Shown here: positions 1 to 64,000 of the stretch, in pieces
How the letters are laid out: each line of letters begins with the position of its first letter
Position numbering within the stretch: the first letter of the stretch is position 1
Source of the DNA: Luteibacter jiangsuensis
GTDB taxonomy: Bacteria > Pseudomonadota > Gammaproteobacteria > Xanthomonadales > Rhodanobacteraceae
Assembly: GCF_030812295.1 (NCBI RefSeq)
Contig: NZ_JAUSSK010000002.1
Coordinates: forward strand, 1-64,000
Length of the DNA stretch: 64,000 nucleotides
Reading direction: 5' to 3'
Made by a program: the position numbers and the translations under genes
The notes under the pieces: generated by a model
Database searches by the model: none
What the model was told of the DNA's origin: nothing
What the model saw: only the letters and a program-made list of their open reading frames with translations

Positions 1-1034
1 TACGTGATCAACGGATTGCCGTCCTCGTCCAGCGCCTGCCCGCCGATCGCCGTCGCGCCGTTGGCGGATGCCTGCGCACCCGAACCGTAGGCGGCACTGT
101 TCTGTCCCGATGCCACCGAGCCATAGCCGCTCGCCGTGGCGAACTGCTGCGTCGCCACCGCACCGGAACCGAACGCGCTCGCGCCCGTCGCGCCGGCATA
201 GGCACCCGAACCGGACGCCGTGGCGTAATCGCCCGTGGCCTGCGCGTCGTCGCTTCCGTCGCCGCTGCCGTTCGCCTTGAAGTAATGCGTGGCATCGCTG
301 ACATCGTCGGCAAGCTGGTTCACTTGCGTCGACACGCCATCGACGCGGGTGGACAGCGTGTCCACGCGAGCCGACACGCCGCCGACCGACGACGAGACCT
401 TGTCCAGTTGCCGCTTGTTGACCGCATCGGTCGCCTGCGTGCCGTCGGCGACATTCACCAGCTGACGTTCTTCATTGATCTTGCCGATCGACACCGAGTT
501 GGCGCGATCGGCGATCGATCCGTCACCGAGGGCGACGGAGTTCTTCGCCGTGGCGCGCGAATCCGTGCCGAATGCCGAACTGGCCGACCCGCTCGCATAG
601 GAGGACTCGCCGACCGCGACACTGTCCGTACCGACGGCGCGAGCGTTCTGGCCCAACGCCGTCGCATAGATGCCGGCGGACTGCGCGTTCTGTCCCAGTG
701 CGACGCTATAGGCGCCGCTGCTGTTCGCCGCCGTGCCGACCGCCGTGCTGTAGTCGCCCGCTGCCTTGCTGGAAGTGCCACAAGCGAACGCATCGTCGCC
801 CTTGGCGACCGGCGCCTTGCCCTGGATGCCGAACAGGTAGCCACCGCATACGTTGCCTGCGTGCGCCGGTGCGCTGCCCAGCGCCAGCATCGCGCCGGCA
901 GCCAGTGGAAGCGCGGCCAATGCGGCGCGCACGCGTCGTGACGCGCCGCCTTTGCCGCTGGCCCGAGCCAGCTCCGAAGCCACGACCAGTATCCCGAGCG
1001 TCTTGTTCCAGACCTTGCTGTAAATGGTGTTCAC
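1..1034 (-). CDS. Trimeric autotransporter adhesin (YadA-like, type Vc), N-terminal part only
   Basis: The gene runs off the left edge; 344 codons are visible. It starts with GTG at 1034, just after the ribosome site GGGAGGAAGG. The N-terminus (MNTIYSKVWN, then VVASELARASGK) is the extended signal-peptide region (ESPR) typical of large autotransporters, followed by a hydrophobic stretch ending APAHA near residue 60. Next come YadA head repeats of about 14 residues (YSVALGQNAQSAG, DSVAVGESSYASG), a neck-like RQLVNVADGTQATDAVN at about 190-205, a heptad-like stalk (VSARVDTLSTRVDG) and a second block of head repeats up to the edge. By family knowledge it is a homotrimeric surface adhesin whose C-terminal beta-barrel anchor lies outside the window. 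The ligand cannot be inferred. Confidence 0.9.
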   Translation of the reverse strand, partial: MNTIYSKVWNKTLGILVVASELARASGKGGASRRVRAALAALPLAAGAMLALGSAPAHAGNVCGGYLFGIQGKAPVAKGDDAFACGTSSKAAGDYSTAVGTAANSSGAYSVALGQNAQSAGIYATALGQNARAVGTDSVAVGESSYASGSASSAFGTDSRATAKNSVALGDGSIADRANSVSIGKINEERQLVNVADGTQATDAVNKRQLDKVSSSVGGVSARVDTLSTRVDGVSTQVNQLADDVSDATHYFKANGSGDGSDDAQATGDYATASGSGAYAGATGASAFGSGAVATQQFATASGYGSVASGQNSAAYGSGAQASANGATAIGGQALDEDGNPLIT

Positions 1035-1215
1035 GTCAGCCTTCCTCCCAGATGTCCGCATATGAGCGATCGATGCGCGGGCGCGCGGCGCGCGGCCCTC
1101 CGCCAGTCCGTCGCGACCGCGGCGGACGATGTATCCCTATGGCCGGCGCATGACGCCGGCCGCTCGAACGTGTTTGGTATGAGTCCCTCGCCCGCATGGC
1201 GGGCGCGTCACGGTC

Positions 1216-1239
1216 GAGGCCCCGGCGAACCGGGGCCTC
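1216..1239. terminator. Strong stem-loop in the intergenic region after the PA-domain protease gene
   Basis: GAGGCCCCGG and CCGGGGCCTC form a perfect 10-bp stem with a CGAA loop (GTTCG side on the minus strand), 15 bp beyond the protease stop codon. There is no T-run on the minus strand, so it is either a U-less terminator or an mRNA 3'-end stabiliser. Confidence 0.5.
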
Positions 1240-1253
1240 TTCCATGTCATGCG

Positions 1254-3233
1254 TCAGAGCGTGTACGCACCCAGGACGCTTACGCCCGAGTACGCCTTGA
1301 CTCCCTTCACGGTCAGCGTCCATGTTCCGGCCGCCGGCTTGCCTGCCGTGAACGGTTCGCTGTTGCCGGGGCGGTTCGGCTGGTCCTTCACCTTGCCGCT
1401 GGGGTCGGTCACCGAGATCGACACGTCGCCCGAGCCACCGAAGGTGCGCAGGGTCAGCGTCTTCGCGTTGGCCGGTACCGTCAGGAGATAGACGGTGCTC
1501 GCACCGGCCGCACCCTTCTGGTTGCCCAGTGCGGTGTTGTTGCTCAGCACGATGCCAGGAGGTGCGGGCGGCGGACCCCACGCGTCGTACTGCGACTGCG
1601 TTTCCGCGTCGGAGAGGCACGCGTTGAGGCTGGTGGCCTGGCCTGCCGTGATGAGGCCATCGGTGGCGAGTTGGCCGGCATAGGCATGCACGGCTGTGCG
1701 GTAGTCACCGACACTCGCGGCGGCACCGGCGAGGATCTGTGCATTGGCGATCACGTTGGCGCCGACGATCACGCCGCCCGGGACGAGGGTCGGGATGCCG
1801 GTATCGCAGGTGAGCAGCTTCTGCGACGTGCGGTTGAGGCCCCAGCCGATGTCCTGGAACAGCGCGGGCGTCAGGTCGACGTCGATCTGGCCGACGAGAT
1901 CCTGGCTGATCGCGTATTCCATGATCGCGTTCGGAGTCAGGCGCGTGTCGTAGTGCGAGAACGACGAGCCCTGGGCAAGCACGGTCGGCGCATACAGCTG
2001 GACGTTGCCCTGTGCGTCGGTACCGGCAAGGCCGGTGCCCGTTCCCACCGCGCCGGTCAGGCCGGTGAGGTTCGCCTTCAGCGTGTTGCCATCGACCTGG
2101 CTCACCGCGATCACCGGAATGTTCACCGGCGAAGCGGGTGTGCCTCCCGGCGTGATCGCCCCGGCCTGGTTGTTGGCGATGAGTACGGCGGACGCGCCGG
2201 CCGCCTGCGCGTTGAGCGTCTTCACGGTGAAGTCGCAGGTGCCGCGGTCGATCAACGCGATCTTGCCCGCGATCGCCGAGCCATTGGTGATCGCCGCGCA
2301 ACCGTCGGCGGGCGAGGCCTGGACCACGCTGCCGGTGAAGTTGGACGAGGTCGCCGTCGGGCCGAATGCGGCCTGCGAATAACCGTAGTCGCCCGCCGCC
2401 GCGGCCGGTGCCGTCACGCGGAAGACATTCGGCGTTCCGAGAGCCAGCGGTGCCTCCGCCTTCACGGTGGCGCCGGTGAACACGAGTTTGCCGTCGTCCA
2501 GCGCCGCCGTGACGCGCTGCGCGGGCGTGAGGTCGTACCACTTCTTCATCTGCGTGTCGTTGAAGACGAAGGTGGAATAGATGTCCGGACGCGCCACGCC
2601 GTCGTCGCCGACATACGGCGAACCGGTGGTCAGGCTGTTGAAGCCGGAGAAGCCCAGGCCATGCGCCATTTCGTGGAGCACGACGTTGAGGAAGTTGATC
2701 GAGCCCGCCGGCGTCTTGCCATCCAGGCCGAAGTACCAGCGTGAACCCTCGAGGCATCCAGGCGTGCCCAGCGCACCGTTGAACTGGCTCTGGATATCGG
2801 CTTCGCCCGGCACGCCGTCTTCGTGGGTCAGGGCATCGAACAGCGCCGAGTGGTACCAGGTATTGCGCACGGCGCCAGGCGGCAACGTGCTGGTGTCGTC
2901 GAAATAGAAGATGTACGTGGTGCCGGAGGAACCGAGCACGCCCGAGGTGGCATCGCACGACAGCGGCTCGAAGGTCGCGTTGTTCACGATCGTGACGTCG
3001 CTCTGCAACACGGCGCCCCAGATATCGGCGGCGAACTGGTAGACGTTCAGCGCCTGCTTGCCGACCGTGGTGCCGGGATTGCCGCCGACCGGTGCGGCTG
3101 GCGTCGGGTCGTCGAGACCCTGGCCGGTGCCGACGTCCTGGTTGACGATCTTGATCTCGGCGGCCTGGGTCCCGACCGTGGTGAACAGGCCGGCCGCGGC
3201 GAGCGCGGTGAAGAGGAGAGTGCGGCGGATCAT
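1254..3233 (-). CDS. Secreted PA-domain zinc metalloprotease with PPC domain
   Basis: 659 residues; the ATG at 3233 overlaps the upstream gene's stop as ATGA, which fixes the start. A signal peptide covers residues 1-24 (ending GTQAA). The zinc-metalloprotease motif HEMAHGLGF is at 187-195, with a possible Met-turn in NAIMEYAI further on. A protease-associated (PA) domain is inserted at about 260-390 (GKIALIDRGTCDFTVK, GASAVLIANN). The C-terminal 70 residues resemble a bacterial pre-peptidase C-terminal (PPC) domain (GSGDVSISVTDPSG, GTWTLTVKGVKAYSGV). By family it should be an exported endopeptidase in which the PA domain restricts substrate access and PPC is trimmed during secretion. Its substrate is unknown. 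It shares an operon with the small secreted protein upstream. Confidence 0.85.
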   Translation of the reverse strand: MIRRTLLFTALAAAGLFTTVGTQAAEIKIVNQDVGTGQGLDDPTPAAPVGGNPGTTVGKQALNVYQFAADIWGAVLQSDVTIVNNATFEPLSCDATSGVLGSSGTTYIFYFDDTSTLPPGAVRNTWYHSALFDALTHEDGVPGEADIQSQFNGALGTPGCLEGSRWYFGLDGKTPAGSINFLNVVLHEMAHGLGFSGFNSLTTGSPYVGDDGVARPDIYSTFVFNDTQMKKWYDLTPAQRVTAALDDGKLVFTGATVKAEAPLALGTPNVFRVTAPAAAAGDYGYSQAAFGPTATSSNFTGSVVQASPADGCAAITNGSAIAGKIALIDRGTCDFTVKTLNAQAAGASAVLIANNQAGAITPGGTPASPVNIPVIAVSQVDGNTLKANLTGLTGAVGTGTGLAGTDAQGNVQLYAPTVLAQGSSFSHYDTRLTPNAIMEYAISQDLVGQIDVDLTPALFQDIGWGLNRTSQKLLTCDTGIPTLVPGGVIVGANVIANAQILAGAAASVGDYRTAVHAYAGQLATDGLITAGQATSLNACLSDAETQSQYDAWGPPPAPPGIVLSNNTALGNQKGAAGASTVYLLTVPANAKTLTLRTFGGSGDVSISVTDPSGKVKDQPNRPGNSEPFTAGKPAAGTWTLTVKGVKAYSGVSVLGAYTL

Positions 3234-3673
3234 CGGGTCACCTCCGGCGCCTTCGGCGCGGCCTGCACGCCATGGTCGTCGTGGTGCACGCTGAGCGTTC
3301 CGTCGGGCGCGCGTTCGGCCACGACGCTGCTCATCAGTTCCTGTGGCACGCGCACGGCCTTGGCGCGGACGCCGTTGCCGAGGCTCACCGTGCGGAACGT
3401 GGATTTCGCATCGGCCGCCGTGCGCGGCTGCGCCGACAGCGAGGCAGCCCGGCTGGAACGGACCTGGAAGGCCTTCGAAAGAGCTGCGCGTTCGGCCGCC
3501 GTCGGTTCGCGGAGGCGGCCGGTCGAAGGATCGATGGCGACCTGGACGCCCTGGACCATGACGGTCCGCGGCTGGGTCGCGTGCGGCGTGTCGGCGGCAT
3601 GTGCCGCTCCCGCCACCGTGAAGATGCCCGTCAGCACGAGACCCAAGGCCTGTGCCAGTGATCGTGAAGTCAT
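3230..3673 (-). CDS. Small secreted protein with a DPxTGxLRxPTxxE motif
   Basis: 147 residues, preceded by GGGAGG 8 bases before the ATG. Residues 1-26 are a clean signal peptide ending AHA. The mature part carries IDPSTGRLREPTAAERAAL at about 47-65, which resembles the short conserved motif of post-PEP-CTERM-1-type proteins; that link is from memory and not verified. The rest is Ala-, Arg- and Val-rich and ends HHDDHGVQAAPKAPEVTR, with no cysteine and no membrane segment. The stop overlaps the metalloprotease ATG by 4 bp, so the two are translationally coupled. A chaperone, propeptide-like inhibitor or substrate of that protease is possible, but nothing in the sequence decides it. Confidence 0.75.
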   Translation of the reverse strand: MTSRSLAQALGLVLTGIFTVAGAAHAADTPHATQPRTVMVQGVQVAIDPSTGRLREPTAAERAALSKAFQVRSSRAASLSAQPRTAADAKSTFRTVSLGNGVRAKAVRVPQELMSSVVAERAPDGTLSVHHDDHGVQAAPKAPEVTR

Positions 3674-4228
3674 TACCCATACCTCCCTAGTGCGGCGCCG
3701 GGACCCCTCCCTGCACGCCCACCGGCGAAGACCCCCTCGCCGGCGTAAACACTCGAGGATTCGACGTTCCCCTCAACGCCAATCCCTGCCCGCCGGCGCG
3801 CAAGCGCCAGCGGTGACGATTCATGACGTGGTGGTGCCCCGGTGCATGGCATTGCCGCGGCGACATGGTGCGATCGAACGATTTACCATCTGCACTACCC
3901 CTTGCCCGTGGTACTGCTGGCGGACGGCCGATTGCCGGTCGTCTTCCCTTTTGATGTCCTGGCGGACGTCCCCTGCGAAAAGGTCGAATCGAGATCCTTC
4001 TTGCGCCCTCCTGCGCGTCGTCTTATTGACGGCGGTCGTTGGAACGTAGCAGCAGGAAAATGCGAACGTCAATCGTTTGACGCAAATTTCCGTGTCATCC
4101 ACACGCGCGTGCGGGAAACCCCGTGCAAACGATGATCAGACGCCTGGATAAGTTTTCAATTCATGGCCTTGCGCGACAATAACGTCTTGTTACATCTTTA
4201 AAACAACGAGCTCAAAGCGAAAAAAATC
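3674..4228. other. Divergent intergenic region without a convincing gene
   Basis: The half next to the secreted-protein gene contains a 7-bp perfect hairpin (CCGGCGA at 3722-3728, TCGCCGG at 3737-3743) that would lie in its 5' leader. The half next to tatD (about 4060-4228) is visibly more AT-rich than its surroundings, as expected for promoter DNA, but I cannot choose a clear -35/-10 pair. Short open frames on both strands here lack ribosome sites and family signatures and are not called. Confidence 0.6.
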
Positions 4229-5020
4229 ATGGACTTGATCGACATAGGCGCCAACCTTACCCACGATTCCTTTCGTCAAGATCTTGACGATGTGCTGGCC
4301 CGTGCGACCGCCCACGGCGTAGGGAAGATGATCGTCACCGGCGCTTCACGTGAGGGGAGCACGCATGCCCTCGACCTCGCCCGCACCTATCCCGGACGTC
4401 TCTACGCGACTGCCGGTGTGCATCCCCACCACGCGATCGACTACGACGAGGAAACCCATGAACTGCTGCGCCGGCTGGCGAAGGAGCCGGAAGTTCGTGC
4501 GGTCGGTGAAACCGGGCTGGACTACAACCGCAATTATTCGCCGAGGGACGTCCAGCGGGAGGTGTTCGAACGTCAACTGAAGATTGCCGTCGAGGTGGGG
4601 AAGCCCTTGTTCCTTCACCAACGCGACGCCCATCACGACTTCCTCGCCATCCTGAAGCGGTATCGTGATCGCGTCCCCGCGGCCGTGGTGCATTGCTTCA
4701 CCGATACCGGCGAAGCATTGCGCGACTATCTCGACCTGGACTGCCACATCGGTATCACCGGATGGATCTGCGATGAACGCCGGGGTGCGCACCTGCGCGA
4801 ACTGGTGAAGACGATTCCGGCGAACCGGCTGATGCTGGAAACCGATGCGCCCTACCTGCTCCCGCGCACGATCCGGCCGATGCCGAAGGACCGCCGCAAC
4901 GAACCGATGTACCTGGCGCACATCCGCGACGAGGTGGCGAGGGATCGCGGGGAGACGCGCGAGGCATTGGCCGAAGCAAGCGTGCGTACGACGGAGGCCT
5001 TCTTCCACCTCACCACCTGA
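4229..5020 (+). CDS. tatD: TatD-type metal-dependent 3'-5' DNase
   Basis: 263 residues, the normal TatD length. It begins DLIDIGANLTHDSF, the E. coli TatD-like start, rather than the HxH start of YcfH/YjjV relatives. Visible landmarks are TAGVHPHHA near 70, GETGLDYNRNYSP near 98 with the metal-ligand Glu, FLHQRDAH near 130, VVHCFTDTGEAL near 152 and LETDAPYLLPR near 205 with the metal-binding Asp. The C-terminal RRNEPMYLAHI also matches TatD. It is a cytoplasmic TIM-barrel nuclease linked to DNA repair and quality control. The ribosome site is weak (CAAAGCGAAAAAAATC before ATG). It is a single gene, convergent with the antiporter gene. Confidence 0.93.
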   Translation: MDLIDIGANLTHDSFRQDLDDVLARATAHGVGKMIVTGASREGSTHALDLARTYPGRLYATAGVHPHHAIDYDEETHELLRRLAKEPEVRAVGETGLDYNRNYSPRDVQREVFERQLKIAVEVGKPLFLHQRDAHHDFLAILKRYRDRVPAAVVHCFTDTGEALRDYLDLDCHIGITGWICDERRGAHLRELVKTIPANRLMLETDAPYLLPRTIRPMPKDRRNEPMYLAHIRDEVARDRGETREALAEASVRTTEAFFHLTT

Positions 5021-5074
5021 CCGCTCGCCCCCAGTGGCAGCCACCCCTCGGTAACCGACCTCGCCAGCGACCTG

Positions 5075-5105
5075 GTGGGAGCCGACCGAAAAGCGGGCTC
5101 CCCAC
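5075..5105. repeat. Degenerate REP palindrome between convergent genes
   Basis: GTGGGAGCCGACC then GGGCTCCCCAC forms an imperfect hairpin. It matches the head of the REP family seen at 14.0, 17.6, 21.5, 32.8 and 43.9 kb but has lost the inner GTCGGCGAT half. It lies between tatD and the antiporter gene. Confidence 0.6.
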
Positions 5106-5120
5106 AATACCCCTGGATCG

Positions 5121-6779
5121 TCAGCCCGAGTGCAACCCCGTCAACGCCGCCTCGGCAAGGTCCACCTCACGCAACAATGTTTGCAAGGTTTCGTCGTTGA
5201 TCTCGTGACTGCGGCGCAGGGCATACAGCTCGCGCCGCTCCGCACGTAGCGCGGCCAGCCTCATCACGCGTTCCGTGCCCGCCTCGGCCCGCGCCTTCTC
5301 CGGAACGTCGCCCTCGTCGCCAGCGGCCTCGAGCCGCTGTTGGTAATCCGCCATGACGCGCGCTGCAACGCGCGAGGCCAGGGCAACAGCGTTCTCGTCG
5401 CCACTGTCCTCCACGCGCTGCTGCTCACCCGAGATGCCGCGCAACGCCGCTTCCGCGGTCAGCGCCCGCGCCTTGCGCTCCTCACGCACACGCGGATCTT
5501 CGCCCGGAATCTTCAGTCCCTTCACGGACAGCGGCAACCCGATCGCACCGAACAGCAACGTGCAAAGGATGACGCCGGTGGCGAGGAGGACCATCAGGTC
5601 GCGCACGGGGAACGGCACGCTATCGCTTTTCATAAGCGGCAACGAAAGCACGCCGGCCATGGTGATGGCTCCACGCACACCCGCCAGTGCCGTGGTCCAG
5701 ACCAGTCGCGTACCCACCTTCGGACGCTTCTCGCCGCGATGCAGCGCACGCATCAGCATGAAGCGCAACGACACCCATACCCAGATGAAACGCAAGACGA
5801 CGAGCGCCAGGGTGATGGCGACCACGTACGCAGGCAGGTGCCACATCGGCCCACCACCCGCCTGGACCAGGTCGTTCTTCGCGCCGTCGACGATGCCCGG
5901 CAACTGCAGGCCGAGCAGGAGGAAGATCAGCCCGTTGAAGGTGAATTCCACCATCGACCACACCGCGCCGTTCTGCATGCGCGTCGCGACATAGCCGCCC
6001 TTGAGCACATCGGTGTAGTTCATGGTCATGCCCGCGGCGACGGCGGCGAGGATTCCCGACACGCCGAAATGTTCCGCGAGCAAATAGGCGGCAAAGGGAA
6101 GCAAGAGCAACAAGGCCACCTGGCTCGCCGGATCGACCTCGTCGCTCCACCGAACGAGGCGCCGGCGGAACATGCCGAACACATAGCCGACAAAGGCGCC
6201 GACGGCCACGCCACCCAAAGCCATCACGGCGAAGTCGCCTGCTGCCGTCGCGAGCGAGAACCGTCCCGTGAGTTCCGCCGCTATCGCGAATTGCAGCACC
6301 ACGAGGCCTGAAGCATCGTTGAGCAATGCTTCGCCGGAAAGGATGTGCATCAAGCGTGGCGGTATCGTCGATCCGCCGGTGATCGATGTCACCGCCACCG
6401 CATCCGTCGGTGACAAGACCGCCGCGAGGGCGAATGCCACCGCGAGCGGCACGGTGGGAATCATCCAGTGCACGAAATAGCCGATGCCCAGGATGGTGAA
6501 GAACACTAGTCCAATGGCGAGCGCGAGGATCGGCCCGCGCAACAGGAACAATTCGCGCTTAGGGATTCGCCAGCCATCGGCGAACAGCAACGGCGGGATG
6601 AAGAGCAGGAAGAACAGCTCGTGGTCGAATTCCACGTGCATGCCGAATGGCCTCGCCAGCAGGGCCCCCAGGGCGATCTGTAGCAATGGCAATGGCAACT
6701 TCACCGGCAGGATGCGGACCACCGCGCCCGAAAGGGCGACGACCAGGAGAAGCACGAGGATGGTGATGACGAGATCCAT
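5121..6779 (-). CDS. CPA1-family Na+/H+ antiporter
   Basis: 552 residues with about 12 hydrophobic membrane segments in the first 410, then a charged cytoplasmic tail. Family landmarks are PPLLFADGWR near 60, the ion-binding region LSPTDAVAV near 125 and SGEALLNDASGLV near 145, as in NhaP/YjcE-type exchangers. It should exchange cytoplasmic Na+ (or K+/Li+) for protons across the inner membrane for pH and salt homeostasis. The tail from about 430 is rich in Glu, Arg and Ala and probably alpha-helical (EERKARALTAEAALRGI), consistent with a regulatory domain. It starts at ATG 6779 and appears monocistronic. Ion selectivity cannot be read from the sequence. Confidence 0.9.
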   Translation of the reverse strand: MDLVITILVLLLVVALSGAVVRILPVKLPLPLLQIALGALLARPFGMHVEFDHELFFLLFIPPLLFADGWRIPKRELFLLRGPILALAIGLVFFTILGIGYFVHWMIPTVPLAVAFALAAVLSPTDAVAVTSITGGSTIPPRLMHILSGEALLNDASGLVVLQFAIAAELTGRFSLATAAGDFAVMALGGVAVGAFVGYVFGMFRRRLVRWSDEVDPASQVALLLLLPFAAYLLAEHFGVSGILAAVAAGMTMNYTDVLKGGYVATRMQNGAVWSMVEFTFNGLIFLLLGLQLPGIVDGAKNDLVQAGGGPMWHLPAYVVAITLALVVLRFIWVWVSLRFMLMRALHRGEKRPKVGTRLVWTTALAGVRGAITMAGVLSLPLMKSDSVPFPVRDLMVLLATGVILCTLLFGAIGLPLSVKGLKIPGEDPRVREERKARALTAEAALRGISGEQQRVEDSGDENAVALASRVAARVMADYQQRLEAAGDEGDVPEKARAEAGTERVMRLAALRAERRELYALRRSHEINDETLQTLLREVDLAEAALTGLHSG

Positions 6780-6850
6780 CGCGCGACGCTAGCCGGGGTG
6801 GGGCGGACAGGCAACCGATACCATGTCGAAAGCCTGCCGAAAGGGCGTGA

Positions 6851-6872
6851 AATTGCGAATGGATTCGCAATT
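6851..6872. promoter_or_regulatory. 22-bp near-perfect palindrome, candidate operator
   Basis: Arms AATTGCGAAT and ATTCGCAATT pair perfectly over 10 bp around a central GG. The inner part has the TGxxAAT..ATTxxCA layout of Fur-like boxes but with C where Fur sites usually have A, and with two central bases rather than one. It lies about 70 bp upstream of the antiporter start and about 390 bp upstream of the receptor start. The palindrome is seen directly; which protein binds it is not known. Confidence 0.5.
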
Positions 6873-7036
6873 ACCTGCTTAGGATTTATTCCTATTGTTG
6901 CCTTGTGTGACAGGGGTTTACGTTGATTTCACGCACCGCCTCCGAAGCGGTCGCGAGCGAGCGGTTCGATAGAGCCGACGCCACTTTTGCGCCATGGACG
7001 ACGTCCTTGTTTGCACGAGTTCCAGGGGAGATTGCG

Positions 7037-7099
7037 ATGCCTCATCCGTTCAGGACAGTACCCCCTTCAGGAGGTGGCGGACGCCTGCGTTCGCCATGA
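7037..7099 (+). CDS. Possible 20-residue leader peptide upstream of TonB receptor
   Basis: ATG at 7037 is preceded by AGGGGAG at optimal spacing and encodes MPHPFRTVPPSGGGGRLRSP before TGA. It lies 160 bp upstream of the receptor gene and is followed by small hairpins. The strong ribosome site is the only support; the sequence is proline- and glycine-rich, which could slow ribosomes. It may simply be chance. Confidence 0.25.
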   Translation: MPHPFRTVPPSGGGGRLRSP

Positions 7100-7261
7100 G
7101 GCCGCGCGACCGGCCGCCGCCCTAGCGAGCGGAAGGTCGTGCGGAACGCCATAACGAGGTAGCCGCCCCCGCCGATGTATCGGCGGAACGTTCGCGTGCC
7201 GCGCGGACACGGGACTGCCTTGGCCGTCATTTCGTCACGCGTTACTTCAGGAGGGTAGTTC

Positions 7262-10200
7262 ATGCAGCACGTAAACCCATCATCGACCGCGCCCCGTCGG
7301 AGGCTCGCCCTTGCCGTGGCTTTCGCCATCGCCGCCGCCGGAACGGGCGTCGCATTCGCACAGAGCAACGCCACCGGCTCGATCTTCGGCTCGGCGACGC
7401 CAGGTGACACGATACACATCGAGAACACGGCCACTGGCCTCCGCCGCGACATCACCGTGGACGCGAGCGGCCGCTACCGCGCCAATTCCTTGCCCATCGG
7501 CACGTACGACGTCACCCTGATGCACAACGGCGCCGCCGTCGACACCCACAAGGGCGTCCAGACCCAGATCAGCCAGAGTACCGACGTCTCCTTCGCGGCG
7601 ACCAATGCCGACGCGACGACGCTGGGAAGCGTGCAGGTCACCGCCAACAGCCTCCCGAGCATCGACGTCAGTTCCGTCGATTCGCGCACCGTGCTCAGCG
7701 CCGACCAGCTCGCCAAGCTGCCCATCGCGCGCACCTCGATCAGTTCGATCGCCCTGCTCGCTCCCGGCACGACCTCGGCCGCACGTGGCTACGGCAACGC
7801 ACTCTCGTTCGGCGGTTCGTCGGCCTCGGAGAACGCTTACTACATCAACGGCTTCCAGGTCACCAATCCGCTGACCGGCGTCAGCTCGCGCCAGCTTCCG
7901 TATGACGCGATCGACCAGGAGCAGGTGCTGATCGGTGGCTACGGCGCCGAGTATGGCCGCTCCACCGGCGGCGTCATCAATGTCGTGACCAAGCGTGGTT
8001 CGAACGAGTGGAAAGGCGATGTGCAGGTGCTTTGGTCGCCGGAAGCGCTCGCGCAGGAACCGCGCAATGTCTACCTTCGCAACGGCACGCTGTACCAACG
8101 CGGCAATGCCTACGCCCAACGTGATTCGGAGAACCTCCAGTACTCCGGCTCCCTGGGCGGCGCCCTGGTGAAGGACAAGCTGTTCATCTTCGCCGCCGCG
8201 GACTGGATCCGCCAGACCGGCAACTACACCGGCCCCAACTCGGTCAGCGACGACGAAAAGGACACGGCGAAGACGAAGCGCTGGCTCGGCAAGATCGACT
8301 GGAACATCACCGACAACAACATCCTCGAACTGACCGGCATCGGCGATACCGAAACAACCGACTCCTCCATCTTCGCGTACAACTACAACACCGGGCGTGG
8401 CGATTACCTCGGCCACCAATACACGAAGAACTACAACGGCACGCAGACCAACGGCACGCCGGGTGGCGAAACCTATATCGCCCACTACACCGGGTACATC
8501 ACCGACGACCTGACCATCAACGCGATGTACGGCCGCGCGCATTCCGACCACGAACAGAACGTGGACGGTGCGTCCGGCGTGGCGTGCCCGTCGATCACCG
8601 ATGCCCGCGTCGAGTTCATCAACAACAAGCAGACCGGTTGCACGGTCGGTGCCACCTCCACCCTCCTTCCCGGGTCCAAGGACAGCACGAAGGGGTGGAG
8701 CGCCAACATCGAATACCGGATCGGTGACCACGACCTCCGCGCCGGCGTCGACAACTACGTGCTCCGTGCCACCTGGGGTTCCATCCCCGTGGGCGGTACG
8801 TCGTACACATACAACGACGTGGGCGACGGCAGCGTCATCCAGCAGCGCCTGATCAACCTCGGCCTCGACCCCGGCCTGTACAACCCGGCGGACTTTCCCA
8901 ACGGCTATTACGTGGAGTCCACCGCGCTGACCACCGGCACGTCCGCGCGAACGAACCAGCGCTCGCAGTTCGTCGAGGACAACTGGCAGATCACCGACCG
9001 CTGGCACGGGTATGTCGGCTTGCGTAATGAACAGTTCTCCAACTACAACGGCGTCGGTGAGGCCTATGCGCGCGCACGTCACCAACTCGATCCCCGCCTC
9101 GGCGTGTCCTGGGATGTCTACGGCGACAGCTCGCTGAAGATCTATGCCAACGCGGGACGCTATCACCTTGGCCTGCCGACGTCGGTGGCCGTACGCGGCG
9201 CCGGGCCATCGACGTACCCGTCGCAATACTTCAGCTTCACCGGCATCGATCCCGCCACCGGTATCCCGACGGGCCTGGGCCAGGGCGCGTACTCGAACAC
9301 CTATTACCTCAACGGCGCCAACGGTACCCCGCCCGATGCGAAGACCGTCTCGGCCCGCGACCTGCATTCGTATTACCAGGACGAATACATCCTGGGCTTC
9401 GACAAGCAACTCACCGATAACTGGGTCGTAGGCGCCAAGGCCATGTACCGCAGGCTGCGCAGCCTGATCGACGACACCTGCGATTCCGCGCCGCTCCAGG
9501 CATGGGGCGATCGCAACGGGCTCAGCGACGAGGTGGCCGCCGGCATCGCGAGGAGCACCGGCTGCTGGCTGTACAACCCGGGACGCGCAAACACCTTCGT
9601 GGTATCCCCAACGGCGGGACAGTACATCGACGTTCCGCTTTCCGCCGCGGATATCGGTGAACCGAAGCCCAAGCGTTCGTACTACATGCTCGACCTCTAC
9701 GCCGAGCACCAGTTCAGTGACAAGTGGTACGGCAAGATCGACTACACCTACTCGCGCAGCTATGGCAACTCGGAGGGCCAGCTGGATTCGAACATCGTCC
9801 AGGCGGACGTATCCACCACCGAGAGCTGGGATTTCCCCCAGATCATGGAGAACACCAACGGCGACCTGCCGAACGACCATAAGCACCAGCTCCGCGTCTA
9901 CGGTACCTACGCGCCGACGGAAGAGTGGCAGTTCTCCACGGTGAGCCGCGTCACCTCGGGCGCACCCGTCAGCTGCCTGGGCATCCGTCCGCTCTCGGCC
10001 GGCGGCGACCCCTATGGCTACGGCGCCAACTACTTCTGGTGCAACGGCGAGCCGTCGCCCCGCGGGTCACGTGGACGCACGCCGTGGACCTACACCATGG
10101 ATGTGAGCGCGGCATGGAAACCGGCTTTCGCCGATCACAAGCTCACGTTCTCGGCGGACATCTTCAATCTTCTGGGCAAGCAGCAGGTGACCCAGTACTT

Positions 10201-10312
10201 CGAGACGGGCGAGACCTCGAACGGCCTGGCCAATCCGAACTACAAGCGCGCCCGCTCGTTCCAGGATCCGCGCTACGTCCGCCTCGGCGCACGTTACGAC
10301 TTCACGCTCTGA
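7262..10312 (+). CDS. TonB-dependent receptor, Oar-like, with N-terminal carboxypeptidase-regulatory-like domain
   Basis: 1016 residues; the ATG follows CAGGAGGGTAGTTC. A signal peptide runs to VAFAQ near residue 34. Residues about 37-100 form a beta-sandwich carboxypeptidase-regulatory-like domain (GSIFGSATPGDTIHIENTATG, ASGRYRANSLPIGTYDV). A plug domain follows (SVDSRTVLSADQLAKLPI, EQVLIGGYGAEYGRSTGGVINVVTKRG), then a 22-strand-type barrel ending in the outer-membrane signature ARYDFTL. It lacks a TonB box of the plain siderophore type, so the substrate is unknown; Oar-type receptors are linked to peptides, carbohydrates or secretion rather than iron. It is 60% or more alike by eye to the next gene in several segments, so the pair is a tandem duplication. 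Confidence 0.9.
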   Translation: MQHVNPSSTAPRRRLALAVAFAIAAAGTGVAFAQSNATGSIFGSATPGDTIHIENTATGLRRDITVDASGRYRANSLPIGTYDVTLMHNGAAVDTHKGVQTQISQSTDVSFAATNADATTLGSVQVTANSLPSIDVSSVDSRTVLSADQLAKLPIARTSISSIALLAPGTTSAARGYGNALSFGGSSASENAYYINGFQVTNPLTGVSSRQLPYDAIDQEQVLIGGYGAEYGRSTGGVINVVTKRGSNEWKGDVQVLWSPEALAQEPRNVYLRNGTLYQRGNAYAQRDSENLQYSGSLGGALVKDKLFIFAAADWIRQTGNYTGPNSVSDDEKDTAKTKRWLGKIDWNITDNNILELTGIGDTETTDSSIFAYNYNTGRGDYLGHQYTKNYNGTQTNGTPGGETYIAHYTGYITDDLTINAMYGRAHSDHEQNVDGASGVACPSITDARVEFINNKQTGCTVGATSTLLPGSKDSTKGWSANIEYRIGDHDLRAGVDNYVLRATWGSIPVGGTSYTYNDVGDGSVIQQRLINLGLDPGLYNPADFPNGYYVESTALTTGTSARTNQRSQFVEDNWQITDRWHGYVGLRNEQFSNYNGVGEAYARARHQLDPRLGVSWDVYGDSSLKIYANAGRYHLGLPTSVAVRGAGPSTYPSQYFSFTGIDPATGIPTGLGQGAYSNTYYLNGANGTPPDAKTVSARDLHSYYQDEYILGFDKQLTDNWVVGAKAMYRRLRSLIDDTCDSAPLQAWGDRNGLSDEVAAGIARSTGCWLYNPGRANTFVVSPTAGQYIDVPLSAADIGEPKPKRSYYMLDLYAEHQFSDKWYGKIDYTYSRSYGNSEGQLDSNIVQADVSTTESWDFPQIMENTNGDLPNDHKHQLRVYGTYAPTEEWQFSTVSRVTSGAPVSCLGIRPLSAGGDPYGYGANYFWCNGEPSPRGSRGRTPWTYTMDVSAAWKPAFADHKLTFSADIFNLLGKQQVTQYFETGETSNGLANPNYKRARSFQDPRYVRLGARYDFTL

Positions 10313-10344
10313 CCTAGAAGAAGAAAAGCGACACTCCCCAGATT

Positions 10345-10376
10345 GGCCGCTCCGCCCGGAGCGGCCTTTTTTTTTT
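10345..10376 (+). terminator. Rho-independent terminator of first TonB receptor
   Basis: The 9-bp perfect stem GGCCGCTCC/GGAGCGGCC has a GCCC loop and is followed by ten T residues. Confidence 0.93.
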
Positions 10377-10790
10377 CGTTCCGTGACGCCTTCGTGTCTC
10401 CCGAAGGCAGTGAAAATGTTTCGTTCTTCATGAAAACTTTTTCATTCTCGCCTTAACGTGCCGCGCATCTTCCTGCGCCATCCGCGTGGCCAATCGCATC
10501 CGCCCGCCACATTCGCCTTGCGGCCGGGACACCCGGCCCTTGCGCCGCCCGCATGCGCAAGAGGGACAAGAACTTCCGTTCATGCAACTCGCATTGAGTG
10601 CCGATGTCGGCCGGGCGTAGTTTGCGTCCGCTTGTTGCAGTTTCGTTAACGGCGACACGCGGCGCATCGATGCGGAGGAGATCGACGCCATAAGGGGGCC
10701 CGGATGGCCATCACGTGAACCACTCCGTTCCGTTCGTCGAGGGATGACGGGACGACTTGAAGCATTTGGCCAATGGCCGGGGAGATCACC
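10377..10790. promoter_or_regulatory. Upstream region of second TonB receptor with an AT-rich palindrome
   Basis: About 410 bp without a gene. At 10430-10445 there is a perfect palindrome, ATGAAAA-CT-TTTTCAT, inside an AT-rich patch (10408-10446) that contrasts with the GC-rich flanks, and this could be an operator. GCATCGATGC at 10664-10673 is a shorter palindrome. The receptor ribosome site GGGGAG lies at the 3' end. No promoter pair is convincing. Confidence 0.5.
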
Positions 10791-13700
10791 ATGGATTCGC
10801 GTCACTCAATGGAGCGCACCAGGCGGCGCTCGTTATCGTTCGCCATCGCGCTCGGCCTCGGCCTGGTCGCCACGGGCGCCCTTGCGCAAAGCACGGTCGG
10901 CGCCGTCTACGGCACGGCGGATGCGGGCGCGCAGGTCACCGCCACCAATACGGGAAGCGGGCTGAGCCGTTCCGCCACCGTCGGCAACGATGGCCGGTTC
11001 AACATCTCGTCGTTGCCACCGGGCGACTACAAGATCACCTCCACCAAGGGCGGCCGGAGCTCGACGCGCGACATACAGATCGTCGCCGGCCAGGGTTTCA
11101 ACCTGAACCTCGCCGCCGGTAGCGCGGGTGGTGCGGCCAATGCGGGGGCCCAGGACCTCACGACCGTGTCGGTGACGGCGAACGCGCTGCCGCCGATCGA
11201 TATCACCTCGAGCCAGACCAATACGGTCATGACCTCGGAGCAGATCAAGCAGTTGCCCCTGGCGCGCAACCAGACCGCCGTGGCCCTGCTCGCGCCGGGC
11301 GCGACCAAGGGTGACAGTGCCTTCGGCAACCTGGCCTCCTTCGGCGGCGCGTCCGTCGCCGAGAACAGCTACTACGTGAACGGCTTCAACGTCACCAACT
11401 TCTTCCAGAGCCTCACCTATTCGCAGGTTCCGTTCGAGGCGATCGACCAGGAGGAGATCCAGGACGGCGGCTACGGCGCCGAGTACGGCAATTCCACCGG
11501 CGGCGTGATCTCGGTGAACACCAAGCGCGGCACGAACGAGTGGAAGGGCGGCATCGACTTCACCTGGGACCCATATCAGTTCCAGGCCAAGCAGCCCAAC
11601 ATCTATTTGCAGAACGGCAGCCTGCTGCAGAACAACCGGCACAACAGCAACTACGTGGTCGGCAACAACGACACCGGCAACGCCACCGACTTCGGCCAGC
11701 GCTGGAACGCATGGTTGGGCGGTCCCCTGATCAAGGACAAGCTGTTCATGTTCGCCCTCGTCGGCGGCACGCGCACCGCCGACGAGCATTACGGGGATTC
11801 CTCGGGTAGCGGCAACTTCAACAAGACCACGATCAAGGACCCGCGCTACCTGGTCAAGCTGGACTGGAACATCAACGAGAGCAACATCCTCGAATACACC
11901 GGCTTCAGCGACAGCAGCACGCAGCAGCAGAGCATCTACGGATACAGCTACGACGCCGACGGCCAACCGCACCGGGGCGACTACCTCGGCCAGGTCTACG
12001 ACAAGACCGGCGGCATGAACAACATCCTGAAGTACACCAGCTACATCACCGACGATTTCACGATATCGGCGCAGTACGGCAAGAGCACCAACCGGCGCGA
12101 TGAACGCGCCACCACGGCCGATGGCACGCTGGAAGAATACGACGGCAACATCTTCAACGCGGCGAACTCGCCCGGTTGCCCGTTGATCGCCGACAACCGC
12201 ATCCCGGTCAGCAACGGTGGGACCGCCGCCCCGCATTGCTCGTTCACCAGCGGCTTCCTCAATACGCCCGACGGCGAAGACAAGCGCAACGCCGGCCGTA
12301 TCGACTTCGAATACCACGTCGGCGACCACGAACTGAAGGCGGGTTGGGCACGCGACCACTTCACCACCGACACCGGCACCGCCTACGAGGGTGGCAGCCG
12401 CTGGACGTACATCTCGCAGCCGGAAGCCATCCTCGGCCACGCGCCGGGCCTCGATCCGGCGGACAGCGTCGTCGAACAGACCGTGTTCGCCACCGGCGCC
12501 AAGGTCGGCATCACGCAGAAGTCCTACTACCTGCAGGACAACTGGCACATCACCGACAACTTCGTCGCCCGCATCGGCGTGCGCAACGACGGCTTCGAGA
12601 ACACCAACAGCCTCGGCCAGACCTATGTGAAGCAGGTGCATAGCTGGCAGCCGCGCCTGGGCTTCTCGTGGGACGTGCACGGCGATTCGACGCTGAAGAT
12701 CTATGGCAGCGCCGGCGACTACTCACTGCCGCTGGACGGCAATGTGGCCCTGCGCGGCTCGTCGGCCTCGCTGTACCAGAACCAGTACTTCAGCTACACG
12801 GGCATCGATCCGGTCACCGGCGCACCCACCGGCCTGGGTGCCTTGCCGGCGGCCTATGCGGCGGCCTTCCCGTCGCGCACCGGCGTCATCTACTCGAACG
12901 GCGAAGCCGGCGTGGTTCCGAATCCGGGTGCTGTCGCCACCAAGGACCTGAAGCCGTTCAAGCAGCGTGAGTTCATCCTGGGCGCGCAGCAGCAGATCGC
13001 CGACTGGACCTTCGGCGCCAAGGCCATCTACCGGAAGGTGCTGACCGGCATCGACGACTCCTGCGATTTCCGTCCGATCGCCAAGGCCGCCAACGCGCAG
13101 TACGGGCTCAACCTCGACACCACGAGCCTGACCCCCGCCGACGCCAACGTCCCCGGCTGCTACATCTTCAATCCGGGCAGCTCGGTGACGTTGCGTACAC
13201 CGGTGGACGCCACCGGCACGCTCTACGACATCCACCTGCCGGGTGTGGACGTGGGTGAGCCCAAGTACAAGCGCTCCTATCTCGCGCTTCAGTTGACCGC
13301 CGAGCGCAACTTCGACAACACCTGGTACCTGAAGACCTCGTATGTCTTCTCGCATACGCGTGGCAATGCCGAAGGTGGCGTCGATTCCAGCAACGGCCAG
13401 GCCGACACCGGCACGACCGAGCTGTTCGACTATCCGGAGATCATGGCCGGTTCGAACGGCTACCTGCCGAACGACCGCAAGCACACGTTCAAGATCTACG
13501 GTGCCTGGCAGATCAACGACCAGTGGCTCGTGGGCGCCAACGGCGTATTCCAGACCGGCCGCCCGGAGAACTGCTACGGCCTGAACCCGATCGACTCGCA
13601 GGTGGTCGGCGGCTATGGCGCTGGGGCATACCTCTACTGCGACGGCATGGTGGTCCAGCGCGGCTCGGTCGGCCGTACGCCGAGCTACTGGAACATCGAC

Positions 13701-13913
13701 CTGAACGCTTCGTACAAGCCGGTGTGGGCGAAGGGCGTCACCCTTTCGGCAAACGTCTTCAACGTCTTCAACAAGCAGCACACGACGACGATCAACGAAG
13801 TGGGCGAGGACGACAGCGGCAATTCGCTCTCCGGAAGCACGTACAAGATCCCCACCAGCTTCCAGCAGCCGCGCTACGTGCAGCTGTCCGCCGAGTACGA
13901 CTTCTCGCTCTGA
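10791..13913 (+). CDS. TonB-dependent receptor, Oar-like (paralogue of the preceding gene)
   Basis: 1040 residues. I chose the ATG at 10791 because GGGGAG sits 7 bases upstream; an in-frame ATG at 10773 has no such site. The signal peptide ends TGALAQ. A carboxypeptidase-regulatory-like domain covers about 30-95 (YGTADAGAQVTATNTGSG, DGRFNISSLPPGDYKIT). The plug is about 120-250 (GGYGAEYGNSTGGVISVNTKRG) and the barrel ends AEYDFSL. Domain order and many blocks (YYVNGFNVTNFF, DNWHITDNFVARIGVRNDGF, SPTLKIYG-like segments) match the upstream receptor, so the genes arose by duplication. Each has its own terminator and upstream region, so they can be expressed separately. The substrate is unknown. 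Confidence 0.9.
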   Translation: MDSRHSMERTRRRSLSFAIALGLGLVATGALAQSTVGAVYGTADAGAQVTATNTGSGLSRSATVGNDGRFNISSLPPGDYKITSTKGGRSSTRDIQIVAGQGFNLNLAAGSAGGAANAGAQDLTTVSVTANALPPIDITSSQTNTVMTSEQIKQLPLARNQTAVALLAPGATKGDSAFGNLASFGGASVAENSYYVNGFNVTNFFQSLTYSQVPFEAIDQEEIQDGGYGAEYGNSTGGVISVNTKRGTNEWKGGIDFTWDPYQFQAKQPNIYLQNGSLLQNNRHNSNYVVGNNDTGNATDFGQRWNAWLGGPLIKDKLFMFALVGGTRTADEHYGDSSGSGNFNKTTIKDPRYLVKLDWNINESNILEYTGFSDSSTQQQSIYGYSYDADGQPHRGDYLGQVYDKTGGMNNILKYTSYITDDFTISAQYGKSTNRRDERATTADGTLEEYDGNIFNAANSPGCPLIADNRIPVSNGGTAAPHCSFTSGFLNTPDGEDKRNAGRIDFEYHVGDHELKAGWARDHFTTDTGTAYEGGSRWTYISQPEAILGHAPGLDPADSVVEQTVFATGAKVGITQKSYYLQDNWHITDNFVARIGVRNDGFENTNSLGQTYVKQVHSWQPRLGFSWDVHGDSTLKIYGSAGDYSLPLDGNVALRGSSASLYQNQYFSYTGIDPVTGAPTGLGALPAAYAAAFPSRTGVIYSNGEAGVVPNPGAVATKDLKPFKQREFILGAQQQIADWTFGAKAIYRKVLTGIDDSCDFRPIAKAANAQYGLNLDTTSLTPADANVPGCYIFNPGSSVTLRTPVDATGTLYDIHLPGVDVGEPKYKRSYLALQLTAERNFDNTWYLKTSYVFSHTRGNAEGGVDSSNGQADTGTTELFDYPEIMAGSNGYLPNDRKHTFKIYGAWQINDQWLVGANGVFQTGRPENCYGLNPIDSQVVGGYGAGAYLYCDGMVVQRGSVGRTPSYWNIDLNASYKPVWAKGVTLSANVFNVFNKQHTTTINEVGEDDSGNSLSGSTYKIPTSFQQPRYVQLSAEYDFSL

Positions 13914-13979
13914 CCCCCCACCACAAGAAGACAACGGCGCGCGCCTCCCGGCGCGCGACCGATGCAACCTCCCCAGATC

Positions 13980-14008
13980 GCCGCCCGCTCCCACGGGCGG
14001 CTTTTTTT
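13980..14008 (+). terminator. Rho-independent terminator of second TonB receptor
   Basis: GCCGCCCG/CGGGCGGC, 8-bp perfect stem with a CTCCCA loop, followed by seven T residues. Confidence 0.93.
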
Positions 14009-14022
14009 ATGAGAAGCGCTGG

Positions 14023-14104
14023 GTGGGAGCCGACCTTGTCGGCGATGGGTGCTTACCGCAGCCTGGCCCGCCACCGCGGGATCGCCGACAAGGTCGGCTC
14101 CCAC
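14023..14104. repeat. REP doublet (inverted pair)
   Basis: Two 24-bp REP units in inverted orientation with perfectly matching arms (14023-14046 and 14081-14104). Each unit reads GTGGGAGCCGAC-CTT-GTCGGCGAT and can itself fold as a small hairpin (GCCGAC/GTCGGC). It lies between convergent genes, directly after the receptor terminator. Confidence 0.92.
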
Positions 14105-14136
14105 AACGATCGTCCAGGCCCACAGCGCCAACTACC

Positions 14137-15021
14137 TCAAGCCACAACGGCTGCGCGACGCCAGAGGTAAGGCGCGAGGACAAAGCAAGCCACGCCCATC
14201 AGCATCACCACGATGCCGCCCCATACGGCGGGTTCGAAACGCTCGTCGAACACGAGGTACGAGGTGAAGATGCCGGACACCGGCACGATCAGCGACAACG
14301 GCGCTACCGATGCCGCCGGGTATTTCTTCATGAGGTTGTTCCACACCATGTAACCGAACACGGTGGTCACATAGGCCTGGAACAGCACCGATCCGGCCGC
14401 CCGCCAACTCACTCCGTGAGTAAGGGCATGAAAGGGAGCCAATCCGTGGACGACATAGGTGAGGATGAACAACACCGGCGCGGAGAACACGCTCGACCAA
14501 GCGACGAACGCGATCATGTCGGCCGGCTTGTGCCGCTTCACGATGAGGTTGCAGGCGCTCCAGCTGAGCGCCGCCAGCAAGACCAGCGCGATGCCAACGT
14601 CGGTGGACGTGCCTTCGATATGGCTTATCACGATCACCAGACCCGCCACCGCCAGCAGCATGCCCACCCATTGGGGCATGCGGATGCGTTCGCGGAGGAA
14701 CACCGCGCTCAGCAGGACGGTGAAGAACGCGCTGAACTGCAACACCAGCGATGAAAGCCCTGGCGACATCCCCTTGGCCATGGCCAGGTTCACGACCCAC
14801 CAGAGGCCGACGCCGAACAGCACGCCATACGCCGCCAACGCCGCAACGGGCACGTCGCGCGGCCGGCGCAGGAACAACACCTGCGGAAACGCGGTGAAGG
14901 TGAAGCGCAACCCGGTGAGGAGGAAGGGATCGAGGTCGCGCAGCCCCACTTCGATCACCGAGAAGTTGCTTCCCCAGATCAGCGCGACGAGTATCCCCAG
15001 GAACAGATCCGCGGATTTCAC
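14137..15021 (-). CDS. EamA/DMT-family inner-membrane transporter
   Basis: 294 residues with ten hydrophobic segments in two homologous halves, the EamA duplication. It starts LFLGILVALIWGSNFSVIEVGL, with the usual W-G-x-N motif of the first helix; the second half begins IALVLLAALSWSACNLIVKRH. The start is GTG at 15021, whose GTGA overlaps the stop of the AMP nucleosidase gene, so the two are probably co-translated. A longer upstream ATG would run back into that gene and is rejected. Members export amino acids, metabolites or drugs; substrate and direction cannot be deduced. Confidence 0.88.
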   Translation of the reverse strand: MKSADLFLGILVALIWGSNFSVIEVGLRDLDPFLLTGLRFTFTAFPQVLFLRRPRDVPVAALAAYGVLFGVGLWWVVNLAMAKGMSPGLSSLVLQFSAFFTVLLSAVFLRERIRMPQWVGMLLAVAGLVIVISHIEGTSTDVGIALVLLAALSWSACNLIVKRHKPADMIAFVAWSSVFSAPVLFILTYVVHGLAPFHALTHGVSWRAAGSVLFQAYVTTVFGYMVWNNLMKKYPAASVAPLSLIVPVSGIFTSYLVFDERFEPAVWGGIVVMLMGVACFVLAPYLWRRAAVVA

Positions 15022-15806
15022 GGCTCGCCGTCGTCCTCGAAGCGCAGGTGCTTCACGCTGCGACCGTGGCGACGGACGAGCTTCAGCGCTTCGACGCCCA
15101 CCTTGATATGCCGTTCGACGAAGGTGGCCGTGACCGCGGCGTCGCTGGTTTCGGTCTTCACGCCTTCCGGGATCATCGGCTGGTCGGAAACCAGCAGCAG
15201 CGCTCCGCAGGGGATGTGGTTGGCGAAGCCGGCGGCGAAGATGGTCGCGGTCTCCATGTCGATCGCCATGCTGCGCGTGCGGCGCAGGTATTCCTTGAAG
15301 CCATTGTCGTGTTCCCAGACCCGGCGGTTCGTCGTGTAGACGGTGCCGGTCCAGTAGTCGTGGCCGAGGTCGCGGATCATGGTGGACACCGCGCGCTGTA
15401 GCTGGAACGCTGGCAGGGCCGGCACTTCCGGCAGGAGGTAATCGTTCGAGGTGCCCTCCCCACGGATCGCGGCGATCGGCAGGACCAGGTCGCCGATGGC
15501 GTTCTTCTTCTTGAGGCCGCCGCACTTGCCCAGGAACAGCACGGCCTGGGGCTCGATCGCGCTGAGCAGGTCCATGACCGTCGCCGCGTTGGGGCTACCC
15601 ATGCCGAAGTTGATCAGCGTGATGCCGTCGGCCGTCGCGTTGGGCATGGGCCGGTCGCGCCCGCGCACCTCCACGCCGTGCTCCAGGGCGAAGCGCTCCA
15701 CGTAGTGGCCGAAGTTGGTCAACAGGATGTGCTGGCCGAATCCCTCCACGGGCGTGCCCGTGTAACGGGGCAGCCAGTTGGAGACGATCTCGTTCTTGGT
15801 TTTCAT
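15018..15806 (-). CDS. amn: AMP nucleosidase (short form)
   Basis: 262 residues. It corresponds to the phosphorylase-like catalytic domain only, as in the short AMN-like family, and not the longer E. coli Amn with an extra N-terminal domain. Landmarks are TLINFGMGSPNAAT near 63, VLFLGKCGGLKKK near 89 and the nucleoside-binding SMAIDMETATIFAAGF near 180, followed by LLLVSDQPM. It should hydrolyse AMP to adenine and ribose-5-phosphate in the cytoplasm, adjusting adenylate pools. It is the first gene of a two-gene unit with the EamA transporter, which hints at export or salvage of a purine-related compound; that link is inference. Confidence 0.88.
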   Translation of the reverse strand: MKTKNEIVSNWLPRYTGTPVEGFGQHILLTNFGHYVERFALEHGVEVRGRDRPMPNATADGITLINFGMGSPNAATVMDLLSAIEPQAVLFLGKCGGLKKKNAIGDLVLPIAAIRGEGTSNDYLLPEVPALPAFQLQRAVSTMIRDLGHDYWTGTVYTTNRRVWEHDNGFKEYLRRTRSMAIDMETATIFAAGFANHIPCGALLLVSDQPMIPEGVKTETSDAAVTATFVERHIKVGVEALKLVRRHGRSVKHLRFEDDGEP

Positions 15807-16001
15807 GTCGAATCCGGATGCGCGTGCGCCGGCGGCGTTCGCCTTTGCTTGCCGACGGCGCGGTTACCGGCGACGCCACGCCGGCGGAGTGCCAAATTCA
15901 TTCGCGCAAGTGTAGCATCCGGCCCAGCGGGGCAAGCCGGGACGCATCGGGTGTTTCGGGCGCCGCGGGGCCGTCAGGCCTACGATGGGGGGTGGTGCCC
16001 G

Positions 16002-16946
16002 ATGCGAATCGGCGTAGCGATCGACGCAGCCTGCGACCTGCCGCAGGATTTCCTGGAACGCAACGGTATCGCGGTGATGCCCATCGCCGTGAAGGTGGAC
16101 CTGCAACGCTTCAAGGACGACCGCGACCCGGTCGAGATCCAGCGGTTCCGCAACCAGAAGCTGGGCAGCCGCAGCCACTCGGCCGAGACCGAGGCGAGCT
16201 CCGTGGAAGACGTGCAGAACCTCTTCCTCCAGCGGATGGTGAAGGAATACGACTGCGTCGTCTGCCTCACCATCATGGCCACGCGCAGCCCCATCCACGA
16301 CAACGTGATCAAGGCGAGCTTCGCGATCCTGAAGAATTACCGGCCGGTCCGCGAGGCCGCTGGCATCGGTGGCCCCTTCCTCATGCGCGTGGTCGACACC
16401 CGCAACATCTTCGCCGGCTCGGCGCCGGTGGTGGTCGAAGCGGTGCGGACGATCCAGGCGGGCAAGTCCCCTGCCGAGGTACGTGAACGCGCCGCCCACA
16501 TCGCCGATTGCTCCTACGGCTACATGTTGCCGCGCGACCTCAACTATCTCCGTTCCCGAGCCCGTAGCAAGGGTGACCGAAGCGTGAGCTTCCTGAGCTC
16601 CATGCTCGGTACCGCGCTGGATATCAAGCCGATCCTGCGCGCGCACAAGGGTGAAACCGGACCGGTGGGCAAGGTCAGGGGATTCGAGCACGGTGCGCAG
16701 ACACTGTTCGACTACGCCGCGAAGCGCGTGCAGGCCGGTTTGCTCGTGCCTTCGCTCTCGCTCAGCTACGGCGGCGATCTCGACGACATGCGCAACCTGC
16801 CCGGCTACCAGGCGCTTACGCGCGTCTGCGCCGAAGCCGGCGTGGAGATACTGGAGAGCCCGATGGGCATCACGGGCATGGTCAACGTCGGTGAAGGCGC
16901 GATGACGCTCGGGCTCGCCTCCGAAGAACACGTCGCAGAGTTCTGA
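16002..16946 (+). CDS. DegV family fatty-acid-binding protein
   Basis: 314 residues. It opens MRIGVAIDAACDLPQDFLERNGIAVMPI, the DegV beginning in which an Asp-x-x-Cys-Asp-Leu segment follows the first strand. An EDD fold covers the first half (VCLTIMATRSPIHDNVIKA near 86), and the ligand-binding C-terminal half includes SSMLGTALDIKPIL near 205 and ends ITGMVNVGEGAMTLGL. Homologues bind long-chain fatty acids and, in Gram-positives, act with fatty-acid kinase; no FakA partner is in the window, so its role here is uncertain. The ATG at 16002 follows a G-rich ribosome site. The DUF4124 gene begins 2 bp after its stop. Confidence 0.85.
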   Translation: MRIGVAIDAACDLPQDFLERNGIAVMPIAVKVDLQRFKDDRDPVEIQRFRNQKLGSRSHSAETEASSVEDVQNLFLQRMVKEYDCVVCLTIMATRSPIHDNVIKASFAILKNYRPVREAAGIGGPFLMRVVDTRNIFAGSAPVVVEAVRTIQAGKSPAEVRERAAHIADCSYGYMLPRDLNYLRSRARSKGDRSVSFLSSMLGTALDIKPILRAHKGETGPVGKVRGFEHGAQTLFDYAAKRVQAGLLVPSLSLSYGGDLDDMRNLPGYQALTRVCAEAGVEILESPMGITGMVNVGEGAMTLGLASEEHVAEF

Positions 16947-16948
16947 GC

Positions 16949-17593
16949 ATGCGTCCCGTGCACGTCCTGCTCGCCGCCCTCGCCCTGGCGACGGGCGGCG
17001 ACGTGGCGGCGGAAACCGTCTACAAGTGCCAGGCCGGTGGACAGACGATCTACCAGCAGACGCCCTGCGCGAAAAACCAGCGCCAGCAAGCCATCCAGCT
17101 GCAGGACTCCGCACCGGCGGACGGGCGCGTGGCGCCGATGCCCGAACCGCCGCCATCGCGCGAGGCGGTCGACGAGGCGCCCCCGCCGACGGCACCCATG
17201 GCCCCGGCTCCCGTGCTCTACGGCTGCATCCGCGCCACCGATGGCAAGCCGTACACCAGCGACAACGGCCATCCCGAGCCGTACATGGCTCCGCTCGGCG
17301 TGCTCGGCGCCATCACCCCGTCGCTCGCCGATACCTATGGCAGCCGCGACGCGGCCGTCGCTTCCGCGCCGGAGCTCAACCGCGGCAAGGGCAACGCGGC
17401 GGCGGTGGCGACCAGCAACTACGTGTGGGTGCAGGACCAGTGCCGCCGGCTCAGCCCCACCGAGGCCTGCCAGGCCTTGCGCGGAGATGCCGAAGCGAAC
17501 CAGCGGCTGCTCCGCAACGCGTTCAAGAGCGAGCGCGCTCCGCTGGAGGCGAAGGATGCACGGCTACAGGCTCAATTGAAGGGCTGCGGGTAA
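16949..17593 (+). CDS. DUF4124 domain-containing periplasmic protein
   Basis: 214 residues. A signal peptide runs to about residue 21 (GDVAAE), followed by the DUF4124 core TVYKCQAGGQTIYQQTPC at 22-39 with its two conserved cysteines, usually read as a small disulfide-stapled domain. A Pro-rich linker (PMPEPPPSREAVDEAPPPTAP) then leads to a second region with further cysteines (YGCIRATDGKPYTSDNG), itself a degenerate DUF4124-like repeat, and a charged helical C-terminus. The function of the family is unknown. It is immediately downstream of degV, so the two are probably one transcript, and it is followed by the REP array. Confidence 0.8.
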   Translation: MRPVHVLLAALALATGGDVAAETVYKCQAGGQTIYQQTPCAKNQRQQAIQLQDSAPADGRVAPMPEPPPSREAVDEAPPPTAPMAPAPVLYGCIRATDGKPYTSDNGHPEPYMAPLGVLGAITPSLADTYGSRDAAVASAPELNRGKGNAAAVATSNYVWVQDQCRRLSPTEACQALRGDAEANQRLLRNAFKSERAPLEAKDARLQAQLKGCG

Positions 17594-17604
17594 GCCATTG
17601 AAGG

Positions 17605-18117
17605 CTTGCGGATACCCGATGGCGGGAGCCGCTGCCCCTGTGGAAGCCGCCACTCTTGTGGGAGCCGCTTCAGCGGCGATGGACGCTTGCCGCAACCTGG
17701 CCCGCTGCCGCGGGATCGCCGACAAGGTCGGCTCCCACAGGTTCATGGCAGCCGACTCTTCCATGGCGGGAGCCGCCACTCTTGTGGGAGCCGCTTCAGC
17801 GGCGATGGGTGCTTGCCGCAACCTGGCCCGCTGCCCGCGGGATCGCCGACAAGGTCGGCTCCCACAGGTTCATGGCAGCCGACTCTTCCATGGCGGGAGC
17901 CGCCACTCTTGTGGGAGCCGCTTCAGCGGCGATGGGTGCTTGCCGCAACCTGGCCCGCTGCCGCGGGATCGCCGACAAGGTCGGCTCCCACAGGTTCATG
18001 GCAGCTGACTCTTCCATGGCGGGAGCCGCCACTCTTGTGGGAGCCGCTTTAGCGGCGATGGATGCTTGCCGCAACCTGGCCCGCTGCCGCGGGATCGCCG
18101 ACAAGGTTGGCTCCCAC
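17605..18117. repeat. Tandem array of four REP doublets (unit 126-127 bp)
   Basis: Four nearly identical units begin at 17658, 17784, 17911 and 18037, spaced 126, 127 and 126 bp. Each has a forward REP (GTGGGAGCCGCTTCAGCGGC) and, about 45 bp on, an inverted REP (GATCGCCGACAAGG, then TCGGCTCCCAC). Units are linked by AGGTTCATGGCAGC and TGGCGGGAGCCGCCACTCTT, which holds a partial third palindrome. Copies differ at only a few bases (an extra C in copy 2, TTTAGC and GGTTGG in copy 4). The array fills the gap between the convergent DUF4124 and YegD genes. Open frames reading through it are repetitive and not called. Confidence 0.93.
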
Positions 18118-18124
18118 GACAGCG

Positions 18125-19531
18125 TTACACCGTGGCGGTGGCCGCTTCGGCTGCTGCCACCGCGAGTCCGGACACCACGCCCAGTGAGGGATCGCCTTCG
18201 ACCATGGGGATGCCCGGGAAGCTGTCGCGTACGGCCGCCTTCACGATCGGCGAGCGCGAGGTACCGCCGGTGAGGAACACGCTGGCGGGCACGCCGGGCC
18301 ATTCCTCGCGAACCTCGGCGAGCAGGCGCTGCATGCGGTGGATGAACGGCTCCACCGCTTCGTCCATGTCGGCGCGAGCGATGCCCACGCCGAGGCCGGG
18401 TTCGAGGAAGCCGAGATCGGCGTGGGTGTCGTCGACGGCGCTCAGGGTGATCTTGCTGCGTTCCGCGGTCTGGTTGAGGCGTGTGGTGGCGCCCGGTTGC
18501 TGCAACGCGCGCAACCGCGATTGCCAGGGTTCGTCGACCATGCGGTAATCCTGCCGACGGAACTCGCGCTGCTTCGGCAGGTTGTGCACGCTGGCCGCTT
18601 CGACGAAGTGATGTACCGGCACGCGGGTGACGTTGTTGCCCAGCTGGGGCATGAAGCTATGCATGCTGAGGTTGATGTCGAGGTCGGTGCCGCCCTTGGC
18701 CAGTCCCCACGTGTGGACGATCCGGGGCAGTTCATCGCCACCCAGTTCGGCGAAGGCGACGTCAGTGGTACCGCCGCCGATGTCGACGATGAGCGCGGCC
18801 TGCCGTGTCGTCAGCCGCTTGTGGTAATGCATCGCCGCCGCCGCGGGCTCCTCGAGGAAGGAGACGGCATCGAAACCGGCCACGGCGGCGGCTTCGCGGA
18901 GGATCTCCACCGCCTGTTCCGACCCCTTCTCGCCCATGGAACTGCGGAAGTGCACCGGGCGTCCGATCACCGCGGTGCGCACGGCCTCGCCGAGCTGGCG
19001 GCTCGCGGCGAGGCGTATGTGCTCGAGGATATGCGTGGCGATGTGCACGATCACCTTGCGCACTTGTGGATCGAGGCGGTAGCCCAGCATCGATTTCGGT
19101 GATTCGATGAGATTGCCGTCACCGTACTCGAGATAGGCCTCGACGGCCTCGTCGCCGAACAGCGCATGCTGGAAGCTTTCCACCGTCGCGGTTGGCGATT
19201 CGGCGGCGCGGCGCTCCATCCACTGACGACGCACCGTGCGCAACGCGTCGCGACGCAATTCGCTGTCGCTGCGTTCGACGAAGGCGCCTCCACGCTGCTG
19301 CGCCTCCATGGCGAACTGGCGTTGCTGGGCACGGGCCGAGCGGATATGGGCCTCGACCTGCGCGTCGAGTTCGGGCGTCAGCTGGAAGTCGTTCGGATCG
19401 GGCACCACCTCGGGGAAGAAGACGGCCGTGCGAAATTGCCTGGCCTCGCCGAAGTGGATCAGGGTCAGTTCGTCGCCGACGAAGGTCGCGGCGGCGGAAT
19501 AGCTCGTACCGAAGTCGATACCGATGTTCAT
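18125..19531 (-). CDS. yegD: Hsp70-family protein, YegD type
   Basis: 468 residues, close to E. coli YegD (450). It has the actin/Hsp70 ATPase fold: phosphate loop 1 MNIGIDFGTSYSAAA, AVIGRPVHF near 200, phosphate loop 2 LIVDIGGGTTDVAFAE near 255 and adenosine motif VFLTGGTSRSPIVKAAV near 420. It lacks the Hsp70 C-terminal peptide-binding domain and lid, so it is a nucleotide-binding-domain-only relative; the insertion around 40-130 is typical of YegD. The client is unknown. I took the ATG at 19531 because the fold starts immediately after it. It is convergent with the REP array and DUF4124 gene. Confidence 0.87.
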   Translation of the reverse strand: MNIGIDFGTSYSAAATFVGDELTLIHFGEARQFRTAVFFPEVVPDPNDFQLTPELDAQVEAHIRSARAQQRQFAMEAQQRGGAFVERSDSELRRDALRTVRRQWMERRAAESPTATVESFQHALFGDEAVEAYLEYGDGNLIESPKSMLGYRLDPQVRKVIVHIATHILEHIRLAASRQLGEAVRTAVIGRPVHFRSSMGEKGSEQAVEILREAAAVAGFDAVSFLEEPAAAAMHYHKRLTTRQAALIVDIGGGTTDVAFAELGGDELPRIVHTWGLAKGGTDLDINLSMHSFMPQLGNNVTRVPVHHFVEAASVHNLPKQREFRRQDYRMVDEPWQSRLRALQQPGATTRLNQTAERSKITLSAVDDTHADLGFLEPGLGVGIARADMDEAVEPFIHRMQRLLAEVREEWPGVPASVFLTGGTSRSPIVKAAVRDSFPGIPMVEGDPSLGVVSGLAVAAAEAATATV

Positions 19532-19612
19532 GGGGTTCTCGGGGGCAAGACAGGCGGGCGGCATGGCGCGGCGGCGCGCCGGCGGCCCCGGGGAACCGCC
19601 TATCTTAAGCCC

Positions 19613-20395
19613 TCAGAAGCCGTAGCGCAGGAACCCGCCGTCCACGGCGACGATTTCGCCGGTGACGTAGCTCGATGCCGGCAGGCAGAGGAAGGCCACG
19701 GCCCCGGCCACTTCCTCGGGCTCGCCGATGCGGCCCATGGGCGTGCGGTCCAGCACTTCCTCCAGGTATTCGGAGTCCGCGAGCGCGGGCTCGCTGCGCT
19801 GGGTGCGGATGTACCACGGCGCCACCGCGTTGACACGGATGCCGTCCTCCGCCCATTCGACCGCGAGGTTACGGGTCATCTGGTGCAGCGCGGCCTTGGT
19901 CATGCCATAGGGCGAACCGGTACGTACATGCGTGATGCCGGAGACCGAGCCGACATTCACGATCGCCGCGTTGGCGTGCTGCACCAGATGCGGGTAGGCC
20001 AGCCGGCTCATTTCGAAGGCGGAGAACACGTTGAGTTCGAAGAGCGCGCGGTATTCGTCCTCCTCGTAGTCCAGCGTCGGACGCGGCGTGTTGCCTCCGA
20101 CGTTGTTCACCAGGATGGAAAGGTTCATGCCAAGGTCGACGACCCAGTCGAACACGGCGAGGCGGTCCTCGTGGTCGGAGAGGTCGGCCGCCATGCCCAG
20201 CACTTCCACGTCTGGACATTCCTCGGCCAGTTCGTCGCGCACCTCCTGCAGGACGAGTTCATCGCGCGCCACCAGCAGCACGTCGGCGCCGAGGGCGGCC
20301 AGTTCGCGCGCGCAGGCGTAACCGATACCCTTGCTGGCGCCGGTGATCAGGGCGGTACGCCCGTCGAGGCGCCAACTGGAAAGTCGTGGATGCAT
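19613..20395 (-). CDS. Short-chain dehydrogenase/reductase (classical SDR)
   Basis: 260 residues. It carries the classical SDR signatures: NAD(P)-binding [14 protein letters not shown] near 14, NNVGG near 93, the catalytic Ser in NVGSVSGI near 147, [10 protein letters not shown] (Tyr-x-x-x-Lys) near 163 and [12 protein letters not shown] near 190. It most resembles the tropinone-reductase-like branch. The ATG at 20395 follows AAAGGAGA. The Arg in VARDE after strand 2 suggests NADPH preference, but this is only suggestive. The substrate is unknown. Only about 57 bp separate it from the divergent ABC ATPase gene. Confidence 0.85.
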
Positions 20396-20452
20396 GTCGG
20401 TCTCCTTTGGAACGATCGTACAAGGTATCGCCGCCGGCTCCGAGGGGCCGGT

Positions 20453-21265
20453 ATGCTCGGGACCATGGATACTTCGACGCCGCTGCTCTCCATCGATCGC
20501 GCCACCGTCCTCCGCGAAGGCCGCGCGTTGCTCGACCGGCTTTCGCTCACCATCGCCCAGGGCCAGCATACGGCTATCCTCGGACCCAACGGCTCGGGTA
20601 AGTCGACCCTGGTGAAACTGATCGAACGGCGGGTCTACCCGCTCGTCCACGATGACGGCTCGGCCGTGGTACGCATCTTCGGGCGCGACCGCTGGAACGT
20701 GGCGGAGTTACGTTCGCTGCTCGGCGTCGTCTCGTCGGACCTGCGCCGGGAGTTCGAGGCCAGTAACGAGGTCGCGCTGAACGCCGTGCTTTCCGGTTTT
20801 TTCGCCTCGATGACGCTGGGACTCGACCATGCGGTCGACGACGGCATGCGCCGGCGCGCCGTGGAGGCACTGGAGCGGGTCGGCGCATCGCACCTGGCGG
20901 CACGCGATGTCTCGACCTTGTCGACCGGCGAGGCGCGTCGCGTGCTGATTGCGCGGGCACTGGTGCACCGGCCGCGTGCGCTGCTGCTGGACGAGCCCTG
21001 CGCCGGACTCGATCCCGGCACGCGCCGACGCTTCCTCGACCTGCTGCGCGAGCTCGCGCGCGATGGCACCACGTTGCTGCTGGTCACCCACCATGTCGAG
21101 GAAATCGTGCCGGAGATCGGCCACGTGGTGATGCTGCGCGACGGTGCGTTGTTCGATCACGGCGCCAAGGAACGGTTGCTGGTGGACGAACACCTGTCGG
21201 ACCTGTTCGGCTGGCGCATGGAAGTGGAACGGACCGACGGTTTCTACGGTGCGCGATTGCGCTGA
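20453..21265 (+). CDS. ABC transporter ATP-binding protein (ModF-like single domain)
   Basis: 270 residues from the ATG at 20453, preceded by GAGGGG; an ATG at 20465 is a close alternative. Walker A is [11 protein letters not shown] near 42; the signature is degenerate ([16 protein letters not shown] instead of LSGGQ); Walker B is [12 protein letters not shown]; the H-loop is [10 protein letters not shown]. There is no permease or binding-protein gene beside it. It resembles ATPases of the ModF/YbbA-like group that stand apart from a transporter. It probably couples to an unlinked permease or acts as a soluble ATPase; the substrate is not determinable. Confidence 0.82.
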
Positions 21266-21311
21266 CCCCGCAGCCGCGCGAGACTCGGGCCAGCCCCGGA
21301 GGAACCGCGTC

Positions 21312-21524
21312 ATGATCCGTATCGCACTGCCCGTCATGGTCGCGCTCGCTTGCGCGGCCTGTTCGAAACCACCTCAACCGAACGAGCCGCCGACGCCACA
21401 GGCGCGCGTCGAAACCCCGTGGGATTCGATGGAGGCACAGAAGAAGAAAGCACAGGACGTGCAGAAGGTCGTGGACGACCAGGCCAAGGCACAGGCCAAG
21501 GCGGTCGAGGCGCAGGCGCAATAG
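21312..21524 (+). CDS. Small lipoprotein with Lys/Ala-rich tail
   Basis: 70 residues. MIRIALPVMVALACAACSKPP has a short hydrophobic signal ending in a lipobox-like ACAAC, after which the mature protein would begin at Cys. A Pro-rich spacer (PPQPNEPPTPQ) leads to a coiled-coil-like tail rich in Lys, Gln and Ala (MEAQKKKAQDVQKVVDDQAKAQAKAV). It resembles small outer-membrane lipoproteins of xanthomonads of unknown role. It lies 46 bp after the ABC ATPase and may be cotranscribed. The ribosome site is GGAGGA at 21298-21303. Confidence 0.75.
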   Translation: MIRIALPVMVALACAACSKPPQPNEPPTPQARVETPWDSMEAQKKKAQDVQKVVDDQAKAQAKAVEAQAQ

Positions 21525-21541
21525 CTGGGTTATCGCGGCTC

Positions 21542-21606
21542 ATCGCCGACAGGATCGGCTCCCACCGGGTAGCGATAACCTGGTGGGAGCCGACCTTGTC
21601 GGCGAT
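21542..21606. repeat. REP doublet (inverted orientation)
   Basis: Left unit 21542-21565 (ATCGCCGACAGGATCGGC-type) and right unit 21583-21606 (GTGGGAGCCGACCTTG-type) pair with two mismatches. The order is opposite to the 14.0-kb pair (heads inward). It lies between the convergent lipoprotein and sppA genes. Confidence 0.88.
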
Positions 21607-21614
21607 GCTCTCGA

Positions 21615-23534
21615 TCAGCGCGGCGAGCAGAAGCAGTACGCGTAGACCTGTGGCTTACCGGCTTCCGCCGTGCGGAACAACGCCCATTCCGGCGCCAGGC
21701 GCGGCAGCTGGGCGACCCATGATGGCAAGCGCAATCCCCACGACATCGCCACGCGCGCCTCGGAACTGTCGCCGATGCTGGTCAGGAAGCGTTCGAACGC
21801 ACCCATCGGCTTCTCGGCGTAGCGAACCTTGAAATCCTTGCCGAGGTTGGCCTGCTGCGCCGCATCGCGGATGGCATCGTCAAGACTGCCCATGCGATCG
21901 ACGAGACCGCGCTCGAGCGCCTGCTGGCCCGTCCATACGCGGCCCTGCGCGATCGCGTCGATGGCGGCGAAGTCCTTGCCGCGCGCCTTGGCCACGTTGC
22001 CGACGAAATCGCGATACCCCTTGTCGATGATGCTCTGAATGAGCACGCCGACGTTGGGATCGAGCGGGCGGGTCATGTCGAACGCGCCGGCGAGGGGGCC
22101 GGTGGCGACGCCGTCGCTCTTCACGCCGATCTTGGCCAACGTGTCCGGCACGGTGAAGAACATCCCGAAGATGCCGATGGAGCCGGTGATGGTGTTCGGC
22201 TCGGCATAGATCCGGTTCGCGTTCATCGAGATCCAGTAGCCGCCGCTGGCCGCGACGTCACCCATCGAGACCACGACCGGAATGCCGGCCTCGCGGGTGA
22301 GTTCGACCTCGCGGCGGATCTGCTCGGCCGCATACACCTCGCCTCCCGGCGAGTTCACCCGCAGCACGAGCGCGCGCGTGCGGCGGTCGTTACGCACCGC
22401 GCGGATCAACGCGGCCGTGGAATCGCCGCCGATCGTGCCTTGCGCCTGTTTGCCGCCGGTGATCTCGCCCTCGGCGACGACCACCGCCACGCCCGGACCG
22501 GTTTGCAGCAGGTCGATATTGGACAGGCCACGGTCGGCGAGGTAGCCGCCGAGATCGACCTGACGGAAACCCTGGTCTTTCTTACCGGCGGGCACACCTT
22601 CCTTGCGCAGCATCTGCGTGAACTGTTGCTCGGTGGCGATGCCGTCGGCGAGTTTTTCCTCCACCGCCAACTCGGCCAGGCTGCCCTTCGCGTCGCGCAC
22701 GCGCCCGGCGAGGCCGTCGACATCGGCACGCAGCGCGGCTGGATCGAGATGGCGCATTTTCGCCACCTCGTCGATCCAGGTGGTCCAGAGTCCGCCGAGC
22801 CAGAAGGCATCGGCTTCCTTCGATTCAGGCGAGGCGTGGTCGAGGATGAAAGGTTCCGCCGCGCTCTTGAACTGGCCCACGCGGAACAGATGCACCTGTA
22901 CGCCGAGACGGTCGAGCATGTCCTTGTAGAACAGGCGGTAATTGGCGAGGCCCGTGGCCATCACCCCGCCCTGCGGGTCGAGGTAGACCTTGTCGGCATG
23001 CGCTGCCAGGTAGTACTGGCCCTGGTCCAGGCTCGCCGCCCAGGTAAGCACCGGCTTGCCCGCCGCACGGAAGCGGTCCAGCGCCGCGCCCACCTCGCGC
23101 AAGGCGGCGAAACCGCCCGCCTGCAGCTTGTCCGGCCGCAACACGATACGACTGACACGGTCGTCCTTGGCGGCGGCGTCGATGGCACGTACGAGGTCGC
23201 GCACCTGCACCTGCTTCACGCCGTCGCCGGACATCCGCCCCACGGCGCGCGAGAACGGGTCGGCGCTGTACTGCTCGACCAGGGCCCCTTCGGGCGCCAG
23301 CACCAGCACGGTCTTGTCGTCGACCCGGTTCGCCCGGCCGCCGGCGAATACCAGCAAGAGGAACGCCGCCAGCAGGCCGAAGAAAATCACGTTGATGATC
23401 ACCAGCCGGGTGAGGTTGACGCCACGGCCGAGGCCACGCATGAATCGGCCGAACCCTCCACCGCGGCGCGGCGGCGGGACCGGCTGGGGGCGGCCCGGCA
23501 GGGGCGGCGGCACGGTGTCGTAACGGTCCGGCAT
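21615..23534 (-). CDS. sppA: Signal peptide peptidase SppA (long, two-domain form)
   Basis: 639 residues, matching the 67-kDa E. coli type. A Pro- and Gly-rich cytoplasmic N-terminus precedes one membrane anchor at about 42-66 (VIINVIFFGLLAAFLLLVFA), then two tandem S49 peptidase domains in the periplasm. The catalytic dyad is visible as Lys223 (RVGQFKSAAEPF) and Ser430 (GDVAASGGYWIS), in the positions of E. coli Lys209/Ser409. It is a membrane serine protease that degrades cleaved signal peptides. The C-terminus ends in an unusual YAYCFCSPR. It is convergent with the small lipoprotein gene, separated by a REP doublet. Confidence 0.93.
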   Translation of the reverse strand: MPDRYDTVPPPLPGRPQPVPPPRRGGGFGRFMRGLGRGVNLTRLVIINVIFFGLLAAFLLLVFAGGRANRVDDKTVLVLAPEGALVEQYSADPFSRAVGRMSGDGVKQVQVRDLVRAIDAAAKDDRVSRIVLRPDKLQAGGFAALREVGAALDRFRAAGKPVLTWAASLDQGQYYLAAHADKVYLDPQGGVMATGLANYRLFYKDMLDRLGVQVHLFRVGQFKSAAEPFILDHASPESKEADAFWLGGLWTTWIDEVAKMRHLDPAALRADVDGLAGRVRDAKGSLAELAVEEKLADGIATEQQFTQMLRKEGVPAGKKDQGFRQVDLGGYLADRGLSNIDLLQTGPGVAVVVAEGEITGGKQAQGTIGGDSTAALIRAVRNDRRTRALVLRVNSPGGEVYAAEQIRREVELTREAGIPVVVSMGDVAASGGYWISMNANRIYAEPNTITGSIGIFGMFFTVPDTLAKIGVKSDGVATGPLAGAFDMTRPLDPNVGVLIQSIIDKGYRDFVGNVAKARGKDFAAIDAIAQGRVWTGQQALERGLVDRMGSLDDAIRDAAQQANLGKDFKVRYAEKPMGAFERFLTSIGDSSEARVAMSWGLRLPSWVAQLPRLAPEWALFRTAEAGKPQVYAYCFCSPR

Positions 23535-23587
23535 CTAAGCGGCTTCCTCGATGATTGTGCGCAGCGTAGCGCGTCGGTGTGTTGGCA

Positions 23588-24976
23588 TCACGTGTGGAAT
23601 GGCATGGGCTTCGCGGTGTCGGGATCGTCCCGCCAGCGGCCCTTCGCGCTGCTTCGCCAGAACCGCGCGAAAAGCAGGATGGCCGCCATGCTGAGACCGG
23701 CGATCAAGCCCATCCACATGCCGCGCGCGCCCAACCCATGGCCGAAGGCCAGCCACCAACCGATCGGCATGCCGACGATCCAATAGGCGAACAAGGTGAT
23801 CGCCATGGGCACGCGAGTGTCCTTCAGGCCGCGCAGCGCGCCGTTCGAGGCCACCTGGATGCCGTCGGAAAACTGGAAGAAGCCGGCGAGTATGAGCAGC
23901 TGCGATGCCATGGCGATCACCGCCGCGTCGTGCGTGTACAGGCTGGCGATCGCCGCCGGGAAGAGCAGCATGGTGCCGGAAGCGACGAACTGGGTGACCA
24001 GGACCAGCGCGATGCCGGAAAGCCCGGCGTAACGCACGCCGGCCACGTCGCGGCGTCCGGCCGCGTTGCCGACACGGACGGTGATCGCCATGGACAGGCC
24101 CAGCGGGATCATGAAGGCCACCGAGGCGACGTTCAGCGCCACGTGGTGGCTCGCGGTCACCGTCTCGCCCAGGCGGCCGATCAGCAACGCCACCGCGACG
24201 AACAATCCCGCTTCCATCAGGAGCGTCACCGCCATCGGCAAGCCGATATGCAGGAGCTGGGCGATCTGCCCGCGGTCCGGCCGCGCCATGCGCCCGCGCA
24301 GGTTGAGATCGCGGTAGTTCCGGTGCTTCAGCACGTAGATGGCGAAGCCGAGCATCTCCAGCCAGAGCACGATGGCTGTGGCGATGCCACTGCCACGCGC
24401 GCCCATCACCGGGAAGCCGAGCTTGCCGTACATCAGCACATATCCCAGCGGAGCCAGCACCACGAGGCCGCCGAAACTGAAGTACATCGACGGCCGCGGC
24501 ATCGACAAACCTTCGGAAAGGCCGCGCAACGCGAAGTAAGTGGTCAGCGCCGGCGCGGCGAAGCAGATGGCATGGAGGAAGGCCTCGACATCGGCACGCA
24601 TGGATTCGACGACACCGAAGAGGACCATCAGCGGCGAGGCATGCCAGACACCGAAGCCCAGCAGCAAGCCGAGACCCCAGGCGATGTACAGGGCCTGGTG
24701 GAACACCGGCCCCACCTCGGCGCGGCGGCCCGCGCCGTCGAGCTGCGCGACGCTGGGCGGCACGGCCATCATCGTGCCGATGCCGGTGACGATGGCCAGC
24801 ACCCAGATGTTCGCGCCAGTCACCACGGAGGCCTGCGTATGCGCGCTCTGGTGGCCCGCGAGCACGGCGTCGACGACATTGGTACCGATGGCGGAGAGTT
24901 GGGCGACGATCATCGGCAAGGCCAGCCGGATGGTGGCGCCGATCTCACGCCGCGCGCGGGCGCGGTCGATGGACAT
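23588..24976 (-). CDS. MATE family multidrug/cation efflux transporter
   Basis: 462 residues, 12 hydrophobic segments in two six-helix halves, NorM-like length. It starts ARREIGATIRLALPMIVAQLSAIGTNVVDAVLAGHQS, the MATE first helix, and the second half repeats the pattern around LLHIGLPMAVTLLMEAGLFV. It is an inner-membrane antiporter that couples drug export to Na+ or H+ inflow; the coupling ion and drugs are not predictable. It starts at ATG 24976. It follows sppA at a 53-bp spacing in the same direction but no coupling is evident, and it is divergent from the DUF3667 gene. Confidence 0.9.
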   Translation of the reverse strand: MSIDRARARREIGATIRLALPMIVAQLSAIGTNVVDAVLAGHQSAHTQASVVTGANIWVLAIVTGIGTMMAVPPSVAQLDGAGRRAEVGPVFHQALYIAWGLGLLLGFGVWHASPLMVLFGVVESMRADVEAFLHAICFAAPALTTYFALRGLSEGLSMPRPSMYFSFGGLVVLAPLGYVLMYGKLGFPVMGARGSGIATAIVLWLEMLGFAIYVLKHRNYRDLNLRGRMARPDRGQIAQLLHIGLPMAVTLLMEAGLFVAVALLIGRLGETVTASHHVALNVASVAFMIPLGLSMAITVRVGNAAGRRDVAGVRYAGLSGIALVLVTQFVASGTMLLFPAAIASLYTHDAAVIAMASQLLILAGFFQFSDGIQVASNGALRGLKDTRVPMAITLFAYWIVGMPIGWWLAFGHGLGARGMWMGLIAGLSMAAILLFARFWRSSAKGRWRDDPDTAKPMPFHT

Positions 24977-25064
24977 GGGAAAAGTGGCGATAGGTGGCCG
25001 CCCATTGTAGCGGTTGCCGTGCCATCATCCGAATTCGCAAGGGGAAAACTCGGGGAAGCTGGGA

Positions 25065-26243
25065 ATGAACGAACTGAAGCCGTCGCTCGGCCTGATGTGC
25101 GCCAATTGCGGCGCTGAGCTGAAAGGCGAGTTCTGTCACGAATGCGGCCAGTCCATCAAGAGCGTCATCAAGCCCGTCTCGCACATGCTCGAAGACGCCG
25201 GCGACCTGTTCTTCCACCTCGACGAGCGCATCGTCCACACCCTGCCGCCCCTTTACACGAAGCCGGGGTTCCTCACCCTGGAATACTTCGCCGGGCGCCG
25301 CGTCCGCTACATCGCGCCGTTCCGCCTGATGTTCGTGTTCTGCCTGCTGGCCTTCTTCTTCGTCCACCTGGCGATCAGCGACACGCGTATCGGCGGGCCG
25401 GACACAGGCGCGGCGGCCAGCGACGATATCGCCGCGTTCCGGCAGGCGGCCACGCCAGAGCGGGTGCGCGAACTCTATCGGGAGCAAAACCGGGATCTGA
25501 TCGAGGCTATGGAGGCACCGGGCCTGCCGGCCGCGGCAAGGCCGGGCCTCGAAGTCGCCCGTGACCTGGTCCGGGAGGCGGCGAATCGCCGTCTGGTGGA
25601 ACTGAAGGCCGAGCCGATCGCCGCGGATTCCACGGAAGGCTCCGCCGCGGGAAAGAACCCGTCCGGGAAAGAGCGGCGGCACAACAACTGGTTCAGCCAG
25701 CCCACGGTCGTCGACATCGCCTGGCTGCCGGACGCCGTGACGCGCCGCCTCGCCGTGGGCATCGCGCACCTGAAGGCGAACATCGTGCAGATCCAGGCGG
25801 GCGGACCGCAAAAGGAAGAGGCCGTGCGCCGGATGATCGAGGGCTTCTTCTCGGTGATCCCGCAGACCCTGCTCGTGATGATCCCGGTGTTCGCGCTGAT
25901 CCTGAAGCTGTTCTACGCGTTCCGCCGCCGACTCTACATGGAACACATCATCGTGGCCCTGCACAGCCACGCGTTCCTGTTCATTTCCTTGCTCGGCCTG
26001 ATGATCCTCGGCTTCGCCAAGGAGGCCATCCGTCCGCACGCGGCCTTCGCCGGATCGGTCATCTCCCTGGTCCAGGCGGCGATGTGGGTGTGGATGCCGA
26101 TCTACCTGCTGCTGATGCAGAAGCGGGTGTACCGGCAGGGGTGGCCGATGACCCTCCTGAAATACTGGCTGATAGGCAGCGTCTATTTCTGGCTGGTTTT
26201 GTTCGCCCTTTCCGTGGCTGGCCTCATCGCTGCGGCGCACTAG
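25065..26243 (+). CDS. DUF3667 domain-containing membrane protein
   Basis: 392 residues from ATG 25065, preceded by GGGGAAGCTGGG. It begins with a zinc ribbon (CANCGAELKGEFCHECG, residues about 11-27) and then KPVSHMLEDAGDLFFHLDERIVHTLPPLYTKPGFLTLEYFAGRRVRYIAPFR split over 40-90, the family core. One membrane segment follows at about 92-112, then a long charged Glu/Arg-rich loop (about 115-230), then four more membrane segments to the C-terminus. The family has no known function; the zinc ribbon plus membrane domain suggests a cytoplasm-facing sensor or scaffold. It stands alone. Confidence 0.85.
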   Translation: MNELKPSLGLMCANCGAELKGEFCHECGQSIKSVIKPVSHMLEDAGDLFFHLDERIVHTLPPLYTKPGFLTLEYFAGRRVRYIAPFRLMFVFCLLAFFFVHLAISDTRIGGPDTGAAASDDIAAFRQAATPERVRELYREQNRDLIEAMEAPGLPAAARPGLEVARDLVREAANRRLVELKAEPIAADSTEGSAAGKNPSGKERRHNNWFSQPTVVDIAWLPDAVTRRLAVGIAHLKANIVQIQAGGPQKEEAVRRMIEGFFSVIPQTLLVMIPVFALILKLFYAFRRRLYMEHIIVALHSHAFLFISLLGLMILGFAKEAIRPHAAFAGSVISLVQAAMWVWMPIYLLLMQKRVYRQGWPMTLLKYWLIGSVYFWLVLFALSVAGLIAAAH

Positions 26244-26614
26244 GATTTCTTCCTAGGAGCAGGTGGTTGTGCACAGGGCCGAAGACGCCTTCGCATTTGT
26301 CAAGGCTCCATGGACAAGCAGTGGGGCCACGCCGGGACCGTATTCGTAAGTCAATGAATTAGAAATATATTTCAGCTTGGTTAAAATGTACCCAAGCTAA
26401 CCCCAATGGCTCAACCATGCGCCTTGGATGGTCCCCATCCGAAGCTCATCCACAGAGTTATCCACAGGAGTTGTGGATAACATGGAAAGCGTTCTCGGGG
26501 CGGGCACTTAGCTCCTGTTCCTCTTTCGAGGGATGCCATTCGTAGGCAAACCCATGTGTGGATGGTCAATCATTGACCAGCAAAATCGGCATATGCCATT
26601 AAACTAGGCCTCGC
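26244..26614. promoter_or_regulatory. AT-rich region with DnaA boxes upstream of priA
   Basis: A 371-bp gap that is clearly AT-rich at 26336-26398. It contains a hairpin AGCTTGG...CCAAGCT (26374-26380 and 26392-26398), a DnaA-box cluster at 26446-26480, and the palindrome GGTCAAT-C-ATTGACC at 26564-26578 that overlaps a possible -35 (TTGACC). A possible -10 follows at about 26596-26602, very close to the priA ATG at 26615, so the message may have almost no leader. No gene is seen. Confidence 0.6.
26446..26480. promoter_or_regulatory. Cluster of three DnaA boxes
   Basis: TTATCCACA at 26458-26466 is a perfect DnaA box. TGTGGATAA at 26472-26480 is a second perfect box on the opposite strand. 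TCATCCACA at 26446-26454 differs from consensus at one base. A looser copy (TGTGGATGG) occurs at 26557. They are spaced 3 and 5 bp apart in a compact, inverted layout. Confidence 0.8.
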
Positions 26615-28789
26615 ATGACCGCCGTCCTCCGCGTCGCCCTTCCCGTCCCCCTGCCGACCCTGTTCGACTACCTGCCCCCCACGGCGGGTGAAGCGAAGGC
26701 CGGTTCGCGTGTGCGCGTGCCCTTCGGGCGCGGCGAGATGGTCGGCGTGGTGATCGATCCTGCCGCCGAGGCCACGGTGGGCGCCAAACGCCTGAAGCGG
26801 GCCACCGAGGTACTCGACCCGTACCCGTTGCTCGATGCCGAACTGCTCGCGACGCTGGCCTGGGCGGCCGACTATTGGGCAGGTGCCCCCGGCGAAGCCT
26901 TCGCCAACGCCCTGCCCCTGGCCTTGCGCGAACCACGGCCGCTACCGGCCACCGGACGCGAGGTCTGGGCCCTGACCGTGCAAGGCCACAGCGCGCGCGA
27001 CGCGAAGACCCGCAAGGGCGGCTCGGCCAGCCTGCTGGAAGCGCTCTACGACGGACCACGCGCCGCCGACGAACTCGCTTTCGCCCTGCCGGCATGGCGC
27101 GCCGCCGCGAGGCGTCTGGTAGAGGCCGGTCTCATCGAGAAGCTCGAACTCGAGGAAACCTCGCTTCCCGCCCGCCCGGCCCCTGGTCCGGCGCTGAGCG
27201 AGGAACAGGCCGCTGCCGTCGCCGCCATCGGCGAGGGTTTCGGCGGCTTCCAGCCTTACCTGCTCGATGGCGTCACCGGCAGCGGCAAGACGGAGGTCTA
27301 TCTCGCCCTCATCGAACGCGCGCTGGCCGACGGCAAGCAGACGCTGCTGCTGGTGCCCGAGATCGGGCTCGCGCCACAAACCGTGCGCCGTCTGCGCGAA
27401 CGGCTGGGCGTGGCGGTGGAGGTGCTGCACTCCAACCTGGCCGAGGGCGAACGCGCCCGCGCCTGGCTGCGCGCCCGCAACGGCACGGCGCGGGTCGTGC
27501 TCGGGACGCGCTCGGCGGTATTCACGCCGCTCCCGAACGCCGGCCTGATCATCGTCGACGAGGAGCACGACGCCTCCTACAAGCAACAGGAAGGATTCCG
27601 GTACCACGCCCGCGACCTCGCACTGGTTCGCGCACGGGCGCTGGACGTGCCGGTGGTGCTGGGGTCGGCCACGCCGTCGCTGGAGAGCCTCGGCAACGTG
27701 GAAGCAGGGCGCTACCGTCGCCTCGTATTGAGAGGACGCCCGGGCGCGTCCCAGCCCACCCGCGTGCGGATCGTGGACATGCGCGCGCAGCGACTGGACC
27801 ACGGCTTGTCGCCAACGCTCGTGCACGCCGTGGCCGAGACGGTCGGTCGCGGCGAGCAAGCCCTCGTATTCCGTAACCGCCGCGGCTACGCGCCGGTGCT
27901 GCTCTGCCACGATTGCGGCTGGCACGCCGACTGTCCGCGCTGCGAACGACCGATGACCCTGCACGCGGGACGGCGCCGTCTGGTCTGCCATCACTGCGAC
28001 AACACCATGCCGGTACCCGCCGCCTGCCCGGTCTGCGGTTCGGCCAGCCTCAGCCCTCAGGGACAGGGCACCGAACGTCTGGAGGAGGCGCTCAACGAGC
28101 GGTTCCCGGACATACCGGTGGTCCGCATCGATCGCGAGACCACGCGCCGACGCGAGGCCTTCGGCGACATCCTCGATGGCCTGCGCGAGGACAAACCGGC
28201 GATCCTGGTCGGCACCCAGATGCTGGCCAAGGGCCACGACCTGCCCAATCTCACGCTCGTCGCCATCGTCGGCGTCGACGAGGGCCTGCACAGCGTCGAT
28301 TTTCGCGCCGGGGAGCGGCTGGCCCAGCTCGTGGTCCAGGTGGCCGGCCGCGCAGGACGGGCCAGCAAGCCGGGCAGCGTCCTCCTGCAGACCCACCACC
28401 CCGACCACGCCATGCTTCACGGCCTGCTCCGTGGCGGTTATCCCGCCGTGGCCGCCACCCTGCTCGAGGAACGCCGGTTGCTCGAACTGCCTCCTTACGC
28501 GCACCAGGTGCTGCTGCGTGCCGATGCGCTGGGCCGCGCCGAGGTCGACGATTTCCTCGCCCAGGCACATGCGGCCATCGGCGACCCCGGCGACCTGCGG
28601 ATAGCAGGGCCCATGCCCGCGCCCATGCCGCTGCGCGCAGGGCGTCACCGGGGGCAGCTGCTGGTGGAGGCCGGATCGCGCGCGCGCCTCCACGGCTTCC
28701 TGCGGCCGTGGCAACGAGCCCTCGCCGGTCTGCCCTCGGCACGCAAGGTGCGCTGGTCGCTGGATGTGGATCCGATCGACCTCTACTAG
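26615..28789 (+). CDS. priA: Primosomal replication-restart helicase PriA
   Basis: 724 residues, as in E. coli PriA (732). The N-terminal 3'-DNA-binding domain begins VLRVALPVPLPTLFDYLPP. Helicase Walker A is DGVTGSGKTEVYL near 218, the DEEH box is IIVDEEHDASYKQQEGFRYH near 312, and a cysteine-rich zinc-binding region runs 430-480 (LLCHDCGWHADCPRC, CHHCDNTMPVPAACPVCG). The C-terminal helicase part contains GTQMLAKGHDLPN. It reloads DnaB at repaired forks in the cytoplasm. The start is close to the putative -10 element, with no strong ribosome site. DnaA boxes just upstream may couple it to initiation. Confidence 0.96.
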   Translation: MTAVLRVALPVPLPTLFDYLPPTAGEAKAGSRVRVPFGRGEMVGVVIDPAAEATVGAKRLKRATEVLDPYPLLDAELLATLAWAADYWAGAPGEAFANALPLALREPRPLPATGREVWALTVQGHSARDAKTRKGGSASLLEALYDGPRAADELAFALPAWRAAARRLVEAGLIEKLELEETSLPARPAPGPALSEEQAAAVAAIGEGFGGFQPYLLDGVTGSGKTEVYLALIERALADGKQTLLLVPEIGLAPQTVRRLRERLGVAVEVLHSNLAEGERARAWLRARNGTARVVLGTRSAVFTPLPNAGLIIVDEEHDASYKQQEGFRYHARDLALVRARALDVPVVLGSATPSLESLGNVEAGRYRRLVLRGRPGASQPTRVRIVDMRAQRLDHGLSPTLVHAVAETVGRGEQALVFRNRRGYAPVLLCHDCGWHADCPRCERPMTLHAGRRRLVCHHCDNTMPVPAACPVCGSASLSPQGQGTERLEEALNERFPDIPVVRIDRETTRRREAFGDILDGLREDKPAILVGTQMLAKGHDLPNLTLVAIVGVDEGLHSVDFRAGERLAQLVVQVAGRAGRASKPGSVLLQTHHPDHAMLHGLLRGGYPAVAATLLEERRLLELPPYAHQVLLRADALGRAEVDDFLAQAHAAIGDPGDLRIAGPMPAPMPLRAGRHRGQLLVEAGSRARLHGFLRPWQRALAGLPSARKVRWSLDVDPIDLY

Positions 28790-28937
28790 CGATGCCGGTG
28801 GCCCTGGTCCGCTTGATTCGTACCAGGCCCGCTCACACATCATGTGGATATCGCTGAACCGATACCTTCGGATGCCTACATTTGCGAAGCGATCGGCGCG
28901 ACAATGAAAGTCTTAACCAGGTAACGGGACCCCGAAC

Positions 28938-29891
28938 GTGACCACTCAGCTCGAGCAACTCCGCAAGATCACCACCGTCGTGGCCGACACCGGCGACATC
29001 ACCGCGATCGCCAAGTACAAACCGGAAGACGCGACCACCAATCCGTCGTTGCTGCTGAAAGCCGCCGGCATTCCCGCTTATTCGGGCTACATCGACGAAG
29101 CCGTGCAGTGGGCCAAGGGCCAGAGCAAGAGCCGCGACCAGCAGCTGGTCGACGCCAGCGACCGCCTGGCCGTGCTCGTGGGACGGGAGATCCTCAAGAT
29201 CGTCCCGGGCCGCGTCTCCACCGAGGTCGATGCACGCCTCTCCTTCGACACGAAGGCGTCGATCGACAAGGCCAAGCGCCTTATCGGCTTCTATGAAGAG
29301 ATCGGCATCGACAAGAAGCGCATCCTGATCAAGCTCGCCTCCACGTGGGAGGGCATCCGCGCCGCGGAGCAGCTGCAGAAGGATGGCATCGACTGCAACC
29401 TGACCCTGCTCTTCAGCTTCGAACAGGCGGTTGCCTGTGCCGAGGCCGGCGTGTTCCTGATCTCGCCCTTCGTGGGCCGCATCTTCGACTGGTACGTCGC
29501 CAACACCGACAAGAAGACCTATGCGCCAGCGGAAGATCCGGGCGTGCAGTCGGTCCGCCGCATCTACGACTGGTACAAGCTGCATGGCTACGAGACCGTG
29601 GTGATGGGCGCCAGCTTCCGCAACATCGGCCAGATCCAGGCGCTTGCGGGCTGCGACCGCCTGACCATCTCGCCGGAATTGCTCAAGGAGCTGGACGAGA
29701 ACACCAGCGACCTGCCGGTTGCCCTGAAGGACAGTGGCCGCCGCGAGGATCGTCCGGCGAAGATCGACGAGGCCAAGTTCCGCTGGGGCCACAACGAGAA
29801 CGCGATGGCCACCGACAAGCTCGCCGAAGGCATCCGCAAGTTCGCCGCCGACCAGCGCAAGCTGGAAGAGCTGCTGGGCGCGAAGCTCTAG
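28938..29891 (+). CDS. tal: Transaldolase B type
   Basis: 317 residues, identical in length to E. coli TalB. It starts with GTG at 28938 with only a weak site (GGGACCCC) upstream. Signatures are [12 protein letters not shown] near 33, [11 protein letters not shown] near 95 and the Schiff-base lysine in [16 protein letters not shown] near 132; [18 protein letters not shown] and [12 protein letters not shown] follow near 154-185. It transfers a dihydroxyacetone unit between sedoheptulose-7-phosphate and glyceraldehyde-3-phosphate in the pentose phosphate pathway. It is monocistronic with a clear terminator. Confidence 0.96.
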
Positions 29892-29917
29892 GCGACGTTC
29901 CACCCGCGACACGCGAA

Positions 29918-29939
29918 GGGGCCGCAAGGCCCCTTTTTT
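29918..29939 (+). terminator. Rho-independent terminator of transaldolase
   Basis: GGGGCC-GCAA-GGCCCC followed by six T residues. Confidence 0.93.
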
Positions 29940-29974
29940 CATGGGCCGGATCCCAACGGGTTGCGCCGCGCCGC

Positions 29975-31372
29975 TCAGCGGCGAATCTTGAAATCCAGCA
30001 GGCGGCGGATGGTCTCGCCATAAGGTGGCCGCAACATCGCGGAGATATCGAAGCGCGACTGCCGGTATACCGGACGCGCATGACTGAACGTGCGAAACCC
30101 GTCCACGCCGTGGTACGCACCCATGCCCGACGGCCCGATACCACCGAATGGCAGGTCGTCCATGCTCAGGTGCATCACCGTGTCGTTGATCGTCACGCCA
30201 CCGACGACGGTGCGGGCAAGCACATGCTCCTGTTCCCGCCTGTCGTCGCCGAAGTAATACAAGCTCAGCGGGCGAGCATGTCCGTTGATGTAGGCGATGG
30301 CATCGTCGATGCCGTCGTAGGCGACGATCGGCAGGATCGGTCCGAAAATTTCGTCACGCATGATATCCATGGTGTCGTCCACGCCGGTGACCACGGCAGG
30401 CACGAGCCGACGCTCCTCCAGCGCCCCGTCCGGGGAATTCAGTTCGCGCACTACCGCTCCTTTCGCGCGCGCATCGTCGAGGTAGCCGAGCAACCGGTCG
30501 AAATGGCGGGCATTGACGATGGCCGTGTAATCGGGATTGCCGGTGAACGTCGGGAACATGCCCTTCACGGCACGATCCAGGGCGTCGATGAAGGCGTCCA
30601 CCCTATCTCGCCGCAGCAGCGCGTAGTCCGGCGCGACACAGACCTGCCCCGCGTTGAGTGTCTTGCCGAACATCAGCCGCCTGGCCGCCAGGTCGAGGTC
30701 GGCACCGGTGCCGACGATCGCCGGCGACTTGCCGCCCAGCTCCAGCGTCACGGGCACGAGGTTCTCGGCAGCCGCGCGCATGATGTGCTTCGCCACCGAC
30801 GTGGCTCCGGTGAACAGGAGATGGTCGAAGGGAAGCGAAGCGAAAGCCGCACCGACCTCGGCATCGCCCGTGAACACCGCGACCTCGCTATCGCCGAAAG
30901 CCGTGGCGATCATCCGCTGCATGAGCGCGGAGGAGCGCGGCGTGAATTCCGACGGCTTGATCATCGCGCGGTTGCCGGCGGCGAGTATGCCGGCAAGCGG
31001 GGCGAACGTGAGATTGAACGGGAAGTTCCACGGCGAGATCAGGCCCACGACGCCCTTGGGCTGGTAGTCGACCCAGGCCCTCGCACCAAGCAAGGCGAGC
31101 GGTGCCGGCGATACCTTGCGCGGCTCGCGGCGCATCCAGCGGCGCACATGACGCTTCGCATGCTTGAGTGGCTCGATCGAAGCAGCCACATCGGTCACCA
31201 GCGACGCGTGCACCGAGCGATGGCCGAAATCCTCGCGCAAGGCGTCGGCCATCTCATCGGCGTAGTCCACCAGGAGGCCGATGGCCCGGTCGAGACGATC
31301 GATGCGAACCCCGGCCGACGGTGGCCCGTCGGCGAGTTGGGCTGATTTCTGGCGTTCCAGCGTGGCGTGCAT
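29975..31372 (-). CDS. Coniferyl-aldehyde-dehydrogenase-like aldehyde dehydrogenase
   Basis: 465 residues, ALDH superfamily. Cofactor-binding GVVGLISPWNFPFNLT is near 108, FTGATSVAKHIMRAA near 196, the catalytic Glu in TLELGGKSPAIV near 220 and the catalytic Cys in LNAGQVCVAPDYALL near 253. The C-terminal third (DTVMHLSMDDLPFGGIGPSGMGAYHG) matches the coniferyl-aldehyde/long-chain ALDH branch, which oxidises hydrophobic or aromatic aldehydes with NAD(P)+. The exact substrate is uncertain. ATG at 31372. It is the last gene before the efflux operon in the same direction but starts 16 bp after the channel gene's stop, so it may be cotranscribed with it. Confidence 0.85.
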   Translation of the reverse strand: MHATLERQKSAQLADGPPSAGVRIDRLDRAIGLLVDYADEMADALREDFGHRSVHASLVTDVAASIEPLKHAKRHVRRWMRREPRKVSPAPLALLGARAWVDYQPKGVVGLISPWNFPFNLTFAPLAGILAAGNRAMIKPSEFTPRSSALMQRMIATAFGDSEVAVFTGDAEVGAAFASLPFDHLLFTGATSVAKHIMRAAAENLVPVTLELGGKSPAIVGTGADLDLAARRLMFGKTLNAGQVCVAPDYALLRRDRVDAFIDALDRAVKGMFPTFTGNPDYTAIVNARHFDRLLGYLDDARAKGAVVRELNSPDGALEERRLVPAVVTGVDDTMDIMRDEIFGPILPIVAYDGIDDAIAYINGHARPLSLYYFGDDRREQEHVLARTVVGGVTINDTVMHLSMDDLPFGGIGPSGMGAYHGVDGFRTFSHARPVYRQSRFDISAMLRPPYGETIRRLLDFKIRR

Positions 31373-31388
31373 GACGCCACTATACGGC

Positions 31389-32921
31389 CTAGCTGTTGCT
31401 CCAGCCGCCGCCCAGCGCGCGGATCAGCTGCACGCTCGCACGAAGCTGGCGGGTTTCCAGGTCGATCACGCTACGCCGCGCATCGAGTGCATCGGTCTGG
31501 GCCTGGACGACATCGAGGTAACCCACCGCACCTTCGCGATAGCGGTTGAGCGACAGGTCGACCGACCGCTGTGCCGCTTCGGCTGCCGCGCGCTGATCGG
31601 TAAGGGCGGCGCCCAGGTCGCGCAGCAGGGTGAGGTTGTCCTCGACCTGGGCGAAGGCGTCGAGCACCACGCCGCGATACTGCGCGCCTGCCTCCTCGGT
31701 TGCCGCCTTGGCCGCATCGACGCCAGCCTTGCGGCGACCACCGTCGAATACGCTGAGGAACAAGGTCGGGCCGATCGACCAGAAACGGTTCGGCGCGGTG
31801 GCGATGCTGCCCCACGTGCTGCTTTGCCAGCCTCCTTGCGCGTCGAGCGTCAGCTGCGGAAAGAACGCGGAACGTGCGATGCCCACGCGCGCGTTCGCGG
31901 CGGCCGTGCGCCGCTCGGCGGCGGCGATGTCGGGGCGCCTCTGCAGGATCAACGACGGCACTTCGAGCGGAATCGTGGGAACGTGTACGGCCTCGTCGTC
32001 GGCCGCCAGCGTAAAGGCGGACGCGGATTCGCCGACGAGCACCGCGATGGCATGCAGGACCAGGCCGCGCTGCGCCTGGGCCTGGGTCAGCTGTGACTTC
32101 GCGTTGGACAACTGCGTCTGTGCACGCGCCACGTCCAGGCCAGAGGCGATGCCGCCGTCGTGGCGCGACCGGGTCAGTTCGAGTGCATGGGTGAAGGCAT
32201 CGATGCTTTCACTGAGGACCTTGATCTGGCGGTCGAAACCGTTGAGCTGGAGGTAGCTGTCGGCCAGTTGCGCCTGGAGGCTCAACTGCACGGAGGCGAG
32301 ATCCGCTGCCGATGCGGCCTGTTCGGCGGTGCCGGCGGCGACGCTATCGCGTACCCGCCCCCACAGGTCCACCTCGTAATCGAGCTGGGCACCGATCGTG
32401 TACGAGTTGTACAAGGCGGGCGACGTGGCACCGCGCAAGGGCCGCGTGTCGGACTCGCGGTTGCGCGTGGCGTTGCCGTTCAACCCGATCTGCGGGAAAA
32501 GGCCCGCGCGCACTTGCCGGGTGAACGCTTCCGATTGCTCGTAATGCGCAAGCGCCGCCGCCAGCGTCGCATTGTTCGCGACCAGCTTCGCCTGTAGCTC
32601 GTCGAGGCGAGGATCGTCGTAGAGCTTCCACCAGCCATTCCGGTCGAGGTGATCGGCCGGCTTGGCCTCCGTCCACGGGGTGGACGCGTTCGCGTACTGC
32701 TCCGCCACCGGCACATCGGGCACCTTGTAGGCAGGTGCGAGCGAGCAAGCCGACAAGCCGAGCGACACCAGGACGGCGGTCAAGACGCGGGCACAGGTTC
32801 CGAAGGCCGGACTCCGGTGGGAGCCGACCCTGTCGGCGATTCGATTTTGCGGCAAGCACCCATCGCCGACAGGGTCGGCTCCCACCGGGAGGCCCACCGG
32901 GAGGGTGTCAGGCCTTGGCAT
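31389..32921 (-). CDS. Outer-membrane efflux channel lipoprotein (OprM/NodT family) with REP-encoded N-terminus
   Basis: 510 residues from ATG 32921, which overlaps the end of the membrane-fusion-protein gene by 14 bp. Residues 12-36 are encoded by a REP doublet (32814-32888) and are absent from normal family members. The real lipoprotein signal then follows (VLTAVLVSLGLSAC, lipobox Cys59). Two TolC-like repeats follow with YEVDLWGRVRDS, QAQTDALD and RRPDIAAAERRTAAANA. A TTG at 32783 would skip the REP but leave no positive N-region. The protein should form the trimeric outer-membrane exit duct for the RND pump encoded upstream. Actual start usage is uncertain. Confidence 0.82.
   Translation of the reverse strand: MPRPDTLPVGLPVGADPVGDGCLPQNRIADRVGSHRSPAFGTCARVLTAVLVSLGLSACSLAPAYKVPDVPVAEQYANASTPWTEAKPADHLDRNGWWKLYDDPRLDELQAKLVANNATLAAALAHYEQSEAFTRQVRAGLFPQIGLNGNATRNRESDTRPLRGATSPALYNSYTIGAQLDYEVDLWGRVRDSVAAGTAEQAASAADLASVQLSLQAQLADSYLQLNGFDRQIKVLSESIDAFTHALELTRSRHDGGIASGLDVARAQTQLSNAKSQLTQAQAQRGLVLHAIAVLVGESASAFTLAADDEAVHVPTIPLEVPSLILQRRPDIAAAERRTAAANARVGIARSAFFPQLTLDAQGGWQSSTWGSIATAPNRFWSIGPTLFLSVFDGGRRKAGVDAAKAATEEAGAQYRGVVLDAFAQVEDNLTLLRDLGAALTDQRAAAEAAQRSVDLSLNRYREGAVGYLDVVQAQTDALDARRSVIDLETRQLRASVQLIRALGGGWSNS
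32814..32888. repeat. REP doublet inside the efflux channel coding region
   Basis: Perfect 27-bp inverted arms (32814-32840 and 32862-32888), each with core GTGGGAGCCGACCCTGTCGG. Unlike the other copies it lies within the presumed 5' coding part of a gene and is read in frame with no stop codon. Confidence 0.9.
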
Positions 32922-34107
32922 GGTCACCGTCCGCCTTCTTCGCTTGCTCGCCTTCCGTTTTCTTCGGCGGATTGATGCGCACGGTGTCGCCATCGGCAAG
33001 CCCGTCGGGCGGGCTCTCGATCAGGCGGTCGCCCGCGGCCAGACCCGAGCCGAGCTGCACGGTCTTTCCGAAGTCGCGGGCGATGGTCACGTCCTTGAAC
33101 TTCACCTTGTCCTGTCCGTCCACCACGGCGACGCGAAGGCCCGAGTTGTCGAAGACCAGGGCGCTCGCCGGCACGCGCAGCAACGCCGCGTTGGCGGGCA
33201 GGTCGAAGGTGACGCTCGCATATCCGCCGGGCAGCAGCCGGCCGTCGGCATTGTCGACCGACACCTGGACCAGCGTGGTGCCCGACGCCGCGTTGATCGC
33301 CGACGACGAGGATTCGATCGTTCCCGTGAAGGTCTGCCCGGGATACTCCGGCACCGCAAGTTTCACGATGGCACCCTGCTTGATGGACGGGGCGTAGTTC
33401 TGCGGCACGTTCACGTACATCCGCAGCTTGCGCACGTCGGATACCACGAACAATTCCTGGCCGCCACCACCGGCATTGATCAAGGCACCGACATCCGTCT
33501 CGCGCGCGGTGACCACGCCATCGAACGGCGCGACGAGCTTGGCGAAACTCTTCAGTGCCTCGATACGCTCCAGGTTGGCTTGCGCGGCCTGGGCCAGCGC
33601 GTGCTTGGCATCGTAATCGCCGACCTTCTCGTCCACTTCCTGCTTGGATACGGAATCGGAATCGCGCATGGTTTGCCAGCGCCTTGCCGTGGTTTGCGCC
33701 AGCGCTTCATTCGCACGGGCGCTGGCGAGATCGGCCCTGGCCTGGAGCAGCTGCTGGTCGAGGTCCGGCGTCTCGATCTCGGCAAGCAGCTCGCCCGCCT
33801 TCACCTTCTGCCCGATATCCGCCTTCCAGTATTTGAGGTACCCGCTGGTGCGCGCGAAGATCGGCGCACGGGCATACGCCTGGAGACGGCCCGGGAGGTT
33901 GAGTTCGCCGCCGCCCTGGCCACCCTCGGGAGTGACCACGTTCACCGTCGGCACGGACTGTGCCTCCGTCCATTCGCGCAGTTTTCGCGAATCGTTGGCG
34001 CGCGTCGCCACGCCAGCCACGACGATAGCCAGGACGACGATCGCGGCGATGATGCCGGCCAGCCGGAGCCGGCGAGGCGGAGGGGTTTGCAACGTATCAG
34101 GCGACAT
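32908..34107 (-). CDS. Periplasmic adaptor (membrane fusion protein) of RND efflux pump
   Basis: 399 residues; the ATG at 34107 overlaps the permease stop by 11 bp and has GGAGA upstream. There is a single N-terminal membrane anchor at about 14-36 (IIAAIVVLAIVVAGVATRA), then the HlyD/AcrA fold. The biotinyl-lipoyl half is ARTSGYLKYWKADIGQKVKAGELLAEIETPD, split over 85-117. A coiled-coil hairpin covers about 118-195, LVAPFDGVVTARETDVGALI near 205 is the second lipoyl half, and beta-barrel and proximal domains follow. It bridges the inner-membrane permease and the outer-membrane channel. The Lys-rich tail (KKADGDHAKA) is unusual but short. Confidence 0.92.
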   Translation of the reverse strand: MSPDTLQTPPPRRLRLAGIIAAIVVLAIVVAGVATRANDSRKLREWTEAQSVPTVNVVTPEGGQGGGELNLPGRLQAYARAPIFARTSGYLKYWKADIGQKVKAGELLAEIETPDLDQQLLQARADLASARANEALAQTTARRWQTMRDSDSVSKQEVDEKVGDYDAKHALAQAAQANLERIEALKSFAKLVAPFDGVVTARETDVGALINAGGGGQELFVVSDVRKLRMYVNVPQNYAPSIKQGAIVKLAVPEYPGQTFTGTIESSSSAINAASGTTLVQVSVDNADGRLLPGGYASVTFDLPANAALLRVPASALVFDNSGLRVAVVDGQDKVKFKDVTIARDFGKTVQLGSGLAAGDRLIESPPDGLADGDTVRINPPKKTEGEQAKKADGDHAKA

Positions 34108-37100
34108 GGACAGGCTCTCCGGAGGTGTTCGCCGGTGTGGGTGACGGATGACCACGACGCGCGTGGATGATGCTGAAGACGACGGGGACGAAGAACAGCG
34201 TGGCGACCGTGGCGAAGACCAGGCCACCGATCACGGCGCGGCCGAGCGGTGCGTTCTGCTCGCCGCCTTCGCCCAGGCCCAGGGCCATGGGTGCCATGCC
34301 GATGATCATCGCCAGCGCGGTCATCAGCACCGGGCGGAAGCGCACGAATCCACCGTCGAGTGCCGCGGCCGTCGCGTCTCCGAGTTCGGCCAGCCGCTCG
34401 CGGCAGAAGCTGACCACCAGGATCGAATTGGCGGTGGCCACGCCCATGCACATGATGGCGCCGGTGAGCGCAGGCACCGACAAGGTGGTATGCGTGGCGA
34501 ACAGCATCCAGATGATCCCCGCGATCGCCGCGGGCAGCGCGGTGACGATCACGAACGGATCGCTCCACGACTGGAAGTTCACCACGATCAGCAGGTAGAT
34601 CAGCACGATCGCGCCGAGCAGGCCCAGGATCAACCCGGAGAACGCGTTGTTCATGGTCTGCACCTGACCGAGCAGGGCCGTGGTCGAAGCCTTGGGCAGG
34701 AACTTCTTGTTCGCCTCGATGATCTTCTGGATGTCGGCGGCGACGGCGCCGAGGTCGCGGTCCTGCGTCGTCGCGTAGATCTCGACCATCGACTGGATGT
34801 TGTACTGACTCACCACCGCGTTGGTGGCTGCGCGCGATACCGTGGCAAGGCCACCGAGGATCTGCGAGCCGGCCGTGCCGGAACTCGGGCTGATCGGCAC
34901 GTTCTCCAGGTCGGGCAGGCTGTCGAGGCTGTATTGCGGCGTCTGCATCACGATCGGGTAGGACACGCCGTTCTGCGGGTTGAGCCAGAAAGTCGGCGCG
35001 ATCTGGCTGGAACCGGCAAGGTTCACGCCGAGGCTACTCGTGACGTCACGTTCGGTGATGCCCACCTGCTGCGCGCGGCTGCGGTCGACGTCCACGTTGA
35101 GCGTCGGGTTGGCCCGCGACTGCTGGATGCGTGCGTCGGCCACGCCCGGCACACGGCGGATCTCGCGCAGCAGGCGGCTCGCATAGTCGAAGTTCGCCGC
35201 GAGGTTCGGACCGCGGATCTGCAGATCGATGGGTGCGGGCGAGCCGAAGTTCAGGATCTGGCTGATGATGTCCGCCGGTGGGAAAGAGAACGTCGTGCCC
35301 GGGAACTCGCGTGGCAGCTGCTCGCGCAACCGGCGCACATAGTCGGCGGTCGGCGCGTGCCCTTCGTTCAGCGCGATCTGGATGTCGCCATCCTGCGAAC
35401 CGATGGTGCCGGTGTTGTTATAGGTGTTGTTGATGCCCGACGAGGACAGGCCGATGTTGTCGACCACGGTCCCGAGTTCCTCCTTCGGGATGACCCGCCG
35501 CACGGCGTCGGTCACCTCGGCGAACAGACGCGCGCTTTCCTCCACGCGCGTTCCCACGGGGGCGCGCACGTGCATGAGGATCTGGCCCGAATCCACCGCC
35601 GGGAAGAAGTTGCGGCCGAGCATCGGCACCAGGGCGAAGGAGAGCACCACGAAAGCCATGAAGCCGACGATGAAGACCTTGCGGTGATGCAGGGCGAGGG
35701 CGAGCAGTCCGTGGTAGCTCTCGCGAATCTTTTCGAAGCGGGCCTCGAAACGGCGCTGAAAACGGACCAGGGGATTGCGCGACGGCTTCTTGCCCTCGCC
35801 ATGCGGGTCGTCGTGCGAGTGTGGGTGCAGCAGGTACTTGGCCATCGTCGGCACGAGCGTGCGCGAGAGGATGAAGGACGCGATCATCGCGAACATGACC
35901 GCCTCGGCCATGGGCACGAAGAGGAAGCGCGCCACGCCCTGGAGGAAGAACATCGGCACGAACACGATGCAGATGCACAACAACGAGACGAAGGCCGGCG
36001 TCACGATCTGCGCCGCGCCATCGAGAATCGCGGTCTCGACGTCCTTGCCGTGCTCCAGGTGCCAGTTGATGTTCTCGATGGTCACCGTGGCATCGTCCAC
36101 GAGGATACCCACGGCCAGTGCGAGGCCACCCAGCGTCATGATGTTCATGGTCTCGCCCATCGCCGACAACGCCGCGATGGAGCCGAGGATGGCCAGCGGG
36201 ATGGACGTGGCGATGATCACCGTCGAACGCCAGCTGCCGAGGAACAGGAGGATCATCAAGCTGGTAAGTGCCGCGGCGATGATGCCTTCGCGGGCCACGC
36301 CTTCGATCGCCGCGCTCACGAATAGGGACTGGTCACCGATGGGCGCGATCTTGAGGCTGGACGGCAGCGCGTCCTTCATGGCGGCGACGCGCTCCTTGAT
36401 CCCGGCGATGATCGCCAGCGTGGATGCCGAGCCGTTCTTCAGCACGGTCATCAGCACCGAGCGATCGCCGTTGACGTGCACGATGTTGGTCTGCGGCGGC
36501 GAGCCGTCGCGCACGTGGGCGATGTCGCGAATGAAGACGGTGGCACCGTTGACCGTCTTCACCGGCAGGTTGCCGAGCTCGTCCACGTCCGACGGCGAGT
36601 TGTTGAGCTGCACCGTGTATTCGTACTCGCCGATCTTCTGCGTACCCACCGGCGTGATCAGGTTCTGCGCGGCCAGCGCGTTGGCGACATCCTGCGCGGA
36701 CAGTCCGCGAGCCTGCAACGCCGGCGGATCGATATCGATCTGCACCTGGCGCGTCTTGCCGCCGAACGGGAACGGAATGGCCGCACCGGCCACGGAGGTC
36801 AGTTGCGGACGGATGATGTTGAGGCCGAGGTCGCCCAGGTTCTGCTCGGTGAGGCCCTCGCCGGACAGCGCCAGCTGGATGATCGGCACCGTCGACGCGT
36901 TGTAGTTCAGGATCAGCGGCGGCGTGGTGCCCTGCGGCAGCTGGCGCAAGAGGGTCTGCGCAACGGCCGTGACCTGGGCATTGGCGGTGCGGATGTCGAC
37001 GGTCGGCTGGAAGAAGATCTTGATGATGCCGAAGCCTTGGATCGAGCTGGCCTCGATGTGCTCCACGTCGTTCACCGTCGTGGTCAGCACGCGCTCGAAC

Positions 37101-37300
37101 GGCGACGAGACGCGTCCGACCATCTGGTCCGGCGGCAGGCCGTTGTACTGCCACACCACGGCGATCACCGGAATCTTGATGTCGGGAAAGATGTCCGTCG
37201 GCGTGCGCAGCGCGGCAAGCGGACCGATGATGAGGATCAGCAGGGCGAGGACGACGAAGGTATACGGCCGCGTGAGTGCGATCCGGACGATGCCAATCAT
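34097..37300 (-). CDS. RND efflux permease (HAE-1 type)
   Basis: 1067 residues, full AcrB length, 12 membrane helices and two large periplasmic loops. The proton-relay region in TM4 is LAVGILVDDATVTIENINW near 400, with the paired Asp residues. The second half repeats with ALTGAIMCMGVATANSILVVS near 960. It is a proton-driven inner-membrane pump exporting hydrophobic or amphipathic compounds through the adaptor and channel genes downstream. The start is ATG 37300; the 80-bp gap from the kinase gene holds a strong hairpin. Together with regulator and kinase it forms a five-gene operon. Substrates cannot be predicted. Confidence 0.94.
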   Translation of the reverse strand: MIGIVRIALTRPYTFVVLALLILIIGPLAALRTPTDIFPDIKIPVIAVVWQYNGLPPDQMVGRVSSPFERVLTTTVNDVEHIEASSIQGFGIIKIFFQPTVDIRTANAQVTAVAQTLLRQLPQGTTPPLILNYNASTVPIIQLALSGEGLTEQNLGDLGLNIIRPQLTSVAGAAIPFPFGGKTRQVQIDIDPPALQARGLSAQDVANALAAQNLITPVGTQKIGEYEYTVQLNNSPSDVDELGNLPVKTVNGATVFIRDIAHVRDGSPPQTNIVHVNGDRSVLMTVLKNGSASTLAIIAGIKERVAAMKDALPSSLKIAPIGDQSLFVSAAIEGVAREGIIAAALTSLMILLFLGSWRSTVIIATSIPLAILGSIAALSAMGETMNIMTLGGLALAVGILVDDATVTIENINWHLEHGKDVETAILDGAAQIVTPAFVSLLCICIVFVPMFFLQGVARFLFVPMAEAVMFAMIASFILSRTLVPTMAKYLLHPHSHDDPHGEGKKPSRNPLVRFQRRFEARFEKIRESYHGLLALALHHRKVFIVGFMAFVVLSFALVPMLGRNFFPAVDSGQILMHVRAPVGTRVEESARLFAEVTDAVRRVIPKEELGTVVDNIGLSSSGINNTYNNTGTIGSQDGDIQIALNEGHAPTADYVRRLREQLPREFPGTTFSFPPADIISQILNFGSPAPIDLQIRGPNLAANFDYASRLLREIRRVPGVADARIQQSRANPTLNVDVDRSRAQQVGITERDVTSSLGVNLAGSSQIAPTFWLNPQNGVSYPIVMQTPQYSLDSLPDLENVPISPSSGTAGSQILGGLATVSRAATNAVVSQYNIQSMVEIYATTQDRDLGAVAADIQKIIEANKKFLPKASTTALLGQVQTMNNAFSGLILGLLGAIVLIYLLIVVNFQSWSDPFVIVTALPAAIAGIIWMLFATHTTLSVPALTGAIMCMGVATANSILVVSFCRERLAELGDATAAALDGGFVRFRPVLMTALAMIIGMAPMALGLGEGGEQNAPLGRAVIGGLVFATVATLFFVPVVFSIIHARRGHPSPTPANTSGEPVHVA

Positions 37301-37331
37301 GGGAAGACGGATTCCGAGCGCGATGTTGCGT

Positions 37332-37366
37332 CGCGGCGGATTTTGCGCCCGGAGGAATCCGCCGCG
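37332..37366. promoter_or_regulatory. 11-bp perfect hairpin between kinase and RND permease genes
   Basis: CGCGGCGGATT (37332-37342) and AATCCGCCGCG (37356-37366) with a 13-base loop. It is in the only sizeable gap of the efflux operon. It could be an internal regulator-binding site, an mRNA processing/stability element, or a partial terminator; there is a short AT-rich stretch (TAAATAAATC on the minus strand) before it. Confidence 0.5.
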
Positions 37367-37380
37367 TAGTTAAGATTTAT

Positions 37381-38757
37381 TTAGGCGGCCGGACACGTCA
37401 CGGAAAACACCGCGCCCTTCTCGTTTCCACCCACCGACAACGAGAACCCGTGCAGGCGGACGATGGCGCTCACGATCGCAAGGCCTAGGCCGCAACCCGG
37501 CTTGGTGCGGGTCTCGTCGCCCCGGTAGAACCGGCGGAACACCGCCTCGCGCTCGTTCGGCGGGATGCCCGGACCGGTGTCCGCGATATCCACCCGCGCG
37601 TCACCCGTGGGATCGGTGAGCGCCACGAGGCGTACGGCGCCACCGTTCGGAGTGAACTTGATCGCGTTCCCGACGAGGTTGGCGAATGCCTCGAACATGA
37701 GCTGGGGATCGCCGCGAAGCGGTGGCAAGCGTCCCACGTCGATTTCGAACAGCTGTCCGCGATCCTCGGCCAGCGGTGCGTAGAACTCGTGCACGTTGCG
37801 CAACACGGCGCCCAGGTCCATGTTTTCGAAGCAGGCGCTGCGCTGGCGGTCCTCCAGTTCGGATACCCGCAACAGGGCACGGAACCGGCTGAGGACGGTG
37901 TCGATCTCGGCGACGCAGGCGTCGAGCTGCTCCGCTTCGGGCTTCCCCTCGAACTGCTGCTGCAGCCGATACAGGCGCGTGCGCATCCGCGTGAGCGGTG
38001 TGCGCAAGTCGTGAGCGATGTTATCGGTGACTCCCTTCACCTCGCCGAGCAAGCGCTCGATCTCGGTCAGCGTGGTGTTCACCGTCGCGGCTAGCAGGTC
38101 CACCTCGTCGCCGCCGCGCGTGACGGGCAGGCGCACGCTGAGGTCGCCTTCGCGAATCGGCTCCATCGCCCGCTGGATCGCCCGGATCCGCCGCGCAGGA
38201 CCGCGGGCGATCAGGATGCCGCCGAGCAGGCCCGGAATGAGTGTCAGTGACAGGCCCCACAGCAGACCACGGCTGATGATCGCGCCAATGCCGTCGATGG
38301 TCGTGCTTTCCTTCGCGACGACCAGGCGGTCGCCGTTGGGCAGCACGCGGGTAATACCGCGCGCGCGCAGGGTGGCGTTGCGGGTCGGGCCGGCAAGGCT
38401 GGCGTTGACCGAACGCACCACGCCCTCGTCGGTCTGGGTCAGTTCCTCGGGCACCTTGCTGATATTGCCTGCGATGCGCGCGCCCTTCGCATCGAACAAG
38501 CCGATCCACATGAAGCCCTGGACGTCGATGGCGCTTGCCGCCTCGACGGTCGCCGGCAGGCGCCGCTGGTCCGTGTTCTCGAGGTAATGGATGCGCGCGG
38601 CAAGCATCTGGTCGACCACGCCCGAAAGGTAGCGCGAAGCCTCCCACTGCACGACGCCCAGCAGCACGACGGACCAGATCGCGAACAGCGCGCCATAGAT
38701 GATGATCAGGCGCGAGGTGGCGGAACGCCAGGCGTCAGTCAGCGGGCGCAAGGACAT
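37381..38757 (-). CDS. Sensor histidine kinase of the efflux operon
   Basis: 458 residues. Two membrane helices (about 17-39 and 175-195) flank a periplasmic sensor region of about 130 residues. A HAMP linker follows (RRIRAIQRAMEPIREGDLSVRLPV), then the dimerisation helix with the phosphorylated His in DNIAHDLRTPLTRMR near 249. The ATPase domain has the N box (NLVGNAIKFTPNG), G1 (DTGPGIP), F (FRRFYRGD) and G2 (GLGLAIV) boxes. The ATG at 38757 lies 23 bp inside the regulator gene, so the two are coupled. It should phosphorylate the adjacent OmpR-type regulator in response to an envelope or drug signal. Confidence 0.92.
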   Translation of the reverse strand: MSLRPLTDAWRSATSRLIIIYGALFAIWSVVLLGVVQWEASRYLSGVVDQMLAARIHYLENTDQRRLPATVEAASAIDVQGFMWIGLFDAKGARIAGNISKVPEELTQTDEGVVRSVNASLAGPTRNATLRARGITRVLPNGDRLVVAKESTTIDGIGAIISRGLLWGLSLTLIPGLLGGILIARGPARRIRAIQRAMEPIREGDLSVRLPVTRGGDEVDLLAATVNTTLTEIERLLGEVKGVTDNIAHDLRTPLTRMRTRLYRLQQQFEGKPEAEQLDACVAEIDTVLSRFRALLRVSELEDRQRSACFENMDLGAVLRNVHEFYAPLAEDRGQLFEIDVGRLPPLRGDPQLMFEAFANLVGNAIKFTPNGGAVRLVALTDPTGDARVDIADTGPGIPPNEREAVFRRFYRGDETRTKPGCGLGLAIVSAIVRLHGFSLSVGGNEKGAVFSVTCPAA

Positions 38758-39415
38758 ACCCCGAGCCGCGTACGGTGCGGATGAGTGGCGCCTGGCCGGC
38801 GCCATCGATCTTGCGCCGCAGGCGGCCGATATGGACGTCGATCACGTTGGTGCCGGGATCGAAGTGGAAGCCCCACACATGCTCGAAGATCATCTGCCGC
38901 GTCACCACCTGGCCCGCGTTGCGCATCAGGAATTCAAGCAGACGGAACTCGGTGGGCAACAAGGTGAGCGCTTCTCCGTTGCGCTCGGCGTTATGACGGA
39001 CCAGATCCAGTTCGAGGTCCGCGACGCGCAGCCGCGTATCGTTCGCGCTCGGCCGGCGCCGGCGCAGCAGCACCTCCGCACGCGCGGCCAGCTCGTCGGG
39101 AGCGAAGGGCTTGGTGAGGTAGTCGTCGCCGCCCGCACGCAGGCCGCGTACGCGATCGTCCACGTCGGACAGGGCACTGATCATCAGTACCGGCGTATCG
39201 ACGTTGCGCTTGCGCAAGGCGGAGACCACGTCGATGCCGTCCATGCCCGGCAGCATGCGATCGAGGGTGATGATGTCGTAGCCGTCCGCTAGCGCGCGCT
39301 CGAGGCCTTCGCGGCCGTTGGCCACCCAATCGGCGGCAAGACCGTGCGCACCCAGCTCCGCGACGATGTCGCGGGCGGTCACTTCATCGTCTTCGATGAC
39401 CAGGGCCCTGGGCAT
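38735..39415 (-). CDS. OmpR/PhoB-family response regulator
   Basis: 226 residues. The receiver domain has the acidic pair in LVIEDDEVTA, the phospho-acceptor Asp52 in ITLDRMLPGMDG and the conserved Lys in DDYLTKPFAPDEL near 101. The DNA-binding winged helix follows (LTLLPTEFRLLEFLMRNAGQ near 150, VDVHIGRLRRKI near 198). It is the cognate of the histidine kinase overlapping its 3' end and should control the RND pump genes downstream. It is the first gene of the operon. The gap to rpoH (82 bp) contains rpoH's terminator, so it has its own promoter, which I could not locate. Confidence 0.93.
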   Translation of the reverse strand: MPRALVIEDDEVTARDIVAELGAHGLAADWVANGREGLERALADGYDIITLDRMLPGMDGIDVVSALRKRNVDTPVLMISALSDVDDRVRGLRAGGDDYLTKPFAPDELAARAEVLLRRRRPSANDTRLRVADLELDLVRHNAERNGEALTLLPTEFRLLEFLMRNAGQVVTRQMIFEHVWGFHFDPGTNVIDVHIGRLRRKIDGAGQAPLIRTVRGSGYVLAPAD

Positions 39416-39448
39416 CCGGGTTCACTCCGCATGGGCTGAAGGCAACGG

Positions 39449-39472
39449 AAAACGGCCCCTCGCGGAGCCGTT
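39449..39472 (-). terminator. Rho-independent terminator of rpoH
   Basis: On the minus strand AACGGCTC-CGCGAG-GGGCCGTT (one G-U type pair) is followed by TTTTCCG. It lies 26 bp after the rpoH stop and before the response-regulator gene. Confidence 0.75.
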
Positions 39473-39497
39473 CCGGATCTTACGCCAGTTCCGAGGA

Positions 39498-40358
<861 letters not shown>

Positions 40359-40389
40359 GTGTGGAACCTCCTGAAAGTCTGTATGCAGA

Positions 40390-40416
40390 TTAGCAGTCCC
40401 GAAGTGAGAGTGCTAA
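40390..40416 (-). promoter_or_regulatory. CIRCE element (HrcA operator) upstream of rpoH
   Basis: Plus-strand TTAGCAGTC-N9-GAGTGCTAA matches the CIRCE consensus TTAGCACTC-N9-GAGTGCTAA at 17 of 18 arm positions, with the exact 9-base spacer. It sits 31-57 bp upstream of the rpoH ATG, between promoter DNA and ribosome site, the usual HrcA repressor position. HrcA itself is outside the window. Confidence 0.88.
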
Positions 40417-40431
40417 GTCAGCCCGAAGTTC
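40405..40431 (-). promoter_or_regulatory. Candidate sigmaE-like promoter of rpoH
   Basis: On the minus strand GAACTT (40431-40426) is followed, after 16 bases, by TCTCA (40409-40405), close to the ECF/sigmaE pattern GAACTT-N16-TCTGA. It overlaps the CIRCE, so HrcA would block it. E. coli rpoH also has a sigmaE promoter, which supports but does not prove the assignment. Confidence 0.4.
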
Positions 40432-40442
40432 ATATCGGTTAA

Positions 40443-40460
40443 CTGTACGCAATGGTACAG
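40443..40460. promoter_or_regulatory. Palindrome CTGTAC-N6-GTACAG upstream of rpoH
   Basis: Perfect 6-bp arms with a 6-base spacer, 85-102 bp upstream of rpoH. The spacing does not fit the E. coli SOS box (CTG-N10-CAG). It may bind another regulator. The remaining stretch to the ung stop (40461-40685) holds a GGAGGGTATT/AATACCTCC hairpin at 40463-40501 and a GCCTTTAAAGGC palindrome at 40595-40606, but no gene. Confidence 0.4.
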
Positions 40461-40685
40461 AAATACCCTCCGGCTGTCCAGAGGCCCCAGGGAGGTATTC
40501 AGGAGACAGACGGCCCGCCACCGCACGGTGCGGCGGAAGGCCTACAACGGTAGCTATGTGACTGTCGTACTTCACGAAATTGGGGCGACCGACAGCCTTT
40601 AAAGGCCTTGGAGAGGAGGCCCTGCCATGGAAGGCCCAGGGCAGCCCCCACCCTGGGAGCGTCATCCGCAGGGGCGAGCCCCGGC

Positions 40686-41387
40686 CTAGACGGTCAGTTC
40701 CGCCTTGGGCGGCAGCGACCAGTCGATCGGCGGCTCGCCTCGCGACTCGAGATAAGCGTTCGCCTGGGCGAAGTGGCCGCAACCCATGAAGCCACGATGC
40801 GCGGACAGGGGGGAGGGATGCACGCTGCGCAGGATCTTATGGCGCCTGCCGTCGATCAGCTGGCCCTTCTTCTGTGCGTGGCTCCCCCAGAGCATGAAGA
40901 CGAGGCCTTCGCGTTCGCGGTTGAGGGCGTCGATGGCGGCGTCGGTGAAGCCCTCCCAGCCCTTGCCCTGGTGCGAACCCGCCTGCCCCGCCTCCACCGT
41001 GAGCACCGCGTTGAGCAGCAGCACGCCACGGTCGGCCCATGGAGTGAGGCAGCCGTGGTCGGGGCGCGGGATGCCGAGGGAATTCTCGATTTCCTTGAAT
41101 ATGTTCTGCAGAGAAGGGGGCACGCGCACGCCGGGCCGCACGGAAAAACTGAGGCCGTGCGCCTGACCGGGGCCATGGTAGGGATCCTGGCCGAGGATGA
41201 CGACGCGCACCTTGTCGAACGGCGTGTGCGCGAACGCGTTGAAGATATCCGGACCGGGTGGGTAGATCGTCTTGCCTCGTGCCTTTTCTTCGCGAAGAAA
41301 GGCCGAGAGCGCCCGCATCTCCGGGCGATCGAGGTAGTCGCCGATCCTTTCTTTCCAGGACGGCTCGAGCTTCACGCGATCGTTCAA
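40686..41387 (-). CDS. ung: Uracil-DNA glycosylase (family 1)
   Basis: 233 residues. Catalytic [16 protein letters not shown] at 66-81 contains the water-activating Asp; [25 protein letters not shown] follows near 124, and the DNA-intercalating [11 protein letters not shown] loop is near 190. It removes uracil from DNA to start base excision repair. The start is TTG at 41387, forming a TTGA overlap with the response regulator stop. That fits homologues, which begin a few residues before LEPSWKERI; a GTG at 41375 is the alternative. It is the last gene of ftsE-ftsX-regulator-ung. Confidence 0.95.
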
Positions 41388-42223
41388 CTTTCCGCCCTGT
41401 CGCGAAGGTGCAAGGCCACCCGGAGCTGGAACAGCAGCTTGGTGATGAGCAGTTTTTCCTCGACGGGTTTCTCTACGAGGTCGTTGGCGCCGGCGCGAAG
41501 GAGCGCCGCCTGGTTCGCGGGGTTCTCGTCACCGGTCATGATCAGTGTGGGGAGTTGCCCCTTGCCATAGCCGAACTCGTTGCGGATGCGTTCGACGAGG
41601 TCGCCACCGGTGAGTTCCCCCTTGAGGCTGACGTCGGTAAGGACCACGTCGGCGCCGATCTCGCCACGCGCCCTGGCTTCGCGCAGATGGATGAGCGCGT
41701 CCTCCGCACTGATGACATGGCGCACGGTAAGGCCGTACTTCTCCATCATGCGTCGCGTGGCAAGCGCCACCACGCGGCTGTCCTCGACATAGAGCACCTC
41801 GCCTTCCGCGCCGCCCTCGGGACGCACGTAGCCACGAATGAACTCCGCCAGGGCGCCGAAGCCCAGGGACTTGTCGAAGTAGTCGGTGACGAACTCGCCC
41901 AGTTCGCGCCGGTGCAGGCGCGCTTCGACGTCGCCGGAGACCACGACGATCGGCATATAGATCTGCGGGGCGGACTCGCGCACGAAACGCGCCACATCCA
42001 ACCCATCCATGTCGGGCAGGCGCAGCGCCACGGTGACGAAGTCGAAGACGCCACGCTGCAACTCGGCTTGCGCGTCGGCACCCGTGGAGGCGCCGACGAT
42101 CTCCACCCCCGGCACCTCCGCGTTGACCACGCGTGCGATCAACTGGCGAACGACCTTCGAGCCGTCCACCACGAGAATACGAGGCGTCGCGCCCGCGACA
42201 CCCGAACCGATGTGAGATCCCAC
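41384..42223 (-). CDS. Tandem-receiver response regulator with a degenerate first domain
   Basis: 279 residues from GTG 42223, with GGGGAGG upstream; no output domain. The first receiver (about 14-135) starts [12 protein letters not shown] and reads [13 protein letters not shown] where the phospho-acceptor Asp should be (the residue is Ala), so it cannot be phosphorylated. The second (about 147-275) is intact: [19 protein letters not shown] (Asp) and [10 protein letters not shown] (Lys). Two receivers with no DNA-binding or enzymatic domain suggest a phospho-relay or protein-binding adaptor. It is in an operon with ftsEX and ung, with overlap to ung and a 14-bp gap to ftsX. No cognate kinase is nearby. 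Confidence 0.85.
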
Positions 42224-42237
42224 CCCGCCCTCCCCTG

Positions 42238-43218
42238 TCAGGCCGCCGCGGCGCGGCGAATCTGGCGCGCGCTGACGAGCCGCGCACCGAGCCACCCCAG
42301 CACGGCCGAAGCGAAGGGTACCGAAAGCAGGAGCCAGGCGGGGAGTCCGCCGAAGCTCACGCTGCCGTCGTACGCCGCGGCCAGGCGGCCGACGGGTCCG
42401 GCAAGGGCCAACTCGAGGACCACGGCTAGCGCCACGGCAAGGACACCCGCCAGGAAGCCCAGCCAGATACCGGCATACAGGTACGGACGGCGGACGAACG
42501 GACGGCTGGCGCCGATGAGCAGGAGCACGCCGATCTCGGCGCTACGGCTCTGGATGTCGACACGAATCGTGTTGCCGACCACCAGCAGGGCGGCGATGCC
42601 GAGCAACAGCGCCAGCAGGCTGACTGCACGGGTACCCACGCCGAGCAGGGCATCGAGACGCTGTCGCCATGCACCGGTGTCCTGGACCATGTCGACACCG
42701 GGCGTGGCCTTCATCGAATCGACGAGGCGGCCGATGTCCTCGGCCGACAACCCGGGCTTGGGTTGCACGGAAAGCACATAAGGCAGCGGGTTGGCGTCGA
42801 GCGATTGCAGCGCGCCGGAAAACCCCTGTACCTCAGCCAGCTCGTCGAGGCCATCCTTCGGCGTACGCACGACGATGTCGGCCACTTCCGGACGACCGCG
42901 CAAGGCGGAAGCGGCGGTCTCGGCCATGCCCGCGTTCTGGCCCGGTTTCATGAACGCGCTGATGGACTGGTTGCGGCCGAGTGCATCGCCCATCCGCTGC
43001 ACGTTGCCGAGCAGGAGATAGAAGGTCAGCGGCAGGGCGAGCGCCACGCCCATCACGGCCACGGTAAGCAAGGTGCCGAGCGGCCGGGCACCGAGGCGGC
43101 GCAGGCTGATCGACATGCTCCAGGCGTGGTGTTCGCGCCACGCGCCGACCTTGCGCGGCTCGCTGCGGCGGGTCTTTTCCGGCTCGGGCGCGCGGCGCGG
43201 CTCGCGGACGGCGTTCAT
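42238..43218 (-). CDS. ftsX: Cell-division ABC transporter permease FtsX
   Basis: 326 residues with four membrane helices in the FtsX order: one near 50-72 (LLTVAVMGVALALPLTFYLLL), a periplasmic domain of about 120 residues, then three C-terminal helices (LLALLLGIAALLVVGNTIRVDIQSRSAEIGVLLLIGAS is the family core, split here). It pairs with FtsE to activate septal peptidoglycan hydrolases. A Lys/Arg-rich N-terminal tail is usual. ATG at 43218 overlaps the ftsE stop by ATGA. Confidence 0.93.
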   Translation of the reverse strand: MNAVREPRRAPEPEKTRRSEPRKVGAWREHHAWSMSISLRRLGARPLGTLLTVAVMGVALALPLTFYLLLGNVQRMGDALGRNQSISAFMKPGQNAGMAETAASALRGRPEVADIVVRTPKDGLDELAEVQGFSGALQSLDANPLPYVLSVQPKPGLSAEDIGRLVDSMKATPGVDMVQDTGAWRQRLDALLGVGTRAVSLLALLLGIAALLVVGNTIRVDIQSRSAEIGVLLLIGASRPFVRRPYLYAGIWLGFLAGVLAVALAVVLELALAGPVGRLAAAYDGSVSFGGLPAWLLLSVPFASAVLGWLGARLVSARQIRRAAAA

Positions 43219-43892
43219 ACCACCTCCATCGCGGGCACGTCGGCAACCAGCTTGCCGTGATCGAGCACGACGACGCGCTTCTTCATTCGCTTGATCAGCA
43301 TGAGGTCGTGGCTGGCGACGAGGACGGCGGTACCGACCGCCTGGAACTCCGCGAACAGGCCCATGATTTCCATCGCCAGTTGCGGGTCGAGGTTACCGGT
43401 GGGTTCGTCGGCGATGAGCACGGCCGGTTTGGCGACGATGGCCCGCGCGATGCCCACGCGCTGCTGCTCGCCCGTGGAAAGCGCTTCGGGCAGTTGTTTC
43501 TCGTAGCTGAGCAGACCGACTTTCTCCAGCGCCGCCCGCACACGGCGGCCCCGGTCGGCCGGTGACACACCCGCGATGATCAAGGGCAGTTCGACGTTGG
43601 CGAAGACGCTGCGGTCCAGCAGCAGGCGGTGGTCCTGGAAAACCATGCCCAGCTTGCGCCGGATCTTCGGGATCTCGGCCGGCCGCACGGTATTGAGCTT
43701 GCGGCCATCGAGGGTCACCACGCCGTTGGTCGGGCGCTCGATCATCGCCAGCAGTTTGAGCAGCGTGCTTTTCCCCGCCCCGGAGTGGCCCGTGACGAAG
43801 GCCATTTCACCCGCCTCGACACTAAAGGACACGTCGGTAAGGGCCTGGTGATCGCCCTCGTACCGTTTGCTCACCAGATCGAAACCGATCAC
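43215..43892 (-). CDS. ftsE: Cell-division ABC transporter ATPase FtsE
   Basis: 225 residues from GTG 43892; the family starts exactly here (IGFDLVSKRYEGDHQAL), so an upstream ATG at 43961 is rejected although no strong ribosome site is visible. Walker A is GHSGAGKST, signature LSTGEQQRVGIARAIV, Walker B AVLIADEPTGNLDP, H-loop VLVASHD. It powers FtsX. First gene of a four-gene operon with ftsX, the tandem-receiver regulator and ung; ATGA overlap to ftsX. Confidence 0.93.
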   Translation of the reverse strand: MIGFDLVSKRYEGDHQALTDVSFSVEAGEMAFVTGHSGAGKSTLLKLLAMIERPTNGVVTLDGRKLNTVRPAEIPKIRRKLGMVFQDHRLLLDRSVFANVELPLIIAGVSPADRGRRVRAALEKVGLLSYEKQLPEALSTGEQQRVGIARAIVAKPAVLIADEPTGNLDPQLAMEIMGLFAEFQAVGTAVLVASHDLMLIKRMKKRVVVLDHGKLVADVPAMEVV

Positions 43893-43975
43893 CGCGTCAC
43901 CCGTTGGCCCGTGAAGCCCCAGAGGATAAGGGATGTGGTGTTGGTTTTGCGGTGATGGCATCGCGCACGACGTGA

Positions 43976-44049
43976 ATCGCCGACGGCGTCGGCTCCCACC
44001 GGCCGAACCTGCGGAGCCCGGACAGGTGGGAGCCGACCCTGTCGGCGAT
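43976..44049. repeat. REP doublet between ftsE promoter side and rhlB 3' end
   Basis: Left unit 43976-43999 (ATCGCCGACGGCGTCGGC-type) and right unit 44026-44049 (GTGGGAGCCGACCCTG-type), heads inward. It lies between the ftsE start and the rhlB stop, so these same-direction genes are separated by it. Confidence 0.85.
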
Positions 44050-44061
44050 AAGATGCTTGCC

Positions 44062-45873
44062 TCAGCGCCCGCCGAACAACCGGCCGATGCGGCGCAGGAG
44101 ACCGACCTTTTCCTTGGCCGGCGGTGCCGCCGGGGCTGGCGCGGATGCCGGCCGACTGGCCGTCACCTGGCGCGACGGGCGGCGGTTCGGATTCGACTGG
44201 CCTTCCACATGACGCGGAGCACCAGGCTGCTGCGCCTTGCCGGGGGACCGCGTCGCGGTCGAGGCGCCATTGCCTGCCGACGAAGCCTCGCGGCCACCAC
44301 TACGCCTGTTGGCGCCGTTACCGCCATTGCCGCCCTCGGCACCCTCGCGGGCACCGCGGCCACGACCGCCACGACGGCGCCTCTTCTTCGGCGCGGAGGC
44401 ATCGGCCATCGCCTCGGTGGCGGCCGGGAGTTCGGCGACCGTTTCGGCGACCACCACGGTCTTCATCGGCACCTCGGTCGGCACGGCGTCCGCGGCCGCG
44501 GCCGGCCTGTCCTCGCGTGGCGGGCGCGGGCGGCGCTCGCGGTTGCCCGAACGCTCACCGGAACGCGGACCGCCACGGCCGTCGCGACCGCCGCGACCAC
44601 CCTTCTCCGGCGGCGCGCCGCGCGTGGGGATGTGGCCGTCGTTATCGTTCGGGTCGTCGATTTCATCCTGAACACCATCGGCGCGCGGGCGCGGCGGCGG
44701 CATCACCAGCATCTTCGCCTCGATCGACGCGGCGGGGATCTTCTGGTTGATATAGGCCTCGATGTCGGGCAGGCCCATGGCATAGAGGTCGCAGGCGAAA
44801 CTGATCGCGTCGCCCTCGGCACCAAGCCGCGCGGTGCGGCCGATGCGATGGACGTAGTCCTCGGCGTCCTGAGGCAGGTCGTAGTTGAAGACATGGCTGA
44901 CGGCGGGAATGTGCAGGCCGCGGGCGGCCACATCGGTGGCCACGAGCAGATCGATCTGCCCTTCCTGGAAGCGCTGCAGGAGTTTCTGCCGCTTCACCTG
45001 CGGTACGTCGCCGGAGATGGCGCCGACCCGGAAGTTATGCCGCTTCAGACGGTCGGTGATGCGCTCGGCGGCGGCCTTGGTATTGACGAAGATGATGCTG
45101 CGCTCGGCCTTGCTCTCCTCGAGCAGGTTGAGCAGCAACGGCATCTTTTCCTCCTTCGACGGGAAGTAGACCACCTGGCGGACACGATCGGCGGTGACGT
45201 TCTCGGTCTCCACCACGAGCTTTTCGGCCTCGTGCATGTGCTCGTAGGCGAGTTCGAGCACGCGGTGGCTCAAGGTGGCGGAGAACAGCAGCACCTGGCG
45301 AGCCTCGCGCGAGGGCAGGCGGCGGAAGATGAAGCGCACGTCCTTGATGAAGCCGAGGTCGAACATGCGATCGGCTTCGTCGATGACCATGACCTCGACG
45401 CTGCCGAAGCCGAAGACATCCTGCTTGTAGTAATCGAGCAGGCGGCCGGGCGTGGCGATGATGATGTCGCAGCCATCGCGCAGTTGCTGGCGCTGCTTGT
45501 CGTAGTCGACGCCACCGTAGATCAGGGCGCTGCGCAGGCCGGTGGCCTTGCCGATGGTCTGGAAGTCCTTCTCGATCTGGATCGCCAGCTCACGGGTCGG
45601 CGCGATGATCAGGGCGCGGGGATCGGAATCCTTGCGGTCCGGATGCGCCGGGTTCTTGAGCAGGCGGTCCATCAGGGCGACCAGGAAGGCGAAGGTCTTG
45701 CCGGTGCCCGTCTGGGCCTGTCCGGCGACGTCGCGGCCGGTCAGGGCGACCGGGAGGGTCAGCGCCTGGATCGGCGTGCAACGGGTGATGCCGGCGGCGG
45801 CGAGGCCCTGGTGGAGCAGCGGATGGAGGTCGAGGTTTTCGTAGAAGACGTCGGTGAGAACGGTTTGGGACAT
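44062..45873 (-). CDS. rhlB: DEAD-box RNA helicase RhlB with long RGG-rich tail
   Basis: 603 residues from ATG 45873. A complete DEAD-box core covers about 1-395: Q-motif [10 protein letters not shown], Walker A AQTGTGKT near 55, DEAD in [13 protein letters not shown] in LFSATLSH, and [10 protein letters not shown]. From about 395 the tail is low-complexity: Arg/Gly/Glu/Pro/Ala-rich with many RGG-like blocks ([22 protein letters not shown]) and [12 protein letters not shown], ending [13 protein letters not shown]. coli RhlB (421 residues) lacks most of this. RhlB unwinds RNA in the degradosome. Location next to trxA-rho supports the name. The tail could bind RNA or promote condensates; that is inference. 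Confidence 0.92.
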
Positions 45874-46310
45874 GTGGATGAGTGACCTGGAGTCTCGCGC
45901 CACGGATACGCGGCGTCGCCCCGGCGGCAGGAATGGGCCGCGGGGCGGTGGGTGATCCGGTCGGCGGCGTCACGGGAGAGTCGGCGGGCACCGGTTCGAG
46001 ACCGGCGGCCTTACGACGCGCCCGGCGCACGATGGCCGGAGGCGGCGGCGCGCGACCCGACGGTTCCCGCTGGCATAGGTGAAAAGGCTGTTAACCGCGA
46101 GAGCGTGCTCACCTATGTCAACGAGAACCATCCCGTCGACGCCCTTGAATCGCTTGAATCGCGCCCCTAGTTGGGTTGGAATGAGGGCCGCCGGCTGCAA
46201 TGGCCAAGACCTTCGGTACCGGTTGGACCCGCGACATGGGGCTCCTTAGTGTAGCCGATGCGGACGTCACGGTCGTCAACCCCCTTTCACCCCCTTCCTT
46301 GGAGACCCCG
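45874..46310. other. Divergent intergenic region rhlB / trxA
   Basis: 437 bp with no convincing gene. It holds the rhlB leader, an AT-richer patch around 46070-46150, and a sigma32-like promoter at 46144-46169 reading toward trxA. Frames of 60-145 codons here are unsupported; the one joined to trxA is an upstream extension. Confidence 0.6.
46144..46169 (+). promoter_or_regulatory. Candidate sigma32 promoter upstream of trxA
   Basis: CTTGAA (46144-46149), preceded by CGCC, then 14 bases, then CCCCTA (46164-46169). This is close to the RpoH pattern CTTGAA-N13-15-CCCCAT. A second overlapping CTTGAA at 46153 makes the call less certain. trxA starts at 46311, about 140 bp downstream. Confidence 0.45.
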
Positions 46311-46637
46311 GTGAGCGAAAAGATCACCCACACGAGCGACGCTGCGTTCCAGAAGGACGTCCTCGATTCCGATACCCCCGTTCTGCTCGACTTCTGGGCG
46401 GAATGGTGCGGCCCCTGCAAGGCGATCGCCCCGGTCCTCGACCAGCTGGCCGACCAGTACGACGGCAAGCTGAAGATCGTGAAGATCAACATCGACGAGA
46501 ACCAGAATACCCCGCGCCAGTTTGGTGTCCGCGGCATCCCGACGCTGATGGTCTTCAAGGGCGGCAAGGTCGAGGCGACCCAGATCGGCGCCGTCGGCAA
46601 GAGCCAGCTCGACCAGATGATCCAGAAGGCGATCTGA
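46311..46637 (+). CDS. trxA: Thioredoxin 1
   Basis: 108 residues from GTG 46311 with GGAGA upstream; this matches E. coli TrxA length and starts SEKITHTSD-like (E. coli SDKIIHLTD). The active site is WCGPCKA near 33-39; the conserved cis-Pro is in RGIPTLMVFKGG. It is the cytoplasmic reductant for ribonucleotide reductase and other disulfide substrates. Longer upstream ATG forms are rejected. It is followed by a hairpin and rho in the same direction, as in E. coli. Confidence 0.96.
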   Translation: MSEKITHTSDAAFQKDVLDSDTPVLLDFWAEWCGPCKAIAPVLDQLADQYDGKLKIVKINIDENQNTPRQFGVRGIPTLMVFKGGKVEATQIGAVGKSQLDQMIQKAI

Positions 46638-46668
46638 TCGTTTTAGCTGTACGCTTCACTTCCGCCGC

Positions 46669-46700
46669 CGCGTGAGGCGCTTTACGCCGCGCCTCACGCG
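46669..46700. terminator. 12-bp perfect stem-loop between trxA and rho
   Basis: CGCGTGAGGCGC (46669-46680) and GCGCCTCACGCG (46689-46700) with an 8-base loop and no T-run. It is either a weak terminator or a regulatory hairpin in the leader of rho. Confidence 0.5.
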
Positions 46701-46796
46701 ATGCTAGGCTTCAGGAGTTCGCCGGGACACCGCTTGTCCCCCACGCCGCGAACCCTCTCCCATTCTTCTTTCAACGGCGCCCCGTGAGGTTTGCCC

Positions 46797-48638
46797 GTGT
46801 CCGATATCGAAACCAAAGATTCCATCGACGCCAAGGGCGCCGGCGACCAGCCTGCGACCGAACCGCGTCCGCGCACCCGCCGCAAGGCCCCGGCTTCGGC
46901 CGAGGCGCCGGCGGTAGAGACGAGCGCCCCGTCGCCGGCTCCCGCCAGGGCGGCGGCGCCACCGTCCCCACCCACGCCGCCACCGCTTCCGCCGGCCCCG
47001 CAGGCCGAACTCCAGCTGGGTAACACGCAGCAGGCGGAAAATCGGCAGCCTACGCCGCAGAACGAAGCGCGTGACGGCAACCAGGGACAGTCCCAGGGTG
47101 GCAGCCAGCCGAACAACCCGCCGCAGGCGCGTGGCGACAACCCGAACCAGCAGCAGAACCCCAACCGCGCCAATGACCGCAATGACCGCAACGAGCGTGA
47201 CGGCCGTGGCCGCCGCCGGCGCAACGAGCGCAACCAGCAGCGCCAGGGTGGCGGCGGTGGCGGCAGCCCGGGCAACAGCAGTGGCGGCGGTGGCGGTAAC
47301 TACCAGCATCCGCGCAACAACAACGGCTATCCCGTCGACGACGACGAGAATGCCGACGCCGGCAGCAACGATCGCCTGATCAACCTGACCGAGCTCAAGC
47401 GCAAGAACGCGATCCAGCTGCTCGAGTTCGCCGAATCGCTCGGCGTCCGCGAGGGCGTGGCGCGCCAGCGCAAGCAGGACGTCGTCTTCAACATCCTCAA
47501 GGCCCACGCCCGCTCCGGCGGTGGCATCTGGGCGGAGGGCGTGCTCGAGATCCTGCAGGACGGCTTCGGCTTCCTGCGCTCGGCCGACGAGTCCTACCTG
47601 GCCGGTCCGGACGACATCTACGTCTCGCCCAGCCAGATCCGGCGCTTCAACCTGCGTACGGGCGACTACATCACCGGTCGCGTCCGCCATCCGAAGGAAG
47701 GCGAGCGCTACTTCGCGATGCTCAAGGTCGACGACATCAACGGCGATCCGCCGGAGGCGTCGAAGAACAAGCTCCTGTTCGAGAACCTCACCCCGCTGTT
47801 CCCGCGCAAGTCGTTCAAGCTCGAGCGCGGCAACGGGTCCACCGAGGACATCACCGGGCGCATCCTCGACCTCGTCGCCCCGATCGGCCGTGGTCAGCGC
47901 GGCCTCATCGTCTCCCAGCCGAAATCCGGTAAGACGATGATGCTGCAGAACATCGCCCAGGCCATCCAGTACAACCACCCGGACGTCCATCTGATCATGC
48001 TGTTGATCGATGAGCGTCCCGAGGAAGTCACGGAAATCGCCCGTACCGTTCGCGCCGAAGTCATCAGCTCCACCTTCGACGAGCCGGCCGTCCGTCACGT
48101 GCAGGTCGCCGAGATGGTGATCGAGCGTGCCAAACGCCTGGTCGAGCACAAGAAGGACGTGGTGATCCTGCTCGACTCGATCACCCGCCTGGCCCGCGCC
48201 TACAACACCGTGGTTCCCAGCTCCGGCAAGGTGCTCACCGGCGGTGTCGACGCCAACGCCCTGCAGCGCCCGAAGCGCTTCTTCGGCGCGGCACGCAACG
48301 TCGAGGAAGGCGGCAGCCTCACCATCATCGCCACGGCCCTGACCGATACCGGTTCGAAGATGGACGAGGTGATCTACGAGGAGTTCAAGGGCACCGGCAA
48401 CATGGAAGTGCACCTGTCCCGCCGCATCTCCGAGAAGCGCGTCTACCCGGCGATCGACATCAACCGGTCGGGTACCCGCCGCGAAGACCTGCTCATCGAC
48501 CCGGACCTGCTCGCGAAGATCTGGATCCTGCGTAAGCTCCTTCACCCGATGGACGAGCTGGCCGCGATGGAGTTCATGCTCGACAAGATGAAGAACACGA
48601 AGTCCAACGACGAGTTCTTCAATTCCATGAAGCGCTGA
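46797..48638 (+). CDS. rho: Transcription termination factor Rho with long disordered N-terminal insert
   Basis: 613 residues from GTG 46797 (GAGG upstream); an in-frame TTG at 46791 is too close to the ribosome site. Residues 1-190 are low-complexity: Pro/Ala (14-72), then Gln/Asn (73-125), Asp/Arg/Asn with repeated NDRNDRNER, then Gly/Asn ([18 protein letters not shown]). The Rho N-terminal helical domain begins at [19 protein letters not shown] near 195; the RNA-binding OSB fold has [13 protein letters not shown]. Walker A-like SQPKSGKT near 374 and Walker [17 protein letters not shown] near 455 mark the ATPase. It is about 190 residues longer than E. coli Rho (419). It terminates untranslated transcripts. 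Confidence 0.96.
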
Positions 48639-48657
48639 GCGCTCCACGGGATATTGC

Positions 48658-48686
48658 GAAGAGGCCGCCCACGGGGCGGCCTCTTC
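48658..48686. terminator. Strong 13-bp hairpin downstream of rho
   Basis: GAAGAGGCCGCCC (48658-48670) and GGGCGGCCTCTTC (48674-48686), loop ACG, no T-run. It lies 20 bp past the rho stop, so it probably ends or stabilises that transcript. Confidence 0.7.
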
Positions 48687-48807
48687 GTATCCGCGCCCCG
48701 TCCACCGGCTTTTGCTACGCTGCGCCGCCGGCCATCCCTTTTGGGCACGAAGACGCGCCCCCATGTGGAGCGGCTACCGGCCCAAAGCCCAACGTCAAGG
48801 AAAGTCC

Positions 48808-50178
48808 GTGTCCATCCCCAGCGCCGCCAAGAGCACGCCGATCGGCGACCGTCACGACCTGGTCGCCTACCTCGCCGAAGGCGAGAAGCCGCGCGAGGCC
48901 TGGCGCATCGGCACGGAACACGAGAAATTCGGCTTCTATACCGACGACCTGACGCCGCCCCCCTTCGTGGGCGAGCGTCCGGGTATCCGCGCGGTGCTCG
49001 AGGGCCTGGCGTCCCGCTTCGACTGGGACATCGCCCGCGAGGGCGAGACGCCCGTGGCGCTGACCAAGGGCATGGCGAACATCACGCTCGAGCCAGCCGG
49101 CCAGCTGGAACTGTCCGGTGCCCCGCTGAAGTCCGTGCACGAGACCTGCGACGAGGTGACGAACCATCTGAAGGAGGTCCGTTCGGTGGCCGAAGAACTC
49201 GGCATCGGCTTCCTCGGCATGGGCTTCCAGCCTAAATGGCGCCGCGACCAGATGCCCTGGATGCCCAAGGGCCGCTACAAGATCATGCGCGAGTACATGC
49301 CCAAGGTCGGTTCGCTCGGCCTCGACATGATGACCCGCACCTGCACCGTCCAGGTCAACCTCGACTATGCGAGCGAGGCCGACATGGTGAAGAAATTCCG
49401 CGTCGCACTGGCCTTGCAGCCCATCGCCACGGCGCTGTTCGCCAATTCACCCTTCACCGAAGGCAAGCCCAACGGCTACAAGTCGTACCGCTCGCACGTC
49501 TGGACCGATACCGACGGCGACCGCACCGGGATGCTCGATTTCGTCTTCGAGGACGGCTTCGGTTATGAGCGCTACGTCGACTACATCCTCGACGTGCCCA
49601 TGTACTTCAGCTATCGCGACGGCCGGTATGTCGACCTGTCCGGGCAGGACTTCAAGAAATTCATGCGTGGCGAACTGCCCGCCCTGCCGGGCGTGCGGGC
49701 GACGATGAAGGACTGGGCCGACCACCTGACGACCGCCTTCCCCGAAGTGCGCCTGAAGCAGTACCTGGAAATGCGCGGCGCCGACACGAGCACGTGGAAT
49801 TCGCTCTGCGCGCTGCCGGCATTCTGGGTGGGCTTGCTGTACGACGATGTCGCCCTGGACGCGGCCTGGGATCTGGTGAAGGACTTCAGCAAGACCGAGC
49901 GGCATGCGTTGCGCGACGGCGTGCCGAAAGAGGCACTGGCCCTGCGCTTTCGCGATCACACCGTACGCGAGCTTTCCCTCGACGCGCTGAAAATTTCGGA
50001 AGCGGGCCTGAAACGCCGCAACCAGCTCGGGAACCGGGGCGCCGATGAATCGATCTACCTGGAACCCCTGATGGAGATCGCCATCTCGGGCAGGACGCAG
50101 GCCGACGTCAAGCTCGAGCGGTTCCACAAGGAGTGGAACGAGAGCGTCGACCCGGTCTTCCGCGAATACGCCTACTAG
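48808..50178 (+). CDS. gshA: Glutamate-cysteine ligase, plant-type (class 3)
   Basis: 456 residues from GTG 48808, with AAGGAAAG upstream. It shows the class 3 signature typical of xanthomonads and plants rather than E. coli GshA: WRIGTEHEKFGF near 33, TLEPAGQLELSGAP near 93, TCTVQVNLDYASEADMVKKFR near 175 and FANSPFTEGKPNGYKS near 213. The catalytic step is ATP-dependent joining of glutamate gamma-carboxyl to cysteine, the first step of glutathione synthesis. It ends in a bidirectional terminator. Lone gene downstream of rho. Confidence 0.95.
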   Translation: MSIPSAAKSTPIGDRHDLVAYLAEGEKPREAWRIGTEHEKFGFYTDDLTPPPFVGERPGIRAVLEGLASRFDWDIAREGETPVALTKGMANITLEPAGQLELSGAPLKSVHETCDEVTNHLKEVRSVAEELGIGFLGMGFQPKWRRDQMPWMPKGRYKIMREYMPKVGSLGLDMMTRTCTVQVNLDYASEADMVKKFRVALALQPIATALFANSPFTEGKPNGYKSYRSHVWTDTDGDRTGMLDFVFEDGFGYERYVDYILDVPMYFSYRDGRYVDLSGQDFKKFMRGELPALPGVRATMKDWADHLTTAFPEVRLKQYLEMRGADTSTWNSLCALPAFWVGLLYDDVALDAAWDLVKDFSKTERHALRDGVPKEALALRFRDHTVRELSLDALKISEAGLKRRNQLGNRGADESIYLEPLMEIAISGRTQADVKLERFHKEWNESVDPVFREYAY

Positions 50179-50195
50179 GTAAGCAGGCAGGTATC

Positions 50196-50231
50196 AAAAA
50201 AAACCTCCCCGTTGCCGGGGAGGTTTTTTTT
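50196..50231. terminator. Bidirectional Rho-independent terminator
   Basis: CCTCCCCG-TTGC-CGGGGAGG flanked by eight A residues on the left and eight T residues on the right, so it works for gshA on one strand and the FadL gene on the other. Confidence 0.95.
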
Positions 50232-50259
50232 CGCTCGTATCAGTCGATCGCGGGAGCGA

Positions 50260-51687
50260 TCAGAACTGGTACTTGGCCGACACGCTGAGCAGGTTGCCCT
50301 TGTCGTCGCTCTCGCCGACCAGGCGATCGTTGGTCGAGCTGTTCACGCCGCCGATGTGCGCCTTGTTGACGAAGATGTGCGCATAGCCTGCGTTGATCTC
50401 GAAGCGCTCGGTGGCCTTGTAGCCGAGACCGAAAGCCACCCACTTGCGGGTCGAGTCCGGCACGCGCGGCGAGCGGGTGTCGTCGTAGGTCGGAGTGCTG
50501 TCCACGGCCACACCGGCACGCAGGGTGAACTTGTCGTCGAGGTAATACTCGCCGCCGACCGAAGCGAACCAGCTGTTGCGCCAGCTGTAGTTTTCGGTGG
50601 TGGCCGGCTGGTTCGGGTTCGAATAGTTGACCGTGAGGTCCTTGAACGAGTCCCACTTGGTCCACGACAGGTCGAAGCCGAGGCCGAACTTTTCGTCCTG
50701 GTGCCAGAAGCTGGCGGTCGCGATGGCCGGGGTGGTGAAGCCCGCGCGGCCATCGGTATGGGTGAACGGCGGCTGCCCGCTACCCAGCAGGGCACCGACG
50801 GTCGGATTTGACAGCACGGCGGTGACATTGGTCGGCATGGTGAAATTGCCGGTGCCTTCCAGGGTGTGCTTGATCTTGCTGCGATAGTTCAGCGCGATGC
50901 GATCGTTCGGCGTGAGCTTCCACAGGCCACCGACCTGCCAGCCGTAGGCCCAGTCGTCACCCTTGATCTTCGCGTAGCCATCGCTGCCCGGAGGCACGAC
51001 GGCCGCGTACTGCGCGGCGAGCGCACGGGCGACGGCCGGGGAAAGCTGGCCCGCTGCCGCGGCGCGCTGGATCAGGCCCAGGCCGACGGTGTTGTAGTTG
51101 ATCGCGCTGGTCAGTTCCGCGCTCGTCTTCTGTGCGATGGCGCTGACGCCGACGGCGAAGTCGTCGGTTACGTCGAAAGAGGCCGACAAGGTCACGTCGA
51201 ACGACTTGAAGTCCGACTTGATGCCGTTGTAACGACCCTTCCAGTCGGAGTCGTATTCGGTCTTGAAACCGAACGGCGCGGTCAGGCCGAGGCCGAGGTG
51301 CACGCGGTCGCTGACCTGGGTGGCGAAGTACATCGCCGGAACGGGGATCGTGGTGCCGGCTTCGCCGCCGTTACCGCCGCTGATCGGACGGCCCTGCGCG
51401 TCGGTGGCCGTGCCGTGGAACTTGGTGCTGAAATTGATGCCGGTGACATCGGCCTGGAACACGTTGCCCTTGAGCATGGACATCGCGGCCGGGTTGTTGA
51501 CGATGACGGAGGCATCGTCACCCGCGGCGGTGGAGCCGGCGAATGCGCGGCCCAGTGCCTTGGCGCTGTTTTCCTTCAGCTGGAAGGCGCTGGCGTGGGC
51601 GGCCTGCGGAGCCACCAACGCACCGGCAATGGCCAGCGAAAGGGCGGCGATGGCCAGCGGACGGGTCGAAAGATTCAGCTTCTGCAT
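50260..51687 (-). CDS. fadL: FadL-family outer-membrane long-chain fatty-acid channel
   Basis: 475 residues. The signal peptide ends AAHA at about 32; mature start SAFQLKENSAKALGRAFAGSTAAGDDASVIVNNPAAMSML (split) has the FadL hatch signature including the NPA motif. A 14-strand barrel follows, ending in the outer-membrane type terminus SVSAKYQF. It admits fatty acids or other hydrophobic compounds such as aromatic hydrocarbons. The start is ATG 51687, preceded by CAGGAG. It is convergent with gshA through the bidirectional terminator. The ligand is inferred from family only. Confidence 0.9.
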   Translation of the reverse strand: MQKLNLSTRPLAIAALSLAIAGALVAPQAAHASAFQLKENSAKALGRAFAGSTAAGDDASVIVNNPAAMSMLKGNVFQADVTGINFSTKFHGTATDAQGRPISGGNGGEAGTTIPVPAMYFATQVSDRVHLGLGLTAPFGFKTEYDSDWKGRYNGIKSDFKSFDVTLSASFDVTDDFAVGVSAIAQKTSAELTSAINYNTVGLGLIQRAAAAGQLSPAVARALAAQYAAVVPPGSDGYAKIKGDDWAYGWQVGGLWKLTPNDRIALNYRSKIKHTLEGTGNFTMPTNVTAVLSNPTVGALLGSGQPPFTHTDGRAGFTTPAIATASFWHQDEKFGLGFDLSWTKWDSFKDLTVNYSNPNQPATTENYSWRNSWFASVGGEYYLDDKFTLRAGVAVDSTPTYDDTRSPRVPDSTRKWVAFGLGYKATERFEINAGYAHIFVNKAHIGGVNSSTNDRLVGESDDKGNLLSVSAKYQF

Positions 51688-51922
51688 GCGGAGTGGCTCC
51701 TGCTTTTGTTCTGCTCGGGGGCGATGTAAAGCGCGTAGAAAGCGTAAAACTTTCCCCTTTTCATACGCGCGTTTAACAATCTGGCTGCGAACTCTGGACG
51801 ACTTGACGGCCGCTTTGCAAGTGCTAATGCAACAAAGATGAAACGGTTACCGCTTACGGGGCCCCCGTCGGCGCCGCGTTTTGCTACGGTAGGAACTCAC
51901 GCCGCCAGCGAGACCTGCCGTC

Positions 51923-52225
51923 ATGCACAGCTTCGTCTACGCCAGTCAGCGCAAACCCGACACTTATGTCTGGCTCACCCGCCGCGAGGGCTTCGATGTC
52001 CTCCCCGAGCCGCTTGTCCTTCTGTTGGGTGAACTCCGCTTCGTGCTCGAGGTGGAACTCACGCCGCAGCGCCGCCTGCCCCACGACGATTCGGAGCGGG
52101 TGCTGGCGAACCTCGCCGCCCAGGGCTGGCACATGCAGACGCCGCCCAATGAGACGCTCAGCGTTTGCAACCAGCCCAACCACAATCGCGAGATCGACCC
52201 GGACCAGATCGTCGTCCGCGCCTGA
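51923..52225 (+). CDS. YcgL domain protein
   Basis: 100 residues. It matches the YcgL family: HSFVYASQRKPDTYVWL at the start, PEPLVLLLGELRFVLEVELTP in the middle and GWHMQTPP toward the end. The family is a small conserved alpha/beta fold of unknown function in gammaproteobacteria. The ATG at 51923 has only a weak ribosome site. It is followed at 90 bp by the ankyrin gene. Confidence 0.88.
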   Translation: MHSFVYASQRKPDTYVWLTRREGFDVLPEPLVLLLGELRFVLEVELTPQRRLPHDDSERVLANLAAQGWHMQTPPNETLSVCNQPNHNREIDPDQIVVRA

Positions 52226-52302
52226 CCTTTCCGAATCCGCACATGGACGAGACGTGCAGCACGGGTTAACGCCGCGTTACCGCGTGGGCGGTTTCCGCTC
52301 CG

Positions 52303-52308
52303 TATACT
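52303..52308 (+). promoter_or_regulatory. Candidate -10 element of a leaderless ankyrin-protein transcript
   Basis: TATACT ends 7 bases before the ATG at 52316, so transcription would begin at or next to the start codon. No ribosome site is visible (CTCCTGCGC before ATG). The -35 is not clear. Confidence 0.45.
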
Positions 52309-52315
52309 CCTGCGC

Positions 52316-55300
52316 ATGGCCAATCCCAAACGTCGTCGACCGCCGCTGATCAAGGCGCTGCCCTGGTTCCTTCCCGCCCTGATGGCCGTCGCCTGCGCGG
52401 GACTCACGGCGTCGCCGCTCGCGCTGATCCCCTTGCTGCTGGCGAACGCGCTGGCGATGAGCGCGGTATGCCACGCCATCGGTTTCGATCCCGAGCCGAG
52501 CTACTTGCGCACGGTTCTACGCCGCGGCTCCGCCTACGTCGTTATGTTCACGGCCTACACATTCGTCGTGTTCATCCTGGTGGCGTGGCCGCTACTGAAG
52601 CTGACGCAGGCACCCAGCCTCGGCGCGGCATTGCTTCTCGCGGCGACACTGGTCGTCGCCTTGACGGCGCTGTGGCGGGTCTGGCCCGCCTTTGGCCTCG
52701 TTTTCCTGTGGGACGACGCCTACCCCGCCCAAGGCGGCGACGGCTCGTGGATCTTCACCGCCATGGCCCGGTCGCTCAGCTTCGGCCGCCATCTCTCGGC
52801 GGAGGACCGGTTCTTCTCGCACTTCCTTCCGGCCGCCCTGGGCTTGCTCGTGCTGGCCTTCAGCGCCGTGGCGTTGTCGGGCCTCTATGGCGTGCTGCCA
52901 GCGGAGATGCGCCTCGCCGCGCTCGGCATCTACGCCGTCGTGCTCCTGCCACTGGGCTGCATGGTGATCGCCAACCGTACCTTGCGCGCCTTGCTCTGCG
53001 ACCGTCGAGGACATATCCGCACCGCACGCACGGAGCCGCGGCCCGGTGCGGACACGCCAACCATTGCAGCCCCGCCGGCGCCCATCCCCGTGCTCAGCAC
53101 CGAGGAAAGCCAGCCCGGTGTACGCGAAAGCGCCCTGCTGGCGGCGACCCGCGAAGGTGACATCGCACGCGCCGTGGCCCTGGTGGAAGCTGGCGCCGAT
53201 CCGAACACCGCCGCGGAACCGGGCGACCGCGACCAGCGGCCCGTGCTTACCCTGGCCGCGCTCTCGCCCGATATCCGCCTGCTTCGTGCGCTCATCGCGA
53301 AAGGGGCCCAGGTCGATCGTGTCCACAACGGCATGACCGCGCTGCTGGCGGCCAGCCGTGACAGCTGGCACGGCCGCCCGGAAGCGGTGCTCACGCTATT
53401 GACCAATGGCGCCAACGCGGCCGGCACGGACGCGGAAGGCAACACGCCGTTGCACGGGGCCGTGCTCAGCGCGGAGCCGACGGTCGCCGCGATGCTGCTC
53501 GACGCGGGGGCTCCCGTGGATGCGGTGAACGCCGCCGGCGACACGCCGCTCGCGATCGCCTGCCGCGCCGCGAACTGGGCGCTGGTGCGCTTCCTGCTCG
53601 AGCACGGCGCGAAGCCGGCACCCGTGGGCGGCGAGCCCGCGCTCGTGGCGGCAGCCGGTATCGCCGACGACGACAGCGAAGGTGTCCGAGTGTTGCTCCG
53701 GCACAAGGCGCCGGTGAATGCGACGAACGCGCACGGCCGCACGGCGTTGATCGCCGCGGCCGCCGAAGGACACGAGCAGATCGCGCGCGCGTTGCTTCAA
53801 GCCAACGCCAACCCGAACCTCGCCGACCGCCATGGCACGACGGCACTGATGGAAGCCGCTCGCGCGGGTGCGCACGGCATCGTGCAACTGCTCGCCGACG
53901 CTGATGCCGACGCCGCGCCACGCGATGGGCACGGGCGCGACGCGCTTACCCTCGCCTGCCAGTCGCCTCGCGCGCAGGCGGCCACCGTGCGCGCCTTGCT
54001 CGCGCTCGGCGCGCAGCCGAAGGAAGCCGGCGCGGACGGCCGCAGCGCACTGGACCACGCGGCTGCCACCGGGCGTTGGGATTTCGTCGCCTTGCTCGAC
54101 CCGGAAACCCCGTTGCCGACATCGCTCAGCGAATCGGTCGTGCCGGAAGCCGGCGCGGATTCGCCGCTGCATTTGTACGACGCGCTGCGTTTCGGCCACT
54201 GGGCGGTCGCCTCGACCTTCGCGACCAAGGTGCGCGAATGGCCGGCGCACGAGCTGGCTGCGCTCTACGTCGATCTCGCCGGCGCCGGTTTCGACGCCGC
54301 ACGAGCCTGGCTGCTCGACCATGGCTTGGCTGCCGAGGCACGGCTTGCCACGCCCGCCGATGAGGAAGGTACGCTGGGTCGCCGCTTGTTCGACGCCTTG
54401 CTGCCCCAGCTGCCCCATTCCGCCGACGCACTGCTTCAGCTCATGCGCGCCGGCGCGTCACCGGCCGGCGCGGGATTGCTAGGGCAGGCGGTGTGCCGCC
54501 TGGAAGGCGCCGACGAGCGACTGACCCTGACCATGCTCGAAGCCGGTGCGGACCCGTTCGGCCCCGATGCTCGCGGTCGTACGCCCGTGCACATGGCGGC
54601 GGCCACCGGCCGTGTCGCCCTGCTCGGCGCATTGCTCGCGCGTGGTCTGGATCCGAATGCACGTGACGCCGGCGGCCGCACGCCGCTGCACGCCGCGCTG
54701 GAACAGGGCGGCGACAGCTTGCCGCTGGTCCGCCTCCTGGTCGCCCATGGTGCCGACCCCGAAGCCGCCGACGTCAACGGCGAGACACCGTATGGACTGG
54801 GCATCGGCCACGGTGAGGTCGAACGCTGGTTGAGCTGGCCATCGTGGCAGCTTCCGCGCCGGACGCTACGCGCGGACGACCTTCCCGCCGCCGCAGCAGC
54901 CGGCGATACACAGGCGGTCGATCGCCTGCTGGAACTCGGCTTTCCCGTCGACACGCGCGACAGCCACGGCGCGAGCGCGTTGCTACGCGCGGCGGGTGCG
55001 GGCCAGCGCGATGTCGTGGAACACCTGCTTGCGGCAGGAGCCGATCCGACCGCCGCCGCGTCATCCGGCGTGACGCCCCTCGCTGCCGCGGTGAATGCAC
55101 GGCGTGAGGCGGTGGTGGAATTATTGCTCGCGCGCGGCATCGCCGCCGACCAGCGCCTGCCGGGCAACGCCACCGCACTGATGATCGCGGCGACGCTCGG
55201 TTATCCCGAGATCGCCGACATGCTGCTAGCCGCCGGGGCCGACGCCTCCGCGGAGGACGCCCACGGCCATACGGCCCTGCATGCCGCCGCCCAGTATTGC

Positions 55301-55744
55301 TTCGGCGGCAGCGACAGCCTGCGGGCCCGCCGCCTGCTGGATACCGTGATCGGCAAGGGTGCCGACGTGAACAAGGCCGACAAGGACGGCGTCACGCCGC
55401 TGCTCATGCTGCTCGGTGCGCATATGCGTCCCGGCGTCGGCGCCGATGCGACGCACCTGGGTGCGCTCGTACCGGTCCTGCTCGACGCGGGCGCCAAGAT
55501 CGAACACGCCGATCACCGGGGCGTCAGCGCGCTCCATGCCTGCGCCATGCATGCCCTGCTCCCGCCCGCGCGCCTGTTGCTGCACCGAGGCGCCAGCCGC
55601 GATGCCACGGACGCCTTTGGCCGCACCGCGGCGGACGTGGCCCGTCATCTTGGCTATGTCGACATCGCACACGAGCTCGGCAGCCGTGCGGGGGCTATAC
55701 CCAGCGTGCGACAGACGCTACGCCAGCCCGCGCAACCGGACTGA
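52316..55744 (+). CDS. Large membrane-anchored ankyrin-repeat protein
   Basis: 1142 residues. The N-terminus (about 1-235) has several hydrophobic segments (for example LPWFLPALMAVACAGLTASPLALIPLLLANALAM and VMFTAYTFVVFILVAWPLL, split), so it is an inner-membrane anchor; the rest is cytoplasmic and consists of about twenty ankyrin repeats (GxTALxxAAxxG pattern, for example GRTALIAAAAEGHEQIARALLQ near 475 and GRTPVHMAAATGRVALLGALLA near 758), interrupted by a non-canonical stretch at about 600-720. Such proteins are protein-interaction scaffolds; partners are unknown. Its stop codon abuts the Kef gene stop with no gap. Confidence 0.88.
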   Translation: MANPKRRRPPLIKALPWFLPALMAVACAGLTASPLALIPLLLANALAMSAVCHAIGFDPEPSYLRTVLRRGSAYVVMFTAYTFVVFILVAWPLLKLTQAPSLGAALLLAATLVVALTALWRVWPAFGLVFLWDDAYPAQGGDGSWIFTAMARSLSFGRHLSAEDRFFSHFLPAALGLLVLAFSAVALSGLYGVLPAEMRLAALGIYAVVLLPLGCMVIANRTLRALLCDRRGHIRTARTEPRPGADTPTIAAPPAPIPVLSTEESQPGVRESALLAATREGDIARAVALVEAGADPNTAAEPGDRDQRPVLTLAALSPDIRLLRALIAKGAQVDRVHNGMTALLAASRDSWHGRPEAVLTLLTNGANAAGTDAEGNTPLHGAVLSAEPTVAAMLLDAGAPVDAVNAAGDTPLAIACRAANWALVRFLLEHGAKPAPVGGEPALVAAAGIADDDSEGVRVLLRHKAPVNATNAHGRTALIAAAAEGHEQIARALLQANANPNLADRHGTTALMEAARAGAHGIVQLLADADADAAPRDGHGRDALTLACQSPRAQAATVRALLALGAQPKEAGADGRSALDHAAATGRWDFVALLDPETPLPTSLSESVVPEAGADSPLHLYDALRFGHWAVASTFATKVREWPAHELAALYVDLAGAGFDAARAWLLDHGLAAEARLATPADEEGTLGRRLFDALLPQLPHSADALLQLMRAGASPAGAGLLGQAVCRLEGADERLTLTMLEAGADPFGPDARGRTPVHMAAATGRVALLGALLARGLDPNARDAGGRTPLHAALEQGGDSLPLVRLLVAHGADPEAADVNGETPYGLGIGHGEVERWLSWPSWQLPRRTLRADDLPAAAAAGDTQAVDRLLELGFPVDTRDSHGASALLRAAGAGQRDVVEHLLAAGADPTAAASSGVTPLAAAVNARREAVVELLLARGIAADQRLPGNATALMIAATLGYPEIADMLLAAGADASAEDAHGHTALHAAAQYCFGGSDSLRARRLLDTVIGKGADVNKADKDGVTPLLMLLGAHMRPGVGADATHLGALVPVLLDAGAKIEHADHRGVSALHACAMHALLPPARLLLHRGASRDATDAFGRTAADVARHLGYVDIAHELGSRAGAIPSVRQTLRQPAQPD

Positions 55745-57553
55745 TCACTTTTCCTCGTCGCGAACCCGCTCTTCCACGGCATCCGCCTCGAACAGCTGTT
55801 GCAGATCGTGCAGCGCTTCCTTCGTGGTCTGCACCAGCGCGGTCTCGTCGTCGTACACGAGGTACTGCGCGCGCAATACCTGGTCGTCGTGCTTGCGGAA
55901 CCGGTCGATCCGGCTTTCGACGACATCCGGGGCCATATCCAGCGACTCGAGCACGTGACGCGTCATTTCCAGGCTCGAATAGAACGTCTCGCGCACGGGA
56001 TCCTCGACACCGATGTCCATCAGCCGGAACGCATGCTGGCGGTTGCGCGCACGAGCCACGATCTTCAGGTGGGGATACTGCCGGCGCACGAGGCGCGCCG
56101 TGCGCAGGTTGGCCTCGGGATCGTCCGTGGCGATGACGAAGACCTCGGCCTTGTCGGCCTGGGCCGCGCGTAGCATTTCCGGCCGGCCGGGATCGCCAAA
56201 AAACAGCGAGGTGCCGCCGAAGCGGCGCGAGGTTTCCACCTGTTCCACCGAGCTTTCCAGCGCGACGAACTGGATGCCCTGCGCGCGCAAGACACGGGCG
56301 ACGATCTGACCCATGCGGCCGAAGCCGGCGATGATCACGCGGGGGGTGTCCGCTTCGATGGCGTCGAACTCGCGGTCCGGCTTGCGCACACGATCGTGCA
56401 CCAGGCGTGACGCGGCGAGTACGAGCAGCGGTGTCAGGGCCATCGACAGCGAGATCGCCATCACCATCAGGCCGCGCTGGTTGCCATCGATGAGGCGGTT
56501 CTGCTGGGCGAGATTGAGGATGACGAACGCGAATTCACCGCCACAGGCGAGCACCGCCGCCAACCGGACCGAATCCGCCGTGGTCAACGCGCCCACGAGC
56601 TTTCCCAGCGGCATGATCAGGATGGCCTTCACGGCCAGCAGCAAGGCCACCATGCCGAGCACCAGCAACGGTTTCGCCACCAGCATGCCGAGATCGACCG
56701 ACATGCCCACGCTGACGAAGAAGAGGCCCAGCAGCAGCCCCTTGAATGGCTCGATGTTCGATTCGAGTTCGTGCCGGTATTCCGAGTCGGCCAGCAGCAA
56801 ACCGGCGAGGAAGGCCCCCAGCGTGGTCGATATGCCGGCCAGTTCCATCAGCCACGCCGTACCCATCACCACGAGCAAGGCGGTGGCCGTGAATACCTCG
56901 GTGCTCTTCGCCCTGGCGACGAAGCGGAACACGTGACGCAACAACAAGCGGCCACCGATGATCACCGCGACGATCGTTCCGACGACGCGGATGACACTCA
57001 TGATGTCCGGCGCATGCGCGTCGTGGGCGATCGTGCCTCCGAGCAAGGGCACGGCGGCGATCAGCGGAATGGCGGCCAGGTCCTGGAACAGCAGGATGGC
57101 GAAGGCCTGCCGGCCATAGACCGTTCCGGCTTCCTTGCGCTCGGCCAGGATCTGCAGACCGAACGCCGTGGAGGACAAGGCGAGGCTGCCGCCGACGATC
57201 ACGGAGGCCTTCCAGGTCAGGCCGAACAGGAAATAGCCGATGGCACCGATCGCGAGGGCGCAGGTGAGCACTTGCAGGCTGCCGCTGCCGAACACGGCCC
57301 GCCGCATCACCCACAGGCGCGATGGCGAGAGTTCCAGGCCGATGACGAACAGCATCAGCACGACGCCGAAGTCGGAAATCGTGGAGACGCCTTCGGTATC
57401 GCTGACCAGGCCCAACACCGACGGGCCGATGACCACGCCCGCGAGCAGGTAGCCCAGTACCGCGCCGAGGCGGAAGCGCTTTGTCAGCGGAACGGCGATC
57501 ACCGTCGCCAGCAGGAAGACGACCGCCGTCTCGAGAAAGTGATGCCCATCCAT
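55745..57553 (-). CDS. KefB/KefC-type monovalent cation:proton antiporter (CPA2)
   Basis: 602 residues: about 12-13 hydrophobic segments (1-385), then a cytoplasmic Rossmann TrkA-N domain (about 405-520) with VIIAGFGRMGQIVARVLRAQG and FFGDPGRPEML. The family carries K+ (or Na+) out in exchange for protons; Kef channels are gated by glutathione adducts, and gshA is 5 kb away, but that is only suggestive. A charged tail follows the Rossmann domain. The partner subunits KefF/G are not seen. Convergent with the ankyrin gene; the two stops form TGATCA. Confidence 0.9.
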   Translation of the reverse strand: MDGHHFLETAVVFLLATVIAVPLTKRFRLGAVLGYLLAGVVIGPSVLGLVSDTEGVSTISDFGVVLMLFVIGLELSPSRLWVMRRAVFGSGSLQVLTCALAIGAIGYFLFGLTWKASVIVGGSLALSSTAFGLQILAERKEAGTVYGRQAFAILLFQDLAAIPLIAAVPLLGGTIAHDAHAPDIMSVIRVVGTIVAVIIGGRLLLRHVFRFVARAKSTEVFTATALLVVMGTAWLMELAGISTTLGAFLAGLLLADSEYRHELESNIEPFKGLLLGLFFVSVGMSVDLGMLVAKPLLVLGMVALLLAVKAILIMPLGKLVGALTTADSVRLAAVLACGGEFAFVILNLAQQNRLIDGNQRGLMVMAISLSMALTPLLVLAASRLVHDRVRKPDREFDAIEADTPRVIIAGFGRMGQIVARVLRAQGIQFVALESSVEQVETSRRFGGTSLFFGDPGRPEMLRAAQADKAEVFVIATDDPEANLRTARLVRRQYPHLKIVARARNRQHAFRLMDIGVEDPVRETFYSSLEMTRHVLESLDMAPDVVESRIDRFRKHDDQVLRAQYLVYDDETALVQTTKEALHDLQQLFEADAVEERVRDEEK

Positions 57554-57629
57554 CCTGCGACTCCCGGAGTATCGCGTTGGATTATGTCACGGGGACATCG
57601 GCGGGTTTTGCATGAAATCCTTTTCTTGC

Positions 57630-58652
<1,023 letters not shown>

Positions 58653-58711
58653 TTACTCCCTGACGCCCCGCCACCGGGGGGCAAAGCGTCGCAGGTTGGC
58701 GGGGACAAGGC

Positions 58712-59479
58712 TTATGCGGCGTCGATCCGCAGGCCGCCATGGCGCCGCAAAGGGATGCCATACACCTCGGAAAGCAGGTCGACATCGAGCGCATCCTCCG
58801 GCGTCCCCTGCCGCAGCACCCTCCCGTCCGCCAGCACGGCCACCTCGTCCGCATAGCGCGCCGCGAGGTTCAGGTCGTGCAATACGGCGACCACGCCAAA
58901 GCCTTCCGCGGCGAGATCCCGCGCGCGGCGCAGGATGAAATGCTGGTGGGCCATGTCCAGACCGGCCTCGGGCTCATCGAGCAGCAGCCACGCGCCGTCA
59001 TTCGCGGCACCCCATACCTGGGCGAGCACACGCGCCAGTTGCACGCGCTGCTGCTCCCCACCCGAGAGGCCGGTGTAGCGCCGGCCGCGGAGGTTCGCCA
59101 CATGCGCCGCGCGCAAGGCGGCGTCGACGATGTGGGCGTCGCGCACGGCATCGGGCGAATGCGGGCTTCGGCCGAGCGCCACGACCTCCTCCACCGTAAA
59201 ACCGAACTCCAGAACGACCCGCTGGGAGAGCATGGCACGGCGACGCGCGAGCTCGCGTGGCAGCCAGGTGGACACAGGGCGCCCGTCGAGCGTCACCCGG
59301 CCGGCGTCGGGAACGATCCGCCCCGACAATGCGGCCAGCAGGGTGCTCTTGCCGGCACCATTGGGGCCAACCAGCATGAGCAGGCGGCCTGGACAGGCGG
59401 TCAGCGACACATCGCGAAGAACCGGTTTGCCGCCGCGTGCGACACCGATGGCGCAGGCGGCCAGACAACCGCGGCTCAT
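58712..59479 (-). CDS. hmuV: Heme ABC transporter ATP-binding protein
   Basis: 255 residues. Walker A is VGPNGAGKST near 38, Q-loop MLSQRVVLEFGFTVEEVVALGR near 83, signature LSGGEQQRVQLARVLAQV near 137, Walker B WLLLDEPEAGLDMAHQ near 165. It drives heme through the HmuU permease across the inner membrane. ATG at 59479 overlaps hmuU's stop by ATGA, so it is coupled. Last gene of the uptake cluster, followed by hemB. Confidence 0.93.
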   Translation of the reverse strand: MSRGCLAACAIGVARGGKPVLRDVSLTACPGRLLMLVGPNGAGKSTLLAALSGRIVPDAGRVTLDGRPVSTWLPRELARRRAMLSQRVVLEFGFTVEEVVALGRSPHSPDAVRDAHIVDAALRAAHVANLRGRRYTGLSGGEQQRVQLARVLAQVWGAANDGAWLLLDEPEAGLDMAHQHFILRRARDLAAEGFGVVAVLHDLNLAARYADEVAVLADGRVLRQGTPEDALDVDLLSEVYGIPLRRHGGLRIDAA

Positions 59480-60513
59480 GGGAGGCCCTCGCCCACCCTA
59501 TGGCTCAGCAGCAACCACAGGAAGAACGGCCCGCCCACCAGGGCCGTGAGTACACCGATGGGAAGCTCGCCCGGTGCCACGACCGTGCGTGCCAGCGCAT
59601 CCGCCGCCACCAGCAGGATCGCGCCGCCCAGCGCGGAAGCCGGCAACAGGAAACGGTGATCCGGACCGAAACCCATGCGCAGGACGTGTGGCACCAGCAG
59701 GCCGACGAAACCGATCACGCCGGTGAACGCGACCGCGGCCCCCACGCCCAAGGCAACCAGGCCCACCAGCGACAGCTGCAGGCGCTCGGGGCGAAAACCC
59801 AGCAAAGCGGCTTCACCCTCGCCCAACAGGAGGGCATTGAGCGCCCGCGCGGCCCGCGGAAGGCACAGCAAGGGCAACACGACCCACGGCGCCACCGTGG
59901 CAAGCCTCGTCCATGTGGCGCCACCGAGGCTGCCCAGCGACCAGAACGTCAGGTCGCGCAACTGGTTCTCGTTGGCCAGGTAGGTCAGCAAGCCCACGCC
60001 GGCCATCGCAATCGCATTGACGGCGACGCCGGCCAGGAGCAGGTTCGCGACCCCCGGCCGCCGGCGACCGAGCAGGTACACCAGCGATGTCGCCGCCAGG
60101 CCACCGGCAAAGGCGCATCCCGCGACCAGCGGCGAGCCCGACTGGCCGCCCAGGACAATCGCCCCCACCGCGCCCAGCGCGGCTCCCGCGGAGACACCGA
60201 TCAGGCCCGGATCGGCCAATGGATTGCGGAACAGACCCTGCATCGTCGCCCCGCCACTGGACAGGGCCGCGCCGACCAACACGCCGAGCAACACGCGTGG
60301 CAGCCTCAACATGAGCACGACGTTGTCGTCGCCCTCGGCCGCGACGCCCGCCATCCCTCGCGCCAGCGCTCCACCGACGTCGCCCGCCGGAATCGCGATG
60401 GCGCCACGAGCGAGGCTCCATACCGCCACCGTGAAAAGCAGGCAACACAGCGTGATCATCGCAACAGCACGGCGCGTGCGGATACGCGGCAACACGAGAC
60501 TCGCGGCGTTCAT
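59476..60513 (-). CDS. hmuU: Heme ABC transporter permease (FecCD family)
   Basis: 345 residues with about ten hydrophobic segments in the FecCD order: first helix after RTRRAVAMITLCCLLFTVAVW, signature RLPRVLLGVLVGAALSSGGATMQGLFRNPLADPGLIGVSAGA split over 70-112, then GVNAIAM and GFVGLLVPHVLRMGFGPDHRFLLPASALGG. It forms a homodimeric channel with HmuV. ATG at 60513, overlapping the hmuT stop by ATGA. Confidence 0.94.
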   Translation of the reverse strand: MNAASLVLPRIRTRRAVAMITLCCLLFTVAVWSLARGAIAIPAGDVGGALARGMAGVAAEGDDNVVLMLRLPRVLLGVLVGAALSSGGATMQGLFRNPLADPGLIGVSAGAALGAVGAIVLGGQSGSPLVAGCAFAGGLAATSLVYLLGRRRPGVANLLLAGVAVNAIAMAGVGLLTYLANENQLRDLTFWSLGSLGGATWTRLATVAPWVVLPLLCLPRAARALNALLLGEGEAALLGFRPERLQLSLVGLVALGVGAAVAFTGVIGFVGLLVPHVLRMGFGPDHRFLLPASALGGAILLVAADALARTVVAPGELPIGVLTALVGGPFFLWLLLSHRVGEGLP

Positions 60514-61370
60514 GGCGCCGGCGAAGCCCAGCGCGCCTGCAAGTCCAGCGCGGCGTCCGGTGTACGAGGCCCGAAGCCGAGCAGGGCTTGTCCTTCGACG
60601 AAATAGATGCGTCTGGCCCGTCCCGCCGGAGTGTCCGCCACCCCGGGTAGCGCGAGCACCCCGGCGATGCCACCTACCGCATCCTCGCGCTCCCTCATCA
60701 GGACGATGGCGTCGGGCTTCATCGCGACCAGCGCTTCCGGCGAAACCGCCTTGTAGCCCTCGATGCCGTCCGCCACGTTCGTGCCGCCTGCCAGCGCGAT
60801 CGCTCTATCGGCCGCGGTCCCTCGTCCCGCCGCCATCGGGCTGCCCTGCCCCGTCGACATCAGGAAGACCGCGCGCGGATGCGCAGGCATCGCCGCCACG
60901 GCGCGAGCGAGCGTGGCGAAGCCCGCGTCCACCCGGGCGGCGAGCGCGGAGGCTTCCCTCTCGTGCGCCGTGAGCTGTCCAATGCGGCGGATCTTTTCGC
61001 CGATGTCGCGTGCCGTCCGAGCCATGGGTAAAACCTCGATACGCACGCCGGCGTCGCGAAGTTGCGACATCACCGATGCCGGCCCCGCGTCGTGGGTCGC
61101 CAGCACGAGGCCCGGCCGCAGCGCCAGTACACCTTCCGCGCTCAATTGGCGAACGTAGCCTACGTTAGGCAGCCTGGTAGCCGCCGCGGGCCATGTGCTG
61201 GTCGAGTCCACCCCGGCAAGCTGGTCCTGTGCGTGGATCGCGTAGATCGTCTCGGTGACGTCGCCACCGAGCGAAACGATGCGCGACGCGGCCATGACGC
61301 CTGACGACACCGACAGCGCCGACACCAACGCCAACACGTGCCCCAGGCCCCACAGGTTTCGCGCCCTCAT
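60510..61370 (-). CDS. hmuT: Periplasmic heme-binding protein
   Basis: 286 residues from ATG 61370, which overlaps hmuS by ATGA; longer upstream starts are rejected. The signal peptide ends GVMAA near 28. The mature start ASRIVSLGGDVTETIYAIHAQDQLAGVDSTSTWP is typical of FepB/BtuF-fold heme binders (class III). Further motifs are VGYVRQLSAEGVLALRPGLVLA and GYKAVSPEALVAMKPDAIVLM. It carries heme from the outer-membrane receptor to HmuU. A Tyr/His ligand for heme is not assigned. Confidence 0.92.
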   Translation of the reverse strand: MRARNLWGLGHVLALVSALSVSSGVMAASRIVSLGGDVTETIYAIHAQDQLAGVDSTSTWPAAATRLPNVGYVRQLSAEGVLALRPGLVLATHDAGPASVMSQLRDAGVRIEVLPMARTARDIGEKIRRIGQLTAHEREASALAARVDAGFATLARAVAAMPAHPRAVFLMSTGQGSPMAAGRGTAADRAIALAGGTNVADGIEGYKAVSPEALVAMKPDAIVLMREREDAVGGIAGVLALPGVADTPAGRARRIYFVEGQALLGFGPRTPDAALDLQARWASPAP

Positions 61371-62440
61371 GCGCGCGCCCCGGCCTTCGCCAGCAACGCC
61401 CGCCAGTCGTCGCGCTCGGACAGGCCCGGCTTGCGCTTGCCGAACACCTGCACGATCTGCGTCCCATCGGCCGCGTACACTTCCAACGACGTGACGAAGC
61501 CCTCGGGTACCGGCTTGCGTACGATCCACGTTTCCGCGATCGCGTCGCTGCGAAGATGCAGGTTGAAGCCGTCGTCCAGCACGTTGAGCCACGGCCCCGC
61601 CATCTTCACGCTGTGCACCGGCCCGGTGTGGATCTGGACCACTCCGGGGGAACCGACGAAGATCATCAGCGGTTCTCCACCCATGGCGGCGGCTTCCAAT
61701 AGACGGCGTACCGCGGCCTCGTCGGTCCGGGTGGCGAACGTATCGCCGACCAGGCGCAAGGCCTGCGTCCGCGTCACCTCGTGCTTCTTCAACATGGCGA
61801 AGAAATCGTGCGGATCACGCAACGCGCGCCAGTGATCGCGTAGCGAATCCACGTCCACCGCGCGATCGGGCAACATGGTGGGCAACGGATCATCCACCGC
61901 CACGCAATCGATCAACGGTGACTGCACGGCGGCGGTGTGACGATGGACGAGCGACCGCCATGCGGGCCGGTCGCTCTGCTCCGTCAGGTACACCTTGTGC
62001 ACCGCCTGCCCATCACCGTCGAAGAACTGCAGGCTTTCCCGTTCGCGCCCATGCGACGAATCGCGAACGGCGAATCCATATCGCCAATGCCGGAGGAACA
62101 GCCGAAGATCGATGTCTTCGTCGAGCACGATACCCATCGTGCCACCGATGTCGATATGGTCGTAACGCCCTTTCTTTTCGTGCACGCAATACTCGTTGCG
62201 AGTCAACGCCATGACCCGCCCGAGTGCGGGTAATTCACGGATCAGCCGTGGCCAGTCGCCTTCCAGGCGCGTGACGCCTTCGCCGACGCGGCCGGCGATG
62301 AGCTCGCCTTCGCTCACACCGAGCCGGCGTGCGGCATCGCGTGCGCGTAACCCCGGTTCTGCCTGGCGCAGGCGGTGCCAGTCGACAATCAGCGTGGGTA
62401 TGTCCGGGTGTGGGGACGCGGCGGTCTCGATATCTTGCAT
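61367..62440 (-). CDS. hmuS: Hemin-degrading/heme-trafficking protein HmuS (HemS family)
   Basis: 357 residues with the two-repeat HemS architecture: RDAARRLGVSEGELIAGRVGEGVTRLEGDW near 33-62 and a similar second half (DPHDFFAMLKKHEVTRTQALRLVGD near 207). VHSVKMAGPWLNVLDDGFNLHLRSDAI is near 275. Family members receive heme in the cytoplasm and either degrade it or hand it on. ATG at 62440; only 10 bp from the receptor stop and ATGA overlap with hmuT. Confidence 0.92.
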   Translation of the reverse strand: MQDIETAASPHPDIPTLIVDWHRLRQAEPGLRARDAARRLGVSEGELIAGRVGEGVTRLEGDWPRLIRELPALGRVMALTRNEYCVHEKKGRYDHIDIGGTMGIVLDEDIDLRLFLRHWRYGFAVRDSSHGRERESLQFFDGDGQAVHKVYLTEQSDRPAWRSLVHRHTAAVQSPLIDCVAVDDPLPTMLPDRAVDVDSLRDHWRALRDPHDFFAMLKKHEVTRTQALRLVGDTFATRTDEAAVRRLLEAAAMGGEPLMIFVGSPGVVQIHTGPVHSVKMAGPWLNVLDDGFNLHLRSDAIAETWIVRKPVPEGFVTSLEVYAADGTQIVQVFGKRKPGLSERDDWRALLAKAGARA

Positions 62441-62450
62441 GGGCGTATCC

Positions 62451-64000
62451 TCAGAAGGTGTAGCGGGCGGATGCCGCGACGGCGCGGCCGGGCATGGTCA
62501 GCCGATCGATCTGCGCATTGCGCACCTGCGCATCGTCCACGCCGCCGCCATCGGTACTGCCCACGTTGGCCAGCACCCCGCCATGCAGCGAGCCCCAGTC
62601 CCAGTACTTGCGATCGGTGAGGTTGGTGAATCCGGCGCTGAACTCCAGGGCCTTGGTCGGCTTCCAGTGCGCATACAGGTCCAGCGTGGCGTAGCCCGGT
62701 GCCTGGAAAGCGGTGGAGCTGTCGAGGCGCGACTTGCGCCGCACGCCCTTGCCGATGAGTTCGACGCCCCAGCTTCTGGCATCGTACGAGATGCCAAGCA
62801 CCGCGGTTAGCGGATCCACGCTGTTGAGTGGCGACCACCCCGAGGCACCGTAGACTTGCTTGTCGCCCTTGGCCGCGGCCAGGTTGCCTTCGATGCGCCA
62901 GCCTTGCAGCGCATCGCTCAAGGCACCCAGGGTCAGCCCGGCGGAGGCCTCGACGCCCTTGATCGTCGCCTTGGGGAAGTTCACCGCCTGCATCACGATG
63001 AGCAGATTCTGGTTGAGCGCCCATTGCGGCCACTGGCCACGATCGAGGGTATAGCCACCGAAGATGAAATCGCGGTACCGGTTGTAGTAGGCGCTGGCGC
63101 TGAAGTATCCAAGCTCCCCGTTGCCGCGCACGCCGATCTCGACGCCCTTGCTCGTTTCCGGCTTGAGCGATGGATTGGGCACGATGCCGTACAGCCGCGG
63201 CGTCCCCCACGCCACCGCCAGTTCGTTGTACAGCGGCGGGCGAAATCCCTGTGCGTACTGCGCGTAGACCTCGACGGCATCGTTCATCGCATAGGTCACG
63301 CCGAACTTCGGCGAGAACCGGCTACCACGCACCTCGCCCAGGCCGCTCTGCACGAACGAGCCGTCGAAATACGGGTCGTCGCGATCCGGTTTGAACGCGT
63401 AGCGATCCCAACGCACGCCGGGAACGATACGCAAGCGGCCATCGAGCAAGACGATCTCGTCCTGGGCGAAGACAGCGTAGCGGTCGGTGTCGTTGCGCGG
63501 GAAGAAACGCAGCGGATAGCTCTCGGGCATGTACGGCGCGCTACTGGAGACGATGCCCGTGCGCACGTCGCGACCTTCGCCACCGAGCTGGCCTGTCGGC
63601 GTGGTACGCGACGCTTCGACGCCGTAGGCGATGCGCTGCTGGACGCTGTCGTCCACCGTCTTGTACAGGGTCAGTTTGCCGCCGAAGAGGCGCTCGTCCA
63701 GATCGCTCAGGTAGAGGCGGTCATAGGTGGCGCCTCGCGACGGGACATTGGCCAGCGTGCGCGTGCTCGATTCGGTCTCGGACTTCTGCCACCAGGCATC
63801 CCATTCCAGGCGGTCGGCGATTCCCAGGTCGATGTTCGCGTAGCGCTGTCCGACCGACAGGCGCGTCCGCGTGGCGCGGTCTTGCGCGATGTCACTCGAC
63901 AGCCGCGTGGTACCGGCCTGGCCGAGTGCACTCAGGACGTTGGTATCCACGTCGTTGCGGTACAGGTCGGCGGTCACTCGATCTTCCCGCCCCGATGACG
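62451..64000 (-). CDS. hmuR: TonB-dependent heme/hemoglobin receptor, C-terminal part only
   Basis: The gene runs off the right edge; about 516 codons of the barrel are visible and the reading frame is open to position 64000. Heme-receptor landmarks are YAQYAQGFRPPLYNELAVAWG (FRAP-like) and IVPNPSLKPETSKGVEIG (NPNL-like), then the closing strand ASARYTF with terminal Phe. The gene should import heme with TonB energy. First visible gene of the hmu cluster; the plug domain, start and any Fur box are outside. Confidence 0.92.
   Translation of the reverse strand, partial: SSGREDRVTADLYRNDVDTNVLSALGQAGTTRLSSDIAQDRATRTRLSVGQRYANIDLGIADRLEWDAWWQKSETESSTRTLANVPSRGATYDRLYLSDLDERLFGGKLTLYKTVDDSVQQRIAYGVEASRTTPTGQLGGEGRDVRTGIVSSSAPYMPESYPLRFFPRNDTDRYAVFAQDEIVLLDGRLRIVPGVRWDRYAFKPDRDDPYFDGSFVQSGLGEVRGSRFSPKFGVTYAMNDAVEVYAQYAQGFRPPLYNELAVAWGTPRLYGIVPNPSLKPETSKGVEIGVRGNGELGYFSASAYYNRYRDFIFGGYTLDRGQWPQWALNQNLLIVMQAVNFPKATIKGVEASAGLTLGALSDALQGWRIEGNLAAAKGDKQVYGASGWSPLNSVDPLTAVLGISYDARSWGVELIGKGVRRKSRLDSSTAFQAPGYATLDLYAHWKPTKALEFSAGFTNLTDRKYWDWGSLHGGVLANVGSTDGGGVDDAQVRNAQIDRLTMPGRAVAASARYTF

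Follow-up and report, generated by a model that had tools for sequence, protein, structure and literature searches.

The window, a stretch of 64,000 nucleotides, carries on its minus strand the gene for the heat-shock sigma factor RpoH, with a CIRCE-like inverted repeat between a likely ribosome-binding site and the upstream DNA. The features of the gene and its immediate leader are as follows:

39498 to 40358, minus strand: rpoH, heat-shock sigma factor of 286 amino acids (TIGR02392 at 418.3 bits, cut-off 323.1; Pfam sigma-70 regions 1.2, 2 and 4)
40367 to 40372, minus strand: AGGAGG, likely rpoH ribosome-binding site, from direct reading
40390 to 40416, minus strand: predicted CIRCE (HrcA operator) with 9-bp arms and a 9-base spacer

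On the forward strand, the repeat reads TTAGCAGTCCCGAAGTGAGAGTGCTAA, i.e. TTAGCAGTC-N9-GAGTGCTAA, and agrees with the CIRCE consensus TTAGCACTC-N9-GAGTGCTAA at 17 of 18 arm positions, so that direct reading bears out the arms, the N9 spacer and the placement directly before rpoH that had been claimed from the letters alone. In rpoH orientation, the left arm TTAGCACTC is perfect and the sole mismatch lies in the right arm GACTGCTAA, with 31 bases between the site and the rpoH start codon (40358, minus strand); all columns given below are numbered 0 to 26 across the site, counted down from 40416 in this direction. With up to three mismatches, CIRCE is found once in the window compared to a mean of 0.02 in 100 dinucleotide shuffles and at two places in the whole 4.32 Mb genome, before rpoH and before groESL, with none in the reversed control. 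Shuffles and reversed control thus rule out a chance origin of the rpoH site. A laxer genome-wide pattern of 6-base cores with up to two mismatches showed no enrichment (187 matches versus 205 in the control).

The same genome encodes one copy of hrcA (TIGR00331, 317.3 bits), the presence of which had been singled out as a check on the operator claim, and a single RpoE that passes the family cut-off (TIGR02939, 319 bits, cut-off 236.15). The second genomic CIRCE lies 33 bases before the groES frame (C4:407677). Between ftsX and rpoH, positions 40686-42295 hold ung and a response regulator gene in which two stretches match receiver domains, while rpoH of E. coli directly follows ftsX.

Conservation of the site and its co-occurrence with hrcA

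Of 299 genomes sampled from the order, 287 have an rpoH match with an E value of 1e-60 or lower; we read the DNA upstream of the gene in 150 regions (30 loci and 120 stretches), a set that covers more distantly related rpoH genes too thinly. A CIRCE with up to three mismatches precedes rpoH in 127 of these regions, with no or a single mismatch in 84 of the 127; the reading of relatives' upstream regions that had been proposed as a check on conservation hence found the site kept. By family, it is present in 75 of 76 regions of the window's own family (f1), in 47/65 of f2, 3/5 of f12, 1/3 of f4 and 1/1 of f11, and all 14 regions from the window's genus have it. We take f1 to be the Rhodanobacteraceae because the closest named rpoH relative is that of Dyella flagellata, which is 84% identical and preceded by a perfect CIRCE. 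Judged by these sequences, the site before rpoH is a CIRCE-type operator in an arrangement common to relatives and not the oddity of one genome.

Across all 299 genomes, any CIRCE with up to three mismatches occurs in 171 of 174 genomes with hrcA versus 19 of 125 without it, and the corresponding counts at rpoH are 127 of 144 regions versus none of six; owing to the relatedness of the sampled genomes, Fisher values for these contrasts are not independent tests, and losses and arm changes are counted by genome and not by event. The six hrcA-less regions come from three families (genus g34 of f2, f12 and f4). Three of these genomes, all of genus g34 (G013, G150 and G165), have lost the left arm and retain both GGAACTT (as GAACTT-N16-TCCAA) and TGCTAAGAT. 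Conversely, 17 of the 144 hrcA-bearing regions have no CIRCE within three mismatches before rpoH, including all six of the Xanthomonas-like genus g54 and all four of genus g63 that were read, and repression of rpoH is therefore dispensable. At Xanthomonas-like loci (L287, L288, L290, L296 and L046), the left arm has decayed to CCAGCAGTC or CCGGCAGTC, and these genera still have hrcA and the sigma-E-type promoter (the hrcA status of L046 excepted). Xanthomonas pisi shows the same decayed left arm at rpoH.

Among the 19 genomes with a CIRCE-like sequence and no hrcA, the loci of seven, all of family f9, were inspected. Five of them (L023, L025, L026, L027 and L029) recur, each at the end of an open frame resembling a serine dehydratase gene, and none of the seven has an rpoH match. 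These sequences look like coding coincidences and were rejected as operators.

Since the 127 site-bearing regions were selected by their CIRCE match, conservation of the arms within them is partly by construction. Consensus bases at both columns 6 and 20 are found in 67 of them, and a symmetric change of both arms (C to G at column 6, G to C at column 20; TTAGCAGTC/GACTGCTAA) that keeps the dyad is found in another 34, many of which may be explained by shared descent. A C at column 20 only occurs in 16 regions; 11 of these belong to the window's genus, in which the right arm is changed at column 20 in 11 of 14 genomes and both arms are changed in two more. The remaining arm types are six that pair G with T, which is not symmetric, and four other combinations. 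In Xanthomonadaceae genomes, other CIRCE places carry the changed half-site as well, so HrcA probably accepts it there; the idea that the CAGTC half-site is a mark of rpoH only was dropped on the same grounds.

Predicted promoter elements interlocked with the operator

Promoters of sigma-E typically combine a GGAACTT-like -35 and a TCnnA-like -10 separated by about 16 bases. The window's rpoH has a predicted promoter of this form (GAACTT-N16-TCTCA, fitting GAACTT-N16-TCnnA) and, further downstream, a predicted extended -10, both of which run into the operator:

40426 to 40431, minus strand: GAACTT, predicted -35 of the sigma-E (RpoE)-type promoter, with GAAC at fixed offsets in most site-bearing regions of the order
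40405 to 40409, minus strand: TCTCA, predicted -10 of the sigma-E-type promoter, 16 bases after GAACTT; its first two bases (TC) close the left arm and the other three (TCA) open the spacer
40387 to 40395, minus strand: TGCTAATCT, predicted extended -10 of the housekeeping type (TG-n-TAnnnT), with 6 of 9 bases in the right CIRCE arm

GAAC stands 15 or 16 bases before CIRCE in 116 of the 127 order regions and is missing there in 11, compared to a background of 0.54% per offset further upstream (29/5334); counted by genus or family-group, it is at the fixed offset in 36 of 40. An A occupies the third spacer base (column 11) in 90% of the 127, which places TCnnA 16 or 17 bases after GAACTT, and a stricter sigma-E pattern is satisfied by 109 of the 127 site-bearing and 21 of the 23 site-less regions. 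On the other side, 98% of the 127 have a T three bases beyond the operator (column 29), and this T completes TGCTAnnnT with the right arm. The hexamer of this extended -10 matches TATAAT at four or five of six positions in 77 of the 127 regions, at three in 48 and at two in the remaining two; TAATCT of the window is weak, with three of six. Upstream of rpoE in the same genome, we again found GAACTT-N16-TCTCA (GAACTTGCAAGGCGCCCGCATGTCTCA).

An anchor defined independently of CIRCE, GAAC-N17..19-TCnnA, was found in 131 of 144 regions with hrcA and in five of six without. TTAGCA lies exactly 7 bases before the anchored -10 TC in 109 of the 131 versus none of the five, TGCTAA follows exactly 14 after the TC in 113 of 131 versus none of the five, and both are at their fixed places in 101 of the 131 hrcA-bearing anchored regions. 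In the anchored hrcA-less regions, TGCTAA is kept at another spacing. Taken together, the predicted elements suggest that CIRCE at rpoH covers a promoter of the sigma-E type and shares its right arm with an extended -10. Of the sequence-only reading's proposal of an HrcA operator at rpoH, the operator itself is supported by the presence of hrcA, the conservation of the site and its absence from the rpoH regions of the six hrcA-less relatives read, and what that reading had missed is the overlap with the promoters. At four loci without the site (L239, L240, L276 and L303), it is as though the downstream -10 were no longer tied to the operator: it reads TAGAAT or TAAAAT, nearer to consensus, at a distance of 14-17 bases from the sigma-E -10.

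The operators before groESL served as a control set, comprising 19 sites from 21 loci (two had no groES frame) that all belong to the window's own family. They represent the same operator for the same repressor, but differ from the rpoH site in that GAAC is at rpoH-type offsets in 0 of 19, the third spacer base is A in only two and column 29 is T in none. TAGAA or TAAAA immediately precedes CIRCE in 15 of these 19 groESL sites (L002 and L306-L323). The left arm may complete a -10 at groESL, an interlock unlike that at rpoH.

Distribution beyond the order and known systems

To gauge the breadth of the arrangement, we considered named rpoH loci, the best 80 of 592 candidates, 78 of which had enough upstream DNA. 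A CIRCE with up to three mismatches precedes rpoH in 42 of the 78, including Nitrosomonas, Pandoraea, Trinickia, Polynucleobacter, Methylocaldum and Pseudoalteromonas, and the enterobacterial and Vibrio loci of the set show no site within four mismatches. GAAC is at its offset in 22 of the 42 named sites, the third spacer base is A in 26 and column 29 is T in 41; with 22 for GAAC compared to 41 for this T, the -10 overlap is therefore steadier outside the order than the sigma-E part.

The exact composite (GAAC-N10..12-CIRCE with A at the third spacer base) occurs in at least 118 of 369 genomes of the class, a lower bound given that the pattern tolerates no mismatch beyond its ambiguity codes, requires the sigma-E part and leaves the window's own site unmatched; for the reversed control, there was none among the matches listed. 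All 30 composite loci examined out of the 118 lie before rpoH and have T at column 29. Split by hrcA status, the composite is found in 114 of 270 class genomes with hrcA versus four of 99 without, the latter four being only 62-79% complete. The other 156 of the 270 hrcA-bearing genomes have no exact composite, i.e. hrcA alone does not imply it.

Textbook control of rpoH derives from E. coli, which has no HrcA. Upstream of its rpoH (NC_000913) lies GAACTT-N16-TCTGA (GAACTTGTGGATAAAATCACGGTCTGA), presumably the promoter known as P3, of the same sigma-E form as the one before the window's rpoH, and in the 250 bases read no CIRCE covers this promoter. E. coli was not among the control genomes with an hrcA match.

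A reportedly related survey by Permina and Gelfand, which by its title covers regulons of beta-, gamma- and epsilon-proteobacteria, may already list a CIRCE at rpoH. In the open-access literature that names HrcA, CIRCE and rpoH together, as far as its consulted parts go, only the study of Rodionov and colleagues places a CIRCE before rpoH, namely as a prediction directly upstream of the gene at position -51 in Geobacter sulfurreducens (2004; PMC545781, Table 8). As in the present genome, that site accompanies others at groESL, and in G. sulfurreducens also at hrcA-dnaK; it differs in being a computational prediction for a delta-proteobacterium, and the consulted parts of the paper make no mention of an overlap with a sigma-E promoter. 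The impression of the sequence-only reading that a CIRCE at rpoH would be unusual is not supported, considering this prediction (PMC545781, consulted in part) and the wide occurrence in beta- and gamma-proteobacteria. No account of a CIRCE lying over a sigma-E promoter at rpoH was found in the parts of the open-access literature searched, a scope that most subscription papers lie outside of. Within the same consulted literature, the link of HrcA and CIRCE to rpoH is not new and the overlap with the promoters is the new part.

Among relatives of the window's genome, the consulted parts of the respective papers describe rpoH as essential in X. campestris (PMC6085468) and suggest that HrcA acts on groESL in Xylella (PMC3224663), and those of two further papers (PMC1978210 and PMC10490939) contain nothing on HrcA or CIRCE at rpoH. 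According to the consulted parts of PMC6032397, GroE increases DNA binding by HrcA and is titrated by misfolded protein in B. subtilis, C. trachomatis and H. pylori. At the groE and dnaK operons of H. pylori, HrcA binding overlaps core promoter elements and transcription start sites and is raised by GroE; in contrast to the arrangement at rpoH, the targets there are chaperone operons, and HrcA acts on them together with HspR (PMC6032397, same parts).

A candidate gate on rpoH transcription

We consider it likely that HrcA genuinely uses this site as an operator, one that covers the rpoH promoters and gates sigma-E and housekeeping transcription. Binding of HrcA and occlusion of the promoters, like the direction and size of the effect, are what we infer from the observed sequences, positions and conservation, from the presence of hrcA and rpoE and from the absence of the site in the rpoH regions of the hrcA-less relatives read, and the GroE dependence of HrcA as well as its binding over core promoters are carried over from other bacteria (PMC6032397, consulted in part). 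With enough free GroEL, HrcA would be active and sit on CIRCE, where it would keep RNA polymerase from both promoters: that of sigma-E, with its -10 and its predicted start (near 40398) within the operator, and that of the housekeeping sigma factor, with an extended -10 that shares the right arm and a predicted start near 40380. Once misfolded protein occupies GroEL, HrcA activity would be lost and both rpoH promoters would open, envelope stress on top of this would let sigma-E add further drive to rpoH, and the chaperones made upon the rise of RpoH would restore HrcA.

A different view of the same conservation would be that only the promoter elements are conserved and that the resemblance to CIRCE arises as a by-product where a sigma-E -10 and an extended -10 lie next to each other, with HrcA inactive here. 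The 23 site-less regions lend this some credit, given that 22 keep the sigma-E-type pattern and 18 have TGnTAnnnT nearby, though by a loose pattern scored at whichever of several spacings fitted best. TTAGCA, however, is required by neither promoter element and yet stands at its fixed place in 109 of the 131 hrcA-bearing and none of the five hrcA-less anchored regions; the arms have changed together in the 34 symmetric cases, leaving aside the six asymmetric pairs of G with T, and the distance between the two -10s varies from 14 to 18 in site-less regions outside g54, g63, G231 and G096. We thus regard a mere by-product as very unlikely. Still less credible, to the point of being extremely improbable, is the idea that the palindrome serves as a thermometer-type hairpin in the leader of the rpoH transcript: its arms are able to base-pair in RNA, and symmetric arm changes would preserve a hairpin just as they preserve an operator, but the fold of 121 nt with the site is ordinary (z -0.80, with 39 of 200 shuffles as stable), sigma-E-type transcripts would begin inside the site and have no full hairpin, and the co-occurrence with hrcA would be left unexplained.

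It is rather doubtful, though a more serious concern, that HrcA binds but has little effect in the window's genus, whose sites have one weakened arm, and that sigma-E together with the translation or stability of RpoH would dominate. The altered right arms of that genus and the decay of the site in g54 and g63 despite hrcA agree with such a minor role; the use of the variant half-site at other CIRCE places of Xanthomonadaceae and the retention of the site throughout the genus speak against it.

Extending the gate by HrcA to hrcA-bearing beta- and gamma-proteobacteria in general, we lean slightly towards a single CIRCE interlocked with both -10s through which envelope stress could raise rpoH only under GroE overload. 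Such an ancient logic gate would have been lost along with HrcA in, e.g., E. coli, leaving a bare sigma-E promoter behind. If true, the two classical heat-shock systems would form a hierarchy from GroE over HrcA to rpoH in many proteobacteria instead of parallel branches, and the responses to envelope and cytoplasmic stress would converge on one 27-bp site. Relatives that have the promoter elements and neither hrcA nor CIRCE would then be natural controls.

The idea of a feedback loop led us to search for sigma-32 promoters before hrcA, where the best match reaches 10 of 13 positions here and in 4 of 30 other loci, a score that shuffling one other locus also yields in 3 of 100 cases, and no sigma-32-type element shared by all 31 upstream loci was seen. 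Within 330 bases upstream of hrcA, the best CIRCE match has at least seven mismatches in all 31 loci. At rpoH itself, a weak sigma-70-like promoter at 40480-40452, upstream of the operator, is a possible additional housekeeping promoter. It overlaps a terminator-like hairpin that follows ung on the minus strand (40484-40467), one such site being near chance with 0.4 expected.
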